A model generated the notes under the pieces. The model was not told the DNA's origin. It was given only the letters and a program-made list of their open reading frames with translations, and did no database searches. DNA of 64,000 nt from Ignavibacteriaceae bacterium (GTDB lineage: Bacteria; Bacteroidota; Ignavibacteria; Ignavibacteriales; Ignavibacteriaceae): assembly GCA_020848375.1 (NCBI GenBank), contig JADLAF010000194.1:1-64000 (forward strand). The letters are read 5' to 3'. Below are positions 1 through 64,000 of this stretch, in pieces (position 1 is the first letter of the stretch; every line of letters begins with the position of its first letter). Made by a program: the position numbers and the translations under genes.

Positions 1-1194
1 AATTCGTTTTCCAAAAGAAGTACTTACAATGTATCATACATTACTCCATTGAAAAATAAGAATTCTATCGAAGTGTTAGATAGTCTTATTTGTGTTCTTT
101 TAAACGGAAATAAAATCAAATTTGCATATAATTACAATGAGGATTTAACATTAGATTATTTTACAATGGCTGATTGGTTTAATGGCGAATGGATTTTTTC
201 GGCTAAACATAAAAACACATATAATTTTGAAGGAAAGCTTGAAACCATTCTCTGGGAATGGTTTCAAGCGTCTTCAGGTGAATGGATCAAAGACGCGAAG
301 GTTATTTTTATTTATGATTCTTTAGGAAATAAAATAGCTTCTTCACATCAGGTTTATGATGGACAAAAATTTATTAATTATTTTAAAGATGAATATTATT
401 ATAATGCCGCAAATAATTTATTATCATCAGTACATCAAAATTGGATAGATAGTATATGGGTAAACAGGTCTAAAATTGTTTGGTCTTTTACGCCGGAAAA
501 TGTAAATGATACAACTTTATTTCAGGTTTGGACAAACGCTCAATGGGTAAATTACCAGTTGAATATTTATGAATATGATGCAAAGCTTAATATCATTTCT
601 AATCTGGCAAAAAGATGGCTGGAAAATAATTGGGCGAATATTGGTATGGGTTCATTTGAGTATGATGTTAATAACAATTGTATGCTGAACATTTGGAAAA
701 TAGCAAATAATAATACTTGGGAAAATTGGTTTAGAATATTTTATGAATATGATGAAAATAATAATTTAATTCATCTGTTTGGAGAAGAATGGGAAAATGG
801 TCAATGGGTCCCGGAAGATGAACCTCTAAGTGTTACAAATCCAGATGGTATTGTAATCGGGTTCATAGCTAAAGAACTATTTTTGCATTATAACCCGCCT
901 ACAAGTGTTGAAGGTGAAAAAAATGAAGTTAATGGTTTTAATCTTTTTCAAAATTATCCTAATCCATTTAATCCTAATACAATAATTTCATACAATATTC
1001 AAGAACATTCACTAGTTACATTAAATATATATAACCTCTTGGGAGAGAAAATAAGAACTTTAATACAACAAAATCAAGCTCCGGGGAAATACCAAATTAA
1101 TTTTGATGGAGATAATCTACCTGGCGGGATTTATTTCTATGAATTGATTACAGATAAAATAAAAATAACAAAGAAAATGATACTACTCAGATAA
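1..1194 (+). CDS. Secreted/surface protein with T9SS type A C-terminal sorting domain, 5' truncated by window edge
   Basis: Frame 1 is open from base 1 through the listed ORF (TTG at 49 is probably internal). C-terminus NGFNLFQNYPNPFNPNTIISYNIQ...GGIYFYELITDKIKITKKMILLR matches the Por secretion tail. Repeated W/Y-rich motifs (WENNWANIGMGSFEYDVNNN). Confidence 0.8.
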   Translation, partial: NSFSKRSTYNVSYITPLKNKNSIEVLDSLICVLLNGNKIKFAYNYNEDLTLDYFTMADWFNGEWIFSAKHKNTYNFEGKLETILWEWFQASSGEWIKDAKVIFIYDSLGNKIASSHQVYDGQKFINYFKDEYYYNAANNLLSSVHQNWIDSIWVNRSKIVWSFTPENVNDTTLFQVWTNAQWVNYQLNIYEYDAKLNIISNLAKRWLENNWANIGMGSFEYDVNNNCMLNIWKIANNNTWENWFRIFYEYDENNNLIHLFGEEWENGQWVPEDEPLSVTNPDGIVIGFIAKELFLHYNPPTSVEGEKNEVNGFNLFQNYPNPFNPNTIISYNIQEHSLVTLNIYNLLGEKIRTLIQQNQAPGKYQINFDGDNLPGGIYFYELITDKIKITKKMILLR

Positions 1195-1465
1195 AGAAGT
1201 AAGTATAACCTTCCGCACATTACGGACAGCGTTTTCATTACTGCATTAGTTTTTGGTTTTGTAGTTCCGTTTAACGTTTCTTATGTAAAATAGTTACGTT
1301 ATGAAAGTTTTTTTAATTGTAATATTTGTTTGACAGTTTTGGCATAGTAGTTATGGTCGGGGGTGTAAAAACTTAGCTGTTATACCCTGTAATAAATATG
1401 ATTGTTGTAAAAGAAGAATAAACAAAAAAATTACAAACAAAAAAGTATTATGCATACAAAACATA

Positions 1466-1735
1466 ATGATATTGTTTTTATTATTGTTATTTATTGATAC
1501 CGCTTACTCGCAATTATTAGAAGGTTATGTGTTGGATGATAGTAATAATACATTAATTGGTGCTAATATTTATTCGGCTACTTCAAATCTTGATGGTCAT
1601 TTTTTAGTTAAAATGAAAAACAGACTGTAATGCTTCAGTTGAAGTGGAATTTGATAGTATAACAATATCGGAATTGTAAAATGTAAATGCTCCTGAACTG
1701 CAGCTATTCCCTTCAGAGAAGAGCGCTATTTAAGC
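1466..1735 (+). pseudogene. Decayed gene fragment with carboxypeptidase-regulatory-like (CarboxypepD_reg) N-terminus
   Basis: ATG at 1466 gives MILFLLLLFIDTAYSQLLEGYVLDDSNNTLIGANIYSATSNLDGHFLVKMKNRL* (stop 1628-1630): signal peptide plus G-V-D-LIGANI-T-DG-F motif. After the stop a shifted frame continues VEVEFDSITISEL*NVNAPELQLFPSEKSAI*. Confidence 0.5.
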
Positions 1736-2124
1736 CCTTTATCACAAGTATTTTCGCTTTTGTAACTTCTTGCTGCAGAGACTATACAACAGACGAAGGG
1801 GGGGGATTTACTGTGCAGCAATTCGATAAGATCGGCAACACTAATCTGCCCTGAATAGAGGTGTATTAAAATTTCTTGATTCTTAGTTGTTTGTGGTAGT
1901 ATCACCCCCAAATTACCTGTATCTGGTAGAAAATAACTGAATTATCTACAAAAGCAGAGCTCCTTTATTCTGACACCCTCCTTCGCTCACCGCTCATATT
2001 TTTAACTGGCACAAAAAATGTTATTGATTTCTTATGTCGTTTTGCTTCTCAAATGAGAGAATTACACCTGAAGAAGCAATAACCGCATCAATCATTCATT
2101 TATAATCGCTTTTGTGAGGTTATC

Positions 2125-3093
2125 ATGTCAGAATTGTTCAAAATTTCAGCACAGGGGATTAGTCCGGATCTTTCATCTTTTAACGGCAGCTATGATGAGG
2201 TTAATCTGGGGGAAAAGACTTCTGGAGAAATTTTTAATCTTTTGCTTCAACTTAAAAAAATCCCGATACCCCAGACTGACGGAGATTTTTGCTATCCCAA
2301 TCTGATTATTCAATCCGGGCAGAATCTTCTGCTTACGCTGACTCCGGGAGATGGTAAGCTGATGGATAATGATACGGGTACTGATATGTCCCTTGAAGCA
2401 ATTGAAAAAGTTCTTGTCACCGGTGAAAGATTCGATAAAAGAGAGCGGCTTCAGCAGAAAATGAAAGAAATTGGCGAAAGAACTGCTCTTAAACCTGAAA
2501 TTCTTCCAACAGACAGAGATAAAGTAAAAAAGAATAACATTGATACGGGGCCTGCATCTCCTCAAATTTCTCTGAAGGTATGGAAAAGCTCCGGATGGAA
2601 AGATTTTACGTATTATTTCCCAATTGTGACGGCCATATTTTGCTTTCAGATTGGTCTTTTGGTTCTTGGTGAAGGCCGTGAGGGAGATGTTGAAATGGTG
2701 CCGTATTTCTTTATCGCAGGCGCTGCACTGCTTCCGCTTATTCTTCCGTTAAGAAAGCTTGGCAGGCATGAATTCCGCATGGGGGTTGACTGGAAAACCA
2801 ATACTCTCTGGTGCTGGCGCGCAAATAAGGGGGTTACCGGCTTTGAACCTGATGCCAACCGGATACGGGGATTTGGGGCAGTGGATTCTACCACAAAAAA
2901 ATTCAATCACCGCTGGCTTACAGATAAATCACAGGCGATGTACCGTATCGACAAGAGTTTTACGGTAGTTATGCAAAAAATGAAAACCGATAACTACCTC
3001 CCCGTTAACGGAAGCAAACTGGCAACTGCAAAAGAAGCCGCTGAGATTATTGAGATGATGAACAAACTCTGGGAGAGCCAGAAAAGTGAGTGA
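2125..3093 (+). CDS. Hypothetical membrane protein with two central TM segments
   Basis: 322-aa ORF, ATG start; hydrophobic stretches FPIVTAIFCFQIGLLVLG and PYFFIAGAALLPLILPL; no family recognised. Confidence 0.7.
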   Translation: MSELFKISAQGISPDLSSFNGSYDEVNLGEKTSGEIFNLLLQLKKIPIPQTDGDFCYPNLIIQSGQNLLLTLTPGDGKLMDNDTGTDMSLEAIEKVLVTGERFDKRERLQQKMKEIGERTALKPEILPTDRDKVKKNNIDTGPASPQISLKVWKSSGWKDFTYYFPIVTAIFCFQIGLLVLGEGREGDVEMVPYFFIAGAALLPLILPLRKLGRHEFRMGVDWKTNTLWCWRANKGVTGFEPDANRIRGFGAVDSTTKKFNHRWLTDKSQAMYRIDKSFTVVMQKMKTDNYLPVNGSKLATAKEAAEIIEMMNKLWESQKSE

Positions 3094-3177
3094 TATAATT
3101 TAAGGAAAAAGAAGGCATTTTCACCGATATTTGATAATTTGACAGGAGCATTATCGAAAAATTAGTTTTCACGCAAT

Positions 3178-3972
3178 TTGGCTAAAAGTAAATATACTGT
3201 CGAAAAAGAAAACATCCTGAGAAGGATGGTTAAGGACGCCCTTGAGCTTGAGCCGAGCCGGTCTCATTTTTATCTGGCTATTGAAGCAGATATTACTTCT
3301 ATCTACGCTAAACTGCAAAAAAAGAGGAGAGAGGGTAATCCTTACTATGGTATGTCTGCTTTCTTCATGTTCTGCTATATAAAAACCTTGTTAAAATACC
3401 CCGTGGCTAATTCCAGGAGATTAGGGGCTGACCGCATCGTCAAATATCATACTGTGGATATCTTTATGCCGGTCGAAAAGAAGGTTGATGAGGAATTAAT
3501 CCTCTATCCCTCAATGATAAGGAATGCAGATTCATTAAATCTGGAAGATCTCTCCAAAGAATTCTGGAAACTAAGCAATGACCCCGTCATTGAACTTTCG
3601 AAGGTGGAATTGACCTTCCTTAAACTGCCTCGAGTATTTCGGAGAGCGTATTATAAGTGGGCAAAAATCCGTCCCCAGTTATCAAAGGTACTTTTTGGGA
3701 CTTCAGCTTTCAGTACCATATCTATGTATGGTAACGGGAGTCTCTGGGGCTACGGTCTGCCATTTCATACTGTATCAGTGTATATTGGTAATTCGAAGAA
3801 CAAAGTTGAATTATCAGGTACTGAAGCAGTTAACAAGAAGTATGTTGATATTGTTTTTGCGTTTGACCACCGGACTTTAGATGGGGCTCAGGGTGCAAGG
3901 ATCGTTAATTATTTCCGGGGGCTGATTGAGAGGGAAAATTCTGACATTAGGGATTATCTTAAAAATCTCTAA
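3178..3972 (+). CDS. Stand-alone 2-oxoacid dehydrogenase E2 acyltransferase catalytic domain-like protein (no lipoyl domain)
   Basis: C-terminal FAFDHRTLDGAQGARIVNYFRGLIE matches the E2 HxxxDG active-site region; FSTISMYGNGSLWG resembles the preceding E2 core. In-frame TAG at 3163-3165 supports the TTG start. Confidence 0.7.
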   Translation: MAKSKYTVEKENILRRMVKDALELEPSRSHFYLAIEADITSIYAKLQKKRREGNPYYGMSAFFMFCYIKTLLKYPVANSRRLGADRIVKYHTVDIFMPVEKKVDEELILYPSMIRNADSLNLEDLSKEFWKLSNDPVIELSKVELTFLKLPRVFRRAYYKWAKIRPQLSKVLFGTSAFSTISMYGNGSLWGYGLPFHTVSVYIGNSKNKVELSGTEAVNKKYVDIVFAFDHRTLDGAQGARIVNYFRGLIERENSDIRDYLKNL

Positions 3973-4099
3973 ATTGTATTTGAATTGCTTCTGGAACTTA
4001 TTTGTGTTTCAGGCGTATAAAAATCAGGTTCTGCCGAAATTTTCTTCATTTTTATTTGAAAATAAGCGAAAATGAGTGTAAATTTGAAATTCAAGTTTT

Positions 4100-4184
4100 G
4101 CGGAAGTGGCGGAACTGGTAGACGCGCACGTTTGAGGGGCGTGTGGGGCAACTCGTACGGGTTCAAGTCCCGTCTTCCGCACCA
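4100..4184 (+). tRNA. tRNA-Leu (anticodon GAG), CCA encoded
   Basis: GCGGAAG acceptor pairs CTTCCGC; anticodon arm CACGT-TTGAGGG-GCGTG; long variable arm; GGGTTCAAGTCCC T-arm; ends CACCA. Confidence 0.95.
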
Positions 4185-4211
4185 ATTCTTAAATACATCT
4201 GAGGATTCCTA

Positions 4212-4973
4212 ATGCTCAAGAATATTTCTAGCCTTTTGACCGTCTTTGCCGTTTTATTCACCATCTCACTATCTGCTCAGCAGATGAATCCGGATGCTGC
4301 CCGGCTCTATAATGAAGGAAATGAGAAAATGAAAGCAGGCGATTATAATGGTGCAATAACCAGTTTCGACCTGGCATTAGAAAAAGAGAAAGACTACCGG
4401 ATATACTATCAGAAAGGTATTGCACTACGTCGTGCCAATAAGGTACAGGATGCAATTGCCTCCCTCAATGAATGTCTCAAGCTAAAATCAGATTTTGACC
4501 TGGCTTTTAATGCTCTGGGCTCGGCTTACTTTCAGCTTGGAGATTATGCCAAAGCGATTGAAAATTTTGAGAAGGTTGAAAGTCTTTCGAAGAATGCAAC
4601 TTTAAAAGAAAAGGTTAAAGTATCACTTTCCAGCTCTTATACCAAGCTTGGTTCTTCGAGCATGACCGATGGCAACTACGACAAGGCGATTGAATATCTG
4701 ACTAAAGCCACAGTGCTCAATAATTATGATGCAGCTTATCTTTTTTTAGCGCAAGTTTATAACGAAACTGCCAATTACGATAAGGCGATTGAAGCTGCTG
4801 AAAATGCAATTAAACATAAGTCTAAAATCAGCACCGGAGGTCCCTATTATTATATGGGGTTAGCGTACAAAAACAAGGGTGATAAAGCAAAGGCGCTTGA
4901 TGCTTTTAATAAGTCTAAAGCTGACGCCACTTACAGGAAAAACGCCGAGTACGAAATTTCCCTCTTAAAGTAA
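4212..4973 (+). CDS. Secreted tetratricopeptide-repeat protein
   Basis: Signal peptide and repeated TPR consensus (AIENFEKVESL, YDKAIEYLTKA, GLAYKNKGDKAKALDAF). Confidence 0.85.
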   Translation: MLKNISSLLTVFAVLFTISLSAQQMNPDAARLYNEGNEKMKAGDYNGAITSFDLALEKEKDYRIYYQKGIALRRANKVQDAIASLNECLKLKSDFDLAFNALGSAYFQLGDYAKAIENFEKVESLSKNATLKEKVKVSLSSSYTKLGSSSMTDGNYDKAIEYLTKATVLNNYDAAYLFLAQVYNETANYDKAIEAAENAIKHKSKISTGGPYYYMGLAYKNKGDKAKALDAFNKSKADATYRKNAEYEISLLK

Positions 4974-4982
4974 GAAATTAAG

Positions 4983-5009
4983 ACCCTCGTGAAGCGAGGG
5001 TTTTTTTTT
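4983..5009 (+). terminator. Rho-independent terminator
   Basis: CCCTCG-TGAAG-CGAGGG stem-loop followed by a T9 run. Confidence 0.9.
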
Positions 5010-5037
5010 AGAAATTCAGTAATACCGTCAGAGATTT

Positions 5038-8007
5038 ATGTTCAGGTTATCAGGAGTTGTTCTTCTCCTCTTTTTACTAACTGGTTCTGTCTTTCCATCA
5101 GGATCAGCATTTCAGGAGGCAATTCTTTTTTATAATAAGGGGTTGTTCGGTCAGACATCCCGGATACTGAAAGACTATATACAAAGTCTGGCCAAAGATC
5201 ATCCTGACAGGGAAACTTCTCTTTACTTTCTTGCAAAATCGAACTACTACCTCGGAATTCACACTTTAGCTGCTGATTACTTCGAACAGTTTAACAGGGA
5301 GTATCCACTTTCGCCCCTTAAAGAACAAGTATATAACAAACTTGGTCTTCATTATTTTGAAACGGGCCTATTCCCTGAATCCAGAGATAATTATTTTTCA
5401 TTAATTAAAGAGTTCCCCGAAAGTGAATTTACTGGTTCAGCTCAATACTGGATAGGGGAGTCTTTTGTTCATGAGGGCAAATTCAGCGAGGCAATCAGTT
5501 ATCTTGAAAATGCCATAAGCAGCAGAAGCGGTAATAAATATCTGGATTATGCTATTTATTCACTTGCCGGAGTTTATGAAAGGAAAGGGGACTATAAATC
5601 GGCAGCTACCTATTACGATGAATTAATTTCTTTTTACCGAAGCAGTCCACTTCTTGCAGCCGCCCAGATTCGTATTGGTTTTTGCTACTTCAAGCTAAAA
5701 GACTATGATGCTTCTATTTTAGAGTTGTCAAATCCGAATATCGGAACAATGACCGCAGAAAAGCAGGCAGAAGCGCTTTACCTTCTTGCCAATGCAATGT
5801 ATCACACTTCCGACTATGAGGGGGCTTATAAAATTTATGCTGATATACAAAATAAATTCCCCTCAATATCTTTTATCCGTGATCTCCGTTATGCATTTGC
5901 ATGGACAAACTTCAGGTTGAATAAATATTCTGATGCATATAAATTTTTTAATTCGGTTTCAGAAACTGAAGATAGTATGGGCATTGAAGCATTCTTCTGG
6001 AAAGGGGAGGCAAAACGGTATTCCGGTCAGCTTGATGAAGCGTTAAAGATTTACGAGCAGTTTCTCTTAAAGTTTCCTGGATCAGAAAAAGTGCAGGGCG
6101 TAAGATATCAGCTTGGGCTGATTTCATATTCAGATAAAAAGTACGAACAAGCTGTTAAATTTCTCATCGGATCAGTAACTGGTAAAGATAAAATTATAAC
6201 ACTCAAATCATATATTCTTCTTGGTGAAATAGAGCTTTACCGGAAAAAATATCAGCTTGCCGATAATTATTTTAATTCGGTTCTCAGCATGAGTCCGGAT
6301 GATGCCTCGCTATTTTACCGTGCACGGTTGGGTAAAGCTATCTCCTCATTCCATCAGGAAAAATTTAAAGATGTTTCTGAAATTCTGAAAAAAATAGAAG
6401 AGGAGAACCCAAACTTCGAGTTTGAAAAAGTGAGTTTCTTTCTTGCTGAAGCTCTTTTTAATCTGAAACAGTATAAAGAGTCCTTAACCTACTATAATAA
6501 AATCAGTACGGACGACAAACAGTTTGGTGCTTATGCACTCTACGGCAAGGCATATACTTACTACAACCAGTCTGACTATAAAAATGCAACTTTTTATTTT
6601 TCCGATTTCCTGAAACTGTTCAAGAATGATGAAAGAGCAGATGATGCTTCATTGCGTCTTGGGGATAGTTTTTTTGCTGTTAGGGATTATGATGCGGCGG
6701 TACGGATTTATAAGGATATACTGGTCAGGAAAAGTAAAGGAGTACGAACAGATTATGTAAATTATCAGCTCGCCCTGGCATATTATAAGGCAGGAAAAAT
6801 TAAGGAATCTCTGGCGGAACTTAATTCTGTCTCAGCGCTTTATTCAAAAAGTGAGTATGGTGAAAATGCGCTTTATCTGGCCGGGTGGATTCATTTTCAG
6901 CAAGCCAACTATAGTGCAGCAATAGATAAATATCTGCTCATGCTCAATACTATGCCCAGATCACGTTTGATTCCCATGATACTGTACTCGATCGGTGACT
7001 CATACTTTAATCTTGGCAGCTATGATTCCTCCATTGCCTATTATAACAGAATAGTTACATCTTATTCGGGAAGCAATTATTTGTTTGATGCTATTAGCGG
7101 TATTCAGTATTGTTATATAGCAAAAGGCGATCTGGAAGGTGCGACTTTAATTATTGACCGCTATGCCCGCCAGTATCGGTCAAGTGCATTCGCGGATGAG
7201 CTGTTTCTAAAAAAGGGAGAAATTTATTACTCAAACGGGGACTATGAAAAAGCGATTGTTTACTATAATGAATTTATAGATTTGTTCCCTGAATCAGAAC
7301 TTACCGCGGATGCTTTTTTCTGGATTGCTAAAAGCTATCGCACAACCGGTAAAGTCCTGGAGGCCAAGCAGACCTTCCGTGCACTTGCTGAAAGATTCCC
7401 GGCTGCTGAAATAACTGTTTCCGCCGTTATTGAACTTGCTTCACTCTATCAGGCGGACAACAATCATGGAGAAGCACTTAAGGTAATTAACTCTGTATTG
7501 GTGAATTTCAGTAAAAGCACAAGGTATCCGGAACTGCTTTACACCAAGGGCAAAATACTTCTTGTAATGAATGATGTAGGCGGTGCTTATGATTTATTTG
7601 ATCAGACTTCAGTTTATTACGTTGATAACTTGTTTGGCGATAAGTCAAAAATTGAATTAGGCAAACTTGAACTGAACAATAAACGTTACAAGAAGGCCGC
7701 TGAAGTTCTTCTGAAAGTTGCCACTAAGAGAAGTGATGATTTGGCTGCTGAAGCACAGTATATTCTCGGACTTGTTTACACGGCAGAAGGAAAAAACAGC
7801 GAGGCAATCACCTCATTTGTAAGGGTGACCAATATCTTTTCATTGTACGATGAATGGGTTACCAAAAGTTTTTTGCGGCTTGGAGAACTCTATGCGAAGT
7901 CCGGTGATAAAAACAAAGCCAAAGAAATGTATAAAAGTGTTTTAGCAAAACACCCTGATGATGAATATGGCAAGGAAGCACAATTAAAGCTGAGGAGATT
8001 GAAATGA
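5038..8007 (+). CDS. Large exported TPR protein (989 aa), first gene of TPR/barrel/HU-SPOR/ExbBD/TonB operon
   Basis: Signal peptide, then many TPR-like units (YKEALxYY, AxYxLGxxYF, YxxAIxYYNxxI); start/stop overlap with next gene. Confidence 0.85.
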   Translation: MFRLSGVVLLLFLLTGSVFPSGSAFQEAILFYNKGLFGQTSRILKDYIQSLAKDHPDRETSLYFLAKSNYYLGIHTLAADYFEQFNREYPLSPLKEQVYNKLGLHYFETGLFPESRDNYFSLIKEFPESEFTGSAQYWIGESFVHEGKFSEAISYLENAISSRSGNKYLDYAIYSLAGVYERKGDYKSAATYYDELISFYRSSPLLAAAQIRIGFCYFKLKDYDASILELSNPNIGTMTAEKQAEALYLLANAMYHTSDYEGAYKIYADIQNKFPSISFIRDLRYAFAWTNFRLNKYSDAYKFFNSVSETEDSMGIEAFFWKGEAKRYSGQLDEALKIYEQFLLKFPGSEKVQGVRYQLGLISYSDKKYEQAVKFLIGSVTGKDKIITLKSYILLGEIELYRKKYQLADNYFNSVLSMSPDDASLFYRARLGKAISSFHQEKFKDVSEILKKIEEENPNFEFEKVSFFLAEALFNLKQYKESLTYYNKISTDDKQFGAYALYGKAYTYYNQSDYKNATFYFSDFLKLFKNDERADDASLRLGDSFFAVRDYDAAVRIYKDILVRKSKGVRTDYVNYQLALAYYKAGKIKESLAELNSVSALYSKSEYGENALYLAGWIHFQQANYSAAIDKYLLMLNTMPRSRLIPMILYSIGDSYFNLGSYDSSIAYYNRIVTSYSGSNYLFDAISGIQYCYIAKGDLEGATLIIDRYARQYRSSAFADELFLKKGEIYYSNGDYEKAIVYYNEFIDLFPESELTADAFFWIAKSYRTTGKVLEAKQTFRALAERFPAAEITVSAVIELASLYQADNNHGEALKVINSVLVNFSKSTRYPELLYTKGKILLVMNDVGGAYDLFDQTSVYYVDNLFGDKSKIELGKLELNNKRYKKAAEVLLKVATKRSDDLAAEAQYILGLVYTAEGKNSEAITSFVRVTNIFSLYDEWVTKSFLRLGELYAKSGDKNKAKEMYKSVLAKHPDDEYGKEAQLKLRRLK

Positions 8008-9593
8008 AACTGAATATAAAAATGCTTGTGTTCCTTCTTGTTTTATCTACAGTGACATTTGCGCAGGACGACACTAAGTCTAATGTTGAACTGCCTGATT
8101 TTGTTATTACCGGTAAGGACCAGATTAATTTCCCGCCGGCAAAAAAAATTAAACCGGATGTGATATCGGCACTTTCAGAAGAATTTATAAATCCTCCTTA
8201 TAAAGCTGAAGAGTTTTCTTCAGGTGAAATAAGCATACCAGAAACAATTGTTTCGTTTAAGAAAGACTCTTCTCTGGTTTTTAATGGGTTGTTCTCAGTT
8301 TATCTGGGTAACCTCTCCCTCCCCGAGCTTAAAGGTAGTTATAATCTGGGTTTTGGTTCATTGCGGCTTACTCCGTCTCTTGAGGTGAAAAAAATCCGCG
8401 ATTTTGAACCGAACAGCGGAGAAAGTATATATAACTTTAATGTTAGTTCAGTTTTTACGCAGGAAAGAGGCGAGGGGTTTTTTAGTGACATAATTGCAGA
8501 CGCGGATGTTTCTTTCTATTCAAGTAACAGGAAACTTTACAAAGACACATTATCGTTCAGGAAAAGGGACTTAAATCTGTTTTCAATGAATGCCGGTATT
8601 AAAAAATATTTTAGCAGTAATTCCACAGTGCATCTTACCGGTGATATTAAATCTGCATCAGTAAATGAGTTTGTCTCTGGGTTGAACAGGGCTTCTTTTG
8701 ACGCGGGTGGTTTCGTTAAATTTTCAAATTTTATACTCTCCGCTGATGCTGAAATCTCCACTATGTCATTAGACAATTATGACAAGGGCTATTATTCTTT
8801 CACCCCAGGTGTTTCATATTTTCAGCCCGGCTCACTTTACATAAGAGTAGCTGGCGGACCCGTAAAGGCAGGCGAAAATAGCGGTATTGGGATTGATGCC
8901 TCAGCCGGATTGAATCTTTCTTCCGCACTAAGTGTCAGTTTCAGCTATGAAAATGGCTGGAAGAGCTCAAATTTGTTTAGTTCACTTGTTTCTGTCCCAT
9001 ATTTCCTGCCTGATTCATTAAGTCAATTGTTCGAAAACCGGAATCATCACCTCAGGTTTGAAACAAAATACAGTTTTAAACACTATTTTGAGGGGTTAGT
9101 TTTCATTAAAACCGGTAAAACAGAGAACATGAACTATTTCTTGAGAGATACTTCTAACGGGGTTTTCAGAGCTTCATCGGCAGATGCCTCATTTGTAGGT
9201 ATGGGGGTTGATCTTAAGTTCCATGAGGGTCCCATGGGTTTTTTATATGGTCATGCTGAACTTAATTCTGTTAAGGATAATAATGACAAAACACTTCCTT
9301 ATCTGTCTTCTCTTCGGGGCAATTTGATCTATGGTAAAAAGCTGAGCAAGTCAATTAGTCTGCTGGCTGGTGCTGAGTATCTTAGTTCTCCTTATGTTGA
9401 CCGGCAGAATCTGAAAGAAAGCAGTTCTTACTTAGACATTAATTTAGCGTTAGAATATAAACTCGGCCTTATTTCAGAGGGAAGTGTGGTTTCATTTAAA
9501 GCGAATAATCTGTTAAATACCGAAAACAACTACTGGGAGGGATACCCTGGCAGACCGGCCGACTTTCGTATTGGTTTGGAAATAAAGTTTTAA
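8004..9593 (+). CDS. TonB-dependent-receptor-like outer-membrane beta-barrel lacking a recognisable plug
   Basis: Signal peptide; TonB-box-like VELPDFVITGKDQ near mature N-terminus; alternating barrel strands; TBDR-like C-terminus NLLNTENNYWEGYPGRPADFRIGLEIKF. Confidence 0.7.
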   Translation: MKLNIKMLVFLLVLSTVTFAQDDTKSNVELPDFVITGKDQINFPPAKKIKPDVISALSEEFINPPYKAEEFSSGEISIPETIVSFKKDSSLVFNGLFSVYLGNLSLPELKGSYNLGFGSLRLTPSLEVKKIRDFEPNSGESIYNFNVSSVFTQERGEGFFSDIIADADVSFYSSNRKLYKDTLSFRKRDLNLFSMNAGIKKYFSSNSTVHLTGDIKSASVNEFVSGLNRASFDAGGFVKFSNFILSADAEISTMSLDNYDKGYYSFTPGVSYFQPGSLYIRVAGGPVKAGENSGIGIDASAGLNLSSALSVSFSYENGWKSSNLFSSLVSVPYFLPDSLSQLFENRNHHLRFETKYSFKHYFEGLVFIKTGKTENMNYFLRDTSNGVFRASSADASFVGMGVDLKFHEGPMGFLYGHAELNSVKDNNDKTLPYLSSLRGNLIYGKKLSKSISLLAGAEYLSSPYVDRQNLKESSSYLDINLALEYKLGLISEGSVVSFKANNLLNTENNYWEGYPGRPADFRIGLEIKF

Positions 9594-9603
9594 CATCAGT
9601 ACG

Positions 9604-11460
9604 ATGACTAAATCTGAATTAATCAGGAATATAGCTCTAAAAACAGGTATCCCTGTCTATCAGGCAGTGGATTTTATGGAGATATTTCTTGAATATATAC
9701 GAGAACATGTTGAAGGGGGTAAATCTTTTATCATAGGTGCAATTGGTGAATTCAGACCTGTGCATGTTAATATATCCGGGAAGTTAAATATAAGCAACTA
9801 TGTTGAAGCTATACTTTTTGAGGGGAAAGAACCTTTTACCTCATCCCGGCACTTGTTTGATCTCCCCTCAGCCGAAGCAGCGGTTGATATAAAAGCCGAC
9901 AATCTGCTTAATCTGAGTTTTGATAAGCCAATTATGCCGGCTGACTCTTCTGGCGATACCGAGGCATTTCTTCTCCTCAATGGCAGTCAAAGCAGAGAAT
10001 TGCTTGTTAAGAAAGCTGCAGAATTATTCGGTACAGGAAGTATTTTTGATATCAACACCATCGAATCCTACCTGTCGGTAGCTGACCTGAAAGAGATTAT
10101 AAATAAGGGTGACTCAGAAAGTGATATCCGGAATGCAATTGAAAAGACAGATTCTGAGTCCTGGGAAACTTCTGAAGCATTGGATTGGGAGTTTGGCGGT
10201 GAATGGAAAAAGGAAGTTGAAAGTGAAGATATTTTGCTGGATGCAAATCTTTCCGAATGGAATTTTGGCGGGGAAGAATCACAAACAGTTGAAGAAAGTG
10301 AAATTAGTTTTGATGATTTAACCCGTACTAACCTGGATGTCCTTCAACACGAAAAGGACTACGTCCCGGTGTCTTCCCGCACCAGAGAGCTTCAGATAGA
10401 TCTATCTGAATTAGAGGATGAAGAATCATCCAACCATAAAGAAATTTTTCTTCCACCTGATCCAACCTCCTTTACTCCTCAGAATGATCTGGATTCACTC
10501 TTCAAAAAATCAATTGCTGAGAGTTTTCTTTTTGCAATACCGGATCCCATTGAGAAAAAAGAAGAAGAAAGAAGAGAGGAGAGGAGAAAAGCCAGAGAAG
10601 CTGAGGAAAAGGCATATCTTGAAAATGAGTATAGTTTAAGAAAGCGACTGGAAGCTGAAGGAGAGGGGAATGATGAGACCGGTCAACTTGCCGATGTAAT
10701 CAATTTAAAGCCGAAGCATCATAAAGAAGATGATTATTCAGGGTTTGATCCAAAATCGCTCATAAAAACTCAGCTTCCTAAACTTGCCAAACAGAAGAAA
10801 CCGATCATCTGGACACTGCTCTCACTTCTGTTTGTCGCGGGGGTAGGTTCCACCTTATATATTCATCGGTTTGGAGTTCCCGATTTTGTGGCAAAATATC
10901 TGCCTGAAAAAAAAGGATTTGAACTGCCTCCCATAGTTGCTACTGTTGTTGAAAGAGATTACAATATCCCGGTTACATATCCTTACCGGAAAGCTGCAAA
11001 TCCTTCTGATATTCCAATGCTTGGGATTGACAGCAGTGATTTTGCGCCTATGCCCCAGCCCTCAGTCACGAGCATCAAAAATGATTCTACTGTAATTATT
11101 AAGAAAGACTCGAACCAGGTTGTAACGCCGGTTACCAAACCTGTTGTTACCGATCAAAAACCTCCTGAATCAAGGGAACAGAAGCAACCAGTAATCAGTC
11201 AAAACCCTGTGCAGCCGTCTTCAGAATCTGTATTGGTAAAAGGGAATATATTCCGTGAAGGAGATATTTACACGGTTCAGGTCTCAAGCTGGCGAGAAAA
11301 GACTGTTGCAGAGAAGGAATCAGCCCGTTTACAGCGTCTTGGGTATCCGGCCTATGTTCAGTCAGCGGTAATACCAGGCAGGGGCCGATGGTACAGAGTC
11401 AGGGTCGGAGAGTTTAAGACACTTCAGGAAGCTGAAGAATATTCTAATAAATTAAAGTAA
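9604..11460 (+). CDS. HU/IHF-like N-terminal domain, acidic linker, single TM and C-terminal SPOR domain fusion
   Basis: N-term MTKSELIRNIALKTGIPVYQAVDFMEIFLEYI..GGKSFIIGAIGEF is HU-like; TM PIIWTLLSLLFVAGVGSTLYI; C-term YTVQVSSWREKTVAEKESARLQRLGYPAYVQ..RWYRVRVGEFKTLQEAEEY is SPOR. Confidence 0.85.
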   Translation: MTKSELIRNIALKTGIPVYQAVDFMEIFLEYIREHVEGGKSFIIGAIGEFRPVHVNISGKLNISNYVEAILFEGKEPFTSSRHLFDLPSAEAAVDIKADNLLNLSFDKPIMPADSSGDTEAFLLLNGSQSRELLVKKAAELFGTGSIFDINTIESYLSVADLKEIINKGDSESDIRNAIEKTDSESWETSEALDWEFGGEWKKEVESEDILLDANLSEWNFGGEESQTVEESEISFDDLTRTNLDVLQHEKDYVPVSSRTRELQIDLSELEDEESSNHKEIFLPPDPTSFTPQNDLDSLFKKSIAESFLFAIPDPIEKKEEERREERRKAREAEEKAYLENEYSLRKRLEAEGEGNDETGQLADVINLKPKHHKEDDYSGFDPKSLIKTQLPKLAKQKKPIIWTLLSLLFVAGVGSTLYIHRFGVPDFVAKYLPEKKGFELPPIVATVVERDYNIPVTYPYRKAANPSDIPMLGIDSSDFAPMPQPSVTSIKNDSTVIIKKDSNQVVTPVTKPVVTDQKPPESREQKQPVISQNPVQPSSESVLVKGNIFREGDIYTVQVSSWREKTVAEKESARLQRLGYPAYVQSAVIPGRGRWYRVRVGEFKTLQEAEEYSNKLK

Positions 11461-11473
11461 AAAAGGAAAAAGA

Positions 11474-12136
11474 ATGAGTTTACTCGAGATGTTCTTTCAG
11501 GGCGGGTTCATTATGTGGCCTATTCTTATCGCATCTGTAGTAGGTGTGGCCATTTCTATTGACCGTTATCTTGTAATCCGCAAAGCACGACTGAATGCTC
11601 CTAAATTTTTGGCTGCAATCCGCTCTATGGTAAAAAAGAAAGATATTGACGGTGCAATACAGTTCTGTATGGCAGAAAAAACACCTGCTTCAAATATGAT
11701 CAGAAAGGGACTTCGTAAAGTACGCTTTGGCCACAGCCGGGTTAAGGAAGCTATTGAGGCAGCCGGAAAACAGGAAGTTACAAAACTTGAAAAAGGTCTT
11801 AGCGTACTTGCCACAATATCAGGCATCGCCCCGCTCATGGGTTTCCTGGGTACCGTGACAGGTATGATTGGTGCATTTATGAAGATTCAGGATTTACAGG
11901 GGTCTGCAAGTCCGAGTGATCTTGCTTCGGGTATTTGGGAGGCACTCTTAACTACAGCGTTTGGCCTGGGCGTAGGTATTATCGCGCTGATTTTTTATAA
12001 CTACTTCCTTGCAAAAATCACCAAATTAGTAAATGATATGGAAGTAATTTCAACTGATGTTCTCGACAGTCTGGAAGAAGCACTCACGGGTAAAGAACTT
12101 CCTCCTGATCAGGACGAGCTTGAAATGGAATTATAA
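11474..12136 (+). CDS. MotA/TolQ/ExbB proton channel family protein
   Basis: LSVLATISGIAPLMGFLGTVTGMIGAFMKIQ...GIWEALLTTAFGLGVGIIALIFYNYF is the canonical ExbB/TolQ core. Confidence 0.95.
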   Translation: MSLLEMFFQGGFIMWPILIASVVGVAISIDRYLVIRKARLNAPKFLAAIRSMVKKKDIDGAIQFCMAEKTPASNMIRKGLRKVRFGHSRVKEAIEAAGKQEVTKLEKGLSVLATISGIAPLMGFLGTVTGMIGAFMKIQDLQGSASPSDLASGIWEALLTTAFGLGVGIIALIFYNYFLAKITKLVNDMEVISTDVLDSLEEALTGKELPPDQDELEMEL

Positions 12137-12138
12137 TT

Positions 12139-12546
12139 ATGAAGTTCAGCACCGAAAATAAACCGCTGTCATCATTTAATTTTTCGTCATTGACGGATAT
12201 TGTGATGCTTCTGCTGATCTTTTTCCTGCTTTCCTCTCAGTTTGTTATGCAAACAGGAGTAAAAGTTAAGCTGCCTGGTTCAAAAAGCAATGAGCCGCTT
12301 ACTACATCTAATCTTTCAGTTACTATTACTAATGAGGGAACCGTATATATCGGGACTGAGGTAACCGCACTGAGTGAACTACCGATGAAATTCTCCATCA
12401 TGAAACAGGCAGACAAGGATAATAACCTTATTATAAGAGCTGACAAAACAGTTCCGATTGAAATGGTAATCAAAGTTATTGATGCCGCACGTTCAGCGGG
12501 AATAGATAAATTCATAATCGAAACTGAAAAAGACCGGCTGAATTGA
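12139..12546 (+). CDS. ExbD/TolR family biopolymer transport protein
   Basis: SSLTDIVMLLLIFFLLSSQFVMQTGVKVKLPGS plus DKTVPIEMVIKVIDAARSAGIDKFIIETE. Confidence 0.93.
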   Translation: MKFSTENKPLSSFNFSSLTDIVMLLLIFFLLSSQFVMQTGVKVKLPGSKSNEPLTTSNLSVTITNEGTVYIGTEVTALSELPMKFSIMKQADKDNNLIIRADKTVPIEMVIKVIDAARSAGIDKFIIETEKDRLN

Positions 12547-12549
12547 TTA

Positions 12550-13200
12550 ATGGCAACCCGTGCTGAAGAGCGCCAGCGCTCAGTCACTATTTCACTTTTT
12601 TTCCATTTTCTGCTGTTTCTCTTTCTTTTTTTTTACAGAATAGAACCGCAGACTGAAATTCAGGAGTTCATCGAAATCGGATTCGGAGGTGATGGTGCTT
12701 CCATGCTTAGCGGTGTTCCAGACAAGTTGAACGATAATCCTGAAGATGTTAAGCAAAATACTGAGTTAGAAAAAAACGATGATGTAAATCTGCCTAAAGC
12801 CGGTGAGAGCCCTGAAGACCCTTCGGTTAAAAAGGAAACTGAAAAGAAACCGGAAGAAAATAAAAACACTAATAACAGTCAGAATACGAACACTCAGACC
12901 TCCGGCAGCGGATCAACAGGATATGATATAGACTGGGGTGGAATGGGTCAGAGAAAGATATATAGTTTTATTCTGCCTGCCTATCCTGAGGGAGTTAACA
13001 AAAATATTGATATAAGAATACGCTTTACCATTTTACCTGATGGAACTGTCGGGAGTGTATTGCTTTTAGTAAAAGCTGATACCCGGCTTGAAAACGCCGC
13101 AATTACCTCACTGCGGCAATGGAGATTTGAACCTCTGCCTGCTAAACAAAATCAGGTGGTTCAGAATGCGGTTATTACTTTCCCGTATCGGGTACAGTAG
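12550..13200 (+). CDS. TonB/TolA-type energy transducer with C-terminal TonB domain
   Basis: N-terminal TM, polar linker, then IRFTILPDGTVGSVLLLVKADTRLENAAITSLRQWRFEPLP. Confidence 0.88.
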   Translation: MATRAEERQRSVTISLFFHFLLFLFLFFYRIEPQTEIQEFIEIGFGGDGASMLSGVPDKLNDNPEDVKQNTELEKNDDVNLPKAGESPEDPSVKKETEKKPEENKNTNNSQNTNTQTSGSGSTGYDIDWGGMGQRKIYSFILPAYPEGVNKNIDIRIRFTILPDGTVGSVLLLVKADTRLENAAITSLRQWRFEPLPAKQNQVVQNAVITFPYRVQ

Positions 13201-13480
13201 CTTTTTTGAAGTACTCAGGATAATACATCCGGTAAAAAAAGTATTCTGCGATGCACAGAAGAGTTAATGTAATTGCATCCCTGTCATAATATAACCCGAA
13301 TCCTTCCGGATTAATCAGATACTTAGTCGGAATTCCGGCAATTGACCATCCCACAGTAAACAATATCGCAATAAGACCAGCATTAAGGAAGGCAGTTGCA
13401 AGATTTTCTTCCTGCCATTTCTTTGTGAAAATAATAAGGATAAAAAGCAGATGCAGGAAAAATATAAATGCTGTGATCAT
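13175..13480 (-). CDS. Hypothetical small membrane protein
   Basis: 101-aa hydrophobic ORF, coupled to upstream 13477..13986; 3' end overlaps the convergent TonB gene by 26 bp. Confidence 0.65.
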   Translation of the reverse strand: MITAFIFFLHLLFILIIFTKKWQEENLATAFLNAGLIAILFTVGWSIAGIPTKYLINPEGFGLYYDRDAITLTLLCIAEYFFYRMYYPEYFKKATVPDTGK

Positions 13481-13986
13481 TGGTTCTGTGAATCCCTTTT
13501 GAACATAAACGCAAAAAACAGACTGCCCGGGAGGCAGAACAGGGCATTGCTGAGTGAATTGCTTACAAAATAAATGAATGTATAAATTCCTGAAAAACCA
13601 TCATTTTTAATATCTTCCATAAGACTGTTGAGCAACGCAGCAGACTGATCAGCTTCAGGCAGCCCAAGCCCCCTTATTATTTTCATTGCCTCCGGCATCA
13701 TCGCGACAAAGTTATTTGTCTTGAAGATCATAGTTACCACAACTTCAATTATGGTCATAAAAAATGCTGTAAAAATTCCTGCTGCTATTCCGGTTTTTAT
13801 AGCTGACAAAAAAGGACGTTCACCCTTCTCAGGATGGAGGCGGAATTCAAACTTTGAGGCAAAGAATCCGGCTGCGGGTACCAGAATAATGAAAAATATC
13901 TGCATGAGTGAAACACTCAGCAGAGCTGCAAGCCCGAACCCGACAACCATAGCCGGTGATAAAATTCTCTGTAAGTTATTGTTCAT
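13477..13986 (-). CDS. DUF4199-like membrane protein
   Basis: Four hydrophobic segments with DUF4199-like layout (AGIFTAFFMTIIEVVVTMIF); family assignment tentative. Confidence 0.6.
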   Translation of the reverse strand: MNNNLQRILSPAMVVGFGLAALLSVSLMQIFFIILVPAAGFFASKFEFRLHPEKGERPFLSAIKTGIAAGIFTAFFMTIIEVVVTMIFKTNNFVAMMPEAMKIIRGLGLPEADQSAALLNSLMEDIKNDGFSGIYTFIYFVSNSLSNALFCLPGSLFFAFMFKRDSQNQ

Positions 13987-14842
13987 TAAGTAATGTATCA
14001 GTGTTAATAATGTTTAAATTTCTGCCTGTTATATAAATCAGCCGGTTATTGATCAGAAAAGGGGATTGAATTGTATCTCCATCATGACCGGGGATTTGAA
14101 AGACAAGGGGAGACAAAAACGGTTTTGCGACATTCCGAAGAATTACGGTATTCTTTTTTGTTAATATCAGATACTCGCCGGCAAATCCTGCCAAAAACTC
14201 AGTCTTCTCAAGTTCAAAAAAACTGATGTAATTTAAAAACCGGTCAAAAAGAAAAAGACCTGCTGAATCCTGCACGGCAATATGATCTTTGTCAGAAAAA
14301 ATCTTAACAGGATAATTGAGTTTCCTCTCCGGGAGATTTTCAATGAAATAAACATTGCCCCTTTCTTTGAAGTACTGATCAGCCGTCAATATGATATGGC
14401 TCAGCCGGTCTGCGATAAATATTTCGCCAAACGAATTGACTGTAAATGAAACGGGGTCTGCAACCCCAGCCGAGGTGAAAATATGCTCCAATTTTTGCTC
14501 CCCTCTGAAATTAAGAAGCCGGTCAAAAAGTTTCACCGACTTAGCCCCTCTGTCAAGAATGTACAGGTTCATACCCCGCCAGAAAATACATGCAGGGTCA
14601 ATAAGTGCAGAGGTACCAAATCCGCCGCCGCCTGTTCTTTTTAATTCATTGCCATCAGGGTCGGTTACTACTATTTCCAGAGTACTTTTGTCAATAAGGT
14701 AAAAATTACCACTCTGATCCTGGGTTATGCCCAACGGCTGAAAACCGAGGCGGACCTGACTTTCAATACGGATCTGCTGACCTGTCAGAATACAGGTGAG
14801 AAGAATAAAGATTAATGCGTTAAATACTCTAAAAAACTTCAA
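13976..14842 (-). CDS. Exported 6-bladed beta-propeller/NHL-like protein
   Basis: Signal peptide; repeated GITQDQSGNFYLIDKSTLEIVVTDPDGNELKRTGG and FTVNSFGEIFIADRLSHIILTADQ blades. Confidence 0.7.
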   Translation of the reverse strand: MKFFRVFNALIFILLTCILTGQQIRIESQVRLGFQPLGITQDQSGNFYLIDKSTLEIVVTDPDGNELKRTGGGGFGTSALIDPACIFWRGMNLYILDRGAKSVKLFDRLLNFRGEQKLEHIFTSAGVADPVSFTVNSFGEIFIADRLSHIILTADQYFKERGNVYFIENLPERKLNYPVKIFSDKDHIAVQDSAGLFLFDRFLNYISFFELEKTEFLAGFAGEYLILTKKNTVILRNVAKPFLSPLVFQIPGHDGDTIQSPFLINNRLIYITGRNLNIINTDTLLNEQ

Positions 14843-14924
14843 AGTTGATTCGGTTTAATTTCACAAAAATAACCAAGTTTACTTGCGAAAAACACTTAAA
14901 ACAGGTAAAAATGGCGTTTAAAAC

Positions 14925-14950
14925 GAAAAACCCCGGCGGGAACCGGGGTT
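14925..14950 (-). terminator. Rho-independent terminator downstream of tRNA-Gln
   Basis: On minus strand AACCCCGG-TTCCCG-CCGGGGTT followed by TTTCG; lies just 3' of the tRNA. Confidence 0.75.
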
Positions 14951-14956
14951 GAGAGC

Positions 14957-15028
14957 TGTCCTGCTAGGGGTCGAACCTAGACTCTTCTGATCCAGAGTCA
15001 GACGTGTTGCCAGTTACACCACAGGACA
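14957..15028 (-). tRNA. tRNA-Gln (anticodon CTG), CCA not encoded
   Basis: Reverse complement TGTCCTGTGGTGTAACTGGCAACACGTCTGACTCTGGATCAGAAGAGTCTAGGTTCGACCCCTAGCAGGACA; anticodon arm TCTGA-CTCTGGA-TCAGA. Confidence 0.95.
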
Positions 15029-15290
15029 ATTTTAAAAGTGAATTGCAAATTTACTAAATTCCTCAAAAAAAAGAAAACGATACTTCCAGGATTTTTTAGA
15101 TATTTGCCACAGTTGGTCAGACGTAGTAAATGCAACGAGAAGTTCCAGATTTCGGAAATCAGACCATTTAATACCCAAAGCAATAAAAATATTATACAAG
15201 AGTAATTTTAAATCCGGTTATCCTTGCAAATATTGATATAATGTTATAACTTTTACATTCAATCATATTCATTTAAAACTCGGAGGAAAA

Positions 15291-18200
15291 ATGCACTCAA
15301 ATACGAGTCGTTTCTCAGGAGGCTGGAGTCTGATGCTGATATTTCTGATAACGTTGCTGTCGGTAAATATAAGCTCACAGGTGACACCCTTATGGGAAAA
15401 ATCACAATTAACCTCAACACTCCCATCCTATATCGGCACCGCAAATAATGAGCGCGGTATTGGGTATGGAGTAGTTAACAGTAATCCGCGGCTTTATGTT
15501 GCCACCGTTACCGGAGGTGCAAAAGCTGTTATTCTTAATGCTCTTACCGGTGATTCTGTCGGAGTTTTATCCGGCAACGGAATAAGTGGCGGTACGCTTA
15601 CACTCACCGATATTGAAGTCTCTTCAGACGGTGTAATCTTCGGAAGCAATCTTGTCACTTCCTCATCAGTAACCACACCATTTAATATTTATAAATGGAC
15701 AAGTGAGTCCGCTGATCCTGTTGTTGCAGTTCAGATGGACTCCGGTTCATTCCGGCTCGGTGATAAATTTACTGTTGTTGGCTCAACTGCAGATAATTCG
15801 ATTATCATTTATGCAGTTGCAGCTTCCAATAATAAAATTGTGAAATTTACCACTACCGATAACGGTGCGACATTCAACAGAGAAGTTATTACAGCTACCG
15901 GATTAGCTTCCGGTACCGCCGGCTCACTGGCTCCTGTTAATAATGGTTTTGATGGCTACTGGGTAAAAGGCGGAGGCGTAAATCTGCGTAGAATTAAAGC
16001 AGACAACACACTTTATTCAGTTGTTCATGCGGACTTTGCTCCGACAAACGGAAACGCAATCCGCTATTTTGAATCAGGTGCTCGTAAGTTCCTGGCAATT
16101 TTTCAAAATGGCGTTACTACCACTGTTGGTACTGCCACTTCATTTTATGAGAGAGTGAGAATTCTCGAGGTCATTAATGATTCAATTGCAGTTCCTGTGG
16201 CTCAGACCTCACGTTTAGGTACTAATGCTAATACGAATGCGGGTGGAGACGTTTCGGTTCGAGACAACGGAAACGGTACCTTTACAATTTTTGCATTCGC
16301 AACAAACAACGGAGTTGGCGCTTATACATTTGATCCTTCAGCGGCATCAATAAACTTCAACTTAGCTTCCACTCAGGATTTTGCAGATGCCTGGGTGCCT
16401 TATGGTTGGTCGAGATACAACGGTTATCTGAATGGGAACCCGATGGCGTTTATAAGCAGTACCTGGGTACCAGATGATTTTGGAAACGTAACTTCCCCTG
16501 TTAACCGCGCTGCCAGAGTTAATATATATGGCACATCCGTTAAACATTTATTAGTTTCACCTGCTATTGATCTTGGTTCTAATAGTCCGGTAAAACAGAT
16601 TGAGTACAATCTTGCACTGACCGGATTCGCTGCAACTACCGCAGCTTTTCTGGGTGTTGATGATACACTTGCAGTTGTTATTTCAACGGACAACGGTACA
16701 ACCTGGTCACCGACTAATATAGTTAAGTTATATAATTCCTCAAGTGTTATCTCCAATACCGGTCAGGCCGAAAAAGTATCACTGGCTGGATATACTGGCG
16801 TCATTCGTGTAGGTTTCTACGCCTCATCAACCCTTTCTAACGCTGATAATGACGCGTTTATTGATGATTTTAAGGTATCAGAAGTTCCCCTTAATCCGGT
16901 TTATTCTGTAGTACCTGAATTCAAAGATTTTGGTGCACTTCAGATAGGCACTTCATCAGCAGCGCAGGTTTTCACCATCACTAACAACGGTGCCGGAGAT
17001 CTTATCGTAAGCTCAGCTTCCTTAGGCGGAGCAAACGCTGCCTCGTTCAGCAAAACTGATAATAATACCTACCCGGCAACAGTGCTTGCAGGTCAGAGTA
17101 TTAACTTCTCCGTTGCTTTTGCACCTGCTGATACCGGTGCAAAATCAGCATTCATAGTTGTAAACCACAATGCTTCAGGCAGTGTTGATACTCTCGAACT
17201 TAATGGCTCAGGAGTTGATTTCACTATTACTACTTTCCCTTATGTACAGAATTTTGACAGTACTGGCGGAGTAGTACCTCCTCCGGGATGGCTAAATCCT
17301 GGAAACTTCTGGGGTAGAGGAACTGTAGCAAAATCACTGCCTTATGCTGCAAGAGTAGCTTATAATCATACTGCCGGTACAAACGGCGCTATTTTGCAGA
17401 CTCCGGCAGTTAATCTTCCTGCAAATGCAAAAATCACCTTCTGGTGGAAGGATGATGATATTACAGCAGGTCGTCCCGCTCCAGTGGAGAAGATTGATGA
17501 TGAAGGTAACGTATTTATGTACGAAGCCCCTTTCATTATTAGTAACGATACTACTTTTTTTGAGATAAGTACTGACAATGGAGCTACATGGACAACACTC
17601 GGCTTCCTCTCTGAGACAGCTCCGAGCGCGGCTTACCTTGAGGCAGTTTTTGATTTATCTGCTTTTGCAGGTAATGGCAGACTGTTCCGCTGGCGTGATA
17701 TGACAAATGCAAGTTTTAGTGCATACGGATCAGGACTTGATGACATCGTCATCGAAGAAGTTCCGCAAATTACCATGGACTGGCACAATCTGCAGTGGCC
17801 TGCCTCAGCAAATATTGTTGCCGGCAGCACAGAAACTATATATACTCAGGGCTGGGAAAATAATGTTACACCTAATCCGGGTCCTGATTCTACAATCACT
17901 GTATGGATTGGTGTCTCAAACGCAAATACCAACCCGAATACCTGGACTACCTGGATACCTGCGGTTTATAATAATCAGCAGGGTAACAATGATGAGTATA
18001 AAGCAGATATCGGAGCCGGACTTGCACCTGGTACATATTATTACGCAAGTAGATGGCAGTTACAGAATGGTCCATACACCTACGGTGGTTATAGCACCGG
18101 TGGCGGCGGATTCTGGGACGGAACAACAAATGTTTCCGGAGTTCTGACCGTAACTCCATTTACGGTAAGTTCACTTCCGTATAGTGAAGGTTTTGAAGCC

Positions 18201-21158
18201 GACTTCCCGCCAACAGGATGGGCGCTTGTTGACGTTAACGGCGGCACAACCTGGATCAAGAGCAATAGTGCACCAAATTCAGGTGCAAACAGTGCCCGTT
18301 ACAACTACAGTGGAACCCTCCCTGGTGATGACTGGCTTATTGCTCCTTCAACAACACTTCAGGCAGGTAAGACTTACAGAGTTGTTTATTACTACAAAGC
18401 ACAGAGTGCTTCTTATGCTGAAAAGCTCAAAGTAGCTATTGGATCAGCTCCGATACCTGATAGTTTATATACAGTACTTGCCGATCATCCAAGCATCGTA
18501 AATACTGCCTATCAAATGGGTTTTGCTACTTTCCAGGTTCCTATGAGTGGCAATTACTTCATCGGATTCCAGGTTTATAGTCTTGCCGATATGTGGTATT
18601 TATTCTTAGACGATGTTGCAATTGTTGAAGTACCACCAGTGGATTATGCAGTAGCTGAAATTAAACAGCTTAATGCCATCCCGACATTCCCTTCTGAGGC
18701 AGTAAATGGCTTAGTGAAAGGGGAAGAAGAACTTGCGGTTAATCCTTCAATGCTTGGAACCGGAGTTGCTTCAGGTCTTCTGAACAGCACAAACATTATC
18801 TTTGGTAGCAATACTTTTACAGATAATAATTTACAGGTTGTTGGGCAGGGTCCGACTCCGTTTAATGTTCAGGCAAACATTCCTGTTTCACTTGATGCAT
18901 ATATTGTAAATGCCGGTTTATCATCAGTACCATTCACGTTAAACTACAGCATAGCCGGTGTGCCGGGTGCTCCTGTAGAGCGTCCTGGTGTTGGTGCTGG
19001 AAACGTTGATACTGTTAATATTGGTGCCTCAGTTCTGAACAGAGGAACCGTTTCAACCGTTGTTGCTATAACGGCAGCCGGTGATACGATCAATTCATTT
19101 AATAACGCAGGTGCAAACCACAAGACCCTCGTTTATCCTGATTCAACTATCAGAAACAGATATGACAATGGTCAGAATCTGCCGAATACCTATATCGGAT
19201 TCGGCACAAACAACATTTCACTGTGGGGTGCTGTAAGATTCACTGCACAGGCAAATGTGAAACTTACGAACGTTGATGCATTCTACAGAACCGAAGCGAG
19301 CTCTGACTCTGTCATGGTTGGTATCTGGGGTCCTGGTGCAACAACATCTGCTCCTGGTCCGCTTCTTTATGTGAAGAAATACGGCGGAGATAACTATCTC
19401 TCAACAGGAGGTGCTTATGTAACACTTCCTCTGGGTGATGATGCCCCTGGCTTCCAGGCAGGAACAGATTACTGGATCTCTTTAATGTTTAACTCGGAAA
19501 TTCAGTTCCCATTGGGTGCACATAACTCACCACTGACCACTCCTGGAAGAAGTTATCTTTCACAGGATACCGGTAAGACCTGGGTTCCGCTTATTGTTAC
19601 AACTGAAAGAGCATGGTTTATTCGTTCTGTTGGTGTAGCTTGGCAGTTACCAGCTCTCACAACTTCGTGGGAAAAGTCTAAATACAAGAGTAATCTCCCT
19701 TCATGGTTCTCACCAAGCGGTAGCACCGAACGCGGCTTCGGATACGGCGTTGTTGGCGGAAACCAGAGACTTTATGTTGTAAGCCGTAACGGCGGACTTA
19801 ATGTAAGAGTTGTCAATGCAATTACCGGTAATGATGCAGGTGCTCTGGATGTTACTGGTATTGCCGGCGGTACTTTCCCTCTGAACGATGCAGGTGTTAC
19901 CATGGACGGCAAAATAATTGCTGCTAACCTGAGAACAACTGCTTTGGATACCTTCCGCGTATATATGTGGAATGATGAAGCATCAGCCCCGGTAAAAGTT
20001 GTAGATTATGCACCTGCACATCTGGTAAGACTTGGTGACAAGATTACCGTTGTTGGTGATTTTTCAGCTAATACCGCTGAAATCTGGGCTGCAAGCGCAA
20101 CCGCAGGTGTAGGCAAAGTATATATCTGGAAAATGACCGGCGGAGCATTTAATGCTTTACCTGATTCAATTACCCTTTCTGATGGAGCAGCAGGCGGTTC
20201 TGCCGCAGTCGGCCCGATCCCTGGCGGCGGATTCTACTGGAATTCCGGTGGAAACAGTGCAAAGAGATACGCTGCAGATGGTACCTTACTCGGAACAGTG
20301 CCAGGAACGGTAGTAGCTACCGGTACTAACGCAATCCGCTATGTTGGTTCAAAAGCAGATGTTGAATACTTTGCTACCTATCAGTACGGTGCTGGAAATG
20401 AAAACGGCCGTGTTGTCGGAGTTCCTGCAGGTGATTTCGCAAGTGCATTTACGTATGGTATTACCCCGAGTATGGGTAATAATTCAAACGCTGGCGGCAC
20501 TGGCGATCTTGAAGTAAGACGGAATCCTGACGGAACAGTTGATGTATTTGTACTCGGTACAAACAACGGTTTTGGTCTTTATCACACAACTGCAGAAGTT
20601 CCTGTTGAACTTACCTCATTTGCAGCAGCTATTTCAGGCAGCGATGTTGTTCTGAACTGGTCAACTGCTTCAGAAGTAAACAACAGCGGCTTCAGCATTG
20701 AAAGAAAAGCAGCAGGTGAGTCATTCACATCAGTTTCATTCGTTGAAGGTAAAGGCAATACTGCTGAATTAAGCAGATATACCTATACCGACAAGAATGT
20801 AACCCCAGGTGTATATACCTACCGTCTGAAACAGATTGATTTTGACGGAACCTTCAGCTATTCAGCAGAAGTTGAAGTTAATGTTGAGATTCCAGGAGTA
20901 TTTGAGCTTGCTCAGAACTATCCGAATCCGTTCAACCCTTCAACCACCATTAAATTTGCGCTTCCAAAAGATGCAAACGTAACGCTTAGTGTTTATAGCG
21001 TACTCGGTGAAAAAGTTGCTACCTTAATTAACGGTTCCCTTAAAGCAGGAAACCACGTTGTTAATTTTGATGCTACAAAACTTGCAACCGGTCTCTATAT
21101 CTATAAACTTGAAGCAGGTGAGTTCTCTGCAACCAAAAAGATGATGTTCCTGAAGTAA
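15291..21158 (+). CDS. Giant T9SS-secreted protein (1955 aa): two DUF4623-like copies flanking choice-of-anchor modules
   Basis: GGAGG SD; signal peptide; WEKSQLTSTLPSYIG...RGIGYGVV and WEKSKYKSNLPSWFS...RGFGYGVV duplicated; SLPYSEGFEADFPPTGWALVD module; ends FELAQNYPNPFNPSTTIKF...GLYIYKLEAGEFSATKKMMFLK. Confidence 0.9.
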   Translation: MHSNTSRFSGGWSLMLIFLITLLSVNISSQVTPLWEKSQLTSTLPSYIGTANNERGIGYGVVNSNPRLYVATVTGGAKAVILNALTGDSVGVLSGNGISGGTLTLTDIEVSSDGVIFGSNLVTSSSVTTPFNIYKWTSESADPVVAVQMDSGSFRLGDKFTVVGSTADNSIIIYAVAASNNKIVKFTTTDNGATFNREVITATGLASGTAGSLAPVNNGFDGYWVKGGGVNLRRIKADNTLYSVVHADFAPTNGNAIRYFESGARKFLAIFQNGVTTTVGTATSFYERVRILEVINDSIAVPVAQTSRLGTNANTNAGGDVSVRDNGNGTFTIFAFATNNGVGAYTFDPSAASINFNLASTQDFADAWVPYGWSRYNGYLNGNPMAFISSTWVPDDFGNVTSPVNRAARVNIYGTSVKHLLVSPAIDLGSNSPVKQIEYNLALTGFAATTAAFLGVDDTLAVVISTDNGTTWSPTNIVKLYNSSSVISNTGQAEKVSLAGYTGVIRVGFYASSTLSNADNDAFIDDFKVSEVPLNPVYSVVPEFKDFGALQIGTSSAAQVFTITNNGAGDLIVSSASLGGANAASFSKTDNNTYPATVLAGQSINFSVAFAPADTGAKSAFIVVNHNASGSVDTLELNGSGVDFTITTFPYVQNFDSTGGVVPPPGWLNPGNFWGRGTVAKSLPYAARVAYNHTAGTNGAILQTPAVNLPANAKITFWWKDDDITAGRPAPVEKIDDEGNVFMYEAPFIISNDTTFFEISTDNGATWTTLGFLSETAPSAAYLEAVFDLSAFAGNGRLFRWRDMTNASFSAYGSGLDDIVIEEVPQITMDWHNLQWPASANIVAGSTETIYTQGWENNVTPNPGPDSTITVWIGVSNANTNPNTWTTWIPAVYNNQQGNNDEYKADIGAGLAPGTYYYASRWQLQNGPYTYGGYSTGGGGFWDGTTNVSGVLTVTPFTVSSLPYSEGFEADFPPTGWALVDVNGGTTWIKSNSAPNSGANSARYNYSGTLPGDDWLIAPSTTLQAGKTYRVVYYYKAQSASYAEKLKVAIGSAPIPDSLYTVLADHPSIVNTAYQMGFATFQVPMSGNYFIGFQVYSLADMWYLFLDDVAIVEVPPVDYAVAEIKQLNAIPTFPSEAVNGLVKGEEELAVNPSMLGTGVASGLLNSTNIIFGSNTFTDNNLQVVGQGPTPFNVQANIPVSLDAYIVNAGLSSVPFTLNYSIAGVPGAPVERPGVGAGNVDTVNIGASVLNRGTVSTVVAITAAGDTINSFNNAGANHKTLVYPDSTIRNRYDNGQNLPNTYIGFGTNNISLWGAVRFTAQANVKLTNVDAFYRTEASSDSVMVGIWGPGATTSAPGPLLYVKKYGGDNYLSTGGAYVTLPLGDDAPGFQAGTDYWISLMFNSEIQFPLGAHNSPLTTPGRSYLSQDTGKTWVPLIVTTERAWFIRSVGVAWQLPALTTSWEKSKYKSNLPSWFSPSGSTERGFGYGVVGGNQRLYVVSRNGGLNVRVVNAITGNDAGALDVTGIAGGTFPLNDAGVTMDGKIIAANLRTTALDTFRVYMWNDEASAPVKVVDYAPAHLVRLGDKITVVGDFSANTAEIWAASATAGVGKVYIWKMTGGAFNALPDSITLSDGAAGGSAAVGPIPGGGFYWNSGGNSAKRYAADGTLLGTVPGTVVATGTNAIRYVGSKADVEYFATYQYGAGNENGRVVGVPAGDFASAFTYGITPSMGNNSNAGGTGDLEVRRNPDGTVDVFVLGTNNGFGLYHTTAEVPVELTSFAAAISGSDVVLNWSTASEVNNSGFSIERKAAGESFTSVSFVEGKGNTAELSRYTYTDKNVTPGVYTYRLKQIDFDGTFSYSAEVEVNVEIPGVFELAQNYPNPFNPSTTIKFALPKDANVTLSVYSVLGEKVATLINGSLKAGNHVVNFDATKLATGLYIYKLEAGEFSATKKMMFLK
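15381..16340 (+). repeat. Intragenic domain copy 1 (coding duplication)
   Basis: Protein similarity to 19654..20600: WEKS..(L/N)..LPS..(E)RG(I/F)GYGVV..N.RLYV...GG, LGDK.TVVG, G.NAIRY, GTNNG.G.Y. Confidence 0.8.
19654..20600 (+). repeat. Intragenic domain copy 2 (coding duplication)
   Basis: See copy 1; same order of motifs. Confidence 0.8.
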
Positions 21159-21195
21159 TGCACAAGCATTATTAAGAAAATCAAATTTCTACAAA

Positions 21196-21226
21196 AAGCC
21201 CCGGCATTCTGCCGGGGCTTTTTTTT
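21196..21226 (+). terminator. Rho-independent terminator of the 15291..21158 gene
   Basis: AAGCCCCGGC-ATTCT-GCCGGGGCTT stem then T6. Confidence 0.95.
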
Positions 21227-21588
21227 GTTGATATGTTGATCTTTAGAGTAGCTTCTAGTTTTTCAACCGAGACACTAAGGGGAAGCTAGTAATTCTGCTA
21301 TATGTCACATTACACTGCGAAGGAGAGAAACATCTTGTCCTGATTTTAGGTCTTTTGTATTTTTCACAATAAATTCATCATAACAGGCGAAAACACCCAA
21401 TGTTTCAAGACAAAATCCGATGAAGAGAGTCCTCTCATCATAAAATTATGCTATAAGCTCTCTGTTTTGTGTCAAAATTATGAGTATAAATGATAATGCG
21501 GGTATAATGGGGCGAACTACTCCACAGACAGCCGGGGTAACATAACTGCAGAATTGAAAGTTGAGAATTTAGTAGTTGATTAAACCCG

Positions 21589-21937
21589 ATGAGTGAATCA
21601 ATTGTAAGAGAAAAATCATTTGCTTTTGCAGTAAGGATTGTAAAACTAACGCAATATTTACAGAAGCAAGGCGATTTTATCCTTGCCCGTCAATTGCTGT
21701 GGTCGGGCACTTAATGTCCGGGAGGCGAAACATGCTGAGTCAAGAGCAGACTTTATTCATAAAATGAGCATAGCTTTGAAAGAGTCAGGGGAAACGAGTT
21801 ATTGGCTTGAACTACTATTTGCCAGGGAACTTCTTAAAATCAATGAGTATCAATCAATTAAGAAAGATGCTGATGAATTGATAAAAATATTACATTCCAT
21901 AGTAAAATCATCCAAAAGGAAAAAATCTGAAACATAA
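21589..21937 (+). pseudogene. Frameshifted four-helix-bundle / 23S rRNA intervening-sequence-type protein
   Basis: ATG 21589 gives MSESIVREKSFAFAVRIVKLTQYLQKQGDFILARQLLWSGT* (stop 21712-21714). A different frame continues NVREAKHAESRADFIHKMSIALKESGETSYWLELLFARELLKI to 21937. The family usually reads SGTSIGANVxEA across this point. Confidence 0.85.
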
Positions 21938-21953
21938 ACTCTCAAATTCCAAT

Positions 21954-21981
21954 TTTCAACTTTCAACTTTCAACTTTCAAC
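21954..21981. repeat. TTTCAAC heptamer x4 tandem repeat
   Basis: Four exact consecutive copies of TTTCAAC in the intergenic spacer. Confidence 0.9.
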
Positions 21982-21989
21982 TCATTTCC

Positions 21990-22337
21990 TCATCCTGGAG
22001 GCCAGTTCATTTTTCTGCCGCCGAGCAGGTGCAGGTGAAGGTGATAGACTTCCTGTCCGCCGTTTTTATCACAGTTTATTACTAATCTGAATCCGTCTTC
22101 TTTTATGCCTTCCTGTTCTGCAATGGTATTTGCTGCAGCAATAAGCTCACCCAGAAGTGTGGTGTGGTCAGGCAGGCGGATTTCGCGTATGGTGGGTATT
22201 TCTAATTTAGGGATTATCAGAATGTGCACCGGTGCCTGCGGGTTTATATCACGGAAGGCAAGTACTGATTCAGTTTCATAAAGGATATTTGCCGGAATTT
22301 CTTTTCTGATAATTTTTGAAAAAATTGTTTCTGCCAC
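21990..22337 (-). CDS. HIT (histidine triad) family protein
   Basis: FSKIIRKEIPANILYETESVLAFRDINPQAPVHILIIPK ... GQEVYHLHLHLLGGRKMNWPPG. Confidence 0.95.
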   Translation of the reverse strand: MAETIFSKIIRKEIPANILYETESVLAFRDINPQAPVHILIIPKLEIPTIREIRLPDHTTLLGELIAAANTIAEQEGIKEDGFRLVINCDKNGGQEVYHLHLHLLGGRKMNWPPG

Positions 22338-22341
22338 GGTA

Positions 22342-23697
22342 TTATTCTCCTTTTTCTATGCCATATTTTTTCATTTTGTTATAAAGGTGACTCCGCTGAA
22401 TTTCAAGAAGTTCTGCTGTTTTTGAAACATTCCATCCGCTTGCCTCAAGCTGCTTAAGGATAAATGCTTTTTCAGCTTTTTCCTTAAAATCCTGGAATGA
22501 GTTGCTCTGATCAATTAAATCATTAATGGATTGCTTTTCGTAGGGGAGCAGACTTTCCAGGTCACTTTTCTGAATGACTGGTTTGTCAACGATGATGATA
22601 ATGCGCTCAACTATGTTTTTTAGTTCGCGGATGTTTCCTTTCCAGGGGAGCTGCTTCATCAGTTCAATGGCATCGTTGGAAAATTGTTTTGTTTTCTTTT
22701 TATATTTTTCTGAGATTCTTTCCGTGAATGCTTTTACCAGAAGCGGTATATCCTCAGTTCTTTCCCTGAGCGGGGGGATTACGATGGGGATAACATTCAG
22801 CCGGTGGAACAGATCTTCCCTGAAATTACCTTTTTCAATTTCTTCTTTCAGGTTTTTATTTGTTGCGCTTATGATCCTTACATCAACTTCAGTTTTTTTA
22901 TTGCCCCCCACTTTTTCAACTTTTCCTTCTTCTATGATTCGCAACACCTTTGCCTGTGCCTGAAGAGACATATCGCCAATTTCATCGAGAAAGAGTGTTC
23001 CTTTATGGGCAAGTTCAAATTTGCCGGTTTTATTTTGGATTGCACCGGTGAAGGCGCCTTTTTCATGTCCAAAAAGTTCTGACTCAATAAGCTCATTTGG
23101 AATTGCCGCACAGTTAATGTCCACATAAGGGGAGTTTTTCCGCTGGCTCATTTCATGAATTGCTTTAGCAACCAATTCTTTACCCGTGCCGTTTTCACCT
23201 GTTATAAATACCCGCACATCGGTTTCAGCAACCTTTGCGATAAGGTCTAAGACTTTTTTTATGGCAGAGCTTTCCCCCAGGATTTTTGTGTCAGAGAGTG
23301 ACTCTATCCTCAGACGTTCATTTTCTCGCGCAAGGTTAATTTGTGAAAGTGCATTGCGGACAGTTATAAGAAGTTTGTCCCGGTCAATCGGTTTTTCGAG
23401 AAAATCATAAGCCCCAAGCCGGGTTGCCTGCACAGCATTCTGGATGTTGCCATAAGCTGATATCATTACTACCGGAAGCGCAGGATGCACCGCTTTTATC
23501 TGCTGCAAAATTTCAAATCCGTTTGAAGTACCCATCTGGATATCCAGCAGCACCATATCGTAAGCTTCTTCGCTCAGAACTGAAGGCGCCAGGTTGCCGT
23601 CATTGATATATCCGGCGGTGTATTCTTCAAATTCAAGAATCAGTTTTATGCTTTCGCAGATTTCTTTTTCGTCGTCAACTATTAAGATTCGGTTCAT
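22342..23697 (-). CDS. NtrC-family sigma-54-dependent response regulator
   Basis: Receiver domain ([10 protein letters not shown]), AAA+ with GENGTGKE and GAFTGA loop, Fis-type C-terminal HTH. Confidence 0.96.
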
Positions 23698-24347
23698 AGA
23701 TAAAAAAACAGATGATAAATATTATAACCGGTTATAAATACCGAGGGCATGGTTTTCTGTGAGAGCAGATGCCAGCCATACCGCACGCCCAGTTCGTTTA
23801 TGTTTACATCGCGCAAATCAATATCAGCTTCGGTATTAAAGTTTTTTTCGAATAACTCTACAAAGTTACCAAAAAAGCGAACAATGCTGTTGCTGCGCAT
23901 CCGGCAAGCAGCGGAAGCATTTCCAAAAAAATGAGCTAATTTGTCAGCATCTCCGAAATGACCGGCGGGGGAGTCAAACAGAAATCGCCGTGGGATATTC
24001 CTGTTTTTTGCATTATAGGTAGGCAAATCAGCAGCGGGAAGCGGGTAACGGAGTGTTCCCAGACCGAAAGGAAGCTCCATTGGAACCTCACGGTAAGGTA
24101 TAAGCACAAAACAAAGAACCAGAAGTGCTTCTGCTGTGTCATCAGGATACATTTCATTTGACTTTAGGAAGAGGGAGTCAATCAGTTCCAGTTCTGTTAA
24201 GCCCGGATGCCTTACAGTGTCAAATCCTGCCAGATATTCCGAGAGCCCGTCTATGCTAAGACCAAGCTGGCTTCTGTTTTGCGGTTCTGCCGAATCCTGC
24301 ATGACCAGGAGAAGCTGGCAGAGAATAAAAAAGGTGAGTGACCTTAT
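23694..24347 (-). CDS. Exported hypothetical protein; proposed ATA start at 24347 (ATG-only ORF begins at 24302)
   Basis: Frame open upstream of ATG 24302 reads (I/M)RSLTFFILCQLLLVMQDSAEPQ, a good signal peptide. The ATA lies in ATAA overlapping the stop of the upstream gene; GGAG 10 nt upstream. Confidence 0.6.
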   Translation of the reverse strand: MRSLTFFILCQLLLVMQDSAEPQNRSQLGLSIDGLSEYLAGFDTVRHPGLTELELIDSLFLKSNEMYPDDTAEALLVLCFVLIPYREVPMELPFGLGTLRYPLPAADLPTYNAKNRNIPRRFLFDSPAGHFGDADKLAHFFGNASAACRMRSNSIVRFFGNFVELFEKNFNTEADIDLRDVNINELGVRYGWHLLSQKTMPSVFITGYNIYHLFFYL

Positions 24348-25999
24348 GTTTGAATCACTCCGGTCTTGAAGGTTTCAAACTCCGGATTATTATCCGCTAT
24401 CTGAATGCACCTGCTTACGAATTCCCGGGTCTGCGCCGGGTCAATTATCTCATCAATCCACAATCTTGCCGCGGCGTAAAGGGGAGTGCTGTGCTTTTCG
24501 TAAAGATGCAGTATTTCGGTTTTCAGTTTGTTTTTATCATCGTCAGAAAGTGTTTTTCCGGACTTTTCAAGTTGTTTCACTTTAATGTCCGTCAGAACCG
24601 ATGACGCCTGATTACCTCCCATTACGGAGATTTTAGCTGAGGGGTAGGCAGCGATAAAGCGGGGGTCATAGGCCTTGCCGCACATGGCATAATTACCCGC
24701 GCCAAAGCTGTTTCCGGTAATGATGGTGATTTTGGGGACAATTGAGTTAGCCACGGCGTTCACCATTTTTGCGCCATCCTTTATAATGCCGCCGTGCTCC
24801 GCCCGTTTCCCAACCATAAAACCGGTAACATCCTGAAGGAAAAGGAGCGGGATTTTCTTTTGATTGCAATTCAGGATGAAGCGGGTTGCTTTGTCAGCAC
24901 TGTCCGAATAGATAACACCCCCCACCTGCATCTCTCCGGCAGCGCTTTTTATAACTTCTCTCTGGTTTGCCACAATACCTATCGACCATCCATCAATGCG
25001 GGCGTAAGCGGTTATTAAACTCTTGCCGTACCCTGCCTTATATTCATCAATTTCAGAATTGTCAGTAATGCGCGCAATCAGTTCGTAGGTATCGTATGGC
25101 TTTATGATTTCATCAGGGAGAACGCCATAAATCTCTTTATAACTGAACTTAGGTGGCTTTGGCTGAATACGGTTAAAGCCGGCTTTATTTCCCGTTTTAA
25201 TTTTGGAAACAAGACTTCTTAAGAGCTGTAAACACTCAACATCATTCTCTGCGATGTAATCAGTCACGCCGGATATATTGGACTGCACCTGTGCTCCGCC
25301 GAGTGACTCATTATCAATTACTTCTCCAATTGCAGCTTTCACCAGATGTGAACCGGCTAAAAATACTGAGCCCTGATTTCTTACGATAATAGTTTCATCG
25401 CTCATTATGGGTAGATATGCTCCCCCTGCAACGCAAGCTCCCATTATTGCGGCTAACTGCGGAATACCCTTTGCAGATAGCCGTGCGTTATTGCGGAAGA
25501 TTCTGCCGAAGTGTTCTTTATCAGGAAAAATTTCTTCCTGTAACGGAAGAAATACACCCGCACTGTCAACCAGATATATGATGGGGATGTTATTCTCTAA
25601 GGCAATTTCCTGAGCGCGGAGGTTCTTTTTACAGGTAATAGGGAACCAGGCACCGGCTTTTACGGTAGCATCGTTTGAAACTCTTACACACTCCTGGTTA
25701 TAAATTTTGCCAATGCCGAAGATGGTACCTGAAGAAGGAGCTCCGCCATACTCCAAATACATATCGTATGCGGCAAACGTACTCAATTCAAAGAATTGGG
25801 TTCCGGGGTCAAGCAGACCAGCAATTCTTTCACGCGCAGTTAGCCGGCCTTTTGCATGGTGTTTTTCGAGTGCATCTTTACCGCCGCCTAGTTTAACTTT
25901 TTCACGTTCGGCTTCTATTTTACGGAGTTTTTCCTTATTTGCATCCTCGCGTATGTGGAAGTCAGGAAGCTGCTCAGCCGGTTTTCCGATGAATGCCAT
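24344..25999 (-). CDS. Acyl-CoA carboxylase carboxyltransferase subunit (methylcrotonyl/propionyl-CoA carboxylase beta type)
   Basis: KGRLTARERIAGLLDPGTQFFELSTFAAYDMY, GACVAGGAYLPIMSDE, FLQDVTGFMVGKRAEHGGIIKDGAKMVNAVANS, SFGAGNYAMCGKAYDPRF. Confidence 0.95.
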   Translation of the reverse strand: MAFIGKPAEQLPDFHIREDANKEKLRKIEAEREKVKLGGGKDALEKHHAKGRLTARERIAGLLDPGTQFFELSTFAAYDMYLEYGGAPSSGTIFGIGKIYNQECVRVSNDATVKAGAWFPITCKKNLRAQEIALENNIPIIYLVDSAGVFLPLQEEIFPDKEHFGRIFRNNARLSAKGIPQLAAIMGACVAGGAYLPIMSDETIIVRNQGSVFLAGSHLVKAAIGEVIDNESLGGAQVQSNISGVTDYIAENDVECLQLLRSLVSKIKTGNKAGFNRIQPKPPKFSYKEIYGVLPDEIIKPYDTYELIARITDNSEIDEYKAGYGKSLITAYARIDGWSIGIVANQREVIKSAAGEMQVGGVIYSDSADKATRFILNCNQKKIPLLFLQDVTGFMVGKRAEHGGIIKDGAKMVNAVANSIVPKITIITGNSFGAGNYAMCGKAYDPRFIAAYPSAKISVMGGNQASSVLTDIKVKQLEKSGKTLSDDDKNKLKTEILHLYEKHSTPLYAAARLWIDEIIDPAQTREFVSRCIQIADNNPEFETFKTGVIQT

Positions 26000-26003
26000 T
26001 TGG

Positions 26004-27167
26004 TTACTCCTGAAGCAGTTTTCTTGCTATCACAATGCGCTGAACTTCGCTTGTGCCTTCGCCAATGGTGAGAAGTTTGACATCACGGTAAAACTTTTCG
26101 ACAGGGTAGTCCTTGGTAAAGCCATAACCGCCGAATATCTGTACTGCCTCAATGGCACATTTTTCTGCTGTTTCGGAGGAAAAAAGCTTTGCGATAGCGG
26201 CATCATGCATAATTGGTTTCTGATTATCCTTCAGCCATGCCGCTTTATAGGTAAGTAATCTTGATGCTTCAATCCCGACAGCCATATCAGCAAGTTTAAA
26301 TTGAATCGCCTGGAAACTGTTAATGGGTTTACCGAACTGCTGGCGTTCACCTGAATATTTCACTGAATTAAGCAGCGCGCCTTCAGCAAGCCCGACACTG
26401 AGAGCAGCGATTGAGATTCTGCCCCCTTCAAGTATCTTCATCGTCTGGATGAAACCTTCACCTTCAGTTCCGATAAGGTTTTCAGCAGGAACTGCACAGT
26501 TATCAAATATCAGTTGTGCTGTGTCTGATGCTCTCATTCCCAGTTTGTTTTCCTTTTTGCCGGTGCTGAATCCTGCCATTCCTTTTTCAAGGATAAAAGC
26601 AGAAATTCCTTTTTTACCTTTTGAAGAATCAGAGACTGCCAATACCACAGCGGTCTGGCCAACTGAAGCATGGGTGATAAAATTTTTGCTTCCGTTCAGT
26701 ATATACTTATCTGCTTCCTTTTTGGCCGTGGTTCTCATTGCAGCAGCATCACTTCCGGAGAATGATTCAGTAAGTCCCCACATCCCGATATTTTCCCCGG
26801 TTGCAAGGTCAGGCAGATATTTTTTCTTCTGTGCTTCATTTCCGTTTACGAGGATATGATTTGTGCAAAGTCCGTTATGAGCAGCAACAGAAAGTGCAAG
26901 TGAAGGGTCAACTTTTGCAAGTTCTTCAACTACGATCACGAATTCTGTATATCCGAGTCCTGAGCCGCCATACTCCTGCGGTACAAGGATGCCCAGATAT
27001 CCCATCTCGCCAAGTTCTCGCATCAGATCATGCTGAAACTCCTGTTTTTCATCAAACTCCATAACTACCGGCTTCACTTTTTGTTCGGCAAAGTCACGGA
27101 TGTTTTCCTGAATCATTAATTGTTCCTCTGTAAAAGACAGCAGGAAGTTTCCTGAAGAACTGGTCAT
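26004..27167 (-). CDS. Acyl-CoA dehydrogenase
   Basis: MWGLTESFSGSDAAAMRTTA, RQQFGKPINSFQAIQFKLADM, AVQIFGGYGFTKDYPVEKFYRDVKLLTIGEGTSEVQRIVIAR. Confidence 0.96.
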   Translation of the reverse strand: MTSSSGNFLLSFTEEQLMIQENIRDFAEQKVKPVVMEFDEKQEFQHDLMRELGEMGYLGILVPQEYGGSGLGYTEFVIVVEELAKVDPSLALSVAAHNGLCTNHILVNGNEAQKKKYLPDLATGENIGMWGLTESFSGSDAAAMRTTAKKEADKYILNGSKNFITHASVGQTAVVLAVSDSSKGKKGISAFILEKGMAGFSTGKKENKLGMRASDTAQLIFDNCAVPAENLIGTEGEGFIQTMKILEGGRISIAALSVGLAEGALLNSVKYSGERQQFGKPINSFQAIQFKLADMAVGIEASRLLTYKAAWLKDNQKPIMHDAAIAKLFSSETAEKCAIEAVQIFGGYGFTKDYPVEKFYRDVKLLTIGEGTSEVQRIVIARKLLQE

Positions 27168-28141
27168 GTGTTTTCCTCTTTTATAAAATTTTCTTTGAAT
27201 TCCTGCAGAAGTAAATCTGCAATGTGATAAGGGGAGTCTGACTTGCTTTTTCCTGATGCAGAAGCTGCAACAGAGTCAATAGAGTGATTACCCCAGAGAT
27301 ATGTGAGAATTCTGGTTTCAACAATTTCTTTAATGCGGTCATTCCTACGTTCCGCGCGTTTTTTCTGAAAGTTTCCTGAGCCCTCAAGATACGTATGATG
27401 TCTTAAAATCTCCTCTGCAATTTCTTTTGTACCTTTGTTTTCTGATGCAACCGCTTTAATTATATCAGGCATCCATGAGTTTTCGTCATGGTCTCTCAGC
27501 CCCAGTATCGTTCTGATAGCTGAAACTGCCTGTTCAGCGCCTGGACGGTCGGATTTATTTACAATATATGAGTCTGCAATTTCCATCAAACCTGCTTTCA
27601 TTGCCTGAACAGAATCACCTGATTCAGGAACAAGAACGACCAGAGTTGTGTCTGCAGCTTTTACGATATCAAGTTCTGACTGCCCAACACCGACTGTTTC
27701 CATTAGTATATAATCATATCCGGCAGCGTCCAGAACATCAGCCGCATCAATTGCTTTTTTGCTTAAGCCGCCAAGACTGCCTCTGGTTGCCATACTGCGT
27801 ATAAAAATTCCGTCAAGATTTCCGGTTTCCGCCATTCTTACACGGTCACCAAGCAGCGCACCGCCTGAGAACGGGGAAGTCGGGTCAACTGCAATGATGC
27901 CCACTTTTTCCCCCTGACTCAGATAAAACTTTGCAAGCTGATTGGTAAGAGTGCTTTTACCTGCACCCGGAGGACCGGTTATACCGATGCGGTATGCTTT
28001 GCCGGTATGTTTATATAACATGGCAATCAATTCCTCTGAGAGAGGGGACTCTGCTTCTATAAGAGAGATTACGCGTGCAACCGCCCTTTTATCATGTTTT
28101 AAAACGCGTTCAAACAGCCCTTGGTTGCGGCTCTGACTCAT
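27164..28141 (-). CDS. meaB: MeaB/ArgK-type GTPase (methylmalonyl-CoA mutase-associated)
   Basis: GITGPPGAGKSTLTNQL, AVDPTSPFSGGALLGDRVRM, FIRSMATRGSLGGLS, ETVGVGQSE. Confidence 0.95.
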   Translation of the reverse strand: MSQSRNQGLFERVLKHDKRAVARVISLIEAESPLSEELIAMLYKHTGKAYRIGITGPPGAGKSTLTNQLAKFYLSQGEKVGIIAVDPTSPFSGGALLGDRVRMAETGNLDGIFIRSMATRGSLGGLSKKAIDAADVLDAAGYDYILMETVGVGQSELDIVKAADTTLVVLVPESGDSVQAMKAGLMEIADSYIVNKSDRPGAEQAVSAIRTILGLRDHDENSWMPDIIKAVASENKGTKEIAEEILRHHTYLEGSGNFQKKRAERRNDRIKEIVETRILTYLWGNHSIDSVAASASGKSKSDSPYHIADLLLQEFKENFIKEENT

Positions 28142-28719
28142 ATATATAGACCGTTTGTTTTTATATATTCCTCAACTTCCGGTGGTAAGAGAAACGAAAC
28201 CGGAAGTCGGTTTTGAATTCTCTCCCTGATAAAGGTGCTGCTGATTTCAATAAACGGGGTATTGATCTGAATCACCTTGCCTGTTGAGTGATATTCAGAA
28301 TATTCTGTATCTATAAAATTTCTTTTTAGAACAACTACATCACAGGTATTCAGAATACCTTCCGGGTCTTTGAATGAGTGAAATCCGGCAAAGGTATCCT
28401 GTCCCAGAATAAGTTCAATATTCCCGAATCTTTCTTTAAAGTATTTGACGGTATCAATCGTAAAGGAAACGCCGCCGCGTGCTGTTTCATAGTCAGAAAT
28501 GGTGAACAATGGAAAATTTTTAATCGCAAGATTAGTCATATTCATTCTGTGTTCTGTGGAGGGAACATCAACACCAACTTTAAATGGGGATATATTGTTA
28601 GGTACAAATACTACTTTTTCATATTTCCTTTGCTCAGCGGCAAACATGAGTGGTATCAGATGACCATAATGAATGGGATTAAAAGTCCCGCCGAAAATTC
28701 CTGTTTTCTTTTGTTTCAA
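28138..28719 (-). CDS. nadD: Nicotinate-nucleotide adenylyltransferase
   Basis: GIFGGTFNPIHYGHLIPLMFA and ISSTFIRERI; typical size. Confidence 0.93.
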   Translation of the reverse strand: MKQKKTGIFGGTFNPIHYGHLIPLMFAAEQRKYEKVVFVPNNISPFKVGVDVPSTEHRMNMTNLAIKNFPLFTISDYETARGGVSFTIDTVKYFKERFGNIELILGQDTFAGFHSFKDPEGILNTCDVVVLKRNFIDTEYSEYHSTGKVIQINTPFIEISSTFIRERIQNRLPVSFLLPPEVEEYIKTNGLYI

Positions 28720-28850
28720 AATCCTGTAACCTGAAAGAAATAACTCAGTACGAAATAGTGCGACTATTAATAGTTAAGTAATTAAATATACAGCACTTCA
28801 GTACTATTCAAAAAGTTAACTATTTATTTCCAAAATATACAACAACGGAA

Positions 28851-29825
28851 TCATTGTCCCGGTTCTTCTTTGAATCCGAAATCAGAACCTACGTTTTGGG
28901 TAAAACCTGCAAGCCGTAAACGGATTGCGGCAATTTCAACTCTAAATTGGTCTGCTTTGTGCCCGCTTGAATGGTGTAATTGCTCTTTTCGGAAAGCAAG
29001 TTTTACGCTATTCTGTTTAATTGAATCAGCGGTTTTAGAGTCCAAATTAAAGTTTCCTGCCGGAACCTCGAGCAATACCAGGGGGATAAGGGATGCGGGG
29101 AAGCTGCCAAGATCAGATTCTTTTGTAAGTTCGCGTTTAATGACCTTATATTCCTGATTGATTGAGTACCGAAAAAGTTCCCTAAACAAAAATACAGCTC
29201 CAATCATAAAAATAGGACCAAGCCAGACAGATTCCTCTACCACAACTGCGGAGTTCCAGGTAAAATGGATAATAACTGCAATTACATACCCCGTTCCGGC
29301 TAATAGGATTTTTGTCGGGGTACTTCTGAATTTTGAGATACCCAGAAAAGCGCCAAAAACCGCTGTGCTGATGAAGTGCATAACACACGAAAAAAGAGTC
29401 CTGACAACCACAAGAAAAAGCCATTCACCTCCGCTGGAGGCACCCAGAAAATACAGGAAATTCTCAGTAATACCGAAACCCAGCCCAATTGCGCCGCCAT
29501 ACACCAGACCGTCAGTCAGATTATCAAAATCCTTCTTGGCAATCATGAAGAAGAGGAAGATTCCCTTCATAAGTTCCTCTACGACTGGGGCTATTAAAAC
29601 CGTTTCTGCTAAATCAAGGAGTTCCTCACCGGAAAGAAATCCGGCGATAAAAGCACTTGCAACAGCACTCCCGATTAGTGTAAAGAACACCGCGCCAAAG
29701 GACCCCCAGGCAATGTTCTTTAAGTAAAGCCAGAAGGGTTCTTTGTCATACTTATCGGCCTTTCGTAACCAGAAAAGATAAAGAGTGACGGGTAAAACTG
29801 CTGCTGCTAAAGAAATTAATACCAT
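28851..29825 (-). CDS. PrsW-family intramembrane metalloprotease
   Basis: Multi-TM with APVVEELMKG, GFGITENFLYF and CVMHFISTAVFGAFLG motifs. Confidence 0.85.
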   Translation of the reverse strand: MVLISLAAAVLPVTLYLFWLRKADKYDKEPFWLYLKNIAWGSFGAVFFTLIGSAVASAFIAGFLSGEELLDLAETVLIAPVVEELMKGIFLFFMIAKKDFDNLTDGLVYGGAIGLGFGITENFLYFLGASSGGEWLFLVVVRTLFSCVMHFISTAVFGAFLGISKFRSTPTKILLAGTGYVIAVIIHFTWNSAVVVEESVWLGPIFMIGAVFLFRELFRYSINQEYKVIKRELTKESDLGSFPASLIPLVLLEVPAGNFNLDSKTADSIKQNSVKLAFRKEQLHHSSGHKADQFRVEIAAIRLRLAGFTQNVGSDFGFKEEPGQ

Positions 29826-30000
29826 AAAGGAATATAATTACCGCCTCAATTTTTACCATCCGGGAAGTGGGAGTGAAAGCTAAATTTAATAATGTTCTAT
29901 AAAATTATGATGATTTTTCGTAAATTTAGCGTTTGCTTAGAGAAAATTGTATAAAAAAACAGATTTTCTTTTGATACAGTTAAATTAGCAGGATCAGGCA

Positions 30001-30513
30001 ATGAGTATAGTAATTAAACTAAATACCTTATCCTTTGGTGAAAACCAGATCGAATTTCCGTTCAAACTGGCGGAAGCCGGTCTCCAGGAGCCATTTATTG
30101 GTGAAGGATTTGCCAGATTTACGTTTGATAAAACTCATCATCAGCTTCTGATGCGATGTGAACTTTTCACCGAAATAGAAACATCTTGTGACCGATGCGG
30201 CAAACAATTGCTAAGAAAGCTCCAAAACGACTTTGATTTTGTCTATCTTTTTGAAACGCCTGAGGAAGAAGACGACAGCTTAAACCTCAGGTATCTTGCT
30301 CCTGAAACTGATAAAGTTGACATTACTCAGGAAATTTTTGATTATGCAAATCTCAGCATTCCGCTGAGGATTTTATGTGATGAAGACTGCAAAGGGCTTT
30401 GTCCCCATTGCGGAAGCAATCTGAATTTGAATTTATGTAATTGCAGTGAAACCCGGGAGGGTTCTCTCTATGAGAAACTGCAGGACATAAAAAAGAAATT
30501 AGAAAACAAATAA
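30001..30513 (+). CDS. YceD/DUF177 family protein
   Basis: Two Cys clusters (CDRCGKQL; CDEDCKGLCPHCGSNLN) and position immediately upstream of rpmF. Confidence 0.9.
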   Translation: MSIVIKLNTLSFGENQIEFPFKLAEAGLQEPFIGEGFARFTFDKTHHQLLMRCELFTEIETSCDRCGKQLLRKLQNDFDFVYLFETPEEEDDSLNLRYLAPETDKVDITQEIFDYANLSIPLRILCDEDCKGLCPHCGSNLNLNLCNCSETREGSLYEKLQDIKKKLENK

Positions 30514-30529
30514 AAATAAAGGTTAGATC

Positions 30530-30709
30530 ATGCCAAATCCAAAACGTAAAATGTCGAAAACCAGACGCGACAAAAGGCGCACACATTATAAAGCTACCGC
30601 CTCAACTCTGGGTAAATGCAGTAACTGTAATGAACTAAAACTGGCTCATCATGCATGCCCCTCCTGCGGCTATTATGACGGTAAGTCAGTATTGCTTCCT
30701 GGTAAATAA
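30530..30709 (+). CDS. rpmF: 50S ribosomal protein L32 (59 aa; below the supplied ORF-track cut-off)
   Basis: MPNPKRKMSKTRRDKRRTHYKATASTLGKCSNCNELKLAHHACPSCGYYDGKSVLLPGK. Confidence 0.97.
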   Translation: MPNPKRKMSKTRRDKRRTHYKATASTLGKCSNCNELKLAHHACPSCGYYDGKSVLLPGK

Positions 30710-30723
30710 TTCAGAAAGACTTA

Positions 30724-31758
30724 ATGGGTTCAGGTTCACCATCTAAGTTCAGAATTGTTCTTGATGCAATGGGGGGTGATTTTTCACCGGTCAATGAAGT
30801 ATTGGCTGCCGGTGAAATCTTTAAAAATCACACCGATATTGACTTAGTTCTGACAGGTGACAAACAAGCCATTCTTAAAACGATGGCTGAAAAAGGTGTA
30901 TCATTTCCTCAGGAGAAGATTATCCATGCTTCCCAGAAGATTGATATGTCTGATTCACCAGTGGCTTCACTCAAGAAAAAGCCGGACTCCTCTATATCAG
31001 TTGGTTGCAAATACGTAGCTGAAGGGAATGCGGAAGCTTTTGTAAGTGCCGGTAATACCGGTGCTGTGGTAACCGCCTCAACCTTTATACTTGGTCGAAT
31101 TGAAGGTGTTGAACGCCCCACCATGGGTACTTTCTTTCCAAGTGAGTCATCAGTGAGTACAATATTTGATGTAGGGGCTTTTGTTGACTCAAAGCCCCAG
31201 CATCTTTTAGGATTTGCCCGGATGAGTACAATTTATGTCAGGGAAATTTATAATATCGCTTCACCCTCAATCGGGCTTCTTACAGTTGGTGAAGAGTCTG
31301 AAAAAGGGGGCAAAACAATTAAAGAGACCCACACACTTCTTAAAGACTCAGGATTAAATTTCTTTGGCAACATTGAAGGCAGGGATATTCTTAAAGGTTC
31401 GGTTAACATCGTGCTTTGTGACGGATTCGTGGGGAATATCGTGCTTAAATTCGGGGAGAGCTTCCCTAAATACCTCAAGACTCTTCTTAAAGAGTATGCT
31501 TCAAGGAGTTTTTTAAATAAATTAAAAGTGCTTATCGTCCGAAGTGTTCTGCGTCAGGCGCTTTCTCCTTTAGATTATCAGTATTACGGTGGAGTATTAT
31601 TACTGGGAGTAAAGAGTGTAAGTATAATAGGGCATGGCTCAAGTACTCCGTTAGCAATAACTAATATGGTGCTTCGTGCCAAAGACTGTATTGAGAAGGA
31701 TGTTGTGAAAAAAATTTCAGCGGCTATCGCTGAATCACCCATGAAGGAAAGTGAATGA
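30724..31758 (+). CDS. plsX: Phosphate acyltransferase PlsX
   Basis: IVLDAMGGDFSPVNEVLAA...; GNTGAVV; canonical plsX-fabH order. Confidence 0.96.
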   Translation: MGSGSPSKFRIVLDAMGGDFSPVNEVLAAGEIFKNHTDIDLVLTGDKQAILKTMAEKGVSFPQEKIIHASQKIDMSDSPVASLKKKPDSSISVGCKYVAEGNAEAFVSAGNTGAVVTASTFILGRIEGVERPTMGTFFPSESSVSTIFDVGAFVDSKPQHLLGFARMSTIYVREIYNIASPSIGLLTVGEESEKGGKTIKETHTLLKDSGLNFFGNIEGRDILKGSVNIVLCDGFVGNIVLKFGESFPKYLKTLLKEYASRSFLNKLKVLIVRSVLRQALSPLDYQYYGGVLLLGVKSVSIIGHGSSTPLAITNMVLRAKDCIEKDVVKKISAAIAESPMKESE

Positions 31759-32753
31759 GAAGAAGATTAAATGCCCGTATTACAGGCGTTGGAATGTATG
31801 TGCCTGATGAGATATTGGACAATAAATTTTTTGAAAAGATTTTAGAGACAAACGATGAATGGATCCGGACCCGTACTGGAATCCAGGAAAGAAGACGGCT
31901 TAACAGCGGGGCAACAAGTGATTTAGCTACTGCTGCTGCCAAAGATTTGATGGAAAAACACGATGTTAATCCGGAAGACCTTGATGCAATAATCGTGGCG
32001 ACTGTTACACCTGACATGTTTTTCCCGGCAACGGCATGTCTTGTGCAGGACAAAATTGGAGCTAAAAAGGCCTGGGGATACGACTTATCCGCTGCCTGTT
32101 CCGGATTTCTCTTTGGCTTACAATCTGGTGCGGCACTCATTGAAAGCGGTAATTTTAAGAAAGTAATGGTAATCGGCGCTGATAAAATGAGTGCCATAGT
32201 TGACTACTCCGACCGTAATACGGCTATTTTGTTTGGTGATGGTGCTTCAGCGGTATTGCTTGAGCCGACTGAAGATGAGTCGCTCGGACTGCAGGACTCA
32301 ATCCTTCGTACTGATGGAAGCGGAAAAGACTTTCTGTTTATGAAAGGGGGGGGCAGTCTTAACCCGCCCACACACGAAACTATTGACCAGAATATGCACG
32401 TTCTCTTTCAGGATGGCAAAGCTGTGTTTAAAGTTGCAGTCAAAGGAATGGCTGATGTTTCATACGAACTGATGCAAAAAAATAATCTTAATGCTGATGA
32501 TATTGCTTACCTTGTGCCCCACCAGGCAAATTTACGCATTATAGATGCTACTGCCGAACGGATGGGTGTTACACGAGATAAGGTAATGATCAATATTGAC
32601 AAATATGGTAACACAACAGCGGCAACCATACCTCTTTGTTTAACCGAATACTACCGTGCAGGTAAACTAAAGAAGGGTGACAAACTCATCCTTGCTGCAT
32701 TCGGAGCAGGATTTACCTGGGGTGCATCCTATCTTGTCTGGAGTCTTGATTAA
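31755..32753 (+). CDS. fabH: 3-oxoacyl-ACP synthase III
   Basis: TNDEWIRTRTGIQERR, DLSAACSGF, PHQANLRII, GNTTAATIPL. Confidence 0.97.
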   Translation: MRRRLNARITGVGMYVPDEILDNKFFEKILETNDEWIRTRTGIQERRRLNSGATSDLATAAAKDLMEKHDVNPEDLDAIIVATVTPDMFFPATACLVQDKIGAKKAWGYDLSAACSGFLFGLQSGAALIESGNFKKVMVIGADKMSAIVDYSDRNTAILFGDGASAVLLEPTEDESLGLQDSILRTDGSGKDFLFMKGGGSLNPPTHETIDQNMHVLFQDGKAVFKVAVKGMADVSYELMQKNNLNADDIAYLVPHQANLRIIDATAERMGVTRDKVMINIDKYGNTTAATIPLCLTEYYRAGKLKKGDKLILAAFGAGFTWGASYLVWSLD

Positions 32754-33667
32754 TGGGTAAAAGAGCGTTTTTATTCCCCGGACAGGGTTCTCAGTATGTC
32801 GGAATGGCTAAGGACATTTATGAGAATTCAGTGGAAGCCCGGGAAATGATTAAAACTGCTGACGGAGTTTTGGGTCTGCCTTTATCCTATATAATGTTTA
32901 ATGGACCGGAAGAAGAATTAAAACAGACTGAAATAACCCAGCCGACCATTTTTTTACACAGTGTTATTCTCGCATCACTCATTCGTACTCTTGATAAAGA
33001 TGCAACCGCGGGACACTCGCTCGGTGAGTACTCAGCGCTTGTAAGCTCAGGTGCACTTCAGTTTTATGAGGCCATTCAGCTTGTGAGATTTCGGGGGAAG
33101 GGAATGCAGGTTTCAGGAATCGAAAATCCCGGCACCATGGCCGCTGTTGTCGGGCTAGAGAGCTCGGTATTGGAAGAGCTTTGCGTAGAAGCTTCAGCAG
33201 AAGGGATCGTGCAATGTGCCAATTTTAACTCACCCGGACAGATCGTCATTTCAGGATGTGTATCCGGGGTTAAAAAAGCCATGGAATTAGCAAAAGCCAA
33301 TAAAGCAAAACTTGTAAAGGAATTGGTTGTCAGCGGGGCGTTTCACTCACCCCTGATGCAGAGTGCAAAGGACAAACTGACCGCAGAGCTTGAAAAGTAC
33401 AATTTTTATGATTCGCGGATTCCTGTCTATGTGAACGTAACGGGTGAGCCGGTTACTAAAAAAGATGACTTTAAGGTAATGTTACGCCGTCAGGTAACTG
33501 AACCTGTGCTCTGGGAGCAGACAATCAGAAATATGGTCAGAGACGGATTTGATGAGTTTTGTGAAATAGGTCCTGGTAAAGTACTCCAGGGTCTGGTGAA
33601 AAGAATTAGTCCGGAGTCTAAATGCTTCGGTATTGACACATTTAAGGATCTGGAGCCCTTCCTTTGA
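32753..33667 (+). CDS. fabD: Malonyl-CoA:ACP transacylase
   Basis: FPGQGSQYVGM, AGHSLGEYSAL, SGAFHSPLM. Confidence 0.97.
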   Translation: MGKRAFLFPGQGSQYVGMAKDIYENSVEAREMIKTADGVLGLPLSYIMFNGPEEELKQTEITQPTIFLHSVILASLIRTLDKDATAGHSLGEYSALVSSGALQFYEAIQLVRFRGKGMQVSGIENPGTMAAVVGLESSVLEELCVEASAEGIVQCANFNSPGQIVISGCVSGVKKAMELAKANKAKLVKELVVSGAFHSPLMQSAKDKLTAELEKYNFYDSRIPVYVNVTGEPVTKKDDFKVMLRRQVTEPVLWEQTIRNMVRDGFDEFCEIGPGKVLQGLVKRISPESKCFGIDTFKDLEPFL

Positions 33668-34236
33668 GTACCCCTGAAACTCCCAGAAAAATGATCAAAG
33701 GTTTGTATATTGATCCTCTGATTTTCAGTTTCCCTTTTGGATGCCGGTGTTCTGGTGAATGCTGTCATTACGGAGTTTACATGGATAAGAAAGAGTATGA
33801 AAATACTTTGACTCTAACAGAGCAGCTTATTGAGATATTTGATGAAACTCAGACAAAAGATGTTTCAAAATGGTTTGAGCCGGAGGAAGAAGATAAGGAT
33901 TTCGCCTCAGGCATTGCTGTCGGAACAGAATTGCATAATGGCAAATGTGTTTTTCTTGACAAGCAAGGACTTTGTTCCATACAGAGACTTTCGATGGAAA
34001 AAGGTGAACCCAAGTGGAAAAATAAACCGCTCTATTGCGTTCTTTTTCCTCTGACAATCTATGAAAACACACTGACCATAGATAATGAACATATTGACAG
34101 ACTGAAGACCTGTAATAAAGAAGGCGCTCAGATGAGTATATATGAATCCTGTACAGAAGAAATTATTCATCTTTTCGGACCAGATGGCTTTGCAGAGTTA
34201 CAGGCATATAAAAAAGAATTTGAATCAGAAAATTAA
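33664..34236 (+). CDS. DUF3109/YkgJ-like cysteine-cluster protein
   Basis: FGCRCSGECCHYGVYM, NGKCVFLDKQGLCSIQ, KPLYCVLFPL, LKTCNKE; TTGA overlap with fabD stop (ATG alternative at 33691). Confidence 0.85.
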   Translation: MSTPETPRKMIKGLYIDPLIFSFPFGCRCSGECCHYGVYMDKKEYENTLTLTEQLIEIFDETQTKDVSKWFEPEEEDKDFASGIAVGTELHNGKCVFLDKQGLCSIQRLSMEKGEPKWKNKPLYCVLFPLTIYENTLTIDNEHIDRLKTCNKEGAQMSIYESCTEEIIHLFGPDGFAELQAYKKEFESEN

Positions 34237-34241
34237 AGTGC

Positions 34242-34994
34242 ATGAGTGAAGTGAATCTGAATGGAAAATCAGCCCTGGTAACAGGCGGCAGCAGGGGAAT
34301 AGGGAGAGCAATTGTTGATGCACTTGCTGTTAACGGCTGTAGTGTGGTTTTTACGTTTGTCAGTTCAGATCAGGCAGCAAAGGAAATTGAAGAAGAATAC
34401 GCTTCCAACGGAATGAAAGTTTACGGATACAAAGCAGACGGTTCTAAGCAGGAGGAGGCAGAATCATCAGTTAAATTTGCGGCTGATACAACTGGATCTG
34501 TGGATATACTTGTTAACAATGCCGGTATTACAAAAGATAATTTGCTGATGAGAATGAACAATCAGGATTTCGAATCTGTATTATCAGCAAATTTAAACAG
34601 TGTATTTTACTACACGAAGGCAGCATCAAAATATATGATGCAAAAAAGATGGGGAAGAATCATCAATATTACCTCGGTTGTGGGACTGATGGGAAATGCC
34701 GGACAAAGCAACTATGCTGCTTCAAAAGCCGGTGTAATTGGATTTACTAAATCAATCGCAAAAGAACTTGCTTCCCGCAACATTACCGCAAATTGTATTG
34801 CTCCTGGATTTATTGAGACAGATATGACCGCGAAGCTGAAACCCGAACAAAAGGATGCATTGCTTAGTCTTATCCCTCTCAGGAAATTTGGACAGTCAAA
34901 CGATATTGCACGTATTGCATCATTTTTATGTTCTGACGCGGCTGGATATATAACCGGTCAGACCATAGCCGTTGACGGCGGAATGACAATGTAA
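34242..34994 (+). CDS. fabG: 3-oxoacyl-ACP reductase
   Basis: GGSRGIGRAI, NNAGITKDNLLMRM, YAASKAGVIGFTKS, AVDGGMTM. Confidence 0.97.
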   Translation: MSEVNLNGKSALVTGGSRGIGRAIVDALAVNGCSVVFTFVSSDQAAKEIEEEYASNGMKVYGYKADGSKQEEAESSVKFAADTTGSVDILVNNAGITKDNLLMRMNNQDFESVLSANLNSVFYYTKAASKYMMQKRWGRIINITSVVGLMGNAGQSNYAASKAGVIGFTKSIAKELASRNITANCIAPGFIETDMTAKLKPEQKDALLSLIPLRKFGQSNDIARIASFLCSDAAGYITGQTIAVDGGMTM

Positions 34995-35003
34995 TTTTTC
35001 ACT

Positions 35004-35026
35004 AACAACAACAACAATAATAGGAG
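35004..35026 (+). promoter_or_regulatory. Unstructured (AAC)4(AAT)2 leader with AGGAG Shine-Dalgarno upstream of acpP
   Basis: AACAACAACAACAATAATAGGAG directly read; 7 nt to ATG 35034. Confidence 0.6.
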
Positions 35027-35033
35027 TACAACA

Positions 35034-35270
35034 ATGGATGTCGAAGCAAGAGTAAAAGAAATCATCATGGACAAGTTAGGAGTTGAGGAATCAGCAATTA
35101 CCCCTACCGCATCTTTCCAGCATGATCTCGGTGCAGATTCTCTTGATACGGTTGAGCTGATCATGGGTTTTGAAACAGCTTTCAACATTCAGATTCCCGA
35201 TGATGAAGCCGAAAAAATCACCACTGTTGGTGATGCAGTCAGCTATCTGAAATCAAAAGCAGCTAATTAA
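35034..35270 (+). CDS. acpP: Acyl carrier protein
   Basis: [18 protein letters not shown] phosphopantetheine site. Confidence 0.98.
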
Positions 35271-35281
35271 CAATAACTGCC

Positions 35282-35334
35282 TGTAGTATTTTGTTGCAGG
35301 GGATGATAACGGTCATCCCTTGCTGAATACTGCA
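35282..35334 (+). promoter_or_regulatory. Long two-part hairpin in acpP-fabF spacer
   Basis: TGTAGTATT pairs AATACTGCA (9 bp, one GU); GCAGGGGATGA pairs TCATCCCTTGC (11 bp, one GU), loop TAACGG; no T-run follows. Confidence 0.6.
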
Positions 35335-35344
35335 TAAAACTCCT

Positions 35345-36589
35345 GTGCGCAAAAGAGTTGTAGTTACTGGTCTGGGTACTATTAATCCGATTGGATTAAA
35401 TACAGAATCTTTCTGGGAATCGCTTGTGTCTGCCAAAAGCGGTGTTGATTTTATTACCCGTTTTGATACCGGGAAATTTGATACAAAGTTTGCCGCGGAA
35501 GTTAAAAATTTTGATCCTTCTCTTTATCTTGATAAAAAAGCCATACGGCGGCTTGACCTTTTTTCCCAATATGCTATTGCTTCTTCTGATCAGGCAGTGA
35601 AGGATGCAGGTATCTCAAGTGGTACAATAGATCCGGATCGAACCGGAATCGTCTATGGGAGTGGTATTGGCGGAGTTGAAACGATGCAGGAGCAGCACTT
35701 TACGTATTTTGAAACAAAAGATCCATCCAGAATTTCTCCTTTCTTTATCACGATGATGATTGCCGATATAGCAGCAGGTCATATTTCAATCAGGTATGGA
35801 TTCAAGGGACCAAATTATTCAACCACATCCGCATGCGCAACTTCTTCGCATGCCATTGCAGACGCGTTCATGATTATACAGCGTGGCGGTGCTGATGTTA
35901 TGCTCTGCGGCGGAAGTGAGGCATGCGTTACTCAGATGGCAATCGGCGGGTTTAACGCCATGCGTGCATTATCAGTTGATAATGAGAATTACAAAACTGC
36001 TTCAAAACCTTTTGATCTTAACAGAAATGGTTTTGTGATGGGTGAAGGCAGCGGCACAATTATTCTTGAAGACCTTGAACATGCGCTTGCTCGCGGCGCT
36101 AAAATATATGCTGAAATAAAAGGTATCGGGCTGACAGCAGATGCGTATCACATGACGCAACCTCACCCTGATGGTGATGGTGCCGTTCGGTCAATGCGAC
36201 TTTCGGTTCGTGATGCTGGAATAAAGGAAAATGAAGTTGATTATATCAATGCACATGGCACCTCAACTCCTTTTAATGATGTAACTGAAACCAAAGCAAT
36301 AAAATCAGTATTCGGGGATTATGCGTATAAGCTTAATGTTTCCTCAATCAAATCAATGACGGGGCATCTTCTCGGCGCAGCCGGTGCAATTGAAGCCATT
36401 GCAACAATACTTGCGGTAAAGAATGATATTATTCCGCCCACTATAAATTATGTAACACCCGATCCTCAATGCGATCTTAATTATACCCCGAACAAAGCTG
36501 TAAAGAAAACGGTAAGAAATGCCATAAGCAATACCTTTGGATTTGGCGGTCATAATGCATCTCTTTTGTTCAGTAAATTTGTTAACTGA
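35345..36589 (+). CDS. fabF: 3-oxoacyl-ACP synthase II
   Basis: VVTGLGTINPIG, TTSACATSSHAIADA, INAHGTSTPFND, KSMTGHLLGAAG. Confidence 0.97.
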   Translation: MRKRVVVTGLGTINPIGLNTESFWESLVSAKSGVDFITRFDTGKFDTKFAAEVKNFDPSLYLDKKAIRRLDLFSQYAIASSDQAVKDAGISSGTIDPDRTGIVYGSGIGGVETMQEQHFTYFETKDPSRISPFFITMMIADIAAGHISIRYGFKGPNYSTTSACATSSHAIADAFMIIQRGGADVMLCGGSEACVTQMAIGGFNAMRALSVDNENYKTASKPFDLNRNGFVMGEGSGTIILEDLEHALARGAKIYAEIKGIGLTADAYHMTQPHPDGDGAVRSMRLSVRDAGIKENEVDYINAHGTSTPFNDVTETKAIKSVFGDYAYKLNVSSIKSMTGHLLGAAGAIEAIATILAVKNDIIPPTINYVTPDPQCDLNYTPNKAVKKTVRNAISNTFGFGGHNASLLFSKFVN

Positions 36590-36591
36590 AT

Positions 36592-37359
36592 ATGCTGGGG
36601 CTCTTCAAAAATTTTCTTAGAAGATCAAAAAACAGAAAAATCCTTTCTAAAGACAGGATAAGAAAAATTGAATCTTTAACAGGAAGGGAAATTGTTCAGC
36701 CGGAAATATTCATGGAGGCACTTACTCACCGCTCACATCTTGATAATAAAAAGTTTCTTGTTTCAAACGAACGACTTGAGTTTTTAGGTGACGCTTTGTT
36801 AGGTTTTGTAGTCGCCGAGGTACTTTCCTCCCATTTCAGTGATAAGGATGAGGGTTTTTTGACGCGAGTCAGAGCGAATTTTGTAAACCGCATGACATTA
36901 TTCTCAGTTGCCTATAAAATAGGGATTCATGATCTTCTTTTTATGAGTGATGAAATAAAATTATCTGAAGGGAGTCCCGGATTTCAGACTATCCTCGCAG
37001 ATGCTTTCGAGGCATTTATTGGCGCTATCTATATCAATCATGGTCTTCCAACTGCTAAAGATTTCATTACGCAGAAGCTTGTCAATCCAAATCTTGAATC
37101 AGGACTTCATCTTGTTGATAATAATTATAAAAGCAGATTATTAGAGTTAATCCAGTCTCTTAAACTGGAGATTCCAAGGTACAAGGTTATTAAAGAGGAC
37201 GGACCCGAACATGACAGGGTATTTACAGTGCAGGCACTGGTAGGGGAACGCGTTCTTGGACTGGGGGTCGGAAAAAATAAAAAAGCCGCGGAGCAGGAAG
37301 CAGCAAAAGTTGCTTATTTAAATTTGACAACTGCAACAACTGATTTTACCGAGAACTGA
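36592..37359 (+). CDS. rnc: Ribonuclease III
   Basis: NERLEFLGDALLGFVVAE and C-terminal dsRBD (LGVGKNKKAAEQEAAKVAY). Confidence 0.96.
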   Translation: MLGLFKNFLRRSKNRKILSKDRIRKIESLTGREIVQPEIFMEALTHRSHLDNKKFLVSNERLEFLGDALLGFVVAEVLSSHFSDKDEGFLTRVRANFVNRMTLFSVAYKIGIHDLLFMSDEIKLSEGSPGFQTILADAFEAFIGAIYINHGLPTAKDFITQKLVNPNLESGLHLVDNNYKSRLLELIQSLKLEIPRYKVIKEDGPEHDRVFTVQALVGERVLGLGVGKNKKAAEQEAAKVAYLNLTTATTDFTEN

Positions 37360-37372
37360 TTTCCATTCCGGA

Positions 37373-37404
37373 TTGTTTTACCTTTTAAATCATCTTTATA
37401 TTTG
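37373..37404 (+). promoter_or_regulatory. Candidate Bacteroidetes-type promoter for gcvP
   Basis: TTG at 37373-37375, 21-nt spacer, TATATTTG (TAnnTTTG) at 37397-37404, ~31 nt before ATG 37436. Confidence 0.4.
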
Positions 37405-37435
37405 TTAATTACTTTATTTATTGTTTGCACTTACG

Positions 37436-40315
37436 ATGAACACTTCAATTTTTGATACTGATTTATTTAAAAACCGCCACAATGGTCCCTCCACTGAGGA
37501 AACAGAATTAATGCTTCAGACGATTGGAGTTGACTCCCTCGAAACTCTCATCAATGAAACCGTCCCTGAAAAAATTCGATTAAAAAAGCCACTCAATATT
37601 AGAAAAGGTATATCTGAGTATGAATATCTGGAATATCTTAAGGCACTTGCATCTAGGAACAAGGTCAATTCATCTTTTATTGGCATGGGGTACTATCCCA
37701 CAATTACACCTCCTGTAATACAGAGGAATATTTTTGAAAATCCGGGTTGGTACACACAATACACCCCGTATCAGGCGGAAATTGCGCAGGGCCGGCTTGA
37801 AGCATTAGTCAATTACCAGACGATGGTTAGCGATTTAACAGGTCTGCCTATTGCAAACGCTTCACTGCTGGATGAAGGCACAGCGGCCGCTGAAGCTATG
37901 CAACTTCTGTTCGCGCATACAAGAAGTACAAAAAAAGATTGCAATAAGTTTTTTGTTGCAAATGATATCTTCCCCCAGACTAAAGAAGTGATTATCACCC
38001 GTGCCGAGCCGCTTGGGATTGAAATAGTACAGGCAAGTTATGCCGATGCATTGACAATAAACGGGATTTTTGGAGTTCTCCTTGGATATCCTGATGGATA
38101 TGGAGCAATTCATGATCTGGAACCGCTTATTAAAGAACTTACAGCAAAGAAGATATCATCAGTAATTACGTCTGATTTACTTGCTCTGGCCTTACTCAAA
38201 CCTCCTGGAGAGTTTGGAGCAGATATTGTAATTGGCACAAGTCAAAGATTTGGTGTGCCGATGGGATATGGAGGACCTCATGCTGCATTTTTTGCAACCA
38301 AAGATGATTTTAAACGGCTTATTCCAGGCAGAATTATTGGTGCTTCTATTGACGCGGAAGGGAATAATGCATATCGTATGGCGCTTCAGACCAGAGAGCA
38401 GCATATTCGGCGTGAGAAAGCAACCAGTAACATCTGCACTGCTCAGGTTCTTCTTTCGGTTATGGCAGGAATGTATGCTGTCTATCATGGGCCTGAGGGA
38501 ATTAAACGCATCGCAAGAAAAGTTCATGCCCTTGCTGCAAAACTAAATGAATTACTTAAGTCAACAAATTACACTCAGCTTAATCAGAATTTCTTTGACA
38601 CCCTTAGAATTAAAACAGGCAGCAGGACTGCTGCAATATATAAAAGAGCTCTTGATTCAGGATTTAACTTACGTCTGATTTCTGAAGAAGAAATAGGCAT
38701 TTCATTTCATGAAGCTGTTTCGATGGTTGACTTCAGTGAACTGGCCGATATTTTTACCAAAACTGAAAATTCATCGCCAAGTCTCCATGCCGCTAAAGAA
38801 TTCAGTGCTGAACCCGTGTTCAATTTAAAATTTATCAGAACGAGCAATTTTCTAACTCATCCTGTTTTTAACAGTTATCATTCAGAACATGAGTTTCTGA
38901 GATATGTTAAGAAACTTGAAAGCAAAGACTTATCACTCACCTCCTCCATGATTCCCCTTGGCTCCTGCACCATGAAACTGAATGCTGCTGCAGAAATGAT
39001 AGGTGTAAGTTACGAAGGATTTTCAGCAATACATCCTTTCGTTCCCAAAGATCAAGTCTCAGGTTACACTCAGCTCATTGAAGAGCTTGAATATGCACTC
39101 AGGGAAATTACAGGATTCGCCGGTGTTTCCCTCCAGCCAAATTCTGGGGCCCAGGGTGAGTACGCGGGGCTTATGGTAATCAGGAAATATCATCATGCAC
39201 GAAACAATTTTCATAGAAATGTCATATTGATACCATCATCCGCGCACGGTACCAACCCGGCAAGCGCGGTTATGGCCGGACTTCATGTCGTAGTTGTTGA
39301 ATGTGATGAACGGGGGAATATCAATGTAGATGATCTCAGGACAAAAGCTGAAAAATTTGCGAATGAGTTAGCTGGGCTAATGGTTACCTACCCTTCAACA
39401 CACGGCGTGTTTGAGGAGTCCATTGTTGATATTTGTCATATTATTCATCAGTTTGGCGGGCAGGTATATATGGATGGGGCAAACATGAACGCTCAGGTTG
39501 GACTTACCAGTCCGGCCGCAATTGGTGCGGATGTTTGTCACCTAAACCTTCATAAAACATTTGCTATTCCGCATGGCGGGGGCGGACCCGGTATGGGCCC
39601 CATCTGTGTGGCAGAGCATTTAGTTGAATATCTTCCCAGTCACTCAGTTGTAAAAACCGGCGGAAAGGAGGGAATCTCTGCAGTTTCTTCAGCACCTTAT
39701 GGGAGTGCAAGTATTCTGCTGATTTCGCTCGGATATATTAAGATGCTTGGTGCAGACGGTGTTACAGAAGCTACAAAAGTTGCTATCTTAAACGCAAACT
39801 ATATTAAGGCGCGTCTCCAAAACTATTATAAGGTGCTTTACACAGGGTCTAAAAACCGCGCAGCTCATGAATTGATTTTTGATATGCGCGACTTTAAAAG
39901 AAGTGCCGGAGTTGAAGTTGAAGATATTGCAAAAAGATTAATGGACTACGGGTTTCATGCGCCGACAGTTTCTTTCCCTGTCGCAGGTACCCTTATGGTT
40001 GAGCCGACAGAAAGTGAGTCAAAAGCAGAACTTGACCGTTTTTGTGATGCAATGATAAGTATTCGGCAGGAAATTGCTGAAATTGAAACAGGAGTGTTTA
40101 ATCAGACTGATAACGTATTGAAAAACTCTCCACATACAATGGCAAGAGTTATCAGCAGTGAATGGACGTACCCGTACACTCGGGAGAAGGCAGCGTTTCC
40201 GCTTCAGTTTGTCAAAGAAAAGAAGTTTTGGCCATCTTCAGCAAGGGTAAACAATGCATACGGTGACAGAAATCTTGTTTGCACGTGTCTTCCGTTAAGT
40301 GAATACACTAATTAA
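37436..40315 (+). CDS. gcvP: Glycine dehydrogenase (decarboxylating), full-length P-protein
   Basis: [60 protein letters not shown]-Lys motif. ATG at 37436 preferred over listed TTG 37421. Confidence 0.96.
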
Positions 40316-40345
40316 ATTATCAATGTGAAATATGGTCATTAACAA

Positions 40346-40759
40346 ATGTTGTCTGAATATTGTAAAATACTTTCTGAAATTAAATCTATTGCTGTTGTTG
40401 GCATCTCCGATAAACCTGAACGCGACAGCGGTTCGATAGCAAAAATGCTTAAGGATAAGGGATTTACGGTTTATGGCATTCATCCGGTACTAAAGGAAGT
40501 ATTTGGTATTCCGGTATATAGCTCGCTTGCTGAGCTGCCTGAACCAGTTGATTTGGTTGATGTATTTCTTTCATCTGATAAAGTTCCCGTCATTCTTCCA
40601 GGGGTAAATAAATGTAAGGCAAAATATCTATGGCTTCAGCTTGGTGTAACCAGTACAGAAGCAGAAAACTTTTGCAATGAAAAGAATATCGGATTTATTC
40701 AAAATCGCTGCATTGCGGTTGAGTACAGAAACTGCGTTACATTTAAGGGATTATTCTGA
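40346..40759 (+). CDS. CoA-binding domain (YccU-like) protein
   Basis: IAVVGISDKPERDSGSIAKMLKDKGFTVYGIHP; GFIQNRCIAVEY. Confidence 0.9.
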   Translation: MLSEYCKILSEIKSIAVVGISDKPERDSGSIAKMLKDKGFTVYGIHPVLKEVFGIPVYSSLAELPEPVDLVDVFLSSDKVPVILPGVNKCKAKYLWLQLGVTSTEAENFCNEKNIGFIQNRCIAVEYRNCVTFKGLF

Positions 40760-42096
40760 TAAGAATTATTCTATTTTTATTTGTCCTGTGCATTTCTTCG
40801 GAGAATATTAACGGTAAAGCAGTGACTGCTTCAACTACTCCGCGAGACACCTCTGATGTTCGTTTTATTGTAATTGATTCAATATTTATCAGCGGAAATG
40901 ACCAAACACAGGAAGATATTATATTGAAGGAGCTTCCTTTTACTCCGGGTGATACCATCGTGAATTCTCAACTCCATTATTTTGAAGAGCGGGTGTTTAG
41001 TCTTGGTATCTTTAATAATGTAAGTATGAGAATTATGACTCCATCAGGTAAAAATATTCTCCACATACATGTTGTCGAAAGCTGGTATATTTATCCATTA
41101 CCGTTTATTGATTTTAAGGAGAATGACTGGAGCAAGATATCATACGGGATGAATATTCTCATAAAGAATTTCAGGGGACGTAATGAGGATCTATCCTTTT
41201 CTTTTGGTCTTGGTTACGACCCGTTTTACTCTGCCACCTACGTTATGCCCTATCTCATTCGCAGCCAAAATATAAGTCTCTACTTCTTTTCTGAATATGC
41301 TACAGTATCAAATAAAAGTCCGCAAGCTGAAGCGATAACTGGCGGAAAATTTGATAATGAACAATTTACTTTTAATATAGGACTTGGCAAACGGTTTGAT
41401 ATCTATAACAAAGGGGAAGTATTTGCGAGTTACAAAAGACTCACTTCGCCATTCTCAATAAGAGGAATAACTGCTTCCGGAACAGGGACAGATGTAGTGC
41501 CAGCAGTTGCATTTCAATATACGCACGACTCTCGTGATCTGAAACAGTTTCCTGACCGTGGTATTTTCTTTACGTTCCTATCCTCCTATTACGGTTTTAA
41601 TATTGATGATATTAGTTATAATTCGTTAAATAGCGATTTCAGGTTTTATTTCCCAGTAGTTTCTTCATTTACCGGTAAAGTAAAATTTTCAACCCAGCAG
41701 CGGTTTGGCAAAAATATCCCGTTTTATAATTATGCATATCTCGGTCTTGCAGATGAAGTGCGAGGTCACAGAACAGAACGGGTAGAGGGAAAAAAGAGTT
41801 ATTTCGGCTCATTCGAGGTTAAATATCCACTTATTCCAATGTTTGATCTTATTCTGGACCTGCCCCTGATCCCGCGTCAATTGCAGCAGGCAAAAACCGC
41901 ACTTTATTTGACGTTGTTTGCTGATGCCGGATTTGTACAGAATGATGGCAACCCAGTTACTTGGGCGAGTGTTTATTCAGGTTATGGGGTAGGAATTGCG
42001 ATTCCTGCCTTGCCGTTTAACCTAGGTAGAATTGAGTATGCTTTTAATAAATTTGGTAAAGGAGAGCTGATTATTGACCTTGGTCTCTCCTTCTGA
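40759..42096 (+). CDS. Small Omp85/BamA-like outer-membrane protein; proposed ATA start at 40759 (track ORF begins GTG 40822)
   Basis: POTRA-like IDSIFISGNDQTQEDIILKELPFTPGD...ERVFSLGIFNNVSM..HIHVVE; barrel ending RIEYAFNKFGKGELIIDLGLSF. Upstream in-frame (I/M)RIILFLFVLCISSENINGKA signal peptide. Confidence 0.8.
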   Translation: MRIILFLFVLCISSENINGKAVTASTTPRDTSDVRFIVIDSIFISGNDQTQEDIILKELPFTPGDTIVNSQLHYFEERVFSLGIFNNVSMRIMTPSGKNILHIHVVESWYIYPLPFIDFKENDWSKISYGMNILIKNFRGRNEDLSFSFGLGYDPFYSATYVMPYLIRSQNISLYFFSEYATVSNKSPQAEAITGGKFDNEQFTFNIGLGKRFDIYNKGEVFASYKRLTSPFSIRGITASGTGTDVVPAVAFQYTHDSRDLKQFPDRGIFFTFLSSYYGFNIDDISYNSLNSDFRFYFPVVSSFTGKVKFSTQQRFGKNIPFYNYAYLGLADEVRGHRTERVEGKKSYFGSFEVKYPLIPMFDLILDLPLIPRQLQQAKTALYLTLFADAGFVQNDGNPVTWASVYSGYGVGIAIPALPFNLGRIEYAFNKFGKGELIIDLGLSF

Positions 42097-42796
42097 CACT
42101 GGTCTTTTTTACTTTCCGGATTTTGTAAGGGAAGGGGAGTTTGTATCTGCTACCGGTGCTGATGAAATGAATCATCTCACAAAGGTGATGAGGAAAAAGA
42201 GTGGGGATAAAATCTACATTACTGACGGGAAAGGCACCTTAATTTTTGGTGTAATTACTCAACTTTCAAGGAAAGAACTCACATTATCTGTTTTATCTGC
42301 TGAACAACAAAACAACCGATTTGAGAGATTTACGGTGCTTCTGCCAATTCTTAAAAATCCTGACAGGTTTGAATTTGCCTTTGAAAAGTCCGTTGAACTC
42401 GGGTTTACTCGTTTTAAAGCGGTAAAATTTCAACATTCTGTTAAATTTGCGGTAAATCTGGACCGTCTTAATCTTAAGGCAATAGCAGCTATGAAGCAGT
42501 CACTACGGTCACATTTACCCCGAATTGAGTACTCCGATTCGCTCAATTCTGCCTTGACGCAGGGGGGAATTCCTTTGTATTTTAATCAAAATGCTCCATC
42601 AGATTTGTCTGAGGATTTCCGTGATTCAGGTGCAAGCTATCTCCTGGTTATCGGTCCTGAGGGGGGTTTTTCTTCGTTTGAGATCGAAATTTTGAAAACA
42701 GGGGTAAGTTACCGGCTTTCCAGAGGGCGGCTGAGAGCTGAAACTGCTGTTATAACCGCTGCATCTTTACTTGCAAATAAGATAGATTTTCAATAA
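42074..42796 (+). CDS. rsmE: 16S rRNA (uracil-1498-N3)-methyltransferase
   Basis: HLTKVMRKKSGDKIYITDGKG, LLVIGPEGGFSSFEIE, RLSRGRLRAETAVITAASLL. Confidence 0.94.
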   Translation: MTLVSPSDTGLFYFPDFVREGEFVSATGADEMNHLTKVMRKKSGDKIYITDGKGTLIFGVITQLSRKELTLSVLSAEQQNNRFERFTVLLPILKNPDRFEFAFEKSVELGFTRFKAVKFQHSVKFAVNLDRLNLKAIAAMKQSLRSHLPRIEYSDSLNSALTQGGIPLYFNQNAPSDLSEDFRDSGASYLLVIGPEGGFSSFEIEILKTGVSYRLSRGRLRAETAVITAASLLANKIDFQ

Positions 42797-42845
42797 ACTT
42801 GCCATACACAAAATCACAATCTTTAACGTTTTCCGGGAGGAATAC

Positions 42846-43283
42846 ATGGCCTTTACTTTAAATAAAATTCAGTTAATAGGAAATCTGGGTCAGGATGCTG
42901 AAGTCAGAGTCACCACGAACCAATATACGATAACAACTTTCAGTATCGCAACTGAATACCGTTATAAGAATAAGGATGGTGAGTGGATCAGCGAGACTAC
43001 ATGGCACAGGATTACTTATTATTTTTCACCTTCGGATTTTCTTAGGGAAAATCTGAAAAAAGGTTCAAAAGTTTACGTGGAAGGAAGAATGCGTTCACGT
43101 GAGTACACCGATAAAGATAATATAAAGAAAACCGCATGGGAGGTAATCGCAGAACAGATAATCCCCCTTTCATATAGAGGAAGAGGACCTGAAGAACCGT
43201 CTGTTGAATATTCAGCAGGTGGCGCATCTTCAGCCCCGCCTTCTGCCGAGGTCCCCCCCTCAGATGGTGACCTTCCTTTTTAA
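42846..43283 (+). CDS. ssb: Single-stranded DNA-binding protein
   Basis: NKIQLIGNLGQDAEVR..., VEGRMRSREYTDKDN, acidic tail DGDLPF. Confidence 0.97.
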   Translation: MAFTLNKIQLIGNLGQDAEVRVTTNQYTITTFSIATEYRYKNKDGEWISETTWHRITYYFSPSDFLRENLKKGSKVYVEGRMRSREYTDKDNIKKTAWEVIAEQIIPLSYRGRGPEEPSVEYSAGGASSAPPSAEVPPSDGDLPF

Positions 43284-43291
43284 TCAAAACA

Positions 43292-44569
43292 TTGGATACT
43301 GAATTATTAATTCAAATAGGAGCACTCGTACTTTTGTTCGGGTGCTCTGCCTTTTTTTCATCTTCTGAAGTGGCTCTTTTCTCGTTACAGAGAAACAAAC
43401 TGACTTCAAACTTTTCCCGCTATCCGCTTGCCTTGCGGTATATAGATTATCTTCTTCAGTACCAGAAAAATCTTCTCGTTACTATTCTGGTGGGGAATAC
43501 TGTTGTAAATGTTGCAGCATCAATACTTTCCGTTTCGCTTGTAATGCAACTCGCCGATGATTTTAGCATCCCGGCTCATATTGCTTTATCGTTTGAAATA
43601 ATTGTACTGACTTTTTTGATCTTAATTTTTGGTGAAATAATTCCCAAAGTAGCAGCCAGAAAAAACCCTGTAAAATTATCACGCTTCTTTTCTTATCCGC
43701 TTTACTGGATGAATGCTGTTCTGTTTCCGTTGGCAGAGTTTTTAACTCAGATTTTATCCGCAGTTTTTTCAAAAATTCGTATAGCTGATACAGGGGGTAC
43801 ACTATCACAAAATGATATTAAAAATATCACCGAACTGGGTAAAAAGAAAGGGGGACTGGTTGATGATGAACATGATCTGATTCAGAGCGTACTTGAATCA
43901 CGCGAACTTTCGGTTGAAGAAATAATGACACCCCGTGTTGATATAATTGCTGTTCATGAAAATACAAATTTAAAAGAATTTGTTTCGCTCTCGCTCTCAT
44001 CTTCCCACAGCAGGATACCGGTTTTCAGGAACAGTATTGATACGATTATAGGTCTTGTGTATGGTAAAGACATTATTCCATTGATGGGCGATTTGAAAAG
44101 TTTTGAGCAATATTCCATATCAAGATTTATAAGACCCGCTATCTTTGTACCTGCGCAAAAAAAAATTCGTGAAATGTTCAGAGACTTTCAGGAAAAGAAG
44201 ATTCACTTTGCTGTGGTAGTAGATGAATTTGGCGGCACTCTTGGTGTGATAACACTTGAAGATGTAATTCAGGTTCTTATTGGTGAAGATGATGCAGAAC
44301 TTGAACGGGGAGATACTTTAATTTTAAAGCTGCGTGAGGGAGTTTATGAAGTAGCTGCCGGGGCAAGACTTTCAGTTATTTTTGAATATCTGAATATACC
44401 TTTTAGTGAATCAGAGTATGAAGCAGATACAATAGGGGGGCTGATTCTTGAAAGAGCAGGAAGAATTCCTGAAAAAGGTTTTTCAATTGAGTGCAGTAAT
44501 TTCCGGCTAACGGTTCTTGAAAGGGATCAAAACCGGCTGACAAAAATCCAATTTTATAAAACCAGATGA
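43292..44569 (+). CDS. CNNM/CBS-pair/CorC_HlyC transporter-associated (hemolysin-family) protein
   Basis: FFSSSEVALFSLQRNKL, VEEIMTPRVDIIAV, HFAVVVDEFGGTLGVITLEDVIQVLIG, DTIGGLILERAGRIP. Confidence 0.95.
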   Translation: MDTELLIQIGALVLLFGCSAFFSSSEVALFSLQRNKLTSNFSRYPLALRYIDYLLQYQKNLLVTILVGNTVVNVAASILSVSLVMQLADDFSIPAHIALSFEIIVLTFLILIFGEIIPKVAARKNPVKLSRFFSYPLYWMNAVLFPLAEFLTQILSAVFSKIRIADTGGTLSQNDIKNITELGKKKGGLVDDEHDLIQSVLESRELSVEEIMTPRVDIIAVHENTNLKEFVSLSLSSSHSRIPVFRNSIDTIIGLVYGKDIIPLMGDLKSFEQYSISRFIRPAIFVPAQKKIREMFRDFQEKKIHFAVVVDEFGGTLGVITLEDVIQVLIGEDDAELERGDTLILKLREGVYEVAAGARLSVIFEYLNIPFSESEYEADTIGGLILERAGRIPEKGFSIECSNFRLTVLERDQNRLTKIQFYKTR

Positions 44570-44934
44570 AAACCGGCTGTTTTCTTAAAGGATTTATCAT
44601 TTCAACAATACTGCTTGCGGCAGTATTGTATATAGCAATAAATAAGTTTGATGATTATCTGGCCAGACCGGTAAAAGAGTATCTGGTTGGGATGGCTAAA
44701 AGTGAGTTTATTAAGGAACTTGATAGTTTAAAACTTGAAGTACCAAAAGACTCTATAACTTCGTTTCTTGACAATGCCGGTGAAACAATTATTTTACTGC
44801 CTGGATTTAGCAATGAAAAAATTAGTAGCTTTGCTGATTCACTTGGTAGGGTTTTCGCGGATCAGACAGTAACAGCAAGAGAACTTGAACGTTTACAATA
44901 TTTATTAAAAGAGTTAAAAAGCAATGAAAAATGA
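44566..44934 (+). CDS. Hypothetical single-TM protein
   Basis: ATGA-coupled to upstream gene; N-terminal TM FIISTILLAAVLYIAI; no family recognised. Confidence 0.7.
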   Translation: MKTGCFLKGFIISTILLAAVLYIAINKFDDYLARPVKEYLVGMAKSEFIKELDSLKLEVPKDSITSFLDNAGETIILLPGFSNEKISSFADSLGRVFADQTVTARELERLQYLLKELKSNEK

Positions 44935-45838
44935 GAGAAAAACAGAACTAAAGGTGGGTATTACGGTTACGTTTGCCATCATCTTTTTTTTATGGGTTTT
45001 CGGATGGGCTAAGAATTATTCGCTTACAGATTCAAGGAAAGAAGTTGCTGTTCTGTTTGACAATGTTGCCGGTCTTGAGATTGGTGATCAGGCAACAGTT
45101 AACGGTGTAAGGAAAGGGTTTGTAGAATCGGTTACTATTCACCAGGAAGGAGTTCATGTCATTCTCTCATTTGAGTCTGATACCAAACTTCAGGAAGACG
45201 CTTTGTTTTCTGTTACCATGCTCGATTTGATGGGGGGTAAAAGAGTTGAGGTTCACCCCGGTGTTGCTTCAAATGAACTTGACTATTCAAAGATTCACCA
45301 GGGGCAGTTCGTTGCTGATATCCCCAAAGTTATGGAACTGGTAGGTAACTTTAGCGGATCAATACCATCTATTATGAACAAGGTAGATTCTTCATTAACT
45401 GCTCTTAACAGTCTGGTTTCAGATATCAAAATGCAGAACAGTATTCGCAATTCAGTGAGCAACCTGGAGGATATATCGGTTAAGTTAAACGCGATGATTT
45501 CTGAAAACAGAAACGGTATCAGAACTCTTGTGCAAAACTCGGTTGATCTGACCAATGAAACAAAGCAGCTTATCGGCGATAATAAAGAGCTTATCAACAC
45601 TACCTTGCGTGATGTAAATTCTCTTCTCAAAAGTACCGACAAGGTAATTAATGAAATTGAGGGACTGCTCACTGAAACAAAGAACAAAAACAATTCTCTC
45701 GGCAAAGCTCTTTATGATGAGAAATTGATATCCGATCTGCAGGAAACATTATCAACAGTAAAAGAACTTACAAAGGTTCTTGTAGATCAGCTTAAAGGCG
45801 AAGGTGTAAATGTTAATGCTAAAATCGATCTTTTTTAG
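44924..45838 (+). CDS. MlaD/MCE-domain protein
   Basis: N-term TM then LFDNVAGLEIGDQATVNGVRKGFVESVTI...MLDLMGGKRVEVHPG; coiled-coil C-term. Confidence 0.88.
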   Translation: MKNERKTELKVGITVTFAIIFFLWVFGWAKNYSLTDSRKEVAVLFDNVAGLEIGDQATVNGVRKGFVESVTIHQEGVHVILSFESDTKLQEDALFSVTMLDLMGGKRVEVHPGVASNELDYSKIHQGQFVADIPKVMELVGNFSGSIPSIMNKVDSSLTALNSLVSDIKMQNSIRNSVSNLEDISVKLNAMISENRNGIRTLVQNSVDLTNETKQLIGDNKELINTTLRDVNSLLKSTDKVINEIEGLLTETKNKNNSLGKALYDEKLISDLQETLSTVKELTKVLVDQLKGEGVNVNAKIDLF

Positions 45839-47495
45839 TCTCGTCCTCTTTCTTTTCGCATTCGAAAGCACTTTTTCTCAGAACGGACCGCTGGTACGTT
45901 CTGAAAATGGCGTTGTTGTTTCAGCCGAAAAACTTGCATCCAAAGTCGGTCTGACTATACTGAAGCAGGGGGGGAACGCTGTTGATGCTGCAGTTGCCGT
46001 TGGCTTTGCTCTTGCCGTTACATATCCTGTCGCAGGAAACATTGGCGGCGGTGGGTATATGATTATTGTTTTCCCTGACGGAAAGAGTACTTCAGTTGAC
46101 TATCGTGAATCTGCTCCTTTTCTTGCAACAAGAGATATGTATCTGGATGAAAAGGGAGAGTTTCTACCCAATCTAAGTCAGAAAGGTGCACTTTCAGCCG
46201 GAGTTCCAGGTTCAGTTGCCGGTTTGATTTATGCACAAAATAAATACGGTAAACTCCCGTTTGGAAAAGTTATTCAGCCAGCCATAAATCTTGCCTCAGA
46301 AGGATTTCCGCTTCCTGTTTCCACAGCACAATCTTTTGAAAACTCTCAAAGATCTTTCAGCGAGTTTCCTGCTTCCATGAAAATCTTCTCGAAAAATGGA
46401 AATTTTTATAAACACGGAGAGATTTTTAAGCAGCCGGATTTATCAAAGACTCTGACAAGAATCAAAAATTCCGGATTTTCCGGTTTTTATGAAGGGGAGA
46501 CTGCTGACCTTATCGTAGCTTCTATGAAGCAAAATAACGGTATAATCACTCACGATGATCTGAAGAGATATAAGCCGGTTGAGCGCGAGCCATTGCGAAG
46601 CAGCTTTCGTGACTATGAAATCATTTCAATGGGTCCGTCCAGCTCGGGCGGTGTAACACTAATAAATATGCTAAATATCCTTGAAAATTTCAATATTGAA
46701 AGGAATGAGTGGGGCAGCAGCCGTTATCTGCATCTTCTCATTGAAGCAATGAAACTAGCTTACGCGGACAGGGCAGAACATTTGGGAGACCCGGATTTCT
46801 TTCCCGTGCCGACAACCGGCTTACTTTCCAAGGAATATGCACTTAAACGCTCTAAACTAATCGGTGAAAATGCCAGTCCGTCTGCTGAGATTTCATTTGG
46901 CAGACCTGAAAGTGAACAGACCACTCACTATTCCGTTTTTGACAAAGATGGAATTGCGGTCAGTGTTACCACGACAATTAATTCAGGATACGGTTCCAAA
47001 CTTGTTGTGGATGGGGCTGGTTTTCTGCTTAATAATGAAATGGATGATTTTTCGGCAAAACCGGGAGTCCCAAATCAGTTTGGTTTGGTTGGTAATGAAG
47101 CAAACGCCATTGAACCCTTTAAAAGAATGTTAAGTTCGATGACACCCACAATCGTACTCAAGAATAACAGACCGTGGCTGATCATCGGAACCCCTGGCGG
47201 CTCGACCATTATAACCGGTGTCTTACAGGTTATTCTGAATGCTACTATTTTTAAGATGGAGCTTCGACAAGCCATAGATATGCCGAGAATTCATCATCAG
47301 TGGCTGCCTGACGAAATTTTTCATGAGAGGCATGCTCTTTCAGTGGATGTAATAGAAAATCTGAAGAATAGAGGTCATATTGTCGGTCAGGTTCGGCAGC
47401 TTAACTTAATGGAGGGGATACTGATTGATCCTGAAACGGGCATAAAGTGGGGGTACAGTGATTCAAGGGGAAGCGGTTCCGCTGAAGGGTACTGA
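45810..47495 (+). CDS. ggt: Gamma-glutamyltransferase
   Basis: KQGGNAVDAAVAVGFALAVTYPVAGNIGGGGYM, TTHYSVFDKDGIAVSVTTTINSGYGS, GFLLNNEMDDFSAKPG, GTPGGSTIITGVLQVILN. Confidence 0.96.
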   Translation: MLMLKSIFFSLVLFLFAFESTFSQNGPLVRSENGVVVSAEKLASKVGLTILKQGGNAVDAAVAVGFALAVTYPVAGNIGGGGYMIIVFPDGKSTSVDYRESAPFLATRDMYLDEKGEFLPNLSQKGALSAGVPGSVAGLIYAQNKYGKLPFGKVIQPAINLASEGFPLPVSTAQSFENSQRSFSEFPASMKIFSKNGNFYKHGEIFKQPDLSKTLTRIKNSGFSGFYEGETADLIVASMKQNNGIITHDDLKRYKPVEREPLRSSFRDYEIISMGPSSSGGVTLINMLNILENFNIERNEWGSSRYLHLLIEAMKLAYADRAEHLGDPDFFPVPTTGLLSKEYALKRSKLIGENASPSAEISFGRPESEQTTHYSVFDKDGIAVSVTTTINSGYGSKLVVDGAGFLLNNEMDDFSAKPGVPNQFGLVGNEANAIEPFKRMLSSMTPTIVLKNNRPWLIIGTPGGSTIITGVLQVILNATIFKMELRQAIDMPRIHHQWLPDEIFHERHALSVDVIENLKNRGHIVGQVRQLNLMEGILIDPETGIKWGYSDSRGSGSAEGY

Positions 47496-47869
47496 TGATC
47501 ATCGGTGTTGGAACTGATGTTATTGAAATCAGCCGTATCAGGGATAGTATAGAAAAATTTGGCGACAGGTTTATCAGTAAGATTTTTACTGAAGCGGAGA
47601 TTGCCTATTGCAGTTCAAAGGCAGACCCGGCTCTGCATTATTCCGGCCGTTTTGCGGTTAAAGAAGCTGTTGTCAAGGCACTTTCTCACGTTTACAAGGG
47701 AGCATTCATCTTTCCTGAGATAGAGGTGCTGAATGAATCTGACGGCATCCCAAAAGTTTTTCTGAAAGGGAGGTTAGAGGGGGTACTGACAGGGAAGATG
47801 GTCATCCATGTATCGTTAAGTCATTCCCTTACTGTCGCTTCCGGTATTGCTGTAATTAGCTCTGATTGA
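47495..47869 (+). CDS. acpS: Holo-ACP synthase
   Basis: IGVGTDVIEISRI, YSGRFAVKEAVVKAL, HVSLSHSLTVASGIAVI. Confidence 0.95.
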   Translation: MIIGVGTDVIEISRIRDSIEKFGDRFISKIFTEAEIAYCSSKADPALHYSGRFAVKEAVVKALSHVYKGAFIFPEIEVLNESDGIPKVFLKGRLEGVLTGKMVIHVSLSHSLTVASGIAVISSD

Positions 47870-48032
47870 CCTTTTACCCGCCTTAAAACCCCCAAAACGC
47901 AAATTTGCCTTAGAATAGCACCGTCCTTTTTAATATATTTAAAGTTTGGGTAGGCAAAAATATCCCAAAAATGGCTAAAAAAACTTACAATTTGAGAACT
48001 GCAATAATCCGGCACGTAACCATAAAAGCGAG

Positions 48033-48572
48033 GTGGTCTTCGAAGCAAGAGAAAAAAAATTCGGTTCGCTCAATGCCAAAGTTCTGGTATTAAACCAGAG
48101 CTATGAGCCGCTAACGCTCTGTACTGTAAAAAAGGCCGTAATATTACTTCTTCTTGGAAAAGCTGAAGTAGTGATTAAGGACTCCAGGAAACAGGTGAAG
48201 TCGGTTAGTAGGGCGTTAGAATATCCAAGTGTTATTAGATTAAAACGCTATATTCAGATGCCTTACAAAAAAGTGGTGCTCACCAGGAAAAATGTTTTGC
48301 GCCGAGATGGATACCGTTGTGGCTATTGTGGTAGAGGAGATTTACCTCTTACAGTTGACCATATTATACCAAAAGCGAAGAACGGTACTGATTCATGGGA
48401 GAACCTCGTCTGCGCCTGCACTTCCTGCAATAACCGGAAGGGAGATCGTACTCCGGCGGAGGCAAATATGAAATTGCATATTCGTCCAACTGTGCCAAGT
48501 CATATATTGTTTATAAAAAACAGCATGGGAAGGATAGAAGAAACATGGAAACCTTACTTATATTTAAGCTGA
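48033..48572 (+). CDS. HNH endonuclease family protein
   Basis: LRRDGYRCGYCGRGDLPLTVDHIIPKAKNGTDSWENLVCACTSCNNRKGD. Confidence 0.93.
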   Translation: MVFEAREKKFGSLNAKVLVLNQSYEPLTLCTVKKAVILLLLGKAEVVIKDSRKQVKSVSRALEYPSVIRLKRYIQMPYKKVVLTRKNVLRRDGYRCGYCGRGDLPLTVDHIIPKAKNGTDSWENLVCACTSCNNRKGDRTPAEANMKLHIRPTVPSHILFIKNSMGRIEETWKPYLYLS

Positions 48573-48587
48573 ATTATTGTTAATACC

Positions 48588-49568
48588 ATGAAGAAAAAGA
48601 GAATACTCAGCGGAATGCGTCCAACCGGGAAACTTCATCTCGGTCATTATGTCGGAGCCCTTGAAAACTGGATTTCTCTCCAGAATGAGTACGATAATTA
48701 TCATTTAATTGCTGATTATCATGTACTTACAACACGTCTTGAAACATCAGATATTTATCAGGACTCGATTGATATGCTCATTGACTGGCTCGCGGCAGGG
48801 CTGGACCCGGAGAAAAGTCCTATGTTTCGCCAGTCCCAAATAAAAGAACATTCTGAGCTGCATCTGATTTTCTCAATGTTAATCGCTGAAAACCGACTTA
48901 AGAGAAACCCTTCCCTTAAAGACCAGATCCGAGATCTCCATATTGAAAACGTTTCTTACGGTCACCTTGGATATCCCGTTCTGCAGGCGGCTGATATCTT
49001 ATTGTATAAAGGTGATTTAGTTCCTGTAGGTGAAGATCAGCTTCCGCACATTGAAATCACTAGAGAAATTTCGCGTTCCTTTAACAGAACCTATGGTGAG
49101 GTTTTTCCGGAACCAGAATCAAAGTTATCAGTATTTGCCCGATTGACTGGTTTAGACGGCAATGCAAAAATGAGCAAGTCGCTGAATAACAGTATTCTGC
49201 TTTCCGATGAGCCGGCGGTTGTTGAACTAAAAATAAAAAAAGCCGTTACTGATCCTCTTAAGGTGAGAAAGGGAGACCCCGGCAGGCCGGATATTTGCAC
49301 AATATTTTCTTATCATAAAAAATTTAATCCTGCTGAAGTCCCTGCTATTGACCGTGAATGCAGAAGCGGTGCCTTAGGATGTGCTGAATGTAAAAGGAAG
49401 ATTACAACTGCTATTAATGACTTTCTTGCTCCTTTTATTGAGAAAAGAAAAGAACTTGAGTCAAGACCGGATGATGTATTAAACATCCTGCATGATGGTG
49501 AGTCAAGAGCTAAAATAGTTGCCGCTGAAACCATGAGTCAGGTTCGACAGGTAATGAGGATCGGCTGA
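48588..49568 (+). CDS. trpS: Tryptophanyl-tRNA synthetase
   Basis: SGMRPTGKLHLGHYVGALENW, KMSKSLNNSI, YPVLQAADILLY. Confidence 0.97.
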   Translation: MKKKRILSGMRPTGKLHLGHYVGALENWISLQNEYDNYHLIADYHVLTTRLETSDIYQDSIDMLIDWLAAGLDPEKSPMFRQSQIKEHSELHLIFSMLIAENRLKRNPSLKDQIRDLHIENVSYGHLGYPVLQAADILLYKGDLVPVGEDQLPHIEITREISRSFNRTYGEVFPEPESKLSVFARLTGLDGNAKMSKSLNNSILLSDEPAVVELKIKKAVTDPLKVRKGDPGRPDICTIFSYHKKFNPAEVPAIDRECRSGALGCAECKRKITTAINDFLAPFIEKRKELESRPDDVLNILHDGESRAKIVAAETMSQVRQVMRIG

Positions 49569-50282
49569 TTGTATAAAGTACGTCTTGATCATTTTGAAGG
49601 TCCGCTTGATCTACTCCTCTTTTTCATAAGGCGTGATGAAATCGATATCTATGATATACCAATCGCTACAATTACCGGAGAGTTTCTGGAATACGTAAAC
49701 CTTATACAAATGCTCGACCTTGAAACGGCTGGAGATTTTATTCTAATGGCTTCAATGCTGATGCATATAAAAGTAAAAATGCTTCTGCCTCGTGAGATTA
49801 ACGCTAAGGGAGAGGAAATTGATCCGCGTGCTGAACTTGTTGCCAGACTGCTTGAGTACAAACGATACAAAGAAATGTCTGAAGACCTTGGATTTATGGA
49901 GTCGGCTGCTAGAAAAATTTCTTTCCGTGGTTATTATGATGAAGATGTAACAGAAACGTTTGCGGATACGGAAAAATTTCTTAAAAATATAACAGTTTTT
50001 GACCTGGCTAAAGCTTTTAAGAGAATAATGGAGCAGCAAAAGCCGGAAGTAATGCATGAAATAAAAAAAGTAAGTGTTACGATTGATGAGCAGATTTTAT
50101 ATGTAAAATCTCAGCTCGCTGAATTCAAGGAACTGCATTTTCTGAGTCTGATAACCAGCATGCATGAAAAAATCAGAATTGTTGTTACCTTTATTGCACT
50201 GCTTGAATTAACCAAGATGGGGGAAATCGGGATTCGCGAATCCTTTGAGTTTAATGATTTTGTTGTTTATAGTATAAGTTAA
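49569..50282 (+). CDS. scpA: Segregation and condensation protein A
   Basis: LDHFEGPLDLLLFFIRRDEIDIYDIPIATIT; followed by scpB. Confidence 0.95.
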   Translation: MYKVRLDHFEGPLDLLLFFIRRDEIDIYDIPIATITGEFLEYVNLIQMLDLETAGDFILMASMLMHIKVKMLLPREINAKGEEIDPRAELVARLLEYKRYKEMSEDLGFMESAARKISFRGYYDEDVTETFADTEKFLKNITVFDLAKAFKRIMEQQKPEVMHEIKKVSVTIDEQILYVKSQLAEFKELHFLSLITSMHEKIRIVVTFIALLELTKMGEIGIRESFEFNDFVVYSIS

Positions 50283-51049
50283 TGGATAGTCTTTATAATA
50301 ATATCGTCGAAGCTCTGATTTTTTCATCAGATGAGCCAATTCCGCCAAAGCAGATTATTGAGGCGATTAAAGGAATTGATGGTGAAGACATTGAGATATC
50401 TGAAGAAGACATCGAATTATGCGTTGATGATCTAAATCGGAAGTACGAAGAGAATAGTTTTTCTTTCAGAATCAGCAGAATAGCCAGGGGTTTTACATTT
50501 GCCACTAAACCTGAATTCGCCAAATACCTTGGTTTTCTTTCAACTGAAAAAAGCAAAAGAAGACTCAGCCCTGCTGCACTTGAAACTCTGGCTATTATTG
50601 CCTACAAACAGCCGATCACAAAACCTGAACTGGAAGCAATTCGGGGAGTTAATTCTGATTATATCTTGAATATGCTTCTTGAAAAATCTCTCATCACAAT
50701 TACCGGAAGAGCTGAAAAAATTGGGCGTCCGCTTTTATACGGGACAACAGACGAATTCTTGAAATATTTCGGTCTCTACAAAATTTCTGATTTACCCAAG
50801 CCGCGGGAAATTGAAGAAATCATGCAGGATGAAGATTTTCAGGAACAGCGAAGAAAGATATATATGAATGCATTAGAAGAAATAGCGGAGGCATCTGAGT
50901 CTGCTTCGGAAAGTCCTGTAATTACCTCAGATAGTCCTGACAATGGAGACAATTTTGATACCCAGAACGAATTTGATAACCAGGATGAAGATATAGATGT
51001 TACTCTACCTGAAATAAGTGAAACGGATACAGATGATACGGCTCAATAA
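50282..51049 (+). CDS. scpB: Segregation and condensation protein B
   Basis: ALIFSSDEPIPPKQI, LSPAALETLAIIAYKQPITKPELEAIRGV. Confidence 0.95.
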   Translation: MDSLYNNIVEALIFSSDEPIPPKQIIEAIKGIDGEDIEISEEDIELCVDDLNRKYEENSFSFRISRIARGFTFATKPEFAKYLGFLSTEKSKRRLSPAALETLAIIAYKQPITKPELEAIRGVNSDYILNMLLEKSLITITGRAEKIGRPLLYGTTDEFLKYFGLYKISDLPKPREIEEIMQDEDFQEQRRKIYMNALEEIAEASESASESPVITSDSPDNGDNFDTQNEFDNQDEDIDVTLPEISETDTDDTAQ

Positions 51050-51740
51050 CTTTATAGCTGCATCGGGAATTTGCTCCCGCAGACAGGCAGACGAATATAT
51101 CAAGCAGGGAAGAGTGGATGTAAATCGTAAAACTGTTACCGATTTTGGTATTTTTATTGAGCCCGATAAGGATGAGGTGCGTTTTGACGGCGAAAAAATC
51201 CGACCAAAAGAACACATCTATATTCTGCTTAACAAGCCCAAAGGGGTTGTATCCACAACATCCGATGAAAAGGGAAGAAAAACAGTAATTGATTTAATTA
51301 AGACAAAAGAACGAATCTTTCCTGTCGGACGGCTTGATTACAACACAACGGGAGTGATACTTCTTACTAATGACGGGGATTTTACTAATGTCATGCTGCA
51401 TCCGGGCAATAAGGTGCCCCGAACGTATATTACTGAAATTCATAAACCGCTTTCGGAAGAGGACCAGCGCAAACTTGAACATGGTTTTGTTTTTGAAGGC
51501 AAATTCTCAAAATTTGAAAAAGTGAAAGTGCAAAAGAAAGGGGAAGTAGTTGAAGTTACGGTTACTGAAGGAAGAAATCATTTTGTTAAAAACTTGTTCA
51601 AGAAGCTTGGTTATTTTGTAAATGAATTGCATAGGAAGTCTTATGCAAATTTTAATGACAGGGATTTGCCATTAGGTGCATACAGATTTATAAATTTGAA
51701 CGAAATTAATGCTTTCTATAAAAATTATGTATCTGAGTAA
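51018..51740 (+). CDS. Pseudouridine synthase, RluB/RsuA family
   Basis: S4 domain RLNNFIAASGICSRRQADEYIKQGRV; FPVGRLDYNTTGVILLTNDGDF. ATG at 51033 may be the real start. Confidence 0.94.
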   Translation: MKRIQMIRLNNFIAASGICSRRQADEYIKQGRVDVNRKTVTDFGIFIEPDKDEVRFDGEKIRPKEHIYILLNKPKGVVSTTSDEKGRKTVIDLIKTKERIFPVGRLDYNTTGVILLTNDGDFTNVMLHPGNKVPRTYITEIHKPLSEEDQRKLEHGFVFEGKFSKFEKVKVQKKGEVVEVTVTEGRNHFVKNLFKKLGYFVNELHRKSYANFNDRDLPLGAYRFINLNEINAFYKNYVSE

Positions 51741-53220
51741 AATATATATACTTTTGATCGGGATTTGTTTCATTTCGCAGTCGGTTTTTTCGCAGAATGA
51801 AACTTTTTCAGCCAAAGCATCAACAACTATTGAAGAGCTTAGAAAAGAGTTCGATCAGTTGTTTGATGATCCTGATTTTTTTAACGCACAATGGGGCGTA
51901 TGTATTCAATCTTTAGAAACAGGCGAATTTCTTTACCGTCATAATGAAAACAAACTTCTTATGCCGGCTTCTAATCTTAAATTAGTTACTACTGCTTCTG
52001 GGCTGCAGCTTCTTGGTTCGGAGTTCAGATTCAGGACAGAAATTGGTTATTCCGGTAAAATTGAGGGGACAACACTTAAAGGGGATTTGATTGTCAAAGG
52101 ATTCGGAGACCCAACCATCAGCGGAAGATATACAAAAGACGATGTTCTTAAATATTTTAATGACTGGGCTGACAGTCTCGTTAATCTTGGGATCGAAGAG
52201 GTAACCGGCAACATCATCGGTGATGATAATGCTTTTGATGATATCGGATTAGGAAACGGATGGTCGTGGGATTATGAAAGCTACTGGTATTCAGCACCCT
52301 CGGGAGCCCTTTCGCTGAATGATAATTGTGTTGATATAGTTGTAGCACCTGCTAAACGAGGCGACAAAGCAGACATTAAGATTATTCCTGATAATAAATA
52401 TACGGTAATTGTAAACCGCGTTATAACAGTACCTTTCGACTCTTCAGCAGGAATTGAAATATACCGTGAACGGGGAACTAATGTAATAACGGTTTCAGGT
52501 AAAATCAGAGAGTCCAGCAAGCCGGTTAAATTGTATGCCACTGTAAATAACCCGACACAATATTTTGTTGTAGTTTTAAGAGAGGTTCTAAGAGATAAAG
52601 GCATTAATGTTCGCGGATTTGCAATTGATATTGATGATCTGCAAATTGAAACAGAATCAGATTTTACCGTTATATTTACCCATGAGTCACCGCCTTTAAC
52701 AGAGATTATTAAGGTTATAAATAAAAACAGCCAGAACTTTTATGCAGAACAGCTTCTAAAGGCAATTGCCTATCAAAGAACGGGATTAGGAACTTCAGCA
52801 GCCGGAATACGTCTGATAAAACAAATAACACCACGTATGGGTATCAACTCAGATAATTTTACTATGGCTGATGGTTCCGGATTATCACGCCTTAATCTGG
52901 TATCAGCTCAGCAGTTTGTTTCTTTACTTAGATATATGTACCGATCAGATAATTTTAATGATTTTTATAATTCACTGCCAATTGCGGGTAAGGACGGGAC
53001 GCTCGCTGACCGGATGCGAAAATCTGCCGCATTTGAAAAAATCCGTGCGAAAACAGGATATATTGGCGGCGTGAGGAGTCTCTCCGGCTATGCAGTAACA
53101 GCAGACGGCGAGACGGTTGCGTTTTCGATGATTGTAAATAATTTTACAGTTCCTCTTGTCCTCGCGGAAAATTTGCAGGATATGATCTGCCTGCGGCTCT
53201 CAACACTTAGAAGAAAATAG
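51709..53220 (+). CDS. dacB: D-alanyl-D-alanine carboxypeptidase/endopeptidase (PBP4/DacB-like)
   Basis: MPASNLKLVTTASGLQLLG (SxxK), NKNSQNFYAEQLLKAI (SxN), AKTGYIGGVRSLSGY (KTG). Confidence 0.93.
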   Translation: MLSIKIMYLSKIYILLIGICFISQSVFSQNETFSAKASTTIEELRKEFDQLFDDPDFFNAQWGVCIQSLETGEFLYRHNENKLLMPASNLKLVTTASGLQLLGSEFRFRTEIGYSGKIEGTTLKGDLIVKGFGDPTISGRYTKDDVLKYFNDWADSLVNLGIEEVTGNIIGDDNAFDDIGLGNGWSWDYESYWYSAPSGALSLNDNCVDIVVAPAKRGDKADIKIIPDNKYTVIVNRVITVPFDSSAGIEIYRERGTNVITVSGKIRESSKPVKLYATVNNPTQYFVVVLREVLRDKGINVRGFAIDIDDLQIETESDFTVIFTHESPPLTEIIKVINKNSQNFYAEQLLKAIAYQRTGLGTSAAGIRLIKQITPRMGINSDNFTMADGSGLSRLNLVSAQQFVSLLRYMYRSDNFNDFYNSLPIAGKDGTLADRMRKSAAFEKIRAKTGYIGGVRSLSGYAVTADGETVAFSMIVNNFTVPLVLAENLQDMICLRLSTLRRK

Positions 53221-53228
53221 GAGAATAC

Positions 53229-54731
53229 TTGGACCAGTATATAGTTGAAGATACAAATAGTCTTATAGAAAGAAGAATAGAAGAAATTCAACTTCTTCAG
53301 GAGCGCGGTGTTAATGTATTTGCATATTCTTTTGATACAGATTCAAATGCAGCTAAAATAAAAAATGAATTCGTTGATGAATCATTAGCCGAAGTCTCTA
53401 TTGCTGGAAGAATTATGGCAATCCGTCGTATGGGTAAAGCGAGTTTTGCATCTATTCAGGATCAGACCGGAAGAATTCAAATATATATTAAAAAGGATGA
53501 TGTCGGCGAAGTCTATGAGAATTTCAAGCTCATGGATATCGGTGATATTATTGGCATAAGGGGTTATACCTTCAGAACCAAAACCGGTGAAATATCTGTT
53601 CACTGCCGCGAGCTTTTACTTCTGGCTAAAGCGGTCAGGCCAATTCCCATTCCAAAAGAGGTTACTGATGAGCAGGGGAACAAAACGGTATTTGACCAGT
53701 TCGCTGATAAAGAACTCCGGTATCGCCAGCGTTATGTGGATCTGATTGTGAATCCAGAAGTTCGGGATGTTTTTGTTAAAAGAAGTAAAATTATTTCGGC
53801 TATGAGAAGGTTCCTGGATGACAGCGGACTTCTTGAAGTTGAAACACCGGTACTGCAGCCGCAATATGGAGGGGCTTCTGCAAGACCATTTGTTACCAAA
53901 CACAATGCTCTTGGCATTCCGCTTTACCTTCGCATTGCAGATGAGCTTTACCTTAAGCGTCTGATTGTAGGCGGATTTGAAGGGGTATATGAAATTTCAA
54001 AAGACTTCAGAAATGAAGGAATGGATAAAACTCATAACCCTGAGTTTACCATGATGGAGTGTTACGTCGCATACAAAGACTATAACTGGATGATGAATTT
54101 TGTGGAGGATATGGTCAATTATATTGTAGCAAAAGTATTTGAAAAGACTTCATTTGAGGTTGACGGTGTTACCATTTCCTTTGGAGGTAAATGGAACAGA
54201 GTAAGTATGGTTGAAGAGATTAGAAAGAAAACCGGGCTTGATATTCTTACGGCAAATGCAGATGAATTGACCGAGGCAGTTAAAACGCACGGCGGAGAAG
54301 TTGGAAATGTCCGTACGCGGGGAAAGCTGATAGACGAACTTTTCAGTGTAACTGTTCAGCCGGAATTAATTCAGCCCTCATTTGTAATTGATTATCCGGT
54401 GGAGATTTCACCGCTCGCTAAAAAGCACAGAGATATCCCAGGACTGGTTGAGAGATTTGAAGGATATATATGCGGCAGAGAAATTTGCAATGCATTCAGT
54501 GAATTAAACGATCCGTTTGATCAGCATGAAAGATTCAAACAGCAACTTGCAGACCGCGACTCAGGTGATGACGAAGCTCAGGTTTTGGATGAAGACTTCA
54601 TCAATGCTCTGCAATACGGTATGCCTCCAACAGCGGGACTTGGAATCGGGATTGACCGTTTAGTAATGCTGTTGACTAATCAGCCGTCAATACGGGACGT
54701 AATTTTATTCCCTACAATGAAACCTGTCTGA
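53229..54731 (+). CDS. lysS: Lysyl-tRNA synthetase (class II)
   Basis: FLEVETP-type motif 2 region, RIADELYLKRLIVGGFEGVYEISKDFRNEGMDKTHNPEFTMMECYVAYKDY, GLGIGIDRLVMLLTNQPSIRDVILFPTMKP. Confidence 0.97.
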   Translation: MDQYIVEDTNSLIERRIEEIQLLQERGVNVFAYSFDTDSNAAKIKNEFVDESLAEVSIAGRIMAIRRMGKASFASIQDQTGRIQIYIKKDDVGEVYENFKLMDIGDIIGIRGYTFRTKTGEISVHCRELLLLAKAVRPIPIPKEVTDEQGNKTVFDQFADKELRYRQRYVDLIVNPEVRDVFVKRSKIISAMRRFLDDSGLLEVETPVLQPQYGGASARPFVTKHNALGIPLYLRIADELYLKRLIVGGFEGVYEISKDFRNEGMDKTHNPEFTMMECYVAYKDYNWMMNFVEDMVNYIVAKVFEKTSFEVDGVTISFGGKWNRVSMVEEIRKKTGLDILTANADELTEAVKTHGGEVGNVRTRGKLIDELFSVTVQPELIQPSFVIDYPVEISPLAKKHRDIPGLVERFEGYICGREICNAFSELNDPFDQHERFKQQLADRDSGDDEAQVLDEDFINALQYGMPPTAGLGIGIDRLVMLLTNQPSIRDVILFPTMKPV

Positions 54732-54734
54732 CGG

Positions 54735-55700
54735 ATGAAGCAGATTTGCTATCTGATTATTTTTCTTTTAGGGTCTGGTTCCGGATCAAAGCTATTTGCA
54801 GGAGGTCAGGATTCCTTGTTATATATCAGCAAACTTGAACTAATGAATCTGGTCAGAAATCAGCAGAACCTTCCTTACGAAATGAATCTGACTGAATTTT
54901 ACCCTAATGTTGATGTTAACGCTCAGAAGATTGACTATCTGATGTTCGGTTTGCTTGGCACTGCTACTCTGGGCACAGGATTGGCAGTACATTTTTATCA
55001 GGCGAATGCCTGGTGGAAGGAGCAGAGAACGGGGTTTAAAATTGTGAACGACTGGGACTATGCTCTCTGGATTGATAAAGTAGGGCACTTCTACGGAACA
55101 GGATTAATGCAGCATGTTTTTTCAGCAGCTCTTGAAGGTTCTAAATTCAATCTTGAAAACTCCGCCTGGATTGGCGCGGGATTGGCTTTAAGCTTTCAGT
55201 TATTTGTTGAAATAGAAGATGGGTTTGGCCCTCAATGGGGTTTTAGTCCGGGAGATGCCTTGTTTGATGTTTTAGGAGCATCTTATCCGGTATTTCAGTA
55301 TTACTATCCTCATCTGAAAAATTATCAGTTGAAGTTCAGCTATTATCCGGTTGATTTAAATAAGGTGAGTCCGACTTCAGGTCAGAAGCATATTCTGATA
55401 GATGATTATTCAGGACAGAAATTCTGGTTGTCTTTCAGAATGAAGAAACTGCTTCCTTATGACATTGCAAAGATCTGGCCTTCATGGCTGGCTCTGGCAG
55501 TCGGATACGGAGTAAAAAATCTGGACGGCTCCGGAGGCGGGCAGAAAGATGTATATATTGCTTTTGATCTGGATATAGAGGCATTGCCACTTCACGGAAA
55601 AACCTGGGGTTTTATTAAGAATACATTAAATTATGCACATTTCCCTATGCCGGGTGTCCGAGTGACAAACAATGTGGCTTTTTTTGGTCTTTGTTATTAG
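54735..55700 (+). CDS. DUF2279-like exported protein
   Basis: DYALWIDKVGHFYGTGLMQHVFSAALEGS...FQLFVEIEDGFGPQWGFSPGDALFDVLGA. Confidence 0.75.
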   Translation: MKQICYLIIFLLGSGSGSKLFAGGQDSLLYISKLELMNLVRNQQNLPYEMNLTEFYPNVDVNAQKIDYLMFGLLGTATLGTGLAVHFYQANAWWKEQRTGFKIVNDWDYALWIDKVGHFYGTGLMQHVFSAALEGSKFNLENSAWIGAGLALSFQLFVEIEDGFGPQWGFSPGDALFDVLGASYPVFQYYYPHLKNYQLKFSYYPVDLNKVSPTSGQKHILIDDYSGQKFWLSFRMKKLLPYDIAKIWPSWLALAVGYGVKNLDGSGGGQKDVYIAFDLDIEALPLHGKTWGFIKNTLNYAHFPMPGVRVTNNVAFFGLCY

Positions 55701-55706
55701 AGTGTT

Positions 55707-56432
55707 TTGAAATTAAGTATTATCATCCCGACATTAAATGAAGAGAAACTTCTTCCAAATTTAATGATCCAGCTTCAGGAGATTAAAAAAAAATACCCAG
55801 ATGTTGAGATTATTATTTCAGACGGAGGTAGCAAAGACAAAACTCTGACAATAGCACATGAATTTGGATGTACAATTGTGAAAGATGAAGCAATTAAAGG
55901 AAACATTGCTTCAGGTAGAAACTATGGCGCTGTACATTCAAAAGGTGATGTGTTGCTCTTTATAAATGCAGATATTCGTTTCCAGAATCCTGCAACTTTT
56001 TTTGACTATACTTTTAATAATTTTTCGTCAAGCATTTTTGCTGCTATGACTTGCTACGTCAGAACTTTCCCTGAGGAGTCCCGTCTTGCAGATGAGATTT
56101 TTCATACTTTTTACAATGCCTATTTTATATTTTTGAATCGTATAGGTATTGGAATGGGAAGGGGGGAGTGTCAGGTTGTTAAGCGAAATATTTTTAACGA
56201 AGTAGGTGGTTATAATACCCAACTGGCCGCCGGTGAAGATTTTGATTTATTCAGAAGAATTAGAAACAGCGGTCAGAAAATATTGTTCAATAGAAATTTC
56301 ATAGTTTATGAATCACCCAGACGTTACCGTAAATTAGGTTATTTGGGTGTTGCCTCTCTATGGACAAAAAATGCAGTTTCGATTCTCCTTAAGAATAAAT
56401 CTATTTCCAAAGTCTGGGAGCAGGTGAGATAA
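55707..56432 (+). CDS. Family 2 glycosyltransferase
   Basis: LSIIIPTLNEEKLLPNLM, VEIIISDGGSKDKT, FINADIRF; TTG start. Confidence 0.92.
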   Translation: MKLSIIIPTLNEEKLLPNLMIQLQEIKKKYPDVEIIISDGGSKDKTLTIAHEFGCTIVKDEAIKGNIASGRNYGAVHSKGDVLLFINADIRFQNPATFFDYTFNNFSSSIFAAMTCYVRTFPEESRLADEIFHTFYNAYFIFLNRIGIGMGRGECQVVKRNIFNEVGGYNTQLAAGEDFDLFRRIRNSGQKILFNRNFIVYESPRRYRKLGYLGVASLWTKNAVSILLKNKSISKVWEQVR

Positions 56433-58052
56433 ATGAACCTTCGTCTTATACTTCTGTTTGTAGCCATCGTATATACAATCTGTCCGCAGGAGTTTCAGGT
56501 TAGTAAAAATCATGCTGTTAACGGTTTTATTGATCGCCATTTTGCCTCAGTCGGTAAAACCACAGAAAATTTTTTATATCCGGTTCACCGTGATTTTATT
56601 TATACTTTACTTAGGGAAATTGAATCTTCAGGTGTAACTCTTACGGAAATTGACAAAAATTTACTTGGGCAGTACCTCTCTGAATTCGGTACTCAGACAG
56701 ATCAGAATATACAGAACTTAACGGATTACAGTAACTATAAATTCTTTTCTCCTAAGGAGAGTTATTTTTATTTCAGCGGAACCAGAGACTCTTTTTCAGT
56801 AGGTATAAATCTTCTTGCGGAAATAGGATTTCACTCAAACTTGGAGACCAGTACGTCATCAAGAACCGTACTTCTTGGAGGCGACCTTTCCGCTCGGTTC
56901 GGTCAGCATCTGACCTTTAATTTAAAAGGGCTAAATGGCATTTTTTCGGGAGAAAAATCTTCTATAAGAGAGCAAAGAAGGTACAGCACAAATTATAAGC
57001 TGATGGACGATCCTAACTCATCTTTTTTTGATGAGACTGAGGGAAACGTATCGCTGACCTATCCGGGAATCACCTTTACCTTGGCAAGGGGAGATTTATC
57101 CGCCGGGTTCGGTAAGTTTTCGCCGATAATCAGAGATTTGTATCCCCGGAGTGATTACTTTTCTCTTAATTTAACCTATGGGATACTCAATTACACCTTC
57201 GCGCATGGTTCGCTTTTAGCAGATCCGACCTATTTGTCAGACAGTATAACTGGCGGAATAAGGGAAATTCCGGAAAAGTATATTGTCTATCATAAAGCAG
57301 CTTTTAACCTGACTGACGGGATAAAGGTTCACTTTGGTGAGATGGTTGTTTATTCGGGCAGGGGTATGGATTTGGGATATCTTAATCCGTTTAACTTTTA
57401 CAAAACAGTCGAACATTCCAAGATTGACCGGGACAATACAGCCCTTTTTAGTGCTTTTGAGGCCATTTTGCCTTTTTCTTCAAAATTTTATCTCACTCTG
57501 CTAATGGATGATATAGATTACTCAAAGCTGGGAAGCGGGTGGTGGGGAAACCAGACCCTTCTTCATGCAGGTCTGACCTCTTTTCCGGTAATATCCCACT
57601 TACCCATTGAAATTAGTCTTGAAATTTTGCAAATTCAGCCCTATGTTTTCTCTCACAGGATAAAAAGAAATAATTTCGCTAATTTATCAGTTCCGGTTTG
57701 GGGAGAATTTTCTCCCAATTCGATGAATTACCTACTCTCCTCAGGAGCATGGCTTTCCGGAAATTTCCATACAAAAGTAAGTTATACTTATACTTTAAGG
57801 GGAATGAATGAATATGATTTGGCAGGAAATCTGGTAAAAAATTATGGTGCGAATGTAAATGAGGGACACCGTACCTTTGACTCTGAGTCCATAAATTTTT
57901 TGGATGGGATGCAGGATAAAATGCATACTTTGGAAGCTGAGTTGATTTATCAGCCGGCAAATAATTATTTTCTGAAACTGTTTTATAAATTTTCTGATTC
58001 GACCATCAGAACCATTAATTTTGCTTCATTATATTTAACAATTAAACTCTGA
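56433..58052 (+). CDS. Exported outer-membrane protein, possibly Wzi-like capsule assembly family
   Basis: Signal peptide, conserved-looking DRHFASVGKTTENFLYPVHRDFIYTLLREIE and multiple barrel-like strands; family tentative. Confidence 0.6.
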   Translation: MNLRLILLFVAIVYTICPQEFQVSKNHAVNGFIDRHFASVGKTTENFLYPVHRDFIYTLLREIESSGVTLTEIDKNLLGQYLSEFGTQTDQNIQNLTDYSNYKFFSPKESYFYFSGTRDSFSVGINLLAEIGFHSNLETSTSSRTVLLGGDLSARFGQHLTFNLKGLNGIFSGEKSSIREQRRYSTNYKLMDDPNSSFFDETEGNVSLTYPGITFTLARGDLSAGFGKFSPIIRDLYPRSDYFSLNLTYGILNYTFAHGSLLADPTYLSDSITGGIREIPEKYIVYHKAAFNLTDGIKVHFGEMVVYSGRGMDLGYLNPFNFYKTVEHSKIDRDNTALFSAFEAILPFSSKFYLTLLMDDIDYSKLGSGWWGNQTLLHAGLTSFPVISHLPIEISLEILQIQPYVFSHRIKRNNFANLSVPVWGEFSPNSMNYLLSSGAWLSGNFHTKVSYTYTLRGMNEYDLAGNLVKNYGANVNEGHRTFDSESINFLDGMQDKMHTLEAELIYQPANNYFLKLFYKFSDSTIRTINFASLYLTIKL

Positions 58053-58063
58053 AAAGGGCCAAA

Positions 58064-59668
58064 ATGAATTTTAAAAAGTTCCGAATACCTCTGCTTGTCT
58101 TAGTTCTTACGACCGGTCTTCTGTTAGGGACTCAAATTCAAAAAGTAATCTCTGGAGACAATCTGCTTGAGAATATCAAAAAATTTAATGATGTTCTTAC
58201 GTTTACGGAAAGATATTACGTTGAAGATGTAGATACCCAAAAGTTGGTTGAATCAGCCATAAAAGGTATGCTGGATGAACTCGATCCTCATTCAGTTTAT
58301 ATTCCGGCAAAGCAGATGCAGTCGGTTGAAGAAGAATTCCGAGGTGATTTTGAAGGAATTGGAATTGAATTTCAGATTGTTAATGATACTCTAACGGTTG
58401 TAACCCCGATTACAGGTGGGCCTAGTGAAGCACTTGGTATAATGGCCGGTGACAGGATTATTAAAATTGACAGTGCAAATGCTGTCGGATTTACCAACGA
58501 TGATGTAAGAAAACGGCTGAGAGGACCGGCGGGCACAAAAGTTAAGGTGCTTATTGTTCGAGCCGGGGTTAAAGAGCCGATTGAATATGAAATAACAAGA
58601 GATAAAATCCCGCTTTATTCAGTTGATACCCATCTGATGATTGACAATGTGACTGGGTATGTAAGCATTTCAAGGTTCGCAGAGAAAACCACTGATGAAC
58701 TGATGGAAGCGTTAGTTGATCTTGACAAAAAAGGAATGAAGCAATTGGTGCTTGACTTAAGGAATAATCCTGGCGGTTACCTGAATCAGGCCTTCCAGAT
58801 CGCGGACCTGTTTATTGAAGGAAATAAGAAAATTGTATATACGAGGGGCAGAAGACCTGAATTTAATGAAGACTATTTTTCGAGCCGTACGTATCCTTAT
58901 GAAAAGCTTCCGTTGATTGTTCTCATTAATCGTGGTAGTGCTTCCGCTAGTGAAATTGTTTCTGGTGCTGTGCAAGACTGGGACAGAGGTCTGGTCGTTG
59001 GTGAAACTTCATTTGGCAAAGGATTAGTTCAGAGGCAGTTTCCGTTACCTGATGGAAGTGCAATCAGGTTAACCATCTCTGAATATTTTACACCATCTGG
59101 GCGCCTTATTCAGAGAAAATATAAAGATAAAAAGGAATATTACGAAGAAATAGCTGATCGTGAAGAAGAGCCGGAAGGTGACAACATTGATCACTCTACT
59201 GAGAAGGATACTTCACGTCCCGTTTATAAGACAAACAAAGGAAGAGTTGTTTACGGCGGGGGGGGGATTACACCCGATTTTCTCATTAAGAATGATAAAA
59301 TTACTGATTTGACAACTTCACTGCTCAGAAAGAATGTTTTTTATCTCTTTGCATTGCAATATCTTGATAAAAACGGAAGCGCCATCAAAAATAAGTTTAA
59401 TGGTGATCTTGACCAATTCAAAAAAGAATTCCTGATCACTTCTGATTTATTCAATCAGTTCCTTACCTTTGCTAAAGAAAAAGAGGTAAAAGTTTCAGAC
59501 GATGATCTGAAAGCTGACAAAAAATATATTGAAGCACGTCTCAAAGCTCAGATTGCAAGAAGTTACTGGAAGAATGAAGGATGGTATTCAGTACTGCTTA
59601 CTGAGGATAACTACGTTAGTAAAGCTATGACGCTTTTTGACCGGGCTAAAACCATGGCGGGAATCTGA
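58064..59668 (+). CDS. S41 family C-terminal processing peptidase (CtpA-like)
   Basis: PDZ (FEGIGIEFQIVNDTLTVVTPITGGPSEALGIMAGDRIIKID), LDLRNNPGGYLNQA, NRGSASASEIVSGAVQDWDRGLVVGETSFGKGLVQ. Confidence 0.96.
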   Translation: MNFKKFRIPLLVLVLTTGLLLGTQIQKVISGDNLLENIKKFNDVLTFTERYYVEDVDTQKLVESAIKGMLDELDPHSVYIPAKQMQSVEEEFRGDFEGIGIEFQIVNDTLTVVTPITGGPSEALGIMAGDRIIKIDSANAVGFTNDDVRKRLRGPAGTKVKVLIVRAGVKEPIEYEITRDKIPLYSVDTHLMIDNVTGYVSISRFAEKTTDELMEALVDLDKKGMKQLVLDLRNNPGGYLNQAFQIADLFIEGNKKIVYTRGRRPEFNEDYFSSRTYPYEKLPLIVLINRGSASASEIVSGAVQDWDRGLVVGETSFGKGLVQRQFPLPDGSAIRLTISEYFTPSGRLIQRKYKDKKEYYEEIADREEEPEGDNIDHSTEKDTSRPVYKTNKGRVVYGGGGITPDFLIKNDKITDLTTSLLRKNVFYLFALQYLDKNGSAIKNKFNGDLDQFKKEFLITSDLFNQFLTFAKEKEVKVSDDDLKADKKYIEARLKAQIARSYWKNEGWYSVLLTEDNYVSKAMTLFDRAKTMAGI

Positions 59669-59672
59669 TTTC

Positions 59673-60509
59673 ATGAAAAAGATTCTGCTTTTCTGCGGAA
59701 TTGCAGTACTGCTCATGGTATCTGGTTATTTATTTAACCCCCTGTCAGCAAAGGAGAATGAACCGGTGAGGATTCAGCTTTCTTCTTCTGAAACAGGACT
59801 TCTTCCCGGCGAGGAGATAACATACCTGGTGCGTTACGGATTCGTGAAATTGGGTGAAATCCGGCTTAAAGTTATAAATCAAAAAACAGAGAAGGGGGAG
59901 GTGATTTATAACACAATCGGTTATATAGATTCTTATTCAGGTATTCCTTTCGTGGATTTACACCAAATTTACGAGAGCAAGGTAAATAAAAACTTTTTTA
60001 GCAATTTTTTCAGGGGGACGGTTAAAAAGGAAGAGTACACAACTTTTACTGAGTACTATTTTGATTATCACAATAAATTACTCAAAGTAAAAAAAGGAAA
60101 GGTACATCCTTATGAAATATGGACTGATTCAAGCGGTATTGCTGAAACAGAGTTTCACGACGGACTATCTATTTTTTATTGGGCAAGAATGAACCTTGGC
60201 AATAAAAAAACTGTAAAGGTACCTTGTTTTGTGAATGAGGAGAAGGTTTATGCACTGGTAAACTACCACAGCAAACCTGAGACAATGGAGATAGATGCAG
60301 TTGATTATGAAATTCCTGTATGGCGTTTAGACGGTCATACCGATTTCGTTAGTGTCTTCGGGCTCACCGGACATTTTGAGGGATGGTTTTCTCAGGATGA
60401 GGCCTGCATCCCTATAGTTGCTAAACTCAATGTAATTATCGGAAAGGTCACAGTTGAACTTATTAAATGGAAAAGACCAGGATGGAATCCGCCAAGAGTA
60501 AAGAGTTAA
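59673..60509 (+). CDS. DUF3108-containing exported protein
   Basis: ATG 59673 begins MKKILLFCGIAVLLMVSGYLF signal peptide; GEEITYLVRYGFVKLGEIRLKV...YESKVNKNFF...LKVKKGKV; C-term FSQDEACIPIVAKLNVIIGKVTVELIKW. Confidence 0.85.
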   Translation: MKKILLFCGIAVLLMVSGYLFNPLSAKENEPVRIQLSSSETGLLPGEEITYLVRYGFVKLGEIRLKVINQKTEKGEVIYNTIGYIDSYSGIPFVDLHQIYESKVNKNFFSNFFRGTVKKEEYTTFTEYYFDYHNKLLKVKKGKVHPYEIWTDSSGIAETEFHDGLSIFYWARMNLGNKKTVKVPCFVNEEKVYALVNYHSKPETMEIDAVDYEIPVWRLDGHTDFVSVFGLTGHFEGWFSQDEACIPIVAKLNVIIGKVTVELIKWKRPGWNPPRVKS

Positions 60510-61030
60510 CACTGAAAACAATAATTTCTTACAAAGGAATTTCTCCAAAAATTGATAAGAGCGTGTTCATTGCTGACGGGGTTAGGATTACCGGTGATGT
60601 GGAAATCGGAGAAAGAAGCAGTATCTGGTTTAATACAGTAATACGAGCGGATGTTAATCATGTCCGGATTGGAAGTAATACCAATATACAGGATAACGCA
60701 ACCCTGCATGTTTCTTATGACTCAACTCCTCTTATAATAGGAGATAATGTAACAGTTGGTCATAACGCTATTCTACATAGCTGTGTTGTAGGTAATAATG
60801 TGCTCATAGGAATGGGTGCAATTGTACTGGATAATACCATCATTGAAAATTTCTCGATGATTGCTGCCGGAGCTATGGTGCGACCGCACTCAAAAATTGA
60901 AACGGGTAAACTTTATGGCGGAATACCCGCGAAGTATATAAGAGATTTGACGCAGGATGAAATGGAGTATTTCCAGAAATCATCTGATAATTATGCTTTG
61001 TATGCTTCTGACTATATGAAAGAAGAATAA
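60467..61030 (+). CDS. Gamma-carbonic anhydrase family / hexapeptide-repeat protein
   Basis: GDVEIGERSSIWFNTVIRADVNHVRIGSNTNIQDNATLHV, VTVGHNAILHSCVVGNNVLIGMGA. Start may be ATG 60482. Confidence 0.95.
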   Translation: MEKTRMESAKSKELTLKTIISYKGISPKIDKSVFIADGVRITGDVEIGERSSIWFNTVIRADVNHVRIGSNTNIQDNATLHVSYDSTPLIIGDNVTVGHNAILHSCVVGNNVLIGMGAIVLDNTIIENFSMIAAGAMVRPHSKIETGKLYGGIPAKYIRDLTQDEMEYFQKSSDNYALYASDYMKEE

Positions 61031-61473
61031 TGAAAAAAGGGCGGGTCAATATTTCATTTCAAAAGAAATTGACTATTGGTGCAACTGATATACGCAAGAT
61101 AGTCAGAAAAATGCAAAACCTGCTCGGATTTGATCTTGAGGAACTGACTTTATCATTTATACTTGATAAATCAATACATGAGATAAACCGGGAATATCTG
61201 AAACATGATTACCCGACTGATATAATCACTTTTGATTATTCTGACAAAGATAAAATCTTTGTTGATGGTGAAATTCTCATTTCTTTTGAAACAGCAGCGG
61301 TTAACGCAAAAAAATTTAATGTAACTCTTGAAAATGAAATTACCCGTTTGGTAATTCACGGAGTTCTTCATCTGCTCGGTTATGATGACAAAACTCCATC
61401 AAAAAAGAAAATTATGAAAAATAAAGAGAACTCTTTGCTAATGCAGGTTCTTAATTCTGAAAATAAGTTTTAA
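61030..61473 (+). CDS. ybeY: rRNA maturation RNase YbeY
   Basis: INREYLKHDYPTDIITFDY, GEILIS, RLVIHGVLHLLGYDDKTPSKKKIMKNKE. Confidence 0.9.
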   Translation: MKKGRVNISFQKKLTIGATDIRKIVRKMQNLLGFDLEELTLSFILDKSIHEINREYLKHDYPTDIITFDYSDKDKIFVDGEILISFETAAVNAKKFNVTLENEITRLVIHGVLHLLGYDDKTPSKKKIMKNKENSLLMQVLNSENKF

Positions 61474-61482
61474 CGACATTCA

Positions 61483-63816
61483 ATGGCGAAAAAATTAGTA
61501 ATTGTAGAGTCTCCTTCAAAAGCAAAAACGATAAATAAATATCTTGGGAAGGATTATGTCGTAGAGGCAACAATCGGTCACATCAAGAATCTTCCTAAAT
61601 CAAAATTGGGAATTGATGTTGATAATGGCTTTGTTCCTCAATTTGTTACTATCCGGGGTAAAGGGGATACGGTCAAGAAAATTAAAGACCTGGCAAATAA
61701 AAGTTCTCATATATTCATTGCAACTGACCCTGACCGCGAAGGGGAAGCAATTGCCCAGGATATTGCAGATGTCATTGATGAAAAACATTCTGAGAAAATT
61801 TCAAGAGTATTGTTTAATGAAATAACCAAGAATGGTGTTAAGAGGGGAATGGATGAGCCCCGTCCTATTAATACTGATCTTGTTGCATCACAGCGTGCAC
61901 GCCGGGTTATGGACCGCATTATCGGTTACAAAATAAGTCCTTTTTTATGGCGTTCAGTAGTTTCTGAAGCAGCAAACTCACTTTCGGCCGGCAGAGTGCA
62001 ATCGGTAGCGTTGCGTTTAATCTGTGAGCGTGATGCTGAGATTGATGCTTTTATTGAACAGGAATACTGGTCAGTCGGCTCAATCTTTCTGACTGATAAA
62101 AAGGAGGAGATTCATACCAAACTCCATAGCATTGACGGAGTTCAGATAAAAACTCCGACAAAGGAAAAAAAATCTGACGAGAAAACAGAGTCGGAAACTG
62201 CCGCGGTTAAACACTCAAAATCCATGATCATTCAGAATTCTAAAAATGCTGATGATATTATTGCAAGAATCAAGAAGGTTAAAGATTTTGAAATAAGCAA
62301 TATTGCAAGAAAACATACTAAGCGAAATGCCCCTCCACCATTTATTACAAGCACCATGCAGGCGGAAGCATCGAAAATGCTTCGTATGAGAGCTAAACAA
62401 ACAATGATGTATGCTCAGCGTCTATATGAAGGTGTAACACTTGGTAATGAGGGATTAGTGGGTCTTATTACATATATGAGAACAGACTCAACGCGTTTAA
62501 GTGATGATATATGTAAAGAAGCTTCAGATTTCTTAAAGAATACTTATGGTCTGCAGTACGCGCCAGATACAATTCCTCTCTATGGAAAGAAGAAAGGTTC
62601 TAATGTTCAGGATGCACACGAAGCAATCAGACCTACTTCGTTAAAATATACACCTGAATATGTTAAGCCCTATCTTGATGATCATTCGTTTAAACTTTAT
62701 AGTCTGATCTGGAAACGGTTTTTAGCTTCACAGATGAAACCAGCCGAGTTTGAAACAACTGTTGTTGAAATTACCGGCGATGAATTTCTTTTTAAAGCAT
62801 ACGGACAAGTCTTACTTTTTGACGGTTACACCAAGTTGTATGTTGAACAGGAAGAGTCCACAAAAGAAGATGACAGAGAAGAAGCGAAAAATGATAAAAT
62901 TCCGGCAGGGTTAAATAAGCATGATCAGCTAAAGCTCAAAGTTGTAACTCCGCATCAACATTTTACCAAGCCCCCTGGTAGATATACAGAGAGTTCGCTT
63001 ATAAAGGAATTGGAAAGTCTTGGAATTGGACGACCAAGTACCTATTCTATGATCGTAAGTACTATTGTTGACCGCAAATATGTTGAATCCCGTGAACGGA
63101 AAATTTATGCTACGGAGCTTGGAAAGAAAATTAATGCAATTTTGATAGAGAACTTTCCGGGTATTATAGATACCGGCTTTACTGCCCGGATGGAATTAGA
63201 ACTTGATCAGATTGCCCAGGGCGAATATACCTATTCGGGTGTACTGAATGATTTTTATAATCCGTTTTCATCTGCACTTTCGGTCGTTGAAGACAAGATT
63301 GAAAAAATCATTTGCGAACTTTGCGGTGGTGAAATGGTCATACGGTACGGCAGGTTCGGAAAATTCTTGTCATGCAATAACTATCCTGAATGTAAGAACA
63401 TTAAATCGCTCCGAGAACTGGCCGCTGCTAATCAGGAGCCGGAATATACTGGAGATACTTGTGAAAAATGCGGATCGAGGACTCTTTTCAGAAATGGAAG
63501 ATTTGGTAAGTTCATCGGTTGCGAAAAATATCCTGAGTGTGATTTTATTAAAAATATTACTCTTAACATATCTTGTCCAAAATGTAAGGATGGCGAAGTC
63601 CTTGAAAGAAGATCGAAAAGAGGCAAGATATTCTACGGCTGTTCCAGATATCCGGACTGTGATTTTGTCGCCTGGAATAAGCCAACAATGACGAAGTGTA
63701 TTGCCTGCGGTTCGCCGTATATGGAAGAAAAATACTCAAAGAAAAAGGGCAAATACCTGCAGTGTCCTTCCTGTAAAGAAGAAGTAATACTTGATTCACC
63801 TGAGGAAGAATCTTGA
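61483..63816 (+). CDS. topA: DNA topoisomerase I with four C-terminal zinc ribbons
   Basis: LVIVESPSKAKTINKYLG, ATDPDREGEAIA, GLITYMRTDSTRLS; four CxxC..C..C modules at C-terminus. Confidence 0.98.
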   Translation: MAKKLVIVESPSKAKTINKYLGKDYVVEATIGHIKNLPKSKLGIDVDNGFVPQFVTIRGKGDTVKKIKDLANKSSHIFIATDPDREGEAIAQDIADVIDEKHSEKISRVLFNEITKNGVKRGMDEPRPINTDLVASQRARRVMDRIIGYKISPFLWRSVVSEAANSLSAGRVQSVALRLICERDAEIDAFIEQEYWSVGSIFLTDKKEEIHTKLHSIDGVQIKTPTKEKKSDEKTESETAAVKHSKSMIIQNSKNADDIIARIKKVKDFEISNIARKHTKRNAPPPFITSTMQAEASKMLRMRAKQTMMYAQRLYEGVTLGNEGLVGLITYMRTDSTRLSDDICKEASDFLKNTYGLQYAPDTIPLYGKKKGSNVQDAHEAIRPTSLKYTPEYVKPYLDDHSFKLYSLIWKRFLASQMKPAEFETTVVEITGDEFLFKAYGQVLLFDGYTKLYVEQEESTKEDDREEAKNDKIPAGLNKHDQLKLKVVTPHQHFTKPPGRYTESSLIKELESLGIGRPSTYSMIVSTIVDRKYVESRERKIYATELGKKINAILIENFPGIIDTGFTARMELELDQIAQGEYTYSGVLNDFYNPFSSALSVVEDKIEKIICELCGGEMVIRYGRFGKFLSCNNYPECKNIKSLRELAAANQEPEYTGDTCEKCGSRTLFRNGRFGKFIGCEKYPECDFIKNITLNISCPKCKDGEVLERRSKRGKIFYGCSRYPDCDFVAWNKPTMTKCIACGSPYMEEKYSKKKGKYLQCPSCKEEVILDSPEEES

Positions 63817-64000
63817 ATGACATTAGGACGATTTCCAAAAGTTTCCTGATTTATGCTGAAACAGTCTTGCGGTATTCAGAAAATACGATTATGGCTTATC
63901 GCAAAGATTTGGATAAATACGCCTCTTTTTGTGAAAAAACCGGAAAAAGCAGTATTGACCTTCATTCCAGACGTACCGTCATGGGATTTATGGCGGAACT
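63813..64000 (+). CDS. Tyrosine recombinase XerC/XerD-like, 3' truncated by window edge
   Basis: TTG start in TTGA overlap with topA stop; (L/M)NDIRTISKSFLIYAETVLRYSENTIMAYRKDLDKYASFCEKTGKSSIDLHSRRTVMGFMAEL resembles the Xer N-terminal SAM-like domain. Confidence 0.8.
   Translation, partial: MNDIRTISKSFLIYAETVLRYSENTIMAYRKDLDKYASFCEKTGKSSIDLHSRRTVMGFMAE

Follow-up and report, generated by a model that had tools for sequence, protein, structure and literature searches.

The window, i.e. the whole 64,000-nucleotide stretch of DNA analysed here, contains at positions 5038-13200 six open reading frames (ORFs), all on the + strand, whose junctions measure -4, 10, 13, 2 and 3 bp in the ORF list of the window. 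The six tightly packed co-directional genes described in the initial annotation are thus borne out with their coordinates, and the strong terminator it had placed upstream, at 4983-5009, was recovered as a hairpin at 4980-5004; with its 11-pair stem and T run (4980-5009, + strand), this terminator-like structure, assigned as the intrinsic terminator of a TPR gene lying just before, forms the left border of the operon. From ORF list and domain search, the first gene encodes a giant TPR protein (989 aa; 5038-8007), the third a protein with an HU-like domain, a single transmembrane (TM) helix and a SPOR domain (618 aa; 9604-11460), the fourth the ExbB/TolQ proton-channel subunit (220 aa; 11474-12136; MotA_ExbB, 2.2e-34), the fifth the ExbD/TolR subunit (135 aa; 12139-12546; ExbD, 8.2e-28) and the sixth a TonB/TolA-like force transducer (216 aa; 12550-13200; TonB_C, 2.7e-7). 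The second (529 aa; 8004-9593) is assigned from ORF, predicted model and fold match to a plug-less, 22-strand barrel of the TonB-dependent-transporter (TBDT) type. The domain content originally proposed (TPR, HU-like and SPOR, ExbB, ExbD and TonB_C) agrees with the Pfam searches, and the operon indeed carries no Pal or TolB gene, with no OmpA domain among the six genes.

Elsewhere in the window, the protein encoded at 49-1194 has a C-terminal NYPNPFNP...KKMILL stretch resembling, by inspection, type IX secretion sorting tails, and a 2-oxoacid dehydrogenase acyltransferase match at 3178-3972 covers the catalytic domain only, with no lipoyl domain detected. On the 3' side of the operon, three convergent genes of 101, 169 and 288 aa occupy the minus strand at 13175-14842; in most of the Ignavibacteria relatives, too, a set of three convergent genes of similar sizes lies behind the operon.

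By inspection, the giant TPR protein has a signal peptide and no visible lipobox. Its length of about 990 aa is maintained across the 34 relatives aligned, with 30-43% identity within Ignavibacteria. It scores 271 bits against the tol_pal_ybgF model (cut-off 90), a score that is not specific for a CpoB-type protein: a second giant TPR protein of the same genome reaches 210 bits.

The barrel protein matches no Pfam family in the domain search of the window. Its AlphaFold2 model, built from 34 sequences (mean pLDDT 81), predicts a 22-strand barrel starting at residue 95, preceded by a disordered segment (residues 19-91) and containing no plug; in the barrel part proper (residues 95-528; 8286-9587, + strand) most 10-residue blocks have a pLDDT of 80-96, the lowest being 71. 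In a comparison with the PDB, all of the best 50 matches listed are TBDTs (BtuB, E 2.5e-16). Furthermore, the domain search found no match to the plug family in 27 barrel members from across the phylum, five of which match PF00593, the TBDT barrel family. The model and the fold matches uphold the earlier reading of a plug-less TonB-type barrel, and the protein is, as modelled, a TBDT fold minus its plug.

The best-conserved 9-mer of the barrel protein is found outside the predicted barrel, right behind the signal peptide, where the peptide ELPDFVITG (residues 29-37; 8088-8114, + strand) shows a conservation of 0.948 against a mean of 0.433, a value reached in none of 5000 column shuffles. The peptide resembles the TonB boxes of plugged TBDTs encoded in the window genome and in two relatives (TDEVVVTG, IEEVIVTA and TDQVVVTA), and its motif drifts in distant members of the phylum (IEIVKERE, VVNIVKAYTP). 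A TonB-box position-specific scoring matrix is, on its own, insufficient proof of a TonB box, since the score of the barrel peptide is equalled in the N-terminus of 34 of 451 control ORFs. So high a conservation, within a tail that evolves fast and is otherwise disordered, would be difficult to account for if nothing bound the peptide, and the C-terminal domain of the operon TonB is likely to contact it. There is precedent for a peptide-transducer contact of this kind on the Tol side, where the N-terminus of TolB binds TolA the way a TonB box binds TonB (PMC7391070).

With ExbB, ExbD, TonB and a barrel of TBDT fold encoded side by side, an ordinary TonB-dependent nutrient uptake system might come to mind. 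It is, however, a most improbable reading of a barrel that lacks the plug, in a genome that encodes plugged TBDTs elsewhere (24 plug matches), and of an operon in which SPOR and TPR genes, instead of substrate-binding or ABC genes, are linked to the barrel. The predicted 22-strand barrel without a plug would, on the other hand, be a wide pore, and could be used for export, either as an open channel or as a platform for assembly; proteins, lipids or polysaccharides would be the cargo, TonB would gate or power the pore, and the TPR protein would act as a periplasmic chaperone or bridge. Giant TPR proteins often serve secretion, which agrees with such a role. A further precedent is Oar, a TBDT reported to be needed for secretion of the protease PopC in Myxococcus (PMC6434023). 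Nevertheless, among the loci compared the operon has no conserved gene for a peptidase, another enzyme or a substrate of secretion, and the SPOR and HU parts would not be expected in an exporter; export appears unlikely.

ExbB/ExbD and TolQ/TolR motors drive TonB and TolA, respectively, and the operon encodes a motor pair of this type as adjacent ExbB/TolQ and ExbD/TolR homologues. The preference of its ExbB for the tolQ model was discarded as evidence, since tolQ is also the best match of both further ExbB proteins encoded in the genome; here the models do not tell Tol from Ton motors. The transducer combines the S-x3-H motif and the C-terminal domain that are features of TolA-type transducers: S15 and H19 in its TM helix (12592-12606, + strand), the motor-coupling motif of TonB/TolA, are present in 90% or more of the 34 relatives aligned, and its highly conserved C-terminal domain (12937-13197, + strand) matches solved TonB C-terminal domains (5.5e-6). 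It is the weakest of five TonB_C matches in the genome (2.0e-7 versus 4.6e-21 for the best), and scores 36 bits with tolA_full and 29 bits with tonB_Cterm, models that do not separate TolA from TonB.

SPOR domains bind denuded septal glycan. In the third protein of the operon the SPOR domain (residues 555-618; 11266-11457, + strand; Pfam 1.3e-12) lies at the C-terminus, and an HU/IHF-like domain with a short arm loop (9604-9867, + strand) at the N-terminus, where Bac_DNA_binding matches residues 1-55 (Pfam 1.7e-5); PF18175 is marginal (E 0.06). The model of the HU domain has an H-H-E-E-E arrangement, with HU/IHF as the nearest, albeit modest, solved folds (best E 3.9e-3). The TM helix, placed at residues ~401-417 by inspection of the sequence (10804-10854, + strand), is Lys-rich on its N side, which suggests that the HU domain is inside and the SPOR domain in the periplasm. 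The SPOR domain is the constant part, being present in 33/33 Ignavibacteria proteins and in 24 of 26 third-gene proteins of the wider phylum; HU is detected by Pfam in 23/33 of the former, and no HU-type model matches more than 10 of the latter. In one relative (L068, G056) the SPOR part is 274 aa long and is preceded by a separate ORF of 402 aa, apparently the split-off HU half. The coupling to the nucleoid put forward in the initial annotation does find an HU-like domain in the window protein, but it is weak because many relatives lack that domain, and may be regarded, at best, as an accessory idea.

Conservation of the gene order in related genomes, which had been suggested as a check, was found. 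The barrel search gave a match in 55 of 59 genomes of the Ignavibacteria family and order, and the order TPR-barrel-HU/SPOR-ExbB-ExbD-TonB is kept in the window and 33 relatives, except that ExbB and ExbD, and no other genes of the six, are absent from six relatives and ExbD from another (L054, G043). A scan of named genomes with the Ignavibacteria TPR alignment as query, separate from the first set of relatives though with some contigs common to both, returned Ignavibacteriaceae, Melioribacteraceae and other Ignavibacteria; all six genes stand in the same order in 49 of 57 complete loci, and the remaining eight are without exactly ExbB and ExbD, leaving 11-42 bp between SPOR and TonB genes. 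With the order conserved in tens of genomes, a chance grouping of the genes is excluded. On an approximate FastTree tree of 75 TPR proteins, presence or absence of ExbB and ExbD changed at least seven times, even with the starred branches alone, a count that does not separate gain from loss. The relatives without the pair have other ExbB genes elsewhere in the genome and their operon TonB retains S-x3-H; the motor is, therefore, exchangeable, while the transducer and the outer-membrane side are the constant part of the system. In L054, where the operon is otherwise intact, ExbD is gone, ExbB has diverged or decayed and the S-x3-H of TonB is lost too, an apparent decay of the motor link.

The near universality of the barrel in the Ignavibacteria family and order, small genomes included, also speaks against a gliding or adhesion machine like Agl-Glt of Myxococcus, in which a TolQR motor, TonB-like and TPR proteins and outer-membrane barrels make up a similar parts list. 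That the AgmX/PglI tail domain is matched by 10/34 TonB members, and that the TPR protein has weak GltE/GltC matches, fits such a machine, but the latter are far below cut-off and TPR models are promiscuous; we consider this explanation very unlikely.

Across the Bacteroidota, 161 of 218 genomes contain a match to a barrel profile, mostly a single one, in frames of about 530-650 aa, the weakest matches possibly including ordinary transporters. Aligned with each other, the barrel profiles of the Ignavibacteria and of the phylum correspond from end to end, over 515 columns, with a probability of 100; the phylum-wide TPR alignment is without conserved stretches. In 40 phylum loci picked by barrel match, the barrel has a giant TPR gene as its neighbour in 32, the gene for the SPOR protein comes next in 26 and ExbB in 15, and all six genes in order are present in seven (counts that include a few larger gaps). 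In many distant loci, only the TPR and barrel genes stay together and the motor is not always linked. Since both barrel and neighbours occur phylum-wide, the proposal that the operon is lineage-specific was wrong; its outer-membrane core extends through the Bacteroidota, mostly in bacteria without standard Tol-Pal.

A search for tolB and pal elsewhere had also been advised, and no canonical tolQRAB-pal locus was detected in the window genome or in near-complete relatives: TolB_N was not found in the former (88.75% complete), and none of ten near-complete relatives has a TolB over the TIGR02800 cut-off. Four OmpA-domain proteins are encoded on other contigs of the window genome. TolB_N scores in 12 of 218 phylum genomes, mostly of one genus, with two marginal matches in Ignavibacteria, and the notion that TolB and barrel mutually exclude each other across the phylum was dropped, the distribution being confounded by relatedness. 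According to Williams-Jones et al., tol-pal loci are not identifiable in Bacteroidetes, and PorE has been proposed as the outer membrane-peptidoglycan tether standing in for CpoB-TolB-Pal (PMC12204202). A PorE-like protein with TPR, PD40, CarboxypepD and OmpA domains is encoded on a short contig of the window genome (C67; L061:2578-4334), near the PorE/CHU_0125 models and below their cut-offs. Given this protein, the operon is not necessarily alone as a candidate for replacing Tol-Pal, and is to be seen as a second, motor-linked one beside it. It is conceivable that the Tol-Pal task falls to PorE-like proteins and that the operon encodes a different envelope machine with a housekeeping role, e.g. 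for positioning outer-membrane proteins or lipoproteins; however, the PorE-like protein sits on a 4.3-kb contig and has no lipobox by inspection, and we regard such a division of labour as quite unlikely.

Our main reading, to which we give a probability of roughly 0.5, is that the operon encodes a force machine of Ton/Tol type that spans the envelope and is driven by the proton motive force, whose target would be the plug-less TBDT barrel with its TonB-box-like strand, and which would play a Tol-Pal-like role. The architecture is near certain, and the chances that its role is Tol-Pal-like are about even. ExbB and ExbD, or another cellular motor where they have been lost, would energize the TonB-like protein by means of the proton motive force; its C-terminal domain would pair with ELPDFVITG and pull on the barrel and, there being no plug to open, the force would be loaded onto the barrel and, with it, the outer membrane. 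In the periplasm, the giant TPR protein may dock the barrel and/or the transducer. The TM-SPOR protein would link the whole to peptidoglycan, the septum being the probable site; in those members that have an HU domain, it would face the cytoplasm. The net effect would be tethering and constriction of the outer membrane, as with Tol-Pal. The idea of a Tol-Pal substitute advanced in the initial annotation is, then, retained in so far as a Tol/Ton-like machine powered by the proton motive force, with its own barrel and SPOR protein, occurs in conserved order where no tolQRAB-pal is detected, but without the lineage-specificity, with a weak nucleoid coupling and with a PorE-like protein encoded as well. 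More tentatively, and with some doubt on our part, it might represent a third general Ton/Tol-type machine of Bacteroidota, whose motor pulls by way of the TonB box on the plug-less barrel, an outer-membrane handle in this case and not an importer, and which replaces Tol-Pal in most of the phylum.

The individual proteins are surely already annotated in many genomes; no description or experimental study of the locus was found in a literature search that covered mostly open-access papers. The means by which most Bacteroidota, having no Tol-Pal, tether and constrict their outer membrane are an open question (PMC12204202), to which the locus offers a concrete and near-universal candidate answer, with a peptide of nine residues on a barrel without plug, and the TonB that would be its partner, at the centre. 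If this is true, TonB boxes would serve mechanical anchoring besides the import of nutrients, and the barrel would offer a surface target throughout the phylum.

Among known systems, the vWA force-transducer loci (PMC12204202) also combine a TPR gene, TolQ-like and TolR-like genes and a transducer of TonB topology, but differ in the transducer domain, in having two TolR-like genes and in lacking a TBDT-type barrel. A second giant-TPR operon of the window genome (C13:10000-28000, L058) resembles them, with ExbB, two ExbD genes, a TM protein in which S-x3-H is fused to DUF4159 (PF13709, 8.6e-29) as transducer, and a PorP/SprF-like gene nearby. The PorE/CHU_0125-like fusions, likewise proposed to tether outer membrane and peptidoglycan in place of CpoB-TolB-Pal in Bacteroidetes (PMC12204202), are encoded at a separate locus (C67), and have OmpA-type peptidoglycan binding and a propeller, and no barrel. 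The third gene of the operon is, phylum-wide, the positional equivalent of HU-CCDC81/SPOR (PF18174/PF18175), matched by several members (10/26), whereas the window protein matches Bac_DNA_binding and many members are without HU altogether. With the Ton system the operon has in common ExbB/ExbD/TonB, the 22-strand barrel fold and the TonB-box-like peptide; it is unlike it in having no plug or import partner genes, a dedicated SPOR protein and giant TPR protein, and a divergent TonB. Unlike Tol-Pal, it has neither TolB nor a Pal lipoprotein, its target is an integral barrel, its peptidoglycan binder an inner-membrane SPOR protein, and its TPR protein 989 aa long versus 263 for the CpoB model; with Tol-Pal, it shares a TolQ/R-type motor, an S-x3-H transducer with a TonB/TolA-type C-terminal domain, a TPR partner, a peptidoglycan-binding partner and, presumably, an outer-membrane target contacted through an N-terminal strand.
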